Origin: a virus
Virus record (IMG/VR): IMGVR_UViG_3300009423_000014
Span: 1 to 34,493 of that record
DNA: 34,493 nt
Direction: 5' to 3' (one strand)
The position numbers and the translations under genes are program-made. Under the pieces are notes generated by a model that did not search any database, was not told where the DNA came from, and saw only the letters and a program-made list of their open reading frames with translations. Below are positions 1-34,493 of the stretch, piece by piece. Every line of letters starts with the position of its first letter. Position 1 is the stretch's first letter.

Positions 1-503
1 CTACCATCACTTGTAAATGTATAAGCTGTATCATTAATATTAATTCTATATAATGTAGAATCCAATACTGTATTGATAGAATACTCTACTCGTGTACAAG
101 CATTAGTTGTAATAGTAAGAGAGGCTGTAGTGACAAACCTATCTAATGTATTAGGATTTTCTAATATAGATCCAGTGTTTAATATGTAACCATTCTGCTG
201 TGTAAAACTCTGTGTAGATGTGTAGGACTTAGCTGCTGCCTGTCTAGGCACATTTAGTAGTACACCTATATCATCTAAGCTAGTACCTTCTGCTTTAAGA
301 GGATTCTGAGAATTAACTACTACTTCTAATCCTTCTTCTAGTTCAGCTATCTTTGTTGCTGTGATATTAGCATCTTGTCCAAACTTCTCATCGTCTCTAA
401 TAGCTAGATTAGGGTCTACTAATTCTTGATAAGAAGATAACATACTGGCTAGTACTTCTGGCTGTCGCCTAATGACTAACCCTTCTTCTGTTAATTCTGC
501 CAT
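1..503 (-). CDS. Baseplate J-like protein, N-terminal part (cut by window edge)
   Basis: The frame is open from an ATG at 503 to the left edge, so only about 167 N-terminal residues are seen and the C-terminus lies outside. The start has a strong ribosome site (GGAGGGG) six bases upstream. The visible protein begins MAELTEEGLVIRRQPEVLA and contains GTSLDDIGVLLNVPRQAA, the pattern found near the N-terminus of Mu gp47 / P2 J-type baseplate wedge proteins. In that family the protein forms the wedge ring that joins the hub to the fibres. It follows the gp25-like gene by 16 bases, the normal order in myovirus baseplate operons. The family call rests on the N-terminal motif and position, so it is good but not complete. 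Confidence 0.8.
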   Translation of the reverse strand, partial: MAELTEEGLVIRRQPEVLASMLSSYQELVDPNLAIRDDEKFGQDANITATKIAELEEGLEVVVNSQNPLKAEGTSLDDIGVLLNVPRQAAAKSYTSTQSFTQQNGYILNTGSILENPNTLDRFVTTASLTITTNACTRVEYSINTVLDSTLYRININDTAYTFTSDG

Positions 504-519
504 ATCCCCTCCATATTAA

Positions 520-903
520 TTATATTGATAGGACATCATTTATAGTGATAGTACTACCTTCGTTAGTTTCTGCTATAAAAGATAATGACAGTACTCTTGT
601 ACTATTATCTAATACAGAGTTGTATTCAATAATCTTAACTATATTCTCTCTATCTAGGATATCTTGCTGTACTAATGAATCTAATAACTCTTTAGTACCT
701 TTACCTAGAACAGAAACATTGTTATTCTCATTCTTAATCCAAGGTATTCCAGCTAAGGTATTGAAATCCCATTCACCTTTATAAGTGTTTAGGCTAATAA
801 TAGCTTGCTGTTTACTGGATTGTTCTATTGTACTCGTATACTGTGGTGAGCCATTTACTATGACTATATCACCATCATCACCTAATAAATAATCTACACT
901 CAT
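520..903 (-). CDS. Baseplate wedge protein, gp25/W/Mu gp46-like
   Basis: A 127-residue protein whose opening (YLLGDDGDIVIVNG), central KGEWDFNTLAGIPW and C-terminal beta segment (TRVLSLSFIAETNEGSTITI) look like the small gp25 / GPW / Mu gp46 baseplate proteins. In contractile tails this protein sits at the inner baseplate and starts sheath assembly. Its start overlaps the stop of the spike gene by four bases, which suggests coupled translation. It lies between spike and J-like genes, where a gp25-like gene is expected. The exact family (gp25 against Mu gp46) cannot be settled by eye. Confidence 0.72.
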   Translation of the reverse strand: MSVDYLLGDDGDIVIVNGSPQYTSTIEQSSKQQAIISLNTYKGEWDFNTLAGIPWIKNENNNVSVLGKGTKELLDSLVQQDILDRENIVKIIEYNSVLDNSTRVLSLSFIAETNEGSTITINDVLSI

Positions 904-1544
904 CTAAATACATGCTCCGTATCTTCCTGTGTGTTACCATCTGAATCGTTAGCTTGTTCATGATAGTGTGTTTCGCCTATCTCTACATCATTATGTAAGA
1001 TACTAGGAGTATTGATCTTTAAGGAGCCATTAGGTATATTAAGTATCTTATCCTTAAACACATCTTCTACTACATCCCCGTTAGGTTTCATCTTAATAGA
1101 AGAGCCAGCAAATTTAATCTCTACGTCTGTAGGGTTAGGGTGTAGGTTATTATTCTTAGTATATAGTCCTGCTATTGCAATAGCATCTGTCATTGCATGG
1201 CTTCTAGAGGAATAGGGGGGTAGTGTATCTACTCCATTACTATCTTCCCAGTTATCTAAATCTCTCATTGAGAACAGAAGTAATACACCATCATCTTTTT
1301 TAATAGGGAAGGATAATATACCTCCTCCTGCTGATGGGAACATTACTGGAATATTATATATTTCTTGAGGCTCTAGGTAAGTACCATCCTCATACCTTCT
1401 GCCAATAAGAGGAACAGCGTTTATAACTTGTTGTGAATTAAACTGAGATACATTAGTCACCTTGGCAGGAAGAACTGTATACACTCCAGATCTAATAGCA
1501 TCTTGTACTATTGCCTGTGTAAAATCTAAATCTGTTGTATCCAT
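900..1544 (-). CDS. Baseplate spike protein (Gp138 N-terminal domain, gpV-like)
   Basis: This 214-residue protein has the Gp138-type OB-fold pattern: an N-terminal region (AKVTNVS), then IPVMFPSAGGGILSFPIKK, then DDGVLLLFSMRDLDNW, then SHAMTDAIAIAGL. In this family these residues form the trimeric base of the membrane-piercing spike. A short beta region follows (about residues 140-190). The C-terminus carries HYH in ETHYHE, similar to the metal-binding H-x-H at the tip of Mu gp45 and P2 gpV. It is much shorter than T4 gp5 and has no lysozyme domain. Its start shares one base with the end of the hub gene, fitting a hub-spike operon. Confidence 0.82.
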   Translation of the reverse strand: MDTTDLDFTQAIVQDAIRSGVYTVLPAKVTNVSQFNSQQVINAVPLIGRRYEDGTYLEPQEIYNIPVMFPSAGGGILSFPIKKDDGVLLLFSMRDLDNWEDSNGVDTLPPYSSRSHAMTDAIAIAGLYTKNNNLHPNPTDVEIKFAGSSIKMKPNGDVVEDVFKDKILNIPNGSLKINTPSILHNDVEIGETHYHEQANDSDGNTQEDTEHVFR

Positions 1545-2566
1545 TATCTACTCGCTATACTGGCTATTGTATCCCATTTACTACCTTCGTAATCTAAGGC
1601 GTGTTTAACGTGGACTACATCATAAGTACCTGCATATCCATCATCTGTATTAAGTTCTATATCTAATAAGTCTGTTTTAATGCGACCATCTAAGGAAGTA
1701 TTAATCACCACACCTACTTTACCCTTCTCCTTGAAGCTAGATCCTGTGGAGTCTTTCTTTGAACGTATAGGAGCTTTAAGATGTCTCTTCTCTATAGTAA
1801 GCGTGTCTCGTCTAACTACTGAACCATATAGACTACGTTTAGGTACAACGTATATCTTACCTAATGAAATATACATCTCATAGTTAACCTCAGCTACTAA
1901 GTCTTGTAACTCTTTAAGTGCATTGCCCTCATAGTTACGTCCATTGATTAATGTACGAGATGTAGGGTTACCATTTAAATTTAAATTAGATATGATACTA
2001 TTAGGTACTGTATTTATTTGTAATATATTCTCTATAGGATCTCTATGGAAGATACCTGTAGGTAGTCCATTGTCACCTAAGAAAGTAAGCAGTCCTTGTA
2101 TAGCATCTCCATAAGTTGTATTAGGAGGAGCAACACCAGATACTCTCAGATTAGTAAGTGTATTCCTAGAGTCTCTACAGAAGATAGTGGTTATCAACTC
2201 TGTACCCTTTTCAACAGTACTTATAGCTTCTATGTCTCCTAAGAATAGTAAAGGTAAATCTTCTATTTGATCTATATAACCCGCCTCTAGGTAGACTGTA
2301 TCTTCTTCTTTAATCTGGTTTAAAGTATCCTCTGATAGATTATACAAGGTAATCTTAGCAGGACCATTAATACCATTCTTACTTTTACGTGTATAGTCAA
2401 TATCAGCAGTCATCTGATGTTGTGTGAATACTAAGCTTTGTCTTTCTTCTGTGAGGTAATTTTCTTGTATACCTCCTGAAAATACTTCATCATTCTTTAC
2501 TTTAGAGATAAGAGCATCTTTTCTTGCGATAGTGAGTTTGTAAGCTCTATTAAAATTAGCCACCAT
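1544..2566 (-). CDS. Baseplate hub protein (gp27/gpD-like)
   Basis: A 340-residue protein lying directly upstream of the spike gene. Its pattern fits tail hub proteins of the gp27/gpD type: an early beta-rich region with ITLYNLSEDTLNQI and EEDTVYLEAGY, followed by LFLGDIEAISTVEKG and the later LVAEVNYEMYISLGKIYVVPK. In this family trimers form the ring that connects the tail tube to the spike. The first ten codons overlap the preceding plug gene by 11 bases. No enzymatic motif is visible. The call rests on beta-strand pattern and position between plug and spike. Confidence 0.75.
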   Translation of the reverse strand: MVANFNRAYKLTIARKDALISKVKNDEVFSGGIQENYLTEERQSLVFTQHQMTADIDYTRKSKNGINGPAKITLYNLSEDTLNQIKEEDTVYLEAGYIDQIEDLPLLFLGDIEAISTVEKGTELITTIFCRDSRNTLTNLRVSGVAPPNTTYGDAIQGLLTFLGDNGLPTGIFHRDPIENILQINTVPNSIISNLNLNGNPTSRTLINGRNYEGNALKELQDLVAEVNYEMYISLGKIYVVPKRSLYGSVVRRDTLTIEKRHLKAPIRSKKDSTGSSFKEKGKVGVVINTSLDGRIKTDLLDIELNTDDGYAGTYDVVHVKHALDYEGSKWDTIASIASR

Positions 2567-2888
2567 CTATCTCCTCTTGAGAGAAATAAACCAACTCATA
2601 GTCTTTACCAATACCTAGATTACTCCTTCCTAGTTTTTCTACGGTGTTATTAACCCTCTGGCATACAATATCTCCATCAAATTCATCTAAAAGATATCTG
2701 AGGAGTAAGGATTGATCTGGCATAACTTTCACGCCTCCTTTTATAAGAGTGTTACTATCAGAGTATAAATCAAAATACCATGCCTTATCTTTTGAGTTAA
2801 ACCTAAATACTATTACATAAGAATTGGCACCTAGTGCTAGCCTATGCTTTGCAGATGCTTGTTCAGGTATATTTATCCCTTGGGGCAT
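2556..2888 (-). CDS. Baseplate plug protein, Pam3 gp18-like
   Basis: A compact 110-residue protein with the pattern N-SYVIVFRFNSKDKAWYFDLYS followed by LIKGGVKVMPDQSLLLRY and a final acidic EEIDGG. This resembles the small family described as the plug of the cyanophage Pam3 baseplate, which closes the central channel next to the hub and spike. It lies five bases from the Dit-like gene and overlaps the hub gene by 11 bases, the place where this family is usually encoded. The match is recalled from family pattern and has not been searched. Confidence 0.68.
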   Translation of the reverse strand: MPQGINIPEQASAKHRLALGANSYVIVFRFNSKDKAWYFDLYSDSNTLIKGGVKVMPDQSLLLRYLLDEFDGDIVCQRVNNTVEKLGRSNLGIGKDYELVYFSQEEIDGG

Positions 2889-2893
2889 ATCTT

Positions 2894-3529
2894 CTACTCT
2901 CTGAGTGTAGGGTTTAAGGAAGGATCCTCGGAGGTAAAATCAAACCTAGTGAAAGCACCAGTATCTTTATTTACCTCTCCTATATTACCTACCCTATTAG
3001 ATGTAACTTTATCTTCTGGAGCAGGGGCTACTTCTACTACAGCATCCTTGACTTTAATTGAAACAGTTTTAACACTAATTGAAGGTTTGTCTATAATCCT
3101 GACTTTCTTGAAGCGTATATTTACATTATAAGCCACATCTCCAGCTTTAGTTATTCCATGTTTCCTATCTTGGGTGAACGTAGCTGATACTATTGCACAA
3201 CTTGTTATAGACTTGTAAGTCTTAGTGCCACCTTGTGTAACAGTATCTAACCCTACATTTATTTTAACTAACTCTTTAGCTAATCGTATTCTTTCTATTT
3301 CTGCTATAAAAGATGAAGGGTGTTGATCTAAACCATTGGCATTAACACTACTAATTATACCTCTCATAGTAATACTATCTCCATAGTTCACTATGTTATC
3401 AGAGGCAAATCCTCCATCCTCAACGGAAAACTCTGTTACCTTAGAATCCAAGGATCTGGATATAGTAGTAGTAGCATCTAGACCGAAGGCGTCAAATGCT
3501 GTGACTATTGAAAAATATGATTCACTCAT
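2894..3529 (-). CDS. Dit-like tail/baseplate protein
   Basis: A 211-residue protein between tape measure and plug. The first 150 residues are beta-rich (DSKVTEFSVEDGGFASDNIV, YGDSITMRGIIS, then CAIVSATFTQDRKHG and VAYNVNIRFKKVRI), the pattern of Dit-like or tube-initiator proteins that link the last tube ring to the baseplate. After about residue 155 it has a Val/Lys/Pro-rich stretch that is probably flexible. Its place right after the tape measure supports a tube-baseplate adaptor. Assignment to an exact family (Dit-like, T4 gp48/gp54 equivalent, LysM type) is uncertain. Confidence 0.6.
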   Translation of the reverse strand: MSESYFSIVTAFDAFGLDATTTISRSLDSKVTEFSVEDGGFASDNIVNYGDSITMRGIISSVNANGLDQHPSSFIAEIERIRLAKELVKINVGLDTVTQGGTKTYKSITSCAIVSATFTQDRKHGITKAGDVAYNVNIRFKKVRIIDKPSISVKTVSIKVKDAVVEVAPAPEDKVTSNRVGNIGEVNKDTGAFTRFDFTSEDPSLNPTLRE

Positions 3530-3538
3530 TTATTATCC

Positions 3539-5503
3539 TTATACAAGAGGGAATGAACTATGTGCCATATCTCTAAACTCTTTAACAACATCTTCTGCAA
3601 TCTCGCGAGCATTCCCACCATCTCCGGAAGTAACTTGTAAATTCTCCACGTGGAAAGTAGGTTGGTTACTACTAGATGCAGTTTTATTACTCACAGATCT
3701 TTCTAGGTTTTTAATCTCTAATGAGGTATCCCCTCCTGAGAATTTATCATATAAGAAGGTCAACCCTTCCATGAGTAAATATAAAGGTAGGAATCTTTTC
3801 ATTAATAAAGTTGCAGCAGAACGTATAGCCATTAAAGACCCTGCGAAAGTAAAACCTGCTTTAGACGCGGTGAATAGTCCAGCAGATAATCCCATAGCTT
3901 TTGCAGCCGCACCTCCTAATACTATAGACATCTTAGCTAATCCAGATATCAATAGAGGTATTAGGAAAGTACTTAGTAATTGAATAACCCTTGTTATACC
4001 TTCCCCTTCTTCTGCACCTAATAGTTCTGCTAATTTGCCTAACATTCTAAAAGGAAGTGCTATATACTCTGCTAATCTACCAAAAGTATACCCCAGTGCT
4101 GTAAGTGCAGGTGTTACTGCCTTAATAAGATTAGCTAAACCTCCAAATATGTTCTTAAACATATCATCTAATCCAGAAGCAGCCATTTTATCAATAGCTA
4201 CATCTCTGGCATTGATCATCCTAGTCTCTTCCGCAGAGATAGAAGATTTAAACTTAGCTAAAGCTCCTGTTTGTCTAGCCTGTTCACTCATAATCTTAGC
4301 AGATAGGTCTACAAACTTTTTAGCATCTACACCCATAAGTTTGAATGTATCTTTGAAACTCTTCTTACCGTCATCTGCCACTTGAGATACTTCATATCCC
4401 ATCTCAACTAATGCGTCTTTAGCTGCACCATAGAACGCTGGCATCTGATCCACAATCTGATTTATTTCTTGAGCCTGTACTACAGATCCCGACATCATTT
4501 GCCTAAAACCTAGAAAAGCTAATTTAGCGGATTCAGCACTTGTAGCGGAACCTGCTAGTGCCTCGGAAATGTTTATAAAAACTTCCCTAGCTTTTTCTCC
4601 CGATACTCCAGAAGATAACGCTGCCACGTTAAACGTAGCGAATGCCTTGGCTGTGTCTTTAAATCTAAGTCCTAAGTCATGAGTAAGGTCTTTTACAAAC
4701 TCCAGATCTTTGGCAGATTGTTTAGCACTACCAGATGCCAATAGAGATGCGACACCTATACTTTCCATGTCCTGAGCTGTTCTTTTAAGAAAACCTACAC
4801 CTCCTATTACGGCGAACACAGATATCCAACTTCTTGCCATGTTCTTTAAAGACTGACCTAGACCATCTGCTGCAAACTTCTGTGCATTAAAGTTTCTTGT
4901 TATAGCTGTAGTAGTTTTATTTAAACGTGTAACTTTAGTTATAGTGTCTTGTAGAGTTTCTTTATACTGTAAGAATTGCCTATCGCCTTTCTTGACAGAA
5001 GAGTTTAGTAAATCCTGAGCATTCTTTAAATGTTTAATGTGCTTTTCAAGTGCCGCCATCTGAGCTTTAGCTTGAGGTGAATTACTACCTTTCAGGCCAG
5101 CCATTTGACTATCAATCTTGTGTCTAGCTTGAGCTATTCTACGGTTCTCTGTTAGTAGAGTAGCTTCTTGCCTTAAAGCATTAGCCTCTGCAACTGCACT
5201 CTGTCTCTTGTGCATAGCTAGAGCTTGTTCATGTGCTATCTCTTTTCTAGCCTCGCGAGTCTTCTCTGCTGCAAGCTCCCTTCCTAATTGCTGTTGTTCT
5301 TTTAAAGCACGTTTCCTATCTTCTATAATACCTTTAGTATGTGCTTTATCAATATCGTGAGAGCCTTCTACTTTAACTTTTCTTTGCGTCTTTGCAGTAA
5401 GGTTATCTAAGTTCTTAAACCTAGTCTCTATATCTTTAAAACCCTTCTCTATTAAGGAGCCATCCCATTGTATTTGCATGGTATGGTTGTCATCTAATAA
5501 CAT
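3539..5503 (-). CDS. Tape measure protein
   Basis: At 654 residues this is the longest tail gene. Residues 1-200 are highly charged and helical, a likely coiled coil (KRALKEQQQLGRELAAEKTR, then many A/E/K/R heptads). Residues about 220-400 contain the tape measure N-terminal domain pattern, with FNVAALSSGVSGEKAREVF, FLGFRQMMSGSVVQAQEI and DQMPAFYGAAKDAL. Residues about 440-600 have several hydrophobic segments (FLIPLLISGLA, LPLYLLMEGLTFLY) of the kind that enter the host membrane during DNA ejection. The ATG at 5503 has an AGAGG site in front and lies three bases after the frameshifted chaperone stop. A second in-frame ATG eight codons in is possible but has no better site. Length fits a fairly short contractile tail. 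Confidence 0.9.
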   Translation of the reverse strand: MLLDDNHTMQIQWDGSLIEKGFKDIETRFKNLDNLTAKTQRKVKVEGSHDIDKAHTKGIIEDRKRALKEQQQLGRELAAEKTREARKEIAHEQALAMHKRQSAVAEANALRQEATLLTENRRIAQARHKIDSQMAGLKGSNSPQAKAQMAALEKHIKHLKNAQDLLNSSVKKGDRQFLQYKETLQDTITKVTRLNKTTTAITRNFNAQKFAADGLGQSLKNMARSWISVFAVIGGVGFLKRTAQDMESIGVASLLASGSAKQSAKDLEFVKDLTHDLGLRFKDTAKAFATFNVAALSSGVSGEKAREVFINISEALAGSATSAESAKLAFLGFRQMMSGSVVQAQEINQIVDQMPAFYGAAKDALVEMGYEVSQVADDGKKSFKDTFKLMGVDAKKFVDLSAKIMSEQARQTGALAKFKSSISAEETRMINARDVAIDKMAASGLDDMFKNIFGGLANLIKAVTPALTALGYTFGRLAEYIALPFRMLGKLAELLGAEEGEGITRVIQLLSTFLIPLLISGLAKMSIVLGGAAAKAMGLSAGLFTASKAGFTFAGSLMAIRSAATLLMKRFLPLYLLMEGLTFLYDKFSGGDTSLEIKNLERSVSNKTASSSNQPTFHVENLQVTSGDGGNAREIAEDVVKEFRDMAHSSFPLV

Positions 5504-5506
5504 AAG

Positions 5507-5809
5507 CTAACCTCTCCCTCTAGAGTTCTTTTCTTCGTCATCCTTGTGATAAGCCATCTCATAGGATTCATTTATATCTATATACTCTTTTAGTTTATAT
5601 AACCTCTGGAGTGTATATTCATGTAATAATGTGTTGATAGATTGATCAGCGGAAGGACAAAACTTACTGTTTGCTATCCGCATAATCAATATATCAATGG
5701 GATCTAAAGTGGACTTCTCTTTGACTAAGCTTCTGATGGAGTCTCTGTATCTTCCACTGTCTTGTTCTGGCTCATCATTGAAAGGATTTGAGTAGAACTT
5801 ACTCCCCCC
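5507..5809 (-). CDS. -1 frame extension of the tail assembly chaperone (GT-like part)
   Basis: The -1 frame is open without a stop from the slippery run at 5803-5809 to the TAG at 5507, about 100 codons. Shifting at that run would join the first 140 residues of the chaperone to two Gly codons and then 98 residues, a fusion of 240 residues. The extension starts SKFYSNPFNDEPEQDSGRYR and ends with the charged YHKDDEEKNSRGRG. Part of it could start alone at TTG 5689, but no ribosome site is visible there. In lambda and many other phages the frameshifted G-GT fusion loads tape measure protein during tube assembly, and this extension lies directly before the tape measure gene. Confidence 0.8.
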   Translation of the reverse strand, partial: GGSKFYSNPFNDEPEQDSGRYRDSIRSLVKEKSTLDPIDILIMRIANSKFCPSADQSINTLLHEYTLQRLYKLKEYIDINESYEMAYHKDDEEKNSRGRG

Positions 5810-6228
5810 ATCTCCGAAAAGCCTTGGATAAAAACATTAGGGCTTATACCATTCTCCTCTATAGACCAAGCTAAGAACACTGGAAGCTTGCCTAGATTCT
5901 TACCACGAAAGTAAGTGTCAAAGTTCATGGCTACTCCATTTTCTTCCATGTTAGCTGTCAGTGTTTTTAAAAGAGGAACTATACTCTTCTTTCCTAGTGC
6001 AGATACAAGAGTCATAGCCATATTCTTACCAGCGTCCATATCCTTTAGATCAGCTAAACTCTCTATACCATCAAAAGCTCCAGAGTCAAATGCACTACCA
6101 ATAGGCATTGCAAATAACTGTGCTAATTCACTAGCTGCTTCAATTGCTTGAGAAGTAGTAAGCAACTTTAATGTGTATTGCTTACCTCCTATCTCTTTCT
6201 GTACTATATCTTGTCCTAATAAACTCAC
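5725..6228 (-). CDS. Tail assembly chaperone (G-like), frame 0 product
   Basis: A 167-residue protein between tail tube and tape measure, the fixed position of tail chaperones. It begins at GTG 6228, with a purine-rich GAGGGG about ten bases upstream. It opens with IGGKQYTLKLLTTSQAIEA and is mainly helical after that. The sequence near the 3' end contains GGGGGGA in the correct phase for -1 slippage (codons ATG GGG GGA), and the frame 0 stop follows 26 codons later at 5725. In known systems the short form is made in excess and the fusion is a minor product. Family identity is inferred from position, length and the frameshift. Confidence 0.8.
   Translation of the reverse strand: MSLLGQDIVQKEIGGKQYTLKLLTTSQAIEAASELAQLFAMPIGSAFDSGAFDGIESLADLKDMDAGKNMAMTLVSALGKKSIVPLLKTLTANMEENGVAMNFDTYFRGKNLGKLPVFLAWSIEENGISPNVFIQGFSEMGGVSSTQILSMMSQNKTVEDTETPSEA
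5803..5809 (-). promoter_or_regulatory. Slippery heptamer for -1 programmed frameshift
   Basis: The minus strand reads G GGG GGA in frame with the chaperone, a standard X XXY YYZ heptamer. Both tRNAs could re-pair after moving back one base. The new frame is open for about 98 further codons and ends just before the tape measure gene. No strong downstream stem was found by eye. Known phage cases do not all need one. Confidence 0.78.
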
Positions 6229-6272
6229 TTGTATAATCCCCTCTGAATTATGGTTTAATGTAACCTGCTAAG

Positions 6273-6773
6273 TTACACTTTAAATTGACTTAATGTTTCT
6301 ACTGTACCTACGATTCCACCTAATGCAGCAGCTTCTTCTGTCATACCTTCTGGCAATTCTAGGTAAACATAATCTGCACAGAAGAGAGTCCACGTTCTAT
6401 CCTGAGCTTGTGCGCCAAACCCAAGAGTAGGGCCTTTCTTAATATGGCAGTTTCTTAACTGCACTAATGCACCACCTGATGGATCAGATAAGGTCATTGA
6501 ACCTCTATATAAACCACCTGATAGTCTTTGTGCATTAATAACATTAGAAAGGAACTTGTTAGTTAAAGATGTTTGTTGCAGAGTTAGCTCAAACATTCCT
6601 GTCTGATCTGGGCTAACTGAAATACCTACTTCTCCGAAAGCACCTACATCCTCATTTGTGAAATCTGAGTTCTGTTCAATACTGGCGAAGCTATCTGCAA
6701 CACCTGTAATGCTTTGCTCTAGAAAAGATAATTCTACTTGTCTACTTACATAGACGGGTAATTGACTAGACAT
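6273..6773 (-). CDS. Tail tube protein (DUF3277-like)
   Basis: A 166-residue protein next to the sheath. Its pattern resembles the DUF3277 tube family: FGEVGISVSPDQTGMFELTL, then NKFLSNVINAQRL, then LVQLRNCHIKKGPTLGFG, then RTWTLFCADYVYLELP. Many copies stack as hexamers to make the inner tube of the contractile tail. An AAGGAG ribosome site lies about eleven bases upstream of the ATG. The sheath gene lies 14 bases upstream and the chaperone 44 bases downstream, the classical sheath-tube-chaperone order. Confidence 0.85.
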   Translation of the reverse strand: MSSQLPVYVSRQVELSFLEQSITGVADSFASIEQNSDFTNEDVGAFGEVGISVSPDQTGMFELTLQQTSLTNKFLSNVINAQRLSGGLYRGSMTLSDPSGGALVQLRNCHIKKGPTLGFGAQAQDRTWTLFCADYVYLELPEGMTEEAAALGGIVGTVETLSQFKV

Positions 6774-6787
6774 TTATATAATACTCC

Positions 6788-8140
6788 TTATGATTCTGCT
6801 TCGTAAGTTAAGCTGCCTAGTATGACAACAATCTGAATACCACCTGCTAAGTATGCAGTGAAGCCTCCGTTATAAATCCTACTAGCGACATCTGCAAAAC
6901 TTACATCTGAACGTTTAGGGAAGTTAATCACATAAGGATTATCTTTCTGTAAGATATTAGCTTGCGTTTCTGTTTCAATGTAGCGGTCTAGTGTAGAAGA
7001 TAGTACGTTCTTTAATCGTGCAATACCTGAATCTGTGTAAGCAATCTTATCTTCACGTATCATAAAGTTCTGATAATTCTCTCTAACTCTTGCAGTTAAG
7101 AAGTCTCTATCTCTCATAACATCTGCAAATACAGTGGCTGTACCAGATGAAGTACCTTGACGTGTAATTGCAACACCCGCTACTACCTCTGTAAATGAAC
7201 CATTACTATTGACTAGATTGGTCTTATCCGTTGTACTTAAATAGTTACCTGTTAGTGGGTTCTTAGCTGCTTCTATCTTAGTAACATTGTTAGCTACAAT
7301 CCTCTTACCTGCATCATAAGGTGCTAGGATAGAGATGTATTCCATCTCAGGAAACTTAGTATCTGCATCATGGTGAAACCAGTAGTATGTCCTATCACGT
7401 GCTTCTTGCTTTAGTTGTGCAGGGGTATGTGTAGCTGATTCTGAGTAAACACCTAAATCTGCTTGCTCTTGTGTAGATACCCAGTACTGCTTAGTACGTG
7501 CTTGAATATCTTGAGCTAATGCTAATACAAATGCTTGACTATGATCACTACATGCTACAAAATAGAAGTCATCATCTGCATCTGTAATAGTTGCCATCAT
7601 ATCTGCTGCTGATTGTGTAGTAACAGTTGTGTAAGTAAACTTGGCTACGTCTGTAACTGCATAAACTGCTGTACCAGATTTAGATAATGTAATACTACCT
7701 GTATCATCTACGACAGTAACACCTGCTGGTGATCCTAATGCAGTAAAGATAGCAGTAGCAATAGTAGAAGCTGTCTCTGAACCTGTAGTAGTTGTAAAGG
7801 TAGCAGTGGTAGTTACATCTGCTGTATCTAATACTTCTAAGGTGTAGATCTGACCTGCCGCTGTAGCTGCTTCTGGCGTGAAAGTAATGCTATCTACTTC
7901 CCTACGGCCTACTTTAACAATAATAGGATCTACGTCTTGAGCATAAGCTGATTGCATAGCTGCATAAACGTTAGAGCTAGTGGGGATATCTGCTTTAATA
8001 GCATCAAATGATGTATATGATCTTGTTTGTTCTTTAAACCAGACGTGATCAGCAATGAAAATAGGAGTACCAAAAGATTCCCTATTAACGGCTGTAACGT
8101 CTAGTGCTATGTTCACCGTGACAAATGGTTGATATGACAA
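6788..8140 (-). CDS. Tail sheath protein (DUF3383-like)
   Basis: A 450-residue protein with an N-terminal MSYQPFVTVNIALDVTAVNR and a C-terminal SDVSFADVASRIYNGGFTAY then GGIQIVVILGSLTYE, the pattern of DUF3383 sheath proteins. In the middle, residues about 85-185 are Thr/Ala/Val-rich, probably an outward-facing insertion domain. The sheath contracts to drive the tube through the host envelope. The start codon is TTG at 8140 with AGGAG seven bases upstream, and no ATG or GTG in the same area gives a full-length family N-terminus. A TTG start is unusual for such an abundant protein. Confidence 0.88.
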   Translation of the reverse strand: MSYQPFVTVNIALDVTAVNRESFGTPIFIADHVWFKEQTRSYTSFDAIKADIPTSSNVYAAMQSAYAQDVDPIIVKVGRREVDSITFTPEAATAAGQIYTLEVLDTADVTTTATFTTTTGSETASTIATAIFTALGSPAGVTVVDDTGSITLSKSGTAVYAVTDVAKFTYTTVTTQSAADMMATITDADDDFYFVACSDHSQAFVLALAQDIQARTKQYWVSTQEQADLGVYSESATHTPAQLKQEARDRTYYWFHHDADTKFPEMEYISILAPYDAGKRIVANNVTKIEAAKNPLTGNYLSTTDKTNLVNSNGSFTEVVAGVAITRQGTSSGTATVFADVMRDRDFLTARVRENYQNFMIREDKIAYTDSGIARLKNVLSSTLDRYIETETQANILQKDNPYVINFPKRSDVSFADVASRIYNGGFTAYLAGGIQIVVILGSLTYEAES

Positions 8141-8174
8141 AGTATTTCTCCTGTTAAGAAATGTTATTTAATTA

Positions 8175-8750
8175 TTATGCTGATACAGTTATATCCATAT
8201 CTATTGTGGTGATCTCACCCTCATCTGTAAGGACTCCATCTAACGCTACAGCGGTGATAACGCCGCCTTCTTCATCTGTAGTAATATCTTCTATATTGAA
8301 TGTAAGATTAAACCCAGCTACTTCTACGAACTTTCCTGCTAACTTCTCTGGAAGTGAATTAACTGAGAATACATCCTCAATACCTCCACATGTATTAGTA
8401 GTTATCTCACCTAGTACTCTATCCACCCTGAAAGCATTCTTTAACTTACTAGCTATCCTTAGTGAATCTCGCCCATACACTGTGTACTGCATTAACATTT
8501 TTACATTAGTTGTGTAATAGGGATTATCGTTATCATCAACCCCTTGACGTAAGAGCCAACTTCCTGTATCATCTATACTAAGAATATCAAATGTAATGTA
8601 AGGAAGGTTTGGAGTGTTATCTTCATCTCTCTCAAATATAATAGAAGGTACTTGTTGACCTGCTCTGCTAGTAGTGCTAAGTTCATCTCCTACAAAGCTA
8701 GAAGCTACTCTTACAAATTCGTTTCTAATGCCGCTTATATCTAATGCCAC
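8175..8750 (-). CDS. Tail terminator / neck protein (LIC_12616-like)
   Basis: A 191-residue protein resembling the LIC_12616 / neck terminator family, with a helical N-terminus (IRNEFVRVASSFVG), then NLPYITFDILSIDDTGSW, then VKMLMQYTVYGRDSLRIASK, and a late beta segment (GKFVEVAGFNLTFNIEDITT). These proteins cap the tail tube and mediate joining to the head. The position directly before the sheath gene supports this. The acidic C-terminal 35 residues are less typical and may be flexible. Confidence 0.75.
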   Translation of the reverse strand: MALDISGIRNEFVRVASSFVGDELSTTSRAGQQVPSIIFERDEDNTPNLPYITFDILSIDDTGSWLLRQGVDDNDNPYYTTNVKMLMQYTVYGRDSLRIASKLKNAFRVDRVLGEITTNTCGGIEDVFSVNSLPEKLAGKFVEVAGFNLTFNIEDITTDEEGGVITAVALDGVLTDEGEITTIDMDITVSA

Positions 8751-8762
8751 TTAGGAACTCCT

Positions 8763-9128
8763 TTAAGATACCTTCTCTTCTTTAATAAAGATTGATTCAT
8801 AATGATCTGATCTACTACCGTGGAATGACCAATTAGCTACATTGAAGGCAAAATAACTCTTGCCGTCTATAACCACCTTATCAGCTTTAGTTTTAGGAGT
8901 AGCATCACTGTCTGCCTCCTTGATAGGTGTAGTACCATACAATACATAAGCATCTGATGACCTAATACCATCTGGAAGAACTAGCATTTCACTTCCTTTT
9001 TGGAAAGGTTGTATGCTAAACTCTGCTTCTATATACTCAGGGGGGAAATCGTAGTATATGTTGTTAGCATCTCGCTCTCCCCCTTTATGTCGCTCTATAG
9101 TGAGCTTTGTTTTTATTATTCTGCTCAT
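8763..9128 (-). CDS. Head-tail joining protein, unassigned (possible stopper)
   Basis: A 121-residue protein I do not recognise with confidence. It is beta-rich (PEYIEAEFSIQPFQKGSEML, KVVIDGKSYFAFNVANWSFH), consistent with a small SPP1 gp16-like stopper, and it lies between a gp10-like gene and the tail terminator, where a stopper is expected. Its ATG overlaps the end of the upstream gene by four bases. The functional label is from position only. Confidence 0.5.
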   Translation of the reverse strand: MSRIIKTKLTIERHKGGERDANNIYYDFPPEYIEAEFSIQPFQKGSEMLVLPDGIRSSDAYVLYGTTPIKEADSDATPKTKADKVVIDGKSYFAFNVANWSFHGSRSDHYESIFIKEEKVS

Positions 9129-9622
9129 ATAGAACCTATCTCTTTAACTTGATTATTGTAAGAGCTTTTATATGCAGTCTTACTCTTTAATTCACCTGTA
9201 TCTAATAATGGAGTAGACGTAGCTTCTGTAATAGGCATGAATAAACCTGCCTTACCAAACACCTCAGAATACTCTTCCCTGAGAACTTCGCCCATATCCA
9301 TTAGAAACTCTTCTGATGCACCTTCTTTTAATAAATTCTTAGACCACTTCTTATATACAAGCTTAACTTTAGGATTCTTTAGGAAACCTTTATTACGCAT
9401 TTGTGTGAATGTGAAGTTGGCTAGAGGATTCTTAATAACACTAGAGGATGTAGCACCAGCAGCCCATAGTTGAAGAAGTTCTACATTGGTAATATCTGAA
9501 TCCCCATGATTCTTACCATCTTCAAAGTGACCTATTTGTAAGTTATTAGCTGATAAACTATTTAAGTTTTTTAACAGCTTTTCTATCTTTCCTTTCTTTC
9601 GTATTACTTTGGCTTTTATCAT
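9125..9622 (-). CDS. HK97 gp10-like / virion morphogenesis-type neck protein
   Basis: A 165-residue basic protein. The helical N-terminus (KIEKLLKNLNSL) followed by LQIGHFEDG, and the late LLDTGELKSKTAYKSS segment, resemble the tail-component family of HK97 gp10 and the Mu virion morphogenesis proteins, where a TGxLxxS motif near the end is typical. Such proteins take part in head-tail joining or tail completion. Neighbours on both sides are neck genes. The match rests on a short motif and order, so it is tentative. Confidence 0.5.
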   Translation of the reverse strand: MIKAKVIRKKGKIEKLLKNLNSLSANNLQIGHFEDGKNHGDSDITNVELLQLWAAGATSSSVIKNPLANFTFTQMRNKGFLKNPKVKLVYKKWSKNLLKEGASEEFLMDMGEVLREEYSEVFGKAGLFMPITEATSTPLLDTGELKSKTAYKSSYNNQVKEIGSI

Positions 9623-9701
9623 CTATCTCCTTCTTAGGAGTATCTAGTTTGATATCCTCTATAACGTTTCCATCTTTATCTTTAACTATTCTTCTAATCA
9701 A
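9558..9701 (-). CDS. Small lysine-rich ORF with TTG start
   Basis: A 47-codon frame starting at TTG 9701 with AGGAG seven bases upstream, beginning MIRRIVKDKDGNVIEDIKL and ending in a very Lys-rich tail. It fills the gap between two neck genes and overlaps the start of the gp10-like gene by 65 bases in another frame. The good ribosome site argues for translation. The low-complexity end and long overlap argue that it may only be a leader for the next gene. No function is recognised. Confidence 0.4.
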   Translation of the reverse strand: MIRRIVKDKDGNVIEDIKLDTPKKEIDDKSQSNTKERKDRKAVKKLK

Positions 9702-9710
9702 GATTATCTC

Positions 9711-10151
9711 CTATAGTATTAAAGGGTCTTTAGTATCTGCTTCGCAATCGGTTATCTTAATAAGATTACCTGTCTTAATTATAATACCTAACGTAGTAGG
9801 GATTTTATAACCGCCTTTAGGCAAGTATGGGCATAAGTCTGGTAATGTCTTTAAGAACTCTTTCCATAGATTCTTCTGATGATCTTCTGAGTATTGATTA
9901 ATAACTTTACCCACCTGCTCTCTTATAAGACCTGCACCATCCACTGCGTGACGTGAGTTATTCATTACTCCTACAACCTGTAAACTCTTACAGAGAGCTT
10001 CTGAGTAATATAATTCATCATCTTCGGGTATCTGATTAGTTATAACATTAGAGATTACATTAGACATCTCTGTATCTGTTAAACTATTACCAGAGAGGGG
10101 CAAGTGAGATTTCAAATCTCCTAACATTTCTGATTTATTAATAGTTGGCAT
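9711..10151 (-). CDS. Head-tail connector-region protein, unknown
   Basis: A 146-residue mostly helical protein just downstream of the terminators that follow the major capsid gene. It has a Ser/Asn-rich N-terminal half (LSGNSLTDTEMSNVISNVI) and a conserved-looking FLKTLPDLCPYLPKGGYKIP. Many phages encode an adaptor at this location, but no family motif was recognised. The ATG has only a weak purine-rich site. Expression presumably depends on read-through of the tandem terminators or on a promoter not seen. Confidence 0.6.
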   Translation of the reverse strand: MPTINKSEMLGDLKSHLPLSGNSLTDTEMSNVISNVITNQIPEDDELYYSEALCKSLQVVGVMNNSRHAVDGAGLIREQVGKVINQYSEDHQKNLWKEFLKTLPDLCPYLPKGGYKIPTTLGIIIKTGNLIKITDCEADTKDPLIL

Positions 10152-10170
10152 TGTAATTCTCTATATTAGT

Positions 10171-10212
10171 CTTTTTATTAATAACTCTTTTATAAGAACT
10201 ATTAATAAAAAG
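10171..10212 (-). terminator. AT-rich 13-bp hairpin, second terminator or antiterminator element
   Basis: The minus strand has CTTTTTATTAATA at 10212-10200 and its exact complement TATTAATAAAAAG at 10183-10171, a perfect 13-bp inverted repeat. The loop of 16 bases contains a small TCTT/AAGA stem. It starts inside the T run of the GC-rich terminator next to it, so the two hairpins could act in tandem or compete. Confidence 0.55.
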
Positions 10213-10229
10213 AGGGGCATCCTTGCCCC
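10213..10229 (-). terminator. Rho-independent terminator after the major capsid gene
   Basis: On the minus strand GGGGCA (10229-10224), loop AGGA, TGCCCC (10219-10214) form a 6-bp GC-rich stem, followed at once by TCTTTTTATT. It starts ten bases after the major capsid stop. This is a textbook terminator shape and would give the capsid gene higher transcript levels than the neck and tail genes beyond. Confidence 0.85.
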
Positions 10230-10238
10230 AATTTAGTC

Positions 10239-11327
10239 TTAGCTTGCTGCTTCGTCTAAAGCAATAATACAAGCTGGTTTACGGTTAAGATACAATACAT
10301 TCTGCTCTTCCTGTACTGTAATACCGCGCTCATTATGCTCTTCAACGCCTACATAACGCTCTAATGCAGTAGTGTTCACATAACGCATATCAGTCTTAGG
10401 TGCGAACGCTCTTGCGAACATTTCACTTGTACCTACAGGGACTAAGTAAGCTTTATCAGCAGGGATTAGAGGTGTGCCTGATAAGATACTCTCAGATGAA
10501 CGGATAAATACTGCACCTGTACGTTCTGATTCAAAGTAACGTCTACGGAAGATACCACCTTCAACACCAAAACTATCACGAGGGATAGCCATAGATGCTA
10601 AGTCTAGCGGGCCTCGAATTTCACGAGCAATACCTTCATTAACTTCCAAGGCATAACGCTTATCAAAGTAACTAGATCCGCAGATAAAGACTGGGGTTGT
10701 ATAACTTACACCATTCTTCTCACAGGCTTCTTGAAGTTTATCTAACTGAGCTTGCTCTGCTAACCAAACATCAGTTGTATTATCTAAATCCATAAAGGTT
10801 GCTGCTGGGCGGCTAGAATCTTCAATAGTATTATGGTACTCATATACTTTTGCAGGGCCACCTGCTACATAGTTAGTATCAGTAGTTAGTAACTGTGCAT
10901 AAGAGAGTTCAGTGAATAATGCCCAAGCTTTATCAGCTTTCTCAGAAAGAGCAACTACATGATCTTCTACAGTCATCTTCTCATTACTGCCAAACTTACG
11001 TTTAGATTTAACATCGTGTGGAGAAACATTCCAACGGAAGCCATAAGAACCACCACGGAACATTAACTCGCGAGGTTTGTCTTTCTGTAAGTCATTACCA
11101 TACCCATCTGATGCCTTACCTGTAGGTAACTGGATGGTGGATACCATGTCATCATATACAAATTTATCATCTGTATTATAGAAGTTGGCTACTTGACCAC
11201 CACCTAGCATGGCAGTTAGTAAACCTACTTCTGCATGAGATTGACGTTGAGTTGGGCTAGTAACGTCGATAAACTCAAAAGAGTTAGTACCAGAACGTAC
11301 TGCTTTATCAAGAGATTGAATTGTCAT
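10239..11327 (-). CDS. Major capsid protein (lambda gpE-type family)
   Basis: A 362-residue protein between the decoration gene and a strong terminator. It has the lambda gpE-like capsid pattern: an N-terminal GTNSFEFIDVTSPTQRQ, a central TPVFICGSSYFDKRYALEVN, then GIFRRRYFESERTG, and near the end IPADKAYLVPVGTSEMFA followed by RAFAPKTDMRYVNT. These proteins adopt the HK97 fold and form the shell. An N-terminal propeptide cleaved by the prohead protease is possible but no site is evident. A decoration protein and scaffold directly upstream fit lambda-like head assembly. Confidence 0.88.
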   Translation of the reverse strand: MTIQSLDKAVRSGTNSFEFIDVTSPTQRQSHAEVGLLTAMLGGGQVANFYNTDDKFVYDDMVSTIQLPTGKASDGYGNDLQKDKPRELMFRGGSYGFRWNVSPHDVKSKRKFGSNEKMTVEDHVVALSEKADKAWALFTELSYAQLLTTDTNYVAGGPAKVYEYHNTIEDSSRPAATFMDLDNTTDVWLAEQAQLDKLQEACEKNGVSYTTPVFICGSSYFDKRYALEVNEGIAREIRGPLDLASMAIPRDSFGVEGGIFRRRYFESERTGAVFIRSSESILSGTPLIPADKAYLVPVGTSEMFARAFAPKTDMRYVNTTALERYVGVEEHNERGITVQEEQNVLYLNRKPACIIALDEAAS

Positions 11328-11346
11328 AATTATCTATAATCCTTTA

Positions 11347-11829
11347 TTAGTTATAAGTAGGGGCTACTACTGTTGCATTATCAATGGTAGTAATACGTTG
11401 AGCTTCTAGTTGAGCTTTAAACGCAGTTTGTGCTGCACCATTTGCAGAACCCCATACAAAACCTGAATCTACACCTGCTGCATCGCCACGGAAGAGTACA
11501 GTCATTTTAGCATCTGCTGCTGCTAGGTTAGTATCTTCATAATTAGCACCTAAACCTGAATAGTCACCTACTGCTACTGCAATTACAGAACCATCTGGTA
11601 AAGGAGAACCACCTGTTGTAATAGCTGCTGCAATATCTTGAGCTACATATACCTCAAACTGTGAATTAGCATTTACCCAAATAAGAGGAATACCGATATT
11701 ACCTACTGAGCCAGTACCACCTACATCTACTGTAGCGAAGTTATAACGTACTTTGTTAGCAGATGAGAAATCAGAACAACCTTTTAGGTAGTCAGATAAA
11801 ATAGGACGTGCTGTTGAAGTTACAGTCAT
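11347..11829 (-). CDS. Head decoration / stabilisation protein (gpD-like)
   Basis: A 160-residue protein with an Ala/Gly/Val-rich beta pattern. The C-terminal VLFRGDAAGVDSGFVWGSAN segment, followed by AQTAFKAQLEAQRI, is typical of phage head decoration proteins found directly before the major capsid gene. Such proteins trimerise on the outside of the expanded shell and lock it. Its start shares one base with the stop of the scaffold gene, which suggests translational coupling. Confidence 0.78.
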   Translation of the reverse strand: MTVTSTARPILSDYLKGCSDFSSANKVRYNFATVDVGGTGSVGNIGIPLIWVNANSQFEVYVAQDIAAAITTGGSPLPDGSVIAVAVGDYSGLGANYEDTNLAAADAKMTVLFRGDAAGVDSGFVWGSANGAAQTAFKAQLEAQRITTIDNATVVAPTYN

Positions 11830-12191
11830 TATTTAGTCTCCATAGCTTTCGCTTTTTCAATTCGTTTTTCTTCAATGCGTTCCGCTAAAGATTTCTCTAC
11901 TTCAACTTCTGCTTCTCCATCTTCACCAGCTTCTTCAAATGCTTTATCAAGAGGAGTTTCTTTACTCTTAGTGATAGCTACTTCTGCTGTTTTCTCAATA
12001 GCTGCAAAGGCTTTAATCAGTTCTTGTGACTTCTCATCTTCAAGTTCTACAAGAGCTGATGCTACTGCTTCTGAGTTATCAAGATTATATTTCTCAATCT
12101 CTTTCTGCATTAGTGCTTTTTCTAGTTTAGCGATCTTTGCATCTCGCGCTTTATTGATGGCTTCTTGTTCTACCACGTTTTGATCTGACAT
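11829..12191 (-). CDS. Internal-start short form of the scaffold (120 residues)
   Basis: An in-frame ATG at 12191 is preceded by AAAGGAAAC, a fair ribosome site at normal spacing. The product begins MSDQNVVEQEAINKARD and keeps the whole coiled-coil part while dropping the first 96 residues. Nested scaffold starts are known in lambda (Nu3 inside C). Translation from this start is an inference from the site. Confidence 0.5.
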   Translation of the reverse strand: MSDQNVVEQEAINKARDAKIAKLEKALMQKEIEKYNLDNSEAVASALVELEDEKSQELIKAFAAIEKTAEVAITKSKETPLDKAFEEAGEDGEAEVEVEKSLAERIEEKRIEKAKAMETK

Positions 12192-12479
12192 TTTGTTTCC
12201 TTTAGTCAAGTTTTCTTGCTCTTCCCCTGCATCACTCTTGACAGAGGAGAGGGAGTTATTATTACTCTTTTGCTTTTGCAGCGGAGTAAATTCTTCACCT
12301 ATATAAGATAGGTATTCTCTTTCTTGATCTGACAGATCAGATTCCAAGGGTGAGTTGGCTTTTAGTAAGACAGTTTCCATTTGAGATGCTGGGCCGCCTT
12401 GAGATTCAGAAGTTAAACTACACTCTGCTGTATCTTTATCAAACCATATTGAATGTATAATTCTTTTAGTATCAGTCAT
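11829..12479 (-). CDS. Putative scaffolding protein
   Basis: A 216-residue, strongly charged protein, helical and rich in Glu, Lys and Ala, with heptad-like blocks (ARDAKIAKLEKALMQKEIEK and SLAERIEEKRIEKAKAMETK). This composition and the position between protease and decoration/capsid genes fit an internal head scaffold. Residues 1-96 differ in composition (Ser/Gln/Leu-rich) from the helical remainder. An in-frame ATG at codon 97 has its own ribosome site, so a shorter form is likely. No motif defines a family, and function is inferred from order and composition. Confidence 0.65.
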   Translation of the reverse strand: MTDTKRIIHSIWFDKDTAECSLTSESQGGPASQMETVLLKANSPLESDLSDQEREYLSYIGEEFTPLQKQKSNNNSLSSVKSDAGEEQENLTKGNKMSDQNVVEQEAINKARDAKIAKLEKALMQKEIEKYNLDNSEAVASALVELEDEKSQELIKAFAAIEKTAEVAITKSKETPLDKAFEEAGEDGEAEVEVEKSLAERIEEKRIEKAKAMETK

Positions 12480-12481
12480 TA

Positions 12482-13240
12482 TTAAATTTCCTCTACGCTG
12501 CCTTGCGCTCCTATGGATGGAGGCATAAACTTGTTGGCCTTTTTAAGCTCCCATGCCTTATCATTAGTAAACTGTAACTCTACAAGAGGAGTCCCTGCTT
12601 TCACTAAGCTATCACCATACATAGTATCTTCTTCTACCATCCAAGCCTTCTTGTAGTAATAAGATTTAGTTAAGTGCTTATGAAATAAACCAGCTTGCAT
12701 ATAACCTTCATCAACAGCTTTATTAAACTCTTGGACTAATTGGTTAGTGGCTTCTGCTGTGGCTGCATCTCCATGAGCATCTGTAACACCTACGATAGAG
12801 AATAGTGGCTCAACAGATATCATCTCTTCATCATTAAACTGTTTAATAATAGGCATTTCTTTCTTAAAGATACCCTTTACAGTCTTCTCAATGAGATCAA
12901 TAATAGATGCTTTATCTACTGGAATATCTTCTACTAGGTCTTTCCATTCAGTAGTTCTTACAACTTGAGTAGCCTCTACTTCTGGAATAGAAACTTTAGT
13001 ACCATTATAAGAATAACTTACCTTCCAGAATGTATAGTTTTGATCTAATCCTGACCAGATATCAAAATAAATATAGTCATCATCATGGTCTTGATAGTAG
13101 GCATATTCTTTGATACCATTAATTTCAAATAGGTAACTAATCTCGTCACGTATATGACTAATCTTATCGTTGTTTGTATTCTTCTCTATTTTAGTATTAC
13201 TACAAAACTTAGAAGAAAATTGATCTAATTTAAGTTTCAC
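12482..13240 (-). CDS. XkdF-like prohead protease
   Basis: A 252-residue protein between portal and scaffold. The second half has the XkdF pattern: SIVGVTDAHGDAATAEA (DAHGD at 154-158), FHKHL (186-190), a beta hairpin SLVKAGTPLVELQFTNDKAW, and a C-terminal PSIGAQGS (Ser 232). XkdF proteins are predicted head maturation serine proteases that trim scaffold or capsid. The first 120 residues are acidic, Tyr-rich and unlike the usual short XkdF form, perhaps a docking domain. The final SIG motif is normally GFSIGG, so the Ser context is somewhat changed. Gene order strongly supports the call. Confidence 0.72.
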   Translation of the reverse strand: MKLKLDQFSSKFCSNTKIEKNTNNDKISHIRDEISYLFEINGIKEYAYYQDHDDDYIYFDIWSGLDQNYTFWKVSYSYNGTKVSIPEVEATQVVRTTEWKDLVEDIPVDKASIIDLIEKTVKGIFKKEMPIIKQFNDEEMISVEPLFSIVGVTDAHGDAATAEATNQLVQEFNKAVDEGYMQAGLFHKHLTKSYYYKKAWMVEEDTMYGDSLVKAGTPLVELQFTNDKAWELKKANKFMPPSIGAQGSVEEI

Positions 13241-13254
13241 TTTTAAGTGTTCTC

Positions 13255-14763
13255 CTAAGATGCATTTTCATTATTGTTATCACTATTAGCTCCTTCTGCT
13301 TGAGAGTTACCATTCCCAGAAGTTCCTCCAGATCCTTTACCTATTGCCGCTTGTAAATCAAGATTCTCTAGGCCATCTGTAGTAAGGCCGCACATCTCAT
13401 AGAACTCTGTAAGGGCTTCTATAGTCATACCACCACCTGATAGCAATCTTTGCATAGCCTTAGATAATACTTCTAAATCTGGCTTAGATGGATCAGCAGC
13501 TTCAAAGAGGGGCATATCTTCCCAATCTAATTCAATACCATTCTTAGCTAACAACATTGGAGTTAGCTTAGTGTCAATAACATCTACTGTCCAAGCTACT
13601 GCATTATTAACGTAGTAATCAAATGTAGACATCTGGTTAGAAGACATTGCATTAGAGCCGTGTCCATTCTGACCTAATAATAAGAATGCTGTACCAAATA
13701 TATTATGGATATCCTTACGCTTCTGATCTATGACTTCTGATGTTTTATACTGCTTACCGCCACCATCTATACCTTTGAAAGATATATCAAACTGTTTGTT
13801 TTTGTTTTCGTCTGTATCACTAGCTATTAGTATTACAGGGCTTTCACCAGATTGCATATTAATAGCATTCTCAACTAAAGCATCTAGTGCAGCGGCTTCA
13901 TCTGGGAACTCATCTGGCTTCTGACCTTTATTAATAATATCTGCCGGTGCTGATACTACTGCGCTACCTGATAAATCCTTCGATATACCTCTTATCTCAT
14001 ATTTCTCAATAAGCTTCTTTTCAGCATAAGGACTCCAACACGGCACTAAAGGAGAGCTACCTTGGGGGTTGCCATCTACAGGATTAAACCTGAAATGTAA
14101 TAACCTAGATGAGTCTATGTAAGTGTACTTAGTAGCTCTGTGTATGTTATTATTAAAATCAATATCATTATAAGATATACCAGAGTTAACAAAATCAGCT
14201 TTCGTAGTCTCTCTATTTTTAATTTTAAGAGGCTTCTGTACTACACCTTTTAGGTCTCTATTATTCTTATCGAATACCCAACCATATACACTAGATTGCG
14301 TTCTAGGTGCTAGTTTCTTAATAACTACTGAACCTTTATACTTACCATAATCTCTTCTCTCTAACACTACATTTAAAAGCGAGAAACCGTATACTAGATC
14401 AGTATTGCCTGATGACATAGCTTCACGCCATGTGCCAAAGCTCATATTTCTGATGGCATAATTAAGGAACTTAGCTGCTGCATCGCTGACTTTAGAACCT
14501 TTACTCTTAAATGACCCTTTGTCTAATGCATCTAGTCTGAGGTTATTTGTATAATCTACTGACACCCTGATTGCTGGTTCAGTGTTATACATTTCTTTAA
14601 AAGTACAGAAAGCGCGAGGATAATTAAGCTCCTCTTTCTTCTGATCTTTGATGTAGCGAACACCATCTATAATGTATGGTTGACCTACTTCTGTAAGTAA
14701 GCCAGAAATGCCCGTCTTAGGATTTACAGATTCAGACTTCTCTATTTCTACATTGTCTGACAT
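13255..14763 (-). CDS. Portal protein
   Basis: A 502-residue protein lying after terminase and before the protease. It shows portal-like features: NTEPAIRVSVDYTNN near the start, REAMSSGNTDLVYGFSLLNV, LLHFRFNPVDGNPQGSSPL, then SEVIDQKRKDIHNIFGTAFL and GSNAMSSNQMSTFDYYVNNA in the stem and wing helices. The dodecameric portal forms the DNA gate of the head and docks the terminase. The C-terminal 30 residues are Gly/Asn/Ser-rich and probably disordered. It resembles DUF935/SPP1 gp6-like portals, but the exact subfamily cannot be fixed by eye. Confidence 0.88.
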   Translation of the reverse strand: MSDNVEIEKSESVNPKTGISGLLTEVGQPYIIDGVRYIKDQKKEELNYPRAFCTFKEMYNTEPAIRVSVDYTNNLRLDALDKGSFKSKGSKVSDAAAKFLNYAIRNMSFGTWREAMSSGNTDLVYGFSLLNVVLERRDYGKYKGSVVIKKLAPRTQSSVYGWVFDKNNRDLKGVVQKPLKIKNRETTKADFVNSGISYNDIDFNNNIHRATKYTYIDSSRLLHFRFNPVDGNPQGSSPLVPCWSPYAEKKLIEKYEIRGISKDLSGSAVVSAPADIINKGQKPDEFPDEAAALDALVENAINMQSGESPVILIASDTDENKNKQFDISFKGIDGGGKQYKTSEVIDQKRKDIHNIFGTAFLLLGQNGHGSNAMSSNQMSTFDYYVNNAVAWTVDVIDTKLTPMLLAKNGIELDWEDMPLFEAADPSKPDLEVLSKAMQRLLSGGGMTIEALTEFYEMCGLTTDGLENLDLQAAIGKGSGGTSGNGNSQAEGANSDNNNENAS

Positions 14764-14773
14764 TTATATTTCC

Positions 14774-15163
14774 TTATTTAGGTGTCTTAGTAGCCTTACT
14801 TGCTTTCTTAGTTTGAGGCTTATCTGCTACTTTAGGAGAAGCTACTTCTTTCTCTGCTGTATCTGTAACAGTCTTATTGTCTGGAAGTTCTGGAGTTTCC
14901 TCTGCTACTTCTTTCTCTACTTCTTTAACTTTATCCAGTGAAGGATCTTTACCTTCTGCATACAATACAACACGTCCTGTGGCATTACCTTGGAAATTAC
15001 GCAGTGGTCGATCCCAATTATTAGGCTCTAGGGGTAAGGCATATCCTTTATTAATATACTCTTGTATGGTATAAAAGAAATCACCTTGTTTTAGTTTACC
15101 TGCTCCTTTCTGGAGGATAGTGACTTTACTTTTATTCTCATTAACTTTTACATTAACTGACAT
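14774..15163 (-). CDS. Small protein between TerL and portal, unknown
   Basis: A 129-residue protein with a small folded-looking N-terminal half (KVTILQKGAGKLKQGDFFYT, GYALPLEPNNWDRPLRNFQG) and a Lys/Glu/Pro/Thr-rich C-terminal half that is likely disordered. The position suggests a packaging or head accessory role. No family was recognised. Confidence 0.65.
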   Translation of the reverse strand: MSVNVKVNENKSKVTILQKGAGKLKQGDFFYTIQEYINKGYALPLEPNNWDRPLRNFQGNATGRVVLYAEGKDPSLDKVKEVEKEVAEETPELPDNKTVTDTAEKEVASPKVADKPQTKKASKATKTPK

Positions 15164-15196
15164 TGTGTTTTCTCTCTTATTTAATTTGAATAGTAA

Positions 15197-16786
15197 CTAC
15201 AATCCTGATAGTAAAGATGCAGCCATTGTTTTTGATTTTATCTTAGTGAAGTTGGGAAGAGTGATAACTTTCTTTTCACAAGCTGTGTTAAATGCACTTG
15301 ATGTAGCATCTACCCAGTCATCTCGCCTTGATGTACTACTTTTCTTGTCTGGATCAAAGTTCTCTAATTCTTTTATGTATAATTCCATAGTAGCTTTATT
15401 AGGAAAACTATCTGGCACTATATAAACTAAGCCATTTGAACAAGCAATACAGAAAGGTGAAAAGTCTTTTAACTTCTTGTCTGCTGTATTATTAGGGCTT
15501 TTATCAGAGACAACTCTTACACCATTCTCTACAAGCTTGGCTAGTGTATAGGTATGATCTGTTATTCCAGAAGCGTTATCCTTGGTTAGTACAACAGTAG
15601 TATCTTCACCATCATGTTGTGCCTGAGCTAGTATTAAATTATCTCTTGCTCCAGCTAAGTGCCTAAACCTGCCATATATCCTCTCAGATTCTTTCTTATC
15701 TCTCTGATCTGGATCAAAACAACTTGGAGCATAATTACCTATAATCCAATAAAACCCTTGTGCATCTTTTAGTATCTCAGGGGACGCTGCTGTATAGTTA
15801 GCAGAGGGATTCTCTTTAGATACTTCTGTATACCCTTTATCCCAAGCTCTATATCTTTTACAATCTAAGGGTATATCAGATATACGTTTAACTTTACTAT
15901 CATCTTCCCCAAACACCCATTCTCTTCTCCAGAGAGAAGCACCTTTAGGTCTTGAGTACCAATTACCCCATAATTGAGTATCACGTTCATGATCTGGTAA
16001 GTTATTAAGTTCTGATAGGTAAGCTGTATTCTGTTTTAAACCTAACGGGTTATCAAATATATTAAAGAATACAAATGTAAATGTCTTAGGTCTAACGTAA
16101 GTTCTTCCTGTTTCTGATGTAGGGTCATCCACCCATACTGCATCTTCGTGATGCTCTTGAAACCACTCTTCGGAATCTCCGAATATGACCTCATCATCTT
16201 TAATGATGAAATGTCTTATTACACCTACTTTATCTGGATCTGGCAGACCTTTTTCGTCAAGGAAATACTCTACCCAAGGTAAACACCAAGAGTCAGGATC
16301 AGGGTTTAATGTGCCAACCATGAAGCTATCTGTTTGTGCTTTTGATCGTAAACAAGTCATTAGAAATGTAACTTGTTCTTGTGAGAATTTGTTTATTTCA
16401 TCGAATGCAATTAATGTTTGACCTGAGCCACGATAACTTTCTTTATCCTGTTCATATTGCATATGTCTATACTGTACTTGCGCTCCAGAGGGGAACTTCC
16501 AAGTCATACTAGATGGCAAGCCCTTACCTTTGAATAAGGGGTACATGCTTTGTGCTTTATCCCATAAGCCAGATGATTGCATAATCTCTGAGAATGTTCT
16601 ACGGAAGTAAACGGCTCTAAATTCAGGGTCTTGATAAAAAGGCAGAGGTATCATTGAAAGTAGTTCGCTTTTTCCCCCAAATCTCGAACCACCCCAAAGC
16701 ATGAAGTCAACCTTACCTAAGAGGCTAAAGGCTAATGCTTGTTTCCCCTCTTGAGGCTTAATATCTTTCCACGACTTATAGGACAT
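15197..16786 (-). CDS. terL: Terminase large subunit
   Basis: A 529-residue packaging motor with ATPase and nuclease domains. The Walker A is GGSRFGGKS (residues 32-40), Walker B is LIAFDE (125-130) with catalytic Glu 130, and the coupling motif is TLNPD (159-163). The C-terminal RNase H-like nuclease has Asp 316 in YRAWDKGY, an acidic patch at HDGED (391-395) and the final DDWVDA (489-494). It translocates DNA into the prohead and cuts the concatemer. It lies 12 bases after TerS. All key residues seen are intact. Confidence 0.93.
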   Translation of the reverse strand: MSYKSWKDIKPQEGKQALAFSLLGKVDFMLWGGSRFGGKSELLSMIPLPFYQDPEFRAVYFRRTFSEIMQSSGLWDKAQSMYPLFKGKGLPSSMTWKFPSGAQVQYRHMQYEQDKESYRGSGQTLIAFDEINKFSQEQVTFLMTCLRSKAQTDSFMVGTLNPDPDSWCLPWVEYFLDEKGLPDPDKVGVIRHFIIKDDEVIFGDSEEWFQEHHEDAVWVDDPTSETGRTYVRPKTFTFVFFNIFDNPLGLKQNTAYLSELNNLPDHERDTQLWGNWYSRPKGASLWRREWVFGEDDSKVKRISDIPLDCKRYRAWDKGYTEVSKENPSANYTAASPEILKDAQGFYWIIGNYAPSCFDPDQRDKKESERIYGRFRHLAGARDNLILAQAQHDGEDTTVVLTKDNASGITDHTYTLAKLVENGVRVVSDKSPNNTADKKLKDFSPFCIACSNGLVYIVPDSFPNKATMELYIKELENFDPDKKSSTSRRDDWVDATSSAFNTACEKKVITLPNFTKIKSKTMAASLLSGL

Positions 16787-16798
16787 ATTTAACTCTTA

Positions 16799-17212
16799 TT
16801 ACTTAACTGCTTTCAAATGACCACTCATATCAGGAGCATCTTCTTTAGTATCCTCTTTAGGAGAACTACCACCTGAGCCTTTCTTCTTATCTTGAGATTT
16901 TTTATATTCAAATATATCAGCTTGAATCTCTACACCTATTAGCTCTTTAAAACAATTAAAGCTCAGTTTAGGATCAAACATCTTATTTTCTACTACTTTC
17001 TTTTCACCTGTAACATCATCAAACTCTTTTGAATAAGGTTGCATACTATCTCTGGCTAATTGTTCAATGGCATCAAAGTAGGATTGCTTACGTTTACCTA
17101 AGTATTGTAAGACTTGAGTATTAGTCATACGCTTATTACGTACACCTTTAGTCCTACCATTAGGATTGCCACTCTTACCTTTCTGGAATTGACCTTTATT
17201 CTTATCAGTCAT
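16799..17212 (-). CDS. Likely small terminase subunit (DUF5681-type N-terminus)
   Basis: A 137-residue basic protein directly upstream of TerL. Its N-terminus GQFQKGKSGNPNGRTKGVRN is the short basic motif typical of DUF5681 proteins, often annotated as TerS or DNA-binding proteins next to TerL. A helical middle follows and a Lys/Gly/Ser-rich tail. It would recognise the packaging site and stimulate TerL. A promoter lies just upstream, and the ribosome site is AGGTGG. The TerS role is inferred from position. Confidence 0.7.
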   Translation of the reverse strand: MTDKNKGQFQKGKSGNPNGRTKGVRNKRMTNTQVLQYLGKRKQSYFDAIEQLARDSMQPYSKEFDDVTGEKKVVENKMFDPKLSFNCFKELIGVEIQADIFEYKKSQDKKKGSGGSSPKEDTKEDAPDMSGHLKAVK

Positions 17213-17237
17213 ACACCCACCTATCTTTAACTTCTAT

Positions 17238-17266
17238 GTAATAATTAATAGTGACTTCCTTGTCAA
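17238..17266 (-). promoter_or_regulatory. Sigma70-type promoter for terminase and head genes
   Basis: The minus strand has TTGACA (17266-17261), a 17-base spacer, and TATTAC (17243-17238), in the 65-base gap upstream of the TerS gene. The -35 is perfect and the -10 matches at four of six. It would allow head and packaging genes to be transcribed apart from the large fibre gene. Confidence 0.65.
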
Positions 17267-17277
17267 TACTGTCCTTG

Positions 17278-19599
17278 TTATTCTACAGTAAAGTTAAAAT
17301 TCCCTTCTACTCTTACTGCATTATCTAGGATATCCTCTACTTGGCAAGTCCAATTGCCTTTTGAGAAAGTCCCCTGCTCTATAGGGTAGAATACGTACTC
17401 TTTCTTCCTATAAAGATTACCATTCTCAGAGTCTATATTAATAGCACCTACGACTACCCCATCTGTTGCATCTTTAATAATCTCTTGGTAGGGAGAGGTA
17501 GTAGTGAATCTTAATCTAGGATCACCTTTAAACTCCCTCCCTAGATTAATCCTTATAGGATCTCCATACTCTAGTGCTTTTATCTTATCTAACTTCTGGA
17601 GTCTCTTGATGCCACAAGATAAATCATAATCATAGGCTGTACTTACATCTGTATTCACTACAACATCTACTGACAAATTACTGATAATAGTCCGAGAGAA
17701 TGTACCATCTGGATCATTATTTACGGCAGACATGTAAGCCTGATAGTGTCCTATTGGCAGTGCATCCACAAGGCTTACATCTACAATATTAGAAACTTGA
17801 GATAAAGAGAAGCGCGCGGCATCTAAACCTGTTAGACTTACAGATCCTGTAACGTCTGCTATTGTTATTCTAGATAACAACCCCCCCACTACGTTATTAA
17901 TGCTATCCAATGTCAATGTGGTAGATATGGCAGGTAGCGTAGGTACAGTAGTTTCATCTACATCTGTAATTTCAATGCTAATAGATTCATTATTTCCCTG
18001 CCCTGCTTCATTGGTGGCAGATACACTAGGTGTAACTACTACAGGTGTTGTTAATACAGCGGCAAGTGTAGGGTAGCCTTGAGAATCAATAGTGAAGTTA
18101 TTATTATCTATTGTATATAATGTTATCGTACCCCCACCTGTGTTTACAGCGAGGGGTGCTGGTACTCCTGTATTAACGGAGTTTAAACGAGTACCTATAC
18201 TGAGATTCTCCTCTATAACGTACTCTTGTCCCACTGTAACTACTGGTTTTGCAATATAATTAGGGAGTGAAGGAGCAGATGTATTTATTACTGTTACGTA
18301 TTCACTTGCTAATTCATCCATCCCTAGATCATCTAAGTGTATATTATCACTAGAATGGTAAGTGGGGTAAGTGTCTGCGGAACCACTTAAACCTATGAAA
18401 GTGTTTAAATGTATAGGCAGCAATGCATCCGCGCCCCAAGATTGCCAATTACTAACAATCTCAGCATTAAAGGCATCTCTTACTAATTGATCTGCACTAC
18501 TAAAAGAAACTGCATCTTTTGATGTACCCACTGTGACCCAGTTATTATAATTCTGAGATTTAATACCCGATATAATAGTCTGTAAGTTGGTATAGTTATC
18601 TGCTGCTACCTTATCTTTGGAGTTGAAGAATTCCCATACTAATGTGTGCTGTCTTTTACCACAAACCTCATCTATCCAGCTTGTTGTTTCTGGGTAATAT
18701 ATGGCTATATCTTCTAGTGTGGTACCTGCTGCTGTACCATTGTGCCACCAACCATCAGGAATACTCAACTGTTCAGATATGAGCTGACCAACATTATGAT
18801 CATTGGCACCTGTAGATGCACCTACACCCGCAGGTATTGAATCCCCTAGATAGGTTAGTATATAAGGAGCTGCCAGCCAAGGGTAGTCTATACCCATCTG
18901 ATCTAGTATTTCCTTATATGTTTCCATATAATCTGCTTGACTAAGGCGGTTAAAAAACCACAATCCATATAGCTTACCCTCGAACCCGAAGTTACCATCA
19001 AACGACCCCAACGTCATGTTAGTTTCTGAGGTGGGGGGTACATAAGGTTGGGTAGATGTCTTTACAAAACTGCCATTTCTGAACACTCTTGATATATTAC
19101 CCGTATTTGAGAAACCATTACTTGCACTTCCTCCATACTCCACTGCGTTATACTCACTGTTATGTATAATACCCGCGACAGTGAAAACATTTGCGCCCAG
19201 AGATTTAATATAATAAGCATTTGAGCTTGATCTTTGCCCTAGTTCAACTGCATTATCTCGCAGTAGTGCGCCATTAGCACTATCTCCATAGTCGAAATAG
19301 TAACCACTTGACCCTCCATCATCTGTCGTTTCATATGCTGCTATGAATGACCAGTTTGAGTCATTTAATAGTGTAGTCAATGCAGGTAGGTTTGCTATAG
19401 GGAATGTGGCATCTGTAGTACCATCTAGTTCAAAGTAGGGGTTGCCATTACCGTCTGTGTTGTACACTATATTGCAAGTGTCTGATACTGTACCACTGAC
19501 TGATTCAGTTATTGAACTAAGGGTTGATCCATTACTAACACCTGTAATATCTGATGCTAAAAAACTACCAACCGCATTAGCTAGTTGTGATGTTGCCAT
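17278..19599 (-). CDS. Receptor-binding / tail fibre protein with SGNH hydrolase domain
   Basis: A 773-residue multidomain protein. Residues about 30-235 look like a concanavalin/LamG-type beta sandwich (WSFIAAYETTDDG, GKLYGLWFFNRLSQADY). Residues about 245-440 form an SGNH/GDSL hydrolase: block I is LTYLGDSIPAG (Ser 254) and block V is DNIH (Asp 418, His 421). Then follow Thr/Val-rich repeats of cadherin/Ig type (for example DVDETTVPTLPAISTTLTL) and a C-terminal beta domain. This fits a fibre that binds and deacetylates a surface polysaccharide. It is encoded at the start of the structural cluster, next to terminase and far from the baseplate genes, which is unusual. Function is inferred from domains and has not been tested. 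Confidence 0.75.
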   Translation of the reverse strand: MATSQLANAVGSFLASDITGVSNGSTLSSITESVSGTVSDTCNIVYNTDGNGNPYFELDGTTDATFPIANLPALTTLLNDSNWSFIAAYETTDDGGSSGYYFDYGDSANGALLRDNAVELGQRSSSNAYYIKSLGANVFTVAGIIHNSEYNAVEYGGSASNGFSNTGNISRVFRNGSFVKTSTQPYVPPTSETNMTLGSFDGNFGFEGKLYGLWFFNRLSQADYMETYKEILDQMGIDYPWLAAPYILTYLGDSIPAGVGASTGANDHNVGQLISEQLSIPDGWWHNGTAAGTTLEDIAIYYPETTSWIDEVCGKRQHTLVWEFFNSKDKVAADNYTNLQTIISGIKSQNYNNWVTVGTSKDAVSFSSADQLVRDAFNAEIVSNWQSWGADALLPIHLNTFIGLSGSADTYPTYHSSDNIHLDDLGMDELASEYVTVINTSAPSLPNYIAKPVVTVGQEYVIEENLSIGTRLNSVNTGVPAPLAVNTGGGTITLYTIDNNNFTIDSQGYPTLAAVLTTPVVVTPSVSATNEAGQGNNESISIEITDVDETTVPTLPAISTTLTLDSINNVVGGLLSRITIADVTGSVSLTGLDAARFSLSQVSNIVDVSLVDALPIGHYQAYMSAVNNDPDGTFSRTIISNLSVDVVVNTDVSTAYDYDLSCGIKRLQKLDKIKALEYGDPIRINLGREFKGDPRLRFTTTSPYQEIIKDATDGVVVGAINIDSENGNLYRKKEYVFYPIEQGTFSKGNWTCQVEDILDNAVRVEGNFNFTVE

Positions 19600-19629
19600 G
19601 TTGAATATCCGATTAGATTTTATATAAGT

Positions 19630-19782
19630 TTATATGTATTCAGACTCTATAAGAGTATAGTCATCTTCTTCTGAGGTATCTGCTATAAAACAGTTCTCAC
19701 AGAGATCTTCCCGTTCTTGTTCATTCTGCTTATATTCTTTAACGGGGAGGTGACAGGATATACAGCTTATTTGATTTTCCAT
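19630..19782 (-). CDS. Small CxxC...CxxC zinc-ribbon-like protein
   Basis: A 50-residue frame starting at ATG 19782 (MENQISCISCHLPVKEYKQ). It has CISCH near the start and CENCF about 24 residues later, then a very acidic tail (DTSEEDDYTLIESEY). Two CxxC pairs at this spacing suggest a zinc knuckle. It is the first gene after the minus-strand promoter and may be regulatory. No clear ribosome site precedes the ATG, which lowers confidence. Function is unknown. Confidence 0.6.
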   Translation of the reverse strand: MENQISCISCHLPVKEYKQNEQEREDLCENCFIADTSEEDDYTLIESEYI

Positions 19783-19884
19783 AACATATCATTTTATTAT
19801 TATTATTATTAAGTGGGGTTGTATGATTTAATGTGAAGATGCCCCTCCCTTCACGCTATTTTCTTTTACTACCTTCTATACTTT

Positions 19885-19914
19885 ATTATATACACATTTT
19901 TCATTAAAAGTCAA
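19885..19914 (-). promoter_or_regulatory. Sigma70-type promoter, minus strand (virion block)
   Basis: The minus strand has TTGACT (19914-19909), an 18-base spacer ending in TGTGTA, then a perfect TATAAT (19890-19885). It points to the small CxxC gene, the fibre gene and the packaging genes. Use early or late in infection cannot be told. Confidence 0.75.
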
Positions 19915-19972
19915 GTCTTTTATTCACTTTAGTTATAAAAACATGAATATAGACTAATTTAGTACAATATAG

Positions 19973-20000
19973 TTGACATTTTTAAGCAATAGTGTACAAT
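19973..20000 (+). promoter_or_regulatory. Sigma70-type promoter for the first early gene
   Basis: TTGACA (19973-19978), a 16-base spacer and TACAAT (19995-20000), 34 bases before the ATG at 20035. It is a strong match to the host housekeeping promoter, as expected for an immediate early phage promoter. Confidence 0.8.
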
Positions 20001-20034
20001 TCTTCACATAACTAACAACAACTTGGGGTAGTAA

Positions 20035-20337
20035 ATGAGTAGTATTAAAGATATCTTGTGGGAAGACGGTGTAACAACAGTAGACGAGTACTACAATAGA
20101 TTGTTTTTCTATGGTAATATGACAAAGACAGGTGAGGGCAGTATGCCGCTTATGGGCTATATGGATGAAATAGGGGCTAGAGCGGACGTAATGCAAGAGA
20201 CTCTGGCTAACACTAGATTATTCTGTGGAGGAGGTGATATAGTAATTGATGACTTTGGATGGAAAGAAGGGTATGATAAGGAGATGCGGGATTACCTAGA
20301 ACATGGTTACGACTCCTTTAAACTAGATGATGAATAG
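20035..20337 (+). CDS. First early protein, unknown
   Basis: A 100-residue acidic protein directly behind a strong promoter, the first gene of the plus-strand block. It begins MSSIKDILWEDGVTTVDEYY and contains GGGDIVIDDFGWKEGYDKEM. No family was recognised. First early genes of phages often act on the host, so the position is suggestive only. The ribosome site is a weak TTGGGG nine bases upstream of the ATG. Confidence 0.75.
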   Translation: MSSIKDILWEDGVTTVDEYYNRLFFYGNMTKTGEGSMPLMGYMDEIGARADVMQETLANTRLFCGGGDIVIDDFGWKEGYDKEMRDYLEHGYDSFKLDDE

Positions 20338-20340
20338 TGC

Positions 20341-20370
20341 TTGACATTACCTAATAAATATGTATATAAT
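20341..20370 (+). promoter_or_regulatory. Sigma70-type promoter before the tRNA-like stretch
   Basis: TTGACA (20341-20346), an 18-base spacer ending TATGTA, and TATAAT (20365-20370). Both hexamers are perfect. It starts three bases after the stop of the early gene and leads into a non-coding stretch. A 7-bp hairpin (AATACTT at 20391-20397, AAGTATT at 20408-20414) lies near the start of the transcript. Confidence 0.8.
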
Positions 20371-20436
20371 AGAGTATAGAGATAGGACTAAATACTTAGG
20401 GTATATCAAGTATTATGTAATTAGTTTAAATAAAGC

Positions 20437-20466
20437 TTGACTTTAACGTAGAAATACCCCCATAAT
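20437..20466 (+). promoter_or_regulatory. Second promoter before the tRNA-like genes
   Basis: TTGACT (20437-20442), an 18-base spacer and CATAAT (20461-20466), about 29 bases before the first tRNA-like gene. It is weaker than the promoter at 20341 but has the same spacer length. Confidence 0.5.
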
Positions 20467-20494
20467 AAGAGTATGGAGGCAGTAAAAGAATTAA

Positions 20495-20571
20495 GGGACG
20501 GTAGCATAACAGGTATATGCACTCCGCTCATAACGGAGAGATACTAAGTTCGAGACTTAGGTAGCACACCA
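20495..20571 (+). tRNA. tRNA-Met(CAT)-like gene with unpaired acceptor stem
   Basis: A D arm (GCAT 20504-20507 with ATGC 20517-20520), a 5-bp anticodon stem (CTCCG/CGGAG) with loop CTCATAA (anticodon CAT at 20529-20531), a T arm (CTAAG, loop TTCGAGA, CTTAG, 20544-20560) and a 3' ACCA (20568-20571) are all present and correctly spaced for 77 bases. But the 5' seven bases GGGACGG (20495-20501) do not pair with the 3' GTAGCAC (20561-20567). It may be a decayed or recombined tRNA gene, or a transcript that is repaired. Confidence 0.6.
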
Positions 20572-20577
20572 ATTAAT

Positions 20578-20665
20578 ATTCCCTGTCCCCACACCAGTCT
20601 TCTAAACTGGCGACATTAAATAGTGGGATGGAAGTCAAGGAGTTCGATACTCTCAGGGAATACCA
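20578..20665 (+). tRNA. tRNA-Arg(TCT)-like gene lacking a normal D arm
   Basis: The acceptor stem pairs perfectly (ATTCCCT at 20578-20584 with AGGGAAT at 20655-20661), followed by ACCA (20662-20665). The anticodon arm CCAGT/ACTGG has loop CTTCTAA with anticodon TCT (20601-20603), and the T arm has loop TTCGATA (20643-20649). Only nine bases separate acceptor and anticodon stems, so no D arm fits. Instead 27 bases lie between anticodon and T arms, and GTGGGA (20623-20628) can pair with TCCCCAC (20586-20592). Total length is 88 bases. It ends 14 bases before the HNH gene. Confidence 0.55.
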
Positions 20666-20679
20666 ACATAAGGATTACT

Positions 20680-21141
20680 ATGGATATAAATAGGATATTA
20701 CCTAATATAATTAAGGATGATAATAACTGCTGGAACTGGACTAAGAGTTGTAATAGTGCAGGGTATGGGCAAATAATGGAGAAAAAGAAGTACTGGCTTA
20801 CTCATAGGTATAGTTATAATATAAAGTATGGAGATCTAGGGGATAAGGATATTGTAAGACACTTATGCCATAATACTAAGTGTTGTAATCCTGAACACTT
20901 GGTTAAGGGTTCTCACAAAGATAACTATAATGATTCCTTAGATATACATAGAGCTGCATCATTGAAAAGAAGGCATACTTGGATAGTAGAAGGGAAGGTA
21001 TACGGTACTTGCAGAGATGTAGTTAAACAGACAGACCTGAGTAGTAATTCAGTAATAAGGTTTACAAAGAACGGTGTATTTGATTATGAATCTTATAAGG
21101 CATCTTGTAAAATAGCTAATGTTATTCCAAGGGTTTTATAA
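20680..21141 (+). CDS. HNH homing endonuclease
   Basis: A 153-residue protein with a classic phage HNH core: THRYSY (His 42), then VRHLCHNTKCCNPEHL with Cys 63, His 64, Asn 65, Cys 68/69 and His 73, and KDNYNDSL after it. The C-terminal part (CRDVVKQTDLSSNSVIRFTK) looks like a small DNA-binding helical repeat used for target recognition. The ATG at 20680 has AAGGA close upstream. The frame extends upstream into the tRNA-like gene but has no site there. It is a free-standing mobile gene next to tRNA-like genes, a common home for such endonucleases. Confidence 0.88.
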   Translation: MDINRILPNIIKDDNNCWNWTKSCNSAGYGQIMEKKKYWLTHRYSYNIKYGDLGDKDIVRHLCHNTKCCNPEHLVKGSHKDNYNDSLDIHRAASLKRRHTWIVEGKVYGTCRDVVKQTDLSSNSVIRFTKNGVFDYESYKASCKIANVIPRVL

Positions 21142-22127
21142 TTTACATGATTAATAATACTTAGAATACTCCTTGATGGAGAGTATAGTGCAATGACCTT
21201 AGAGTCCTTATCATCAAAACGTAATCCTGATGCCACTAAAGAGCATCCCCAGAGGCTAGTAACTGGGCAACCCTGCACCACTATGTTATAACAGGATACA
21301 CCCGCTTTATGGGTAGGATAATGTAAACATAGTATATTAAGAGTGTACCTAGACGATTGGTAACTAGGATTATTTAAGATGTACATACATTACAAATGTA
21401 TAGGCTGATATACCTTAAACACTATTAGAGGTTCTTAATCTTATTGATTAATGCCATAGTCTTATAGAAGCCAGAGATCAGTACTGGTGGGTGTATGTAT
21501 ATCTTAAATAATAAATAAGCGGCTTTTCGATGCAGTATGTCTACCGCTATACAAATAAGAAATGACCAACTTCGAAATAAGTCTAAACTAGCATGATGAG
21601 TAACGTTGATTTTCAGCACTTGTCATTTATATTGTTTTACTCTATACTATGAAGAATATTATCATAGTACGGTTGGTATAGGTGGCTGCGGTATCTGGGG
21701 CGAGCTAGAGTGATCTAGGCTGGATATTCGTGAAGAGGGCGGTGTATTGTAAGGCTATTCTTAGCGTGTCTTACAATCTAAACGAGGGAACACATGTGAT
21801 ACCTTATATGTTAAAGTATAAGGAGGGTGTATAGATAATTTATATACTCAACCTGTAATTAAAGAGACAGGCTATCGGAGCTTATATCTCCATGCTATTT
21901 AGCATATAACTATCCTCGATAAGTGAAATGATCTGAACCACTAAGTTATGAAAGTATACCTTAGCGTATATAACAATAAGAGAGGTTATCCTGTTAGGGT
22001 ACTGTTTCTACTTGTACTATTGTAAGAAATTATAATATACAAGTATTACTATAGTATTCTATCACGATAAGCCCTCTTGATTCTGAGTGCATGAAATAAA
22101 AGTAAATATAATGATGAGGTTTTTAGT
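21142..22127 (+). ncRNA. Gene-free stretch with promoter and many hairpins, candidate structured RNA
   Basis: Nearly 1 kb has no convincing gene on either strand and sits between two HNH genes. Hairpins from left to right: 21166-21186 (7 bp), 21348-21368 (5 bp), 21385-21401 (7 bp, 3-base loop), then after a promoter at 21620: a closing pair GAATAT/ATATTC (21654-21659, 21724-21729), 21703-21721 with GTGA loop, 21746-21777 (8 bp plus inner 4 bp), 21802-21823 (7 bp), 21852-21871 (5 bp), a small multi-arm unit 21873-21921, and 22011-22043 (14 bp, one bulge, GAAA loop). The density and GNRA-type loops suggest one or more structured RNAs. The class is unknown. Confidence 0.45.
21620..21648 (+). promoter_or_regulatory. 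Sigma70-type promoter inside the gene-free stretch
   Basis: TTGTCA (21620-21625), a 17-base spacer and TATACT (21643-21648). Transcription would start near 21655, exactly where the closing stem of the first hairpin domain begins, and run through the hairpin chain towards the second HNH gene. Confidence 0.6.
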
Positions 22128-22793
22128 ATGAGAAAAACATTAGAATTAGAGGGGAGAGTATTTAGCAGGTTGACAGTGGTAGAAAAAGACACTATAAGAA
22201 GTAAAGATAGGAAGGTTAAGTGGTTTTGCAAATGTGATTGCGGAGTTATAGTAAGCGTTACTTCTGGTAACTTAAAAAGTGGTAATACTAAGAGTTGTGG
22301 GTGTTTGAATAAGGAAGCTACCACCTCTCATGGGTTATATAAACACCCTTTATATAATGTATGGAGTAATATGAAAAAGAGGTGTAATAATATAAAAAAT
22401 CCATACTACGCGGACTATGGCGGCAGGGGTATTACTATTTGTAATAGGTGGTTAGAATCTATAAGTAATTTCATAGAAGATATGGGGGAGGGTTATCAAT
22501 TAGGTTTAGAGTTAGATAGAATAGATAATGATGGTAACTATGAACCTAGTAACTGTAGATGGGTTACTTCTGCACAGAACAGTATGAATACTAGATCACG
22601 AAAAAACTCAAGTAGTAAGTATAAAGGAGTGAGTTGGTATACTAAGATTGGTAAGTGGGCTGCTCAAATAGAAAAGAATAGTGAAGTCCACCGCTTAGGT
22701 TACTTCACTTGTGAAGAAGAGGCAGCTCTAGTCTATAATGAAAAAGCTTTGCAATTATTTGGTGAGTATACCTACTTAAATAAAGTAAATTAA
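22128..22793 (+). CDS. HNH endonuclease with zinc-ribbon N-terminus and AP2 domain
   Basis: A 221-residue homing endonuclease. Residues about 35-65 hold a Cys-rich knuckle (WFCKCDCG, then SCGCL). Next come SNMKKRCNN, YGGRGITICNRW and the HNH-type core LELDRIDNDGNYEPSNCRW. The C-terminal 60 residues are an AP2-like DNA-binding domain (SSKYKGVSWYTKIGKWAAQI, then GYFTCEEEAALVYNEKA). This domain set is common in phage homing genes. It follows the hairpin-rich stretch, so its leader is long and structured. Ribosome binding is weak (TGAGG). Confidence 0.87.
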   Translation: MRKTLELEGRVFSRLTVVEKDTIRSKDRKVKWFCKCDCGVIVSVTSGNLKSGNTKSCGCLNKEATTSHGLYKHPLYNVWSNMKKRCNNIKNPYYADYGGRGITICNRWLESISNFIEDMGEGYQLGLELDRIDNDGNYEPSNCRWVTSAQNSMNTRSRKNSSSKYKGVSWYTKIGKWAAQIEKNSEVHRLGYFTCEEEAALVYNEKALQLFGEYTYLNKVN

Positions 22794-22857
22794 CACTAGA
22801 CACCTACCCCAATCTACTTTATAGTGACACCTCAACAACTACTTAGGAAATAAGTAA

Positions 22858-23043
22858 ATGAATATATTGAAAAAAAGTGAAGATATTTCTGTAATAGTGA
22901 AAGGACACTATGATAGCCCTTTAATAAATAACCTAATCAACTATGAATCTAAGTTAGGTGAAAGACCAACAGAAGTTTTACAAGTTATGCCACTACATAA
23001 TGAAGTAGTACTGGTAGAGTATAGATATACAGATAATGAATAG
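22858..23043 (+). CDS. Small early protein, unknown
   Basis: A 61-residue protein starting MNILKKSEDISVIVKGHYDS with an AGGAAA ribosome site. It ends in a run of beta-prone residues (NEVVLVEYRYTDNE) and overlaps the next gene by eight bases. No family was recognised. Confidence 0.65.
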   Translation: MNILKKSEDISVIVKGHYDSPLINNLINYESKLGERPTEVLQVMPLHNEVVLVEYRYTDNE

Positions 23044-23335
23044 ACTAGATGATAGACAATACCAGAAACAGCACTACAAGGAAGAATTATTCAAGGCTAT
23101 AGGATACACTAAGATAATGTCCTTTCTAGAGGCCACCAGAGAACTAGGTGCAGATGTTATATGTATTGATGTAACACACTATGGCTTTACTGGAGATGAT
23201 ATACCAGCTTGTATATACGCCTTAAAGGGTAAGAAACTGCTAGGAGCTATATCTAAATCAGGTATGAAGATAGTAGATGGTTATGAGAGTTGCTTCCAGA
23301 GTAAGGGTAGGAAGTTTTTAACGTTAGATATTTAG
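23036..23335 (+). CDS. Small early protein, unknown
   Basis: A 99-residue protein, helical at first (QYQKQHYKEELFKAIGYTK) then with ADVICIDVTHYGFTGDDIPA. It overlaps the gene before it by eight bases, so translation may be coupled. No motif or family was recognised. Confidence 0.68.
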   Translation: MNRLDDRQYQKQHYKEELFKAIGYTKIMSFLEATRELGADVICIDVTHYGFTGDDIPACIYALKGKKLLGAISKSGMKIVDGYESCFQSKGRKFLTLDI

Positions 23336-23343
23336 AGGTTAAT

Positions 23344-23901
23344 ATGAATAAAGCAGATTATATAGCACTTGCGGCTGATTTAGAAAAACATAAAGATTTA
23401 ATAGAGGCAGATCATGATTTAAGTTGTTTAAGATCAGTTAAAGATAAGATATTCAAGTTTGAGCTTATTGAAGATTATGGTTGGGTAATACCTGAATATG
23501 TTAATGCAAATCCTCGTTGGTTTAAGATTAATGATGAGATCAGTGCTGGTAGTTATGGAGGGGATACCCAGAGAACAATCTCTTGGGAAGATGATCATAA
23601 AGACCCACAAGGAGAGTTCCTATTGCAAGTTTGTTTCTCAACAGGAGCATATTTCTTTGGAGATGCTTATGATACGGAATTCTTTAAGAAGTTCTTTTCA
23701 GAGTTAGAGAGATATAAACCTAAATTTAAAGATAGTCATAATCATGCACTGTACTTTTCTAAAGAAGAGGCTGGAGTCTTACTTCAAGATTATGATAATA
23801 TAATAAACAAATATAAGAAGCTCTACAGAGAAGAGGAAGATAAACGTAGGGCTAAAGTGTTGCGAGAAGAATTAAGAAAGTTGGAGAGTAATAATGTTTA
23901 A
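23344..23901 (+). CDS. Unknown early protein with C-terminal coiled coil
   Basis: A 185-residue acidic protein. The middle contains NPRWFKINDEISAGSYGGD and FLLQVCFSTGAYFFGDAYD, a probable mixed alpha/beta domain. Residues about 150-183 are a charged helix (YKKLYREEEDKRRAKVLREE) likely to form a coiled coil. The ATG is preceded by TAGAGG. Neighbours are small unknown genes and give no functional hint. Confidence 0.72.
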   Translation: MNKADYIALAADLEKHKDLIEADHDLSCLRSVKDKIFKFELIEDYGWVIPEYVNANPRWFKINDEISAGSYGGDTQRTISWEDDHKDPQGEFLLQVCFSTGAYFFGDAYDTEFFKKFFSELERYKPKFKDSHNHALYFSKEEAGVLLQDYDNIINKYKKLYREEEDKRRAKVLREELRKLESNNV

Positions 23902-23915
23902 ACAGGAGGTTTATA

Positions 23916-24212
23916 ATGCCCCAAGTAGTTACAGATGAATATTTAGCTACAGCTCTTAGACAGGCTGCTAATAAACTGGATAAGCAACGGTTAGAAATAG
24001 ATGCACTAAAAGGCTACACTAACCCCTTAAACGATAATATAACAATATATGATTTCATTCCTCTTATTCGTAAATCTAAAACTAATGAACAGTTGAAGTT
24101 AATAGTTGATCTAGTGGATGATATACACAATACAGATAATAGTTTAATAGTAGAAGAGGATTGGCTATTATTGTCGAGATTAGTGCAAAGTAATAAACAC
24201 AAAGAAGATTAA
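23916..24212 (+). CDS. Small helical early protein, unknown
   Basis: A 98-residue protein with a strong AGGAGG ribosome site seven bases before the ATG. It has an N-terminal helix with heptad pattern (LATALRQAANKLDKQRLEID), a short link, and FIPLIRKSKTNEQLKLIVDL. No family was recognised. It is separated by 69 bases from the next HNH gene. Confidence 0.7.
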   Translation: MPQVVTDEYLATALRQAANKLDKQRLEIDALKGYTNPLNDNITIYDFIPLIRKSKTNEQLKLIVDLVDDIHNTDNSLIVEEDWLLLSRLVQSNKHKED

Positions 24213-24281
24213 CATAACATTATCAATTACATCTAATAATGATGTGGGAGATTTAATTAAATAATAAGATAAGGAATTAGA

Positions 24282-24962
24282 GTGGTAAATAAAGTAAGAT
24301 GTCAAACACCAAAGAAAGGGGACAGGTTCGGGAGAATATCTTTACTAGAGAGGTCAAAGAGTGACGATAATGGTAACTCTAGGTGGTTATGTAGATGTGA
24401 CTGTGGTAATGAAAAAGTAATATATTTATTCAGTCTTAGAAATAAAAACACTAGAAGTTGTGGATGTCTACTCAAGGAGAGGACTAAAGAGACTCACACT
24501 ACCCATGGAAAATCCTCCCATGTGCTATATAGAGTTTGGGAAAGTATTAAGCAAAGGTGTAACAACAGTAAGAACACGAATTACCATACTTATGGAGGAA
24601 GAGGTATTATCATTTGTCCTGCGTGGGAGAGTAGTTTTGAAAAGTTTCTACAGGACGTGGAAGGAGATTATAAGGAAGGTTTAGAATTAGACCGTATTGA
24701 TAACAATAAGGGGTACTCTAAAGAGAATTGTAGGTGGGTAACTCATCAGCAGAATATGTTTAACAAAAGAGGTCATAGTTACTCTGAGAATGGCAGTAAG
24801 TACAAAGGTGTCTTTCCTAATGGGAATAACTACATGGCTAAAATAAAAAAGAAATATTTAGGTACTTTCCCATCAGAAATTGAAGCTGCCTTGGCTTATG
24901 ATAAAGAGGCTGTAGCAGAGTATGGGGAATACGCATTTTTAAATTTTAAGGAAAGTAAATGA
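24282..24962 (+). CDS. HNH endonuclease with AP2 domain, coupled to nrdA
   Basis: A 226-residue homologue of the endonuclease at 22128. It has the Cys-rich knuckle (WLCRCDCG and SCGCL), VWESIKQRCNN, YGGRGIIICPAW, the core LELDRIDNNKGYSKENCRW and a C-terminal AP2-like domain (GSKYKGVFPNGNNYMAKIKK, GTFPSEIEAALAYDKEA). The start is GTG at 24282 with AAGGA eight bases before it. Its stop overlaps the nrdA start by four bases (ATGA), so reductase translation may depend on it. Placement directly before a conserved nucleotide metabolism gene is typical of homing endonucleases. Confidence 0.87.
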   Translation: MVNKVRCQTPKKGDRFGRISLLERSKSDDNGNSRWLCRCDCGNEKVIYLFSLRNKNTRSCGCLLKERTKETHTTHGKSSHVLYRVWESIKQRCNNSKNTNYHTYGGRGIIICPAWESSFEKFLQDVEGDYKEGLELDRIDNNKGYSKENCRWVTHQQNMFNKRGHSYSENGSKYKGVFPNGNNYMAKIKKKYLGTFPSEIEAALAYDKEAVAEYGEYAFLNFKESK

Positions 24963-27229
24963 TCAAAGTAGTAATCAAGCGTGATGGTACAAAAGAAGAT
25001 TTCGATGCAACTAAATTGAATAAGTGGGGAGAGTGGGCTTCACAGAAGTTAAAACGAGTGGATTGGCCTACAGTGGTTATGGATGCAGTATCTATATCGC
25101 CAGTAGAGTGCGAATCTACTAAACTACAAGCTAATCTAATTAGAGCTTGTTTAGATCAAGATTCATGGGAATACAACAAGATGGCAGGTAGATTACTATC
25201 TGTGATGATGGTTAAAGAAGTGTTTGGTAGTTCAGCACATCCACATTTGGAGGCAGTACATACTCAATTGTTAGATAAAGGCTTGATGTGTAAACTGGAC
25301 TATACACATCAAGAATACGAAGAATTAAATAATCACATTGATCACACCAAAGATCAACAAGCGGCTTACTTCGAGATTACACAGACTAGAGATAAATATG
25401 CTCTACGGGACTCTGTAACAGGACAAGTGTTTGAGACTCAGCAGTTTACATATATGCGGATGGCAATGGCCTTAGCCGAGAGTAGATTCAAAGACGAAGA
25501 AAAGGTACAACATGCTAAAGATTGGTACGATGTATTTAGTAATAACTTATTGAATGCACCTACACCTAATTTCATTAATTTAGGAACTAATCTTAATGGT
25601 TATGCAAGTTGCGCTATTTATACTACAAATGATAGTGCTAAGTCTCTAGCCATAGGAGATCACATAGCATACACTATGACTTGTATGAGTGCTGGGATGG
25701 GTGGTATGGTGAAAACCCGTTCAGAAGGTTCTCCTATTCGTAATGGCGCAGTCAAGCATAGTGGAAAGTTACCATACTATAGGTCTTTAGTGGGGGCTAT
25801 TAATGCCAATAAGCAAGCTGGACGTGGAGGAGCATGTACTACTTATTATAACGCTTTTGATCCTCAAGTAGAAACTATTATGCGTTTGAAGAATCAACGC
25901 TCTACTGATTCCAAAAAGATTAGAGGATTAGATTACGCTTTCTGCCAGAATAAACTATTTGCGCGTAAGGCTGCAATGAATGAAGATATTGCTGTATTTG
26001 ATTGCTACTCCGAGCCAGAACTGTTTGAAGCAATGTATGGTAAAGATCCCTTAGTCTTTGAAAGTATGTATGAAGAATATGTAAATAATCATGCTAAAGT
26101 AAAGAAATTTATTAATGCACGTAGCCTATTACTACAAGCGTTTGATGAAGCATTTGAAACAGGTCGTCATTATTTATTCCAAATAGACGAAGCTAATCGT
26201 CACAATCCTTTTAAAGAGAGTGTATACAGTAGTAATCTATGCCTAGAGTATATCAGCCCTACTAAGGGTTATGATGATATGAGAGATCTATACTCTATAG
26301 AAGATCATGGTAGAGGTGAAATTGGCTTATGCTCTCTTGCAGCTATTAATGTAGCTAATATAAGGAATGATGCAGAGTATAAGAAAGTAGCTTACTTAGC
26401 CTTACTTATGATTGATATCTGTATCCATAAAAATGAGTGGAGTTTACCGCATTTAGGAGTAACTGCTTTATCTAGACTAAACGCTGGTGTAGGTATGGTA
26501 GGATTAGCTCACTTGATGGCTAAGGAAGATAAGAAATATTCTTCCCAAGAAGGTAGAGACTTTGTACATGAACTAGCTGAAACACATGCTTGGCACTTAT
26601 ATAATGCCTCTCTGGAGCTAGGTAAAAAGTATGGAAATGCACCTTGGATGCACAAGACGCTGTGGCCTGATGGTTGGTTGCCTTTAGATACTTATAATAA
26701 AAATGTAGATAGTGTTGTAACAGTAGATAATAAACGAGATTGGGAAGGATTACGTCAACAGATTATTGATAATAAAGGTGTACGGTTTAGTATCTGTATT
26801 AACTTTATGCCAGCAGAGACCTCCTCTAAGGCATCTGGAACTACTAATGCTATCTATCCTATTAGGGAGTTAACACTAAAGAAATCTGACAATGGTTCTA
26901 ATACTAACTGGGCTGCTCCAGACGGAGAGAAGTTAAAAGACAAATATGAATTTGCTTGGGATATCCCAGTTAAAAGAATGATTGATATCTATTCTATCTT
27001 ACAGAAGTGGTGCGATCAATCTATTTCTGCTGACTTCTATAAGAAGGTGGAACTAAGTAAGATACCATCTGATGAACTTATTGACGAGTATTTATACAGT
27101 GTTAAAATGGGAATGAAGACACGTTACTACTATAATAGTATGACAAGTAAGAAAGTTAAGTATGATGAAACAGAAGATGTATTAGACGATGATTCAGGAG
27201 AATGTGAAGATGGGGTATGTAAGCTGTGA
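24959..27229 (+). CDS. nrdA: Class I ribonucleotide reductase, large subunit
   Basis: A 756-residue alpha subunit, near the usual NrdA length. It makes deoxynucleotides for phage replication. An ATP-cone is present at the N-terminus (MIKVVIKRDGTKEDFDATKL). Active-site parts are SCAIYTT (Cys 218), SSNLCLEY (Asn 426, Cys 428, Glu 430), GLCSL (Cys 458), the phosphate loop MPAETSSKASGTTNAI, and the electron-transfer tyrosines in TRYYYNS. The C-terminal pair C-x4-C (Cys 749 and 754, EDGVCKL end) needed for re-reduction by thioredoxin or glutaredoxin is intact. It shares four bases with the HNH gene before it and with nrdB after it. Confidence 0.96.
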   Translation: MIKVVIKRDGTKEDFDATKLNKWGEWASQKLKRVDWPTVVMDAVSISPVECESTKLQANLIRACLDQDSWEYNKMAGRLLSVMMVKEVFGSSAHPHLEAVHTQLLDKGLMCKLDYTHQEYEELNNHIDHTKDQQAAYFEITQTRDKYALRDSVTGQVFETQQFTYMRMAMALAESRFKDEEKVQHAKDWYDVFSNNLLNAPTPNFINLGTNLNGYASCAIYTTNDSAKSLAIGDHIAYTMTCMSAGMGGMVKTRSEGSPIRNGAVKHSGKLPYYRSLVGAINANKQAGRGGACTTYYNAFDPQVETIMRLKNQRSTDSKKIRGLDYAFCQNKLFARKAAMNEDIAVFDCYSEPELFEAMYGKDPLVFESMYEEYVNNHAKVKKFINARSLLLQAFDEAFETGRHYLFQIDEANRHNPFKESVYSSNLCLEYISPTKGYDDMRDLYSIEDHGRGEIGLCSLAAINVANIRNDAEYKKVAYLALLMIDICIHKNEWSLPHLGVTALSRLNAGVGMVGLAHLMAKEDKKYSSQEGRDFVHELAETHAWHLYNASLELGKKYGNAPWMHKTLWPDGWLPLDTYNKNVDSVVTVDNKRDWEGLRQQIIDNKGVRFSICINFMPAETSSKASGTTNAIYPIRELTLKKSDNGSNTNWAAPDGEKLKDKYEFAWDIPVKRMIDIYSILQKWCDQSISADFYKKVELSKIPSDELIDEYLYSVKMGMKTRYYYNSMTSKKVKYDETEDVLDDDSGECEDGVCKL

Positions 27230-28329
27230 TACCTAGTAAGATATTAAATACAACTAAGACGGATTATGAAAGTAATCCTGTCTTCTTAGGAGAACAAGAT
27301 CAGGGACTATTTGATACTATACATAAAAATCATCCTAATATTTGGGGGTTCTATAAAGAGATTCGTAGCCTAGATTGGAGTGAAGATGAGTTTGATTTCT
27401 CATCTTGCAATCTCATGTTTAAGCAGTGTCCAGATGATATTAGAGATAAAATGATAAAGACGTTAAGTTGGCAATGGGAAGCAGATACAGTGGCTAGTAG
27501 ACAACTATTTGCTATCCTAGCACCATTTGTAACGTCAGATGAGATGACAGCTTACTTGTTACGTGTTTGTGAGAATGAAGTGGTACATGCTGCTACTTAC
27601 TCTGAAATAGTTAGAATGTCTTTTGATAAGCCAGAAGAAGTATTGCAAGATATATTAAGTATTAATGAATCTCTACAACGTCTTGAAACAGTAGGTAAGG
27701 TGTTTGAAGATACACGTATCAAAGGACTTAGATATGCACTAGGAGAGTTAGAGAATACTCAGGATCTATATAACACAGTGTTTAAGTTTTGTGTTACTAT
27801 GTATGCATTAGAAGCTATCCAATTTATGAGTAGTTTTGCTATTACATTTGCTATATGTGAAGCAGGTATGTTTCAACCTATTGGTAAGGCAGTACAAAAG
27901 ATTGCTCAAGATGAATATGAAGTCCATAAAGAGTTCTGGAAAGATTTAGTTAAACAAGAACTTAAAACCAAACGTGGTGAAATAGCTCTTGAACAATGTA
28001 GAGACGAAGTAGAGATTATCTTAAATGAGATTGTAGATTCTGAACACTTGTGGCTAAAAGAAGGTATGTTTAAGGATGGTAAAGAGTTAGCAGGTGTGAA
28101 TGAGGAGTTATGTGGTAAGTGGACTTTATTTAATGCTAAACCTGTGTATAGGTCATTAGGTATTAAATCTAAATACACTATGCCAGTTAAGAACCCATTA
28201 AAGTTCATGGAACATTGGTTAGATATATCTAAGACTCAACCAGCACCTCAAGAAGAAGATGTAGCGGCATATAAAGTAGGTATGATTAAACGTACAGATG
28301 AAAATAAGACATTCTTAGTTGACTTCTAA
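27226..28329 (+). CDS. nrdB: Class I ribonucleotide reductase, small subunit
   Basis: A 367-residue beta subunit that holds the di-metal tyrosyl radical site. The first ligands are Asp 87 (WEADTVASR), Glu 118 and His 121 with radical Tyr 125 (ENEVVHAATY), then Glu 196 (ALEAIQF). The last ligand motif is QDEYEVH (Glu 230, Glu 232, His 234) in place of the common DExxH spacing, so either glutamate could be the ligand. The start is GTG at 27226, four bases inside nrdA. It is followed by a structured non-coding stretch and no clear terminator. Confidence 0.94.
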   Translation: MIPSKILNTTKTDYESNPVFLGEQDQGLFDTIHKNHPNIWGFYKEIRSLDWSEDEFDFSSCNLMFKQCPDDIRDKMIKTLSWQWEADTVASRQLFAILAPFVTSDEMTAYLLRVCENEVVHAATYSEIVRMSFDKPEEVLQDILSINESLQRLETVGKVFEDTRIKGLRYALGELENTQDLYNTVFKFCVTMYALEAIQFMSSFAITFAICEAGMFQPIGKAVQKIAQDEYEVHKEFWKDLVKQELKTKRGEIALEQCRDEVEIILNEIVDSEHLWLKEGMFKDGKELAGVNEELCGKWTLFNAKPVYRSLGIKSKYTMPVKNPLKFMEHWLDISKTQPAPQEEDVAAYKVGMIKRTDENKTFLVDF

Positions 28330-28367
28330 ATATAATCATGATACCATATAAAAGTTAAAAGAATAAA

Positions 28368-28440
28368 CATAATAGTTCCGTAAGGATAATAAATAAGCAT
28401 TGCGGGTTCGCGGTGGACTATTATGTTCTAATTAAATAGA
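28368..28440 (+). ncRNA. Hairpin element A after nrdB
   Basis: CATAATAG plus TCC (28368-28379, one bulge) pairs with GGACTATTATG (28415-28425), an 11-bp closing stem. Inside, ATTGCG/CGCGGT with GGTT loop (28399-28414) forms a second stem. It ends with TTCTAATTAAATAGA (28426-28440), repeated at 29271-29285. It lies about 40 bases after the nrdB stop. It could be a 3' structure of the nrd transcript or an independent RNA. Confidence 0.45.
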
Positions 28441-28448
28441 ATAAAGTG

Positions 28449-28477
28449 TTGCAATTAGATATTAGTTGTGGTACTAT
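28449..28477 (+). promoter_or_regulatory. Sigma70-type promoter after nrdB
   Basis: TTGCAA (28449-28454), a 17-base spacer and TACTAT (28472-28477). Expected start is near 28484, the first base of hairpin element C. Confidence 0.6.
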
Positions 28478-28483
28478 ATAAGA

Positions 28484-28539
28484 ATAACGCTGGTAACACA
28501 GGCTGCGCCCTTTGCAGTCCTTGTGTTTACCCTTGTTAT
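28484..28539 (+). ncRNA. 5' leader hairpin (element C)
   Basis: ATAAC (28484-28488) pairs with GTTAT (28535-28539) and encloses a long hairpin: GGTAA and CACAGG then CTGC on the left (28492-28506) against GCAG, CC and TGTG, TTACC on the right (28514-28531), about 15 pairs with three single-base bulges and a 7-base loop. It begins at the predicted start of transcription, so it may protect the mRNA 5' end or regulate the gene at 28576. Confidence 0.5.
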
Positions 28540-28575
28540 AAACAAATTAATTAAATTAAATTAAAGGTGAATAAA

Positions 28576-28764
28576 ATGGATAGTAAAGAATTAATAGCAA
28601 AAAGTTTTCTAAGTGATTTATGGAATGGCAATACTTGCGTTGTACTACCGTCAGATTTTGATATTAATTATTTAGTTAGTTTTGGACGCGAATTATATGG
28701 CGAGCAACTTCTTGATAAATTTCCTTGGCTTCCGACTCTGAAAACTCAACACCAGCAGCTTTAG
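28576..28764 (+). CDS. Small protein, unknown
   Basis: A 62-residue frame starting at ATG 28576 with AAAGGTG upstream, beginning MDSKELIAKSFLSDLWNGNT. An upstream in-frame GTG at 28567 overlaps the ribosome site and is unlikely to be the start. The last 30 codons lie opposite a minus-strand gene (28676-28894), which is unusual in such a compact genome. The two may really overlap convergently, or one of them is not translated at full length. Confidence 0.5.
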   Translation: MDSKELIAKSFLSDLWNGNTCVVLPSDFDINYLVSFGRELYGEQLLDKFPWLPTLKTQHQQL

Positions 28765-28894
28765 GTGATTTATACCTAGGAATGAATACACCATTATCAA
28801 TCTCCACATCGTCAAAGTACATCCAGTCTTGATATTTAGGATGACTTTTTAATACAAGATTAAGAGACTTTTGAATTTCAGATTGCAATGACAT
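28676..28894 (-). CDS. Small minus-strand protein, unknown
   Basis: A 72-residue protein with a strong AGGAGGG ribosome site four to five bases before the ATG. It starts MSLQSEIQKSLNLVLKSHPK, has WMYFDDVEIDNGVFIPRYKS and a C-terminal charged helix (SESEAKEIYQEVARHIIRVQ). Good ribosome binding and protein-like composition argue for a real gene although it runs against the surrounding block. It follows the 31-residue gene at 28968 in the same direction. Confidence 0.65.
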   Translation of the reverse strand: MSLQSEIQKSLNLVLKSHPKYQDWMYFDDVEIDNGVFIPRYKSPKAAGVEFSESEAKEIYQEVARHIIRVQN

Positions 28895-28967
28895 AACTCC
28901 CTCCTAGGGATTATTAAAGAATTATTATTGTACTTGTAAAAGGGAGGAGACACTAGCCACTATCTAG

Positions 28968-29063
28968 TTAAGCAGGATTAGAACGCCAATGAGAACATAC
29001 GAACTCCCAGCGACCAAACCTGTAACGTGGATAGGCATGAACAAAGACCACTTTGTTGTTCAT
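28968..29063 (-). CDS. 31-residue microprotein (RYRFGRWE type)
   Basis: An ATG at 29063 with AAGGAG seven bases upstream opens a 31-codon frame. The product begins MNNKVVFVHAYPRYRFGRWE and continues FVCSHWRSNPA. I recall similar very small proteins with the RFGRWE core in other tailed phages, function unknown to me. The family memory has not been searched. It forms a two-gene minus-strand island with the 72-residue gene. Confidence 0.6.
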   Translation of the reverse strand: MNNKVVFVHAYPRYRFGRWEFVCSHWRSNPA

Positions 29064-29215
29064 AAGCCAACTCCTTAGTTAGACTCATTGTGGGAATGAG
29101 CAACCCTAGTACATTATGCACCTCTTCATTTGCATTCTGTATAAGGAAAAACTGAGGCTAGGTCTCCAAACTTTTACACTTACAATTTTATAGCACCTGA
29201 TGGTTAGGTGTGTTT

Positions 29216-29286
29216 ATAACAGCCTGTTCAGGGGCGTTGTAGTTTAACGTCCTTTGTAACGGGTTTGTTATTCTAATTAAATAGAG
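29216..29286 (+). ncRNA. Hairpin element B before the endolysin gene
   Basis: ATAACA (29216-29221) pairs with TGTTAT (29266-29271), enclosing CCT/AGG (29223-29232) and a 7-bp stem GGGCGTT/AACGTCC with a 7-base loop (29232-29252). It ends with TTCTAATTAAATAGA (29271-29285), the same 15 bases as in element A. It lies directly before the endolysin start, so it may be part of its leader. No promoter was convincing between 29064 and 29215. Confidence 0.45.
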
Positions 29287-29294
29287 GATTAATA

Positions 29295-29723
29295 ATGTAT
29301 AAACTAAGTAAACGCTCCCACCAAAACCTGATAGGTGTACATCCTGATTTAGAGGCTGTAATAGAACGTGCTATCCAGATTACACCTATAGACTTTGGTG
29401 TTAGTGAAGGTGTACGCATAGTGGAACGTCAGAAACAGTTAGTTGCAGAAGGTAAGTCTACTACTATGAATAGTAAGCATATTCCTAAAGAGATGTACTA
29501 CCACGATGGTATGTCTGGAGGAAAAGGTAAATGGGGAGCTGCTGTAGACTTATTCGTATTAGTTGATGGTAAGGTGACATGGGAACACAAGCATTTTCGC
29601 AAGGCTATACAGGCTGTATTCACAGCAGCTATCGAACTAGGTGTTCAAGTAGAAGCTGGAGCATTATGGCGCGACTTCTTAGACTCTCCACATATACAAT
29701 TGAATATGGAATATTATGAATAA
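29295..29723 (+). CDS. Endolysin, M15 L-Ala-D-Glu peptidase (T5 Lys-like)
   Basis: A 142-residue single-domain peptidase of the VanY/M15 zinc family. The N-terminus KLSKRSHQNLIGVHPDL is the usual first helix. Zinc ligands are His 62 (NSKHIP), Asp 85 (GAAVDLF) and His 133 (SPHIQL), with VSEGVRIVERQKQLVAEGKS before them. This matches phage T5 Lys, which cuts the L-Ala-D-Glu bond of peptidoglycan. Length fits the family. There is no signal peptide, so a holin would be needed for access to the cell wall, but none is adjacent. GAGG lies seven bases before the ATG. Confidence 0.9.
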   Translation: MYKLSKRSHQNLIGVHPDLEAVIERAIQITPIDFGVSEGVRIVERQKQLVAEGKSTTMNSKHIPKEMYYHDGMSGGKGKWGAAVDLFVLVDGKVTWEHKHFRKAIQAVFTAAIELGVQVEAGALWRDFLDSPHIQLNMEYYE

Positions 29724-29994
29724 TTTATTCGACACCACGATAAACGTAACTACTACAGTGCTAGATCATCAAACTATTCAATCTAGGATAGGGGAAATGA
29801 GTGATCAATTAATTAGCTTACAGGAGAAGCAAGTTAAAGATGCACTGAGAAGTCTTGGTTACTTGTCTCCTGAGTTGACCTTACAAGTAATAAAGTTACT
29901 GGAATGTTTACAATCAGCTCTACCTAGTGGAGACCCTACATGGGACAAGAAGGCGATATCCTTATTGGATAAAATAAGAGGACAGGCATTATGA
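29716..29994 (+). CDS. Small helical protein downstream of the endolysin
   Basis: A 92-residue protein overlapping the endolysin by eight bases and the next gene by four. It is helical (TIQSRIGEMSDQLISLQEKQ, LTLQVIKLLECLQSALPSG), with no membrane segment, so it does not look like a holin or spanin. The family is unknown. Confidence 0.7.
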   Translation: MNNLFDTTINVTTTVLDHQTIQSRIGEMSDQLISLQEKQVKDALRSLGYLSPELTLQVIKLLECLQSALPSGDPTWDKKAISLLDKIRGQAL

Positions 29995-30206
29995 ACAACC
30001 TCAGCTACACTAACATAAGACATTTACTTTTTAATCTACGACCTACTATTTATAAAGCTGTGTTTAGAGAGCTAGGCTATTCTATCACTAAAGAAGATAG
30101 AAGCAGTATGAGTGCTTTATCCTACTACGAGAATAGTCTATTAGAGATATGGAAGAGTAAGCAAGATAAGTTATTAGTATTAATGAGAGATAGGGACGTA
30201 TTATGA
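29991..30206 (+). CDS. Small basic protein, unknown
   Basis: A 71-residue protein coupled to its upstream neighbour by a four-base overlap. It contains HLLFNLRPTIYKAVFRELGY and a helical end (EIWKSKQDKLLVLMRDRDVL). No family was recognised. Confidence 0.65.
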   Translation: MNNLSYTNIRHLLFNLRPTIYKAVFRELGYSITKEDRSSMSALSYYENSLLEIWKSKQDKLLVLMRDRDVL

Positions 30207-30248
30207 ATAATGTTGGCCCTAAGTTGTATTAATAGTGGGAAGCGTATT

Positions 30249-30416
30249 ATGACTGATTTAACACCAGCTATAGAGATAAGGGATCACATTAATAAAGCAC
30301 TTGATATAATAGAGTATGCTATAAAAGTAGATCCTTATCATGTAGATTACTATGTAGGATTGAAAGAAGAATTACTACTAGCAGATAATACTATATCATT
30401 TTGTATAAACGATTAA
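30249..30416 (+). CDS. Small helical protein, unknown
   Basis: A 55-residue frame. I choose ATG 30249 (MTDLTPAIEIRDHINKALDI) because GGGAAG lies upstream and the protein becomes normal from there. The 13 codons before it look unlike a protein start. Largely helical, no family recognised. Confidence 0.6.
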   Translation: MTDLTPAIEIRDHINKALDIIEYAIKVDPYHVDYYVGLKEELLLADNTISFCIND

Positions 30417-30426
30417 AGGATAGGTT

Positions 30427-30807
30427 ATGAATAAAGATAAATTAGAATTAGAAATTAAAGATAAGAATTTAACATCTCCACGTATAACACCTGAGCATGT
30501 AGAAAGTATTATAAATAGTGTTAATTTCTTCACAGGTAAGGAAGGTGTACTAGGTGCTTACAGGAGTAATAATGATGTATACCAAGGAGATTCACCTAAT
30601 GCTATTAGCAATGAAGCTTTATCTTGTATTACATTCTGCGTGATTGTATTAGATAATGGTTACACAGTAGTAGGTGAAAGTGCTTGTGCTAGTCCGTCTA
30701 ATTATAACAAAGAACTAGGTGAATCTATTGCATTGTCTAAAGCTAAAGATAAGGTATTTGAATTAGAAGGGTATTTACTAAAATGCAAACTAGGAGAAAC
30801 AGTATGA
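30427..30807 (+). CDS. N4 gp49 / Sf6 gp66 family protein
   Basis: A 126-residue protein with the pattern of this widespread small phage family: RITPEHVESIINSVNFF near the start, a central SCITFCVIVLDNGYTVVGES followed by ACASPSNYNKELGE, and the end SKAKDKVFELEGYLLKCKL. The molecular role is not known to me. An AGGA ribosome site lies just upstream. The family match is strong by pattern. Confidence 0.82.
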   Translation: MNKDKLELEIKDKNLTSPRITPEHVESIINSVNFFTGKEGVLGAYRSNNDVYQGDSPNAISNEALSCITFCVIVLDNGYTVVGESACASPSNYNKELGESIALSKAKDKVFELEGYLLKCKLGETV

Positions 30808-30869
30808 GTAAATATAAGTTAAGCAAGCCTAAGTATACTATAAAAGGCCCAGGGCCTTTAGTAATATAA
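30804..30869 (+). CDS. Possible 21-residue ORF
   Basis: An ATG overlaps the stop of the preceding gene (ATGA) and opens 21 codons, starting MSKYKLSKPKYTIKGPG. The region also forms a hairpin (AAAGGC/GCCTTT, 30843-30859), so the ORF may be incidental. The overlap is of the coupled type common here, the only support for translation. Confidence 0.3.
   Translation: MSKYKLSKPKYTIKGPGPLVI
30843..30859. terminator. GC-rich hairpin, possible attenuator
   Basis: AAAGGC (30843-30848), loop CCAGG, GCCTTT (30854-30859). The plus strand has no T run after it. The minus strand continues with TTTTATAG. It may slow transcription or stabilise the upstream mRNA. It is not a full plus-strand terminator. Confidence 0.4.
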
Positions 30870-30908
30870 TAATATAAATATAATGAATAAACTAGTTTGG
30901 TAATTAAC

Positions 30909-31187
30909 ATGAACATTCTACATAAATTCAGAGAATTATCTCGTTTAAAACCTACCCCTATATCTTTAGTTAAATCTAGTAAAGGTGTATACTTGTGGCT
31001 ATGCAACGGAGGTATGGGTGAGGTTACATTATCTGAGCTTAGTGATGATCACTTAAATGAGATAAATGTACTAGATAAGTATAGTCATATTACATTAGAA
31101 GATGAACCTACGTTAGTCCCTATTTATCTAGATAATGGTACAGTGGCTACGACTAGAGTGTATAAGGTTAGGAGTATTGATTTATGA
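30909..31187 (+). CDS. Small protein, unknown
   Basis: A 92-residue protein starting MNILHKFRELSRLKPTPISL. The ATG at 30909 is preferred over an upstream TTG. A beta-rich middle (SKGVYLWLCNGGMGEVTLSE) and end (LVPIYLDNGTVATTRVYKVR) suggest a small beta barrel. It overlaps the next gene by four bases. No family was recognised. Confidence 0.68.
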   Translation: MNILHKFRELSRLKPTPISLVKSSKGVYLWLCNGGMGEVTLSELSDDHLNEINVLDKYSHITLEDEPTLVPIYLDNGTVATTRVYKVRSIDL

Positions 31188-31369
31188 ACCTTCTATGGCA
31201 AATTAAACCTACTATAACACAGTCTAATCGTAGAGGTGGTAATCACACTTGGATCACTCAAACTATAGTTAGAAAGAATATTAAGAATGAATGTTTCTAT
31301 ACAATTCCTAGTGATAGATGGGCTACATCATTCTTTCATAATATTAAAAAGAGAGGATATTATAAGTGA
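31184..31369 (+). CDS. Small basic protein, unknown
   Basis: A 61-residue basic protein coupled by four-base overlaps on both sides. It contains QSNRRGGNHTWITQTIVRKN and RWATSFFHNIKKRGYYK. Basic, aromatic composition would suit nucleic acid binding but no motif proves it. Confidence 0.6.
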   Translation: MNLLWQIKPTITQSNRRGGNHTWITQTIVRKNIKNECFYTIPSDRWATSFFHNIKKRGYYK

Positions 31370-31563
31370 GCGGTTATATAAGAATGCCAATGGAATGTCC
31401 AAACAGGTACTTAGCTAAATGGGCATCTCTATACGGAGTAGATACTAATGTAATGGATAGGTATTGTTATTCAATACACTTAAAGGATAAACTACCTAGA
31501 GGTATGGAGAAAAAGCTTTCTAGGCTTAGAAATCATATACATAACAATATAAGGTCAATGTAA
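31366..31563 (+). CDS. Small basic protein, unknown
   Basis: A 65-residue protein with GTG start in a four-base overlap with its upstream neighbour. It contains CPNRYLAKWASLYGVDTNVM and a basic helix (RGMEKKLSRLRNHIHNN). The 3' end overlaps the convergent minus-strand gene by nine bases. Confidence 0.62.
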   Translation: MSGYIRMPMECPNRYLAKWASLYGVDTNVMDRYCYSIHLKDKLPRGMEKKLSRLRNHIHNNIRSM

Positions 31564-31818
31564 CTCGCCACAATAGAACACTAACACATCCTTAACACTA
31601 TCAATCCCCTTATAATCATAATAGTAAAAGATATTACTCACATCGTTTAACACTACATCATCTGTAGCGAATATTAATAAATCTCCTATAGGATATCCAT
31701 AGTGTTCAGAAATGTGTAGTAGTTTACTGTGAAGTGTAATGGTACATACAGGTGTAACGGTTAGTTTATTATATAAGTTAGTTACATCTTTGGCAAGTAA
31801 ATTAAGTTTATCTTTCAT
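31555..31818 (-). CDS. Small minus-strand protein, unknown
   Basis: An 87-residue protein starting at ATG 31818 (MKDKLNLLAKDVTNLYNKLT) with AGGAG eight bases upstream. This site decides the start over a longer frame from 31857. It contains SEHYGYPIGDLLIFATDDVV and an acidic, Tyr-rich end. It is the second place where a single gene runs against the early block. Confidence 0.68.
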   Translation of the reverse strand: MKDKLNLLAKDVTNLYNKLTVTPVCTITLHSKLLHISEHYGYPIGDLLIFATDDVVLNDVSNIFYYYDYKGIDSVKDVLVFYCGELH

Positions 31819-31845
31819 GTATATTCTCCTAAAGTTTATATAGGA

Positions 31846-31874
31846 ATGATAGCACAATTAATATAGGAATACAA
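31846..31874 (-). promoter_or_regulatory. Possible promoter for the minus-strand gene at 31555
   Basis: The minus strand has TTGTAT (31874-31869), a 17-base spacer and TATCAT (31851-31846), about 28 bases before the ATG at 31818. It overlaps the leader of the SLOG gene on the other strand. Confidence 0.4.
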
Positions 31875-31876
31875 AT

Positions 31877-32227
31877 ATGTATAAAGTTATTATAGCAGGT
31901 GGTAGAGATTTCGATAAACCTGTATCTGAATATAAACAACAGGTTTTAACACTGCTACCAGATGGTGATATTGAGATAGTATCTGGTACAGCCAATGGTG
32001 CTGATAAATGGGGAGAGAAGTTAGCCAGACGTTGTAACTACTCTGTTAAAAAGTTCCCTGCTAAATGGAATGAACATGGTAAGAGAGCTGGCCCTATACG
32101 GAATAGGGAAATGGCAGAATATGCTGACCACCTTATTGCATTCTGGGATGGTGTAAGTAAAGGTACTAACAATATGATAGAAGAGGCTACTAGATTAGGT
32201 TTGAAAGTGGATGTAATAAATTACTAA
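31877..32227 (+). CDS. SLOG-fold protein (DUF2493, YspA/YpsA-related)
   Basis: A 116-residue single-domain protein. It has the Rossmann-like start KVIIAGGRDFDK, then EIVSGTANGADKWGEKLA, then AGPIRNREMAEYADHLIAFW, then DGVSKGTNNMIEEATRLGLK, the full set of motifs for the DUF2493 branch of the SLOG superfamily. These proteins are thought to bind nucleotide-like ligands. The role in phages is not known. The ATG has TAGGAA upstream. Family assignment is firm by pattern; function is open. Confidence 0.85.
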   Translation: MYKVIIAGGRDFDKPVSEYKQQVLTLLPDGDIEIVSGTANGADKWGEKLARRCNYSVKKFPAKWNEHGKRAGPIRNREMAEYADHLIAFWDGVSKGTNNMIEEATRLGLKVDVINY

Positions 32228-32264
32228 ATATAATCAATAATAACAATAATAAATAGGTAACAAA

Positions 32265-32477
32265 ATGGCTACAACTAGACAAATACATTTCCTAAAGGAA
32301 TACTCTCAAATAAAATGTAAAGAAGATTACGAGGAAGTTATGCACAAATATAAGTGTTCACTCCAGTTAGATGAACGTGATAACAGATGGGAAGCTTTTA
32401 TACCATCGACTAATAGTAGAACACAAGCAGTTATATTTGATTTAGAATGGGAGTGTGGGTTTGAGACAGAAGATTAA
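32265..32477 (+). CDS. Small protein, unknown
   Basis: A 70-residue protein starting MATTRQIHFLKEYSQIKCKE with TAGGTAAC upstream. It contains SLQLDERDNRWEAFIPSTN and an acidic end. It overlaps the next frame by 23 bases. No family was recognised. Confidence 0.63.
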   Translation: MATTRQIHFLKEYSQIKCKEDYEEVMHKYKCSLQLDERDNRWEAFIPSTNSRTQAVIFDLEWECGFETED

Positions 32478-32688
32478 GGCTACACTAGAATGGATAACTA
32501 TTAGTATTCAATGGTTAGTTATAAGGAAGTATGCTATAAGAGCAGCAATAGGTAAGTGTAAGGATGATAAAGATACTCTACTGCAACTAAAGAATAGCTT
32601 GTATCTAGTATTCTTTAAACAACACCCTAATCACTGGACAACTAAAGAGTTTACTAATATGATAGATAAGGAATTATATGAACGGTAA
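32455..32688 (+). CDS. Small helical protein, unknown
   Basis: A 77-residue frame from GTG 32455, beginning VGLRQKIKATLEWITISIQW (first residue would be Met). It has a hydrophobic N-terminal helix (LEWITISIQWLVI) that could be amphipathic or membrane-attached, then IGKCKDDKDTLLQLKNSLYL. The overlap of 23 bases with the previous gene makes the start uncertain. Confidence 0.55.
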   Translation: MGLRQKIKATLEWITISIQWLVIRKYAIRAAIGKCKDDKDTLLQLKNSLYLVFFKQHPNHWTTKEFTNMIDKELYER

Positions 32689-32851
32689 AGGCGATACACC
32701 TAGAAGTGTACACAAAGATAAATACGATGTGAAATATGACTTAGCATTCTCTAAGACTAACCCTTACACTAATGAAGAGTTAGATAGATTTATCAAGGAA
32801 GGGTGGATTACCGAGCAGGATAAGGAAGTATTTAATAACAAAGGGCTGTAA
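32678..32851 (+). CDS. Small charged protein, unknown
   Basis: A 57-residue frame from ATG 32678 with AAGGA four bases upstream, starting MNGKGDTPRSVHKDKYDVKY and containing YTNEELDRFIKEGWITEQD. It overlaps the preceding gene by 11 bases and ends in a hairpin that separates it from the convergent minus-strand genes. Confidence 0.62.
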   Translation: MNGKGDTPRSVHKDKYDVKYDLAFSKTNPYTNEELDRFIKEGWITEQDKEVFNNKGL

Positions 32852-32859
32852 TAGCCCTT
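32841..32859. terminator. Bidirectional hairpin between convergent genes
   Basis: AAGGGCT (32841-32847), loop GTAAT, AGCCCTT (32853-32859), a perfect 7-bp stem covering the stop codons of genes from both sides. T runs after it are short on both strands, so termination strength is uncertain. Confidence 0.6.
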
Positions 32860-33076
32860 AATCCTCATACTTAAACTCTCCTAACCTATCTTTAGCACGT
32901 CCTAATATATACTGTACAGCATCATAGGTAATCCAAGAGCAGTTACTCTCAGTAAATCCTTTACACTTAGTAATAAGATTCTCTAAGTCTTCTACATTAA
33001 ACCCATCTACTTCATCATGTGTATCCTCTATCCAATTATAGAAACTACTGACACGTTCAGTTATCATATCACTCAT
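32858..33076 (-). CDS. Small acidic protein, unknown
   Basis: A 72-residue protein, starting MSDMITERVSSFYNWIEDTH, with helical segments (EDLENLITKCKGF, DAVQYILGRAKDRLGEFKY). Last gene of the right-hand minus-strand run, overlapping its upstream neighbour by eight bases. No family was recognised. Confidence 0.63.
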   Translation of the reverse strand: MSDMITERVSSFYNWIEDTHDEVDGFNVEDLENLITKCKGFTESNCSWITYDAVQYILGRAKDRLGEFKYED

Positions 33077-33266
33077 ATACTACTCCGTTATTTAAATTCT
33101 CTAATGTCTTTAGGATGAATGGGAAGATGTTAGGGTTAGTATCTTTGTGAATAACATCTAATATATCAAAACACCACTCTTCATCATACATTTCAAAGTT
33201 ACCTATATGATTATCCCCTTCCCATAATCTGTAATAAGAATACTCTACATTTTCTATTTCAAACAT
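33069..33266 (-). CDS. Small acidic protein, unknown
   Basis: A 65-residue protein with AGAGGTG upstream. It starts MFEIENVEYSYYRLWEGDNH and contains EEWCFDILDVIHKD. It overlaps the following gene by eight bases. No family was recognised. Confidence 0.6.
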   Translation of the reverse strand: MFEIENVEYSYYRLWEGDNHIGNFEMYDEEWCFDILDVIHKDTNPNIFPFILKTLENLNNGVVYE

Positions 33267-33267
33267 A

Positions 33268-33492
33268 TCACACCTCTCTATTAATCAATATATTCCAATC
33301 TTCCATGTTACACGTAGCCTCACTACTAGCCTCTTCCTTTAGCTGCACCTTAATACTATCATCTAATTGATTCCAATGCCACATAATACTATTAACTACT
33401 TGAAATGCAGCTCCAGTGGGACGTGTATGAGCATATCTAGCTGCCATTACTAGACATGATTGTGTGTAGGGCGGTAGTTTATTAGTAGTCAT
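33268..33492 (-). CDS. Small protein, unknown
   Basis: A 74-residue protein with an N-terminal PPYTQSCLVMAARYAHTRPT and Trp-rich middle (SIMWHWNQLDD). It overlaps the gene before it by four bases, so translation is probably coupled. No family was recognised. Confidence 0.62.
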   Translation of the reverse strand: MTTNKLPPYTQSCLVMAARYAHTRPTGAAFQVVNSIMWHWNQLDDSIKVQLKEEASSEATCNMEDWNILINREV

Positions 33493-33698
33493 AGTCTCTT
33501 CACCACATCTCTATTATACCTATTAGTAGACTTCACCCTACCTTCACTGTTTGTATATTCCACTGTAAACCCTTTAGGTGTAACCTTTTTAACTGTACAC
33601 TTAGTCAGATTACTATAGTAAGGTACTATACAAGCTACAGTATCACCTACAAATACTTCGTTGTCAAATATATCTGGTAAGCTATCTTTCTTATTCAT
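33489..33698 (-). CDS. Small beta-barrel-like basic protein
   Basis: A 69-residue protein with DNEVFVGDTVACIVPYYSN, then CTVKKVTPKGFTVEYTNSEG and a basic end (RVKSTNRYNRDVVKRL). The alternation of short beta strands resembles KOW/SH3-like small barrels, a structural guess. It lies one base from overlap with the membrane protein gene upstream. Confidence 0.6.
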   Translation of the reverse strand: MNKKDSLPDIFDNEVFVGDTVACIVPYYSNLTKCTVKKVTPKGFTVEYTNSEGRVKSTNRYNRDVVKRL

Positions 33699-33699
33699 A

Positions 33700-33873
33700 T
33701 CACCAACACTCCTCTATAAACTCACACATCTCTCTATAGCCATAATCAATTGCAGCTACAATGAATACAATAGGTGCTAGTACTATCGTAGCTGATCTTC
33801 GTAGCCAAGGACGTTGTACGTGTTCTAGTGGTAATGAAAACTCTTGTATGAATGTATTTGTATATTTAGTCAT
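33700..33873 (-). CDS. Small single-span membrane protein
   Basis: A 57-residue frame from ATG 33873, starting MTKYTNTFIQEFSLPLEHVQ. One hydrophobic segment (ATIVLAPIVFIVAAI) is preceded by basic RPWLRRS and followed by an acidic tail with two Cys (YREMCEFIEECW). This is the only clear membrane protein among the small genes, so a lysis accessory role can be considered, although it is 4 kb from the endolysin and on the other strand. Confidence 0.55.
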   Translation of the reverse strand: MTKYTNTFIQEFSLPLEHVQRPWLRRSATIVLAPIVFIVAAIDYGYREMCEFIEECW

Positions 33874-33875
33874 AA

Positions 33876-34328
33876 TTAATACCCCCTAAATACTCTAACT
33901 ATTCTACCCCATAAGCTCAGAGATTGCAATATGAACAACTCGCTTTTTAATTCAGCTATACGGCTATCTGCACTGCTCTCTTCTAAATCTCTACGTAGCT
34001 CTAGATCTTCATAATCTCTTCTAGCCCCTTCTAGATGAAATCGACAATTAGATAGCTCCTTCTCCATATTATCAAATGCTTCTACATGCCATCCTAATGC
34101 TTCATGTACGTCCTTAGATAACCCTATAATCTTAGTACCATCTGGTCTACGAATAAAACGTCTACCTCTAATATGCTCTAGAGCTGTTTTAGCCTCCATA
34201 TAGTCATCACCATTGCTAGACCATACAGGTTCACTGCCTCCATACAAGTGATCGCAAGCTACTCCTCTATGTAGAGCGTATTCATCATCCACTGTATATA
34301 CTTTTGCATCTATTAGTATTGTTGCCAT
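33876..34328 (-). CDS. Unknown protein with C-terminal coiled coil
   Basis: A 150-residue protein. The first half has MATILIDAKVYTVDDEYALH and EHIRGRRFIRRPDGTKIIG. The second half (about residues 85-135) is a charged helix with heptads (AFDNMEKELSNCRFHLEGAR, then DLELRRDLEESSADSRIAEL). It ends LSLWGRIVRVFRGY, which may be amphipathic. No family was recognised. Confidence 0.65.
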   Translation of the reverse strand: MATILIDAKVYTVDDEYALHRGVACDHLYGGSEPVWSSNGDDYMEAKTALEHIRGRRFIRRPDGTKIIGLSKDVHEALGWHVEAFDNMEKELSNCRFHLEGARRDYEDLELRRDLEESSADSRIAELKSELFILQSLSLWGRIVRVFRGY

Positions 34329-34344
34329 GTTATTGTTCCTCTAA

Positions 34345-34493
34345 TTAAGGATATTCTATAATCCTAGTTGCAGGTTCTTTCTTCTTTGATAAATACTTAT
34401 CAATTGCCATTTGAGCATCTCTTAGGCTGTTTGTATAACAAATATTATCACCACGTCTATTAACATCTACTACTATACCAAACCAGAACCCCC
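34345..34493 (-). CDS. Partial protein, C-terminal end only
   Basis: The frame enters from the right edge and ends at TAA 34345. About 49 residues are seen: GFWFGIVVDVNRRGDNICYT, a helical SLRDAQMAIDKYLSKKKE and the end PATRIIEYP. The start lies outside the window. No family was recognised. Confidence 0.55.
   Translation of the reverse strand, partial: GFWFGIVVDVNRRGDNICYTNSLRDAQMAIDKYLSKKKEPATRIIEYP

Follow-up and report, generated by a model that had tools for sequence, protein, structure and literature searches.

A probable new family of giant structured RNAs beside phage tRNA genes

The gene-free stretch at positions 21142-22127 of the phage DNA studied here probably encodes a giant structured RNA belonging to a phage RNA family (~770-1050 nt) that had not been catalogued; its members would be scaffolds resembling GOLLD and ROOL. 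The evidence comes from homology, genomic position, promoter conservation, covarying structure, domain swapping and the absence of coding. The window, by which we mean the whole stretch of DNA analysed, is part (34.5 kb) of a contractile-tailed phage genome and encodes a sheath protein, a terminase, a portal protein and a class I ribonucleotide reductase. Among named phages, Pseudoalteromonas phage H101 has the most similar terminase (48% identity), and phages of Klebsiella, Vibrio and Aeromonas come next. Genes on the left side of the window are on the - strand and those on the right side are on the + strand, with the gap located just inside the + side.

A gap of nearly 1 kb had been proposed in the original prediction and this was borne out, as no + strand open reading frame of at least 40 amino acids was found in the 986 nt scanned. 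Two antisense open reading frames in the gap (97 and 64 amino acids) have no PHROG family match and are broken or absent in the homologues, and were rejected as genes. The features surrounding the gap are as follows.

20341-20370, + strand: perfect sigma-70 promoter, TTGACA-18-TATAAT (12/12), upstream of the tRNA cluster and the RNA
20502-20560, + strand: tRNA body with anticodon CAT (Rfam tRNA model, 34.4 bits, positions 8-63 of 71)
20578-20665, + strand: non-canonical tRNA-Arg(UCU) with no D arm, from alignments of nine phages; the 3' CCA is encoded
20680-21141, + strand: free-standing HNH homing-type endonuclease (PHROG and Pfam HNH matches)
22128-22793, + strand: downstream HNH/AP2 homing-type endonuclease (PHROG HNH matches; Pfam AP2 match weak and below cut-off)

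Sequence comparison indicates that the HNH gene at 20680-21141 occupies the place of the last tRNA, which is a tRNA-Arg(CCT) in two related contigs (L002 and L003). Free-standing HNH genes were also observed to cluster near such tRNA/RNA loci in several phages, as if homing in.

Four related phage contigs carry the RNA at full length, namely the window, L002, L003 and L035. The homologues were reached through neighbouring genes rather than through the RNA, with ribonucleotide reductase leading to L002 and L003 and terminase leading to L035. Their RNAs measure ~770 nt in L003, ~900 nt in L035 and ~1050 nt in L002. In BLAST, the window RNA is 80-85% identical to those of L002 and L003 over a series of segments, with stretches between them that cannot be aligned, and L035 matches the L002 RNA in its 3' half at 75% identity. 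The first 100 nt of the RNA also occur in L055/L040. A pattern scan for further homologues with the 5' motif TAACTGGGCAACCCTGCA returned only L002, L003 and two chance coding matches, two scans with 3' motifs matched only L002, L003 and L035, and a pattern scan of a genome collection gave ten chance matches, none with a flanking helix. The core pattern described below was missing from 274 genomes of the class of L058 (Shewanella). Phage H101 appears, as judged by eye, to carry a protein gene at the place where the RNA would be expected. A 2-kb gene-poor gap in L036 was considered as a candidate and dropped, since it folds no better than shuffled sequences (z +0.6). The window and L003 form a mosaic in which ribonucleotide reductase is 95% identical, terminase only 39% and the 5' domain of the giant RNA 85% (DNA).

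The RNA lies directly downstream of tRNAs in all four contigs, and in L002, L003 and L035 it starts at most ~10 nt from the last tRNA. The order in L003 is promoter, tRNA-Gly, tRNA-Ile, two tRNA-Arg and the RNA; in L035 it is promoter, tRNA-Met, tRNA-Arg and the RNA with a tRNA-Trp inside; in L002 it is a tRNA-Arg without a D arm, a tRNA-Arg(CCT)-like sequence and the RNA with a tRNA inside. A 12/12 promoter on the RNA strand was found at the equivalent place in L002 (4480-4509) and L003 (2864-2893), both being TTGACA-18-TATAAT, and L035 has a 12/12 TTGACA-17-TATAAT on its RNA strand (4772-4800, - strand). Judging from these sequences, the site at 20341-20370 is the probable promoter of the whole tRNA and giant-RNA unit. 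The good promoter that had been placed at 21620 matches at 10/12 positions only, a level reached by 13 sites where 12.1 are expected, and it sits inside the RNA; a free-standing promoter there is not supported, the conserved 12/12 site being the one at 20341. The RNA strand of the window, L002, L003 and L035 showed no intrinsic terminator.

Within the cluster of the window, the tRNA body at 20502-20560 has no 5' acceptor strand pairing with its 3' end, is not called by ARAGORN and is probably a degraded tRNA. The tRNA-Arg(UCU) behind it is 88 nt long, lies ~500 nt upstream of the giant RNA and is the last tRNA-like element before it. The acceptor, anticodon and T arms are kept while the D arm is missing; a five-pair helix of the CCCAC/GTGGG type encloses the anticodon arm, and a conserved GG is found within the enlarged, long variable region. 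This element is carried by no fewer than nine phages, whose hosts are Acinetobacter, Vibrio/Enterovibrio, Escherichia or uncultured: the window, L002 (4635-4720), L045, phage HSd1, Acinetobacter phages phiAB441, YMC13/03/R2096 and AM24, Vibrio phage 1.084.O and Escherichia phage Av-05. Our alignment of the nine shows 98% of cells paired, two-sided changes in 19 of the 23 pairs and a covariation of 0.81 against 0.27 when shuffled. ARAGORN did not call it in the window or L002, it was absent from the Rfam tRNA matches at the six named-phage loci, and the named phage records all lack an annotation for it. Our literature search found D-armless tRNAs only in animal mitochondria, and the element is possibly a new tRNA architecture in phages. 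In L071 and L075 the D-armless tRNA is likewise followed by an HNH gene, and L070 has a putative endonuclease.

The giant RNA of the window can be divided into the following parts.

21165-21364, + strand: 5' domain; hairpin ATACTC/GAGTAT, followed by sequence that is highly conserved except for one variable hairpin
21369-21389, + strand: 5' arm of the central stem, an inverted repeat 95% complementary
21390-21491, + strand: variable linker inside the central stem, where the homologues are not alignable
21492-21512, + strand: 3' arm of the central stem, pairing with 21369-21389 over 21 bp
21517-21560, + strand: universal core hairpin, AGCGG-(loop with AUGCAGU)-CCGCU, then UAUA-n-AAA-n-AA
21569-21582, + strand: small hairpin ACUU/AAGU, which is ACUC/GAGU in relatives (C-G to U-A, pairing kept)
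21611-22096, + strand: window-specific 3' domain, self-closed, a row of hairpins
21645-21669, 21746-21777, 21802-21823 and 21825-21849, + strand: further hairpins of the window
22009-22045, + strand: GAAA-tetraloop hairpin, two 8-bp stems with a one-base bulge (pair probability 0.98-0.99)

The structure had been thought to run from 21620, but the conserved RNA already begins near 21165, so that the portion upstream of 21620 is the best conserved (85% identical to L003). The 5' domain is common to the window, L002 and L003 at 83-85% identity and is different in L035. Covariation in this domain is weak (z -1.3) because the sequence is too conserved, leaving one variable hairpin in which it can be tested. 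The central stem was missed by the original prediction and is the longest inverted repeat of the window with more than 90% complementarity within 400 nt. It is 21-23 bp long and occupies the same position in all four contigs with largely different sequences, enclosing 51-118 nt. The linker contains a tRNA-Trp in L035 (4002-4083, - strand) and a Leu-like tRNA in L002 (5140-5256, 42.7 bits), the pairing of which runs past the acceptor stem into the flanks.

The core hairpin with UAUAUAAACAA behind it was observed in the window, L002, L003, L035 and L084. The L084 copy (7694-7744, - strand) is in a 398-nt gap just behind an antirepressor-like gene, in a contig that is otherwise an unrelated phage. 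The match reaches past the searched pattern, which argues against chance, and the 398-nt gap folds only at z -1.5. Because it is found in this otherwise unrelated contig, the core hairpin could be a mobile RNA motif of wide occurrence. Folded together from the 5' domain through the stem and core, the window and L003 score z -5.1, with a coding control at z +0.35.

Covariation among homologues, proposed as a check of the RNA, was found most extensively in the ~400-nt 3' domain common to L002, L003 and L035. Its anchored consensus fold scores z -9.6 against column shuffles, a generous figure since column shuffling does not preserve dinucleotides. A total of 61 of the 83 pairs are formed in all three sequences and 21 of the 83 show two-sided changes. 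In the terminal part, 95% of cells are paired and the covariation is 0.44, compared with 0.23 for shuffled and at most 0.16 for slid alignments. A covariance model of this terminal part (R1) matches only its own three sequences and neither the window 3' domain nor Vibrio phage ICP1.

Past ~21590 the window can no longer be aligned to its relatives and the final ~490 nt differ. The window 3' domain had no convincing match at any retrieved locus. Because no homologue was found, its structure is taken from the folding of a single sequence, in which 21595-22110 folds at z -2.9 with none of 60 shuffles as low. The stems described earlier for this part are present, including the closing helix (21611-21621/22085-22096, 11 bp with one bulged base), the hairpins and the GAAA-capped hairpin. 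L035 shows the opposite exchange, combining the common 3' domain with a 5' domain of its own. As the window swaps its 3' domain and L035 its 5' domain, the RNA family appears, on a comparison of these sequences, to be modular with the two domains as exchanged units.

The proposed comparison with shuffled sequences also favoured folding, since the + strand of the 986-nt gap scores z -4.2 in 20 dinucleotide shuffles and z -3.3 in 60, none of which was as low. The reverse strand scores z -2.3 and the two HNH genes z -0.3 and -0.6. An equally long coding stretch of ribonucleotide reductase reaches z -2.2, so that fold energy alone is moderate evidence and the homologues decide. Several helices contain a G-U pair on the + strand that would be A-C on the other, and these pairs, together with the strand asymmetry of z -3.3 against -2.3, point to an RNA made from the + strand. 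They also weigh against a role of the stretch as DNA, for instance as a replication origin or an inverted-repeat-rich recombination site, a reading to which the gene-orientation switch and the long central repeat would be suited. The G-U pairs are found in the covarying helices, the promoter and the tRNAs likewise point to a + strand RNA, and we consider a DNA element very unlikely. It is scarcely credible that the stretch is a 5' leader or cis-acting regulator of the HNH gene downstream, or that it is a degenerate intron of group I or II surrounding that gene. This gene does start 31 nt past the structured stretch and homing endonucleases frequently accompany introns. However, in L002, L003 and L035 the RNA is followed by other genes and, by gene order, that site lacks an HNH gene, which speaks against the idea that the RNA regulates the HNH gene behind it. 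Models of group I (RF00028) and group II introns have no match anywhere in the window, while the same Rfam library detects clear group I introns in two related phages (L036 12335-12624 and 12883-13208; L045 4544-4774). The RNA is located between tRNAs and genes and not inside a gene, so the suggestion of a degenerate intron also falls away, and the second HNH gene on the opposite side is what would be expected when homing genes invade a locus.

Two further explanations accept the RNA and differ on its status. With HNH genes on both sides, the window copy could be damaged, and it may be a decaying remnant in which a real 5' RNA lost its 3' domain to HNH-linked recombination and became non-functional. 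The window 3' domain matching nothing found in this analysis and the missing 5' acceptor strand of the 20502 tRNA would fit such decay. We give it a modest chance, as the replacement domain is well folded and closed by its 11-bp helix, the 5' domain has kept its identity to L003, and the mirror swap in L035 makes swapping look normal. To a very divergent GOLLD or ROOL member missed by the Rfam models we assign a small chance. The setting in phage tRNA islands with HNH genes nearby, the size, the separate domains and the linker tRNA would all agree with it, and the 416 positions of the Rfam GOLLD model are close to the length of the common 3' domain. Against it, neither model has a match at E ≤ 10 in the window, L002, L003 or L035; for ROOL (RF03087) the known plasmid pMP118 served as a control and matches at 130.4 bits, and for GOLLD (RF02032) the result is without a positive control, none being found in 119 genomes of the phylum of G013 (Bacillota). 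GOLLD is also most conserved in its 3' region, yet the 3' domain of the window differs from that of its relatives. Of the earlier readings, a new phage non-coding RNA is the one supported, by the homologues, the covariation, the lack of a conserved open reading frame and the suggested Rfam search, in which no RNA-family entry matches the giant RNA.

For this uncatalogued RNA family, transcription, processing, assembly and function are inferred. Transcription would start at the conserved promoter at 20341 and proceed through the tRNA cluster into the RNA, the 5' end of which would probably be made by trimming at the last tRNA. The mature RNA would then consist of the 5' domain, the long central stem presenting the variable linker or tRNA, the core hairpin and the 3' domain. 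The 5' and 3' domains would be modules swapped among phages, as in GOLLD, with the window having the common 5' and a different 3' domain. Most likely the product acts as RNA itself, as a GOLLD/ROOL-like scaffold that possibly self-assembles and holds the linker or tRNA, perhaps near ribosomes during infection. We also put forward, tentatively, that unrelated 5' and 3' domains are exchanged around the core and a rigid stem and that some or all of these RNAs self-assemble, making a third, modular class of RNA cages. An independent third lineage in the same setting would imply that the tRNA-island position matters to the role of such RNAs. Domain swaps between close relatives provide natural chimeras for assigning function to parts, and the constant core hairpin, which an unrelated phage carries as well, lends itself to mutation and pull-down experiments.

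GOLLD and ROOL are phage RNAs, some of which build cages larger than a ribosome, GOLLD self-assembling into a 14-mer cage, and to our knowledge these cages have no known function. Because no Rfam family matches the giant RNA, it is linked to them only by position and architecture; we do not file it as GOLLD or ROOL, and the suggestion that it may work like them comes from its anatomy. Both are large RNAs of phages, located close to tRNA islands, and their assembly gives hollow cages that enclose the linkers, some of which carry tRNAs (PMC12286853). A further comparison is with Vibrio phage ICP1, where an ~800-nt ncRNA in an ORF-less gap of ~1 kb is the most abundant phage transcript and was compared in size to GOLLD and ROOL by its authors (PMC7567579). 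The gap is of the same kind as in the window, but ICP1 has no tRNAs and, as noted, is not matched by R1. ROOL, like the giant RNA, is a phage RNA located near tRNA islands; it measures ~600 nt, folds in a complex way and has a linker. Its 5' and 3' regions have been described as intertwined, in contrast to the independent swapping of those of the giant RNA. GOLLD rises during lysis; its 3' region is conserved, its 5' region varies and its linker carries tRNAs (PMC12286853). It adjoins an HNH gene in mycobacterial tRNA clusters (PMC6582537). Like the giant RNA, it is phage-borne, located beside tRNAs, ~800 nt or more in length and near an HNH gene (PMC12286853, PMC6582537), with separate 5' and 3' domains of which one is swapped between relatives and with a tRNA in some linkers. 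The GOLLD-type pattern of a common 3' and variable 5' domain was observed in L002, L003 and L035 and is reversed in the window. The giant RNA differs from GOLLD in that its 3' domain is replaceable too, and its constant piece is the ~45-nt core hairpin together with the long central stem.
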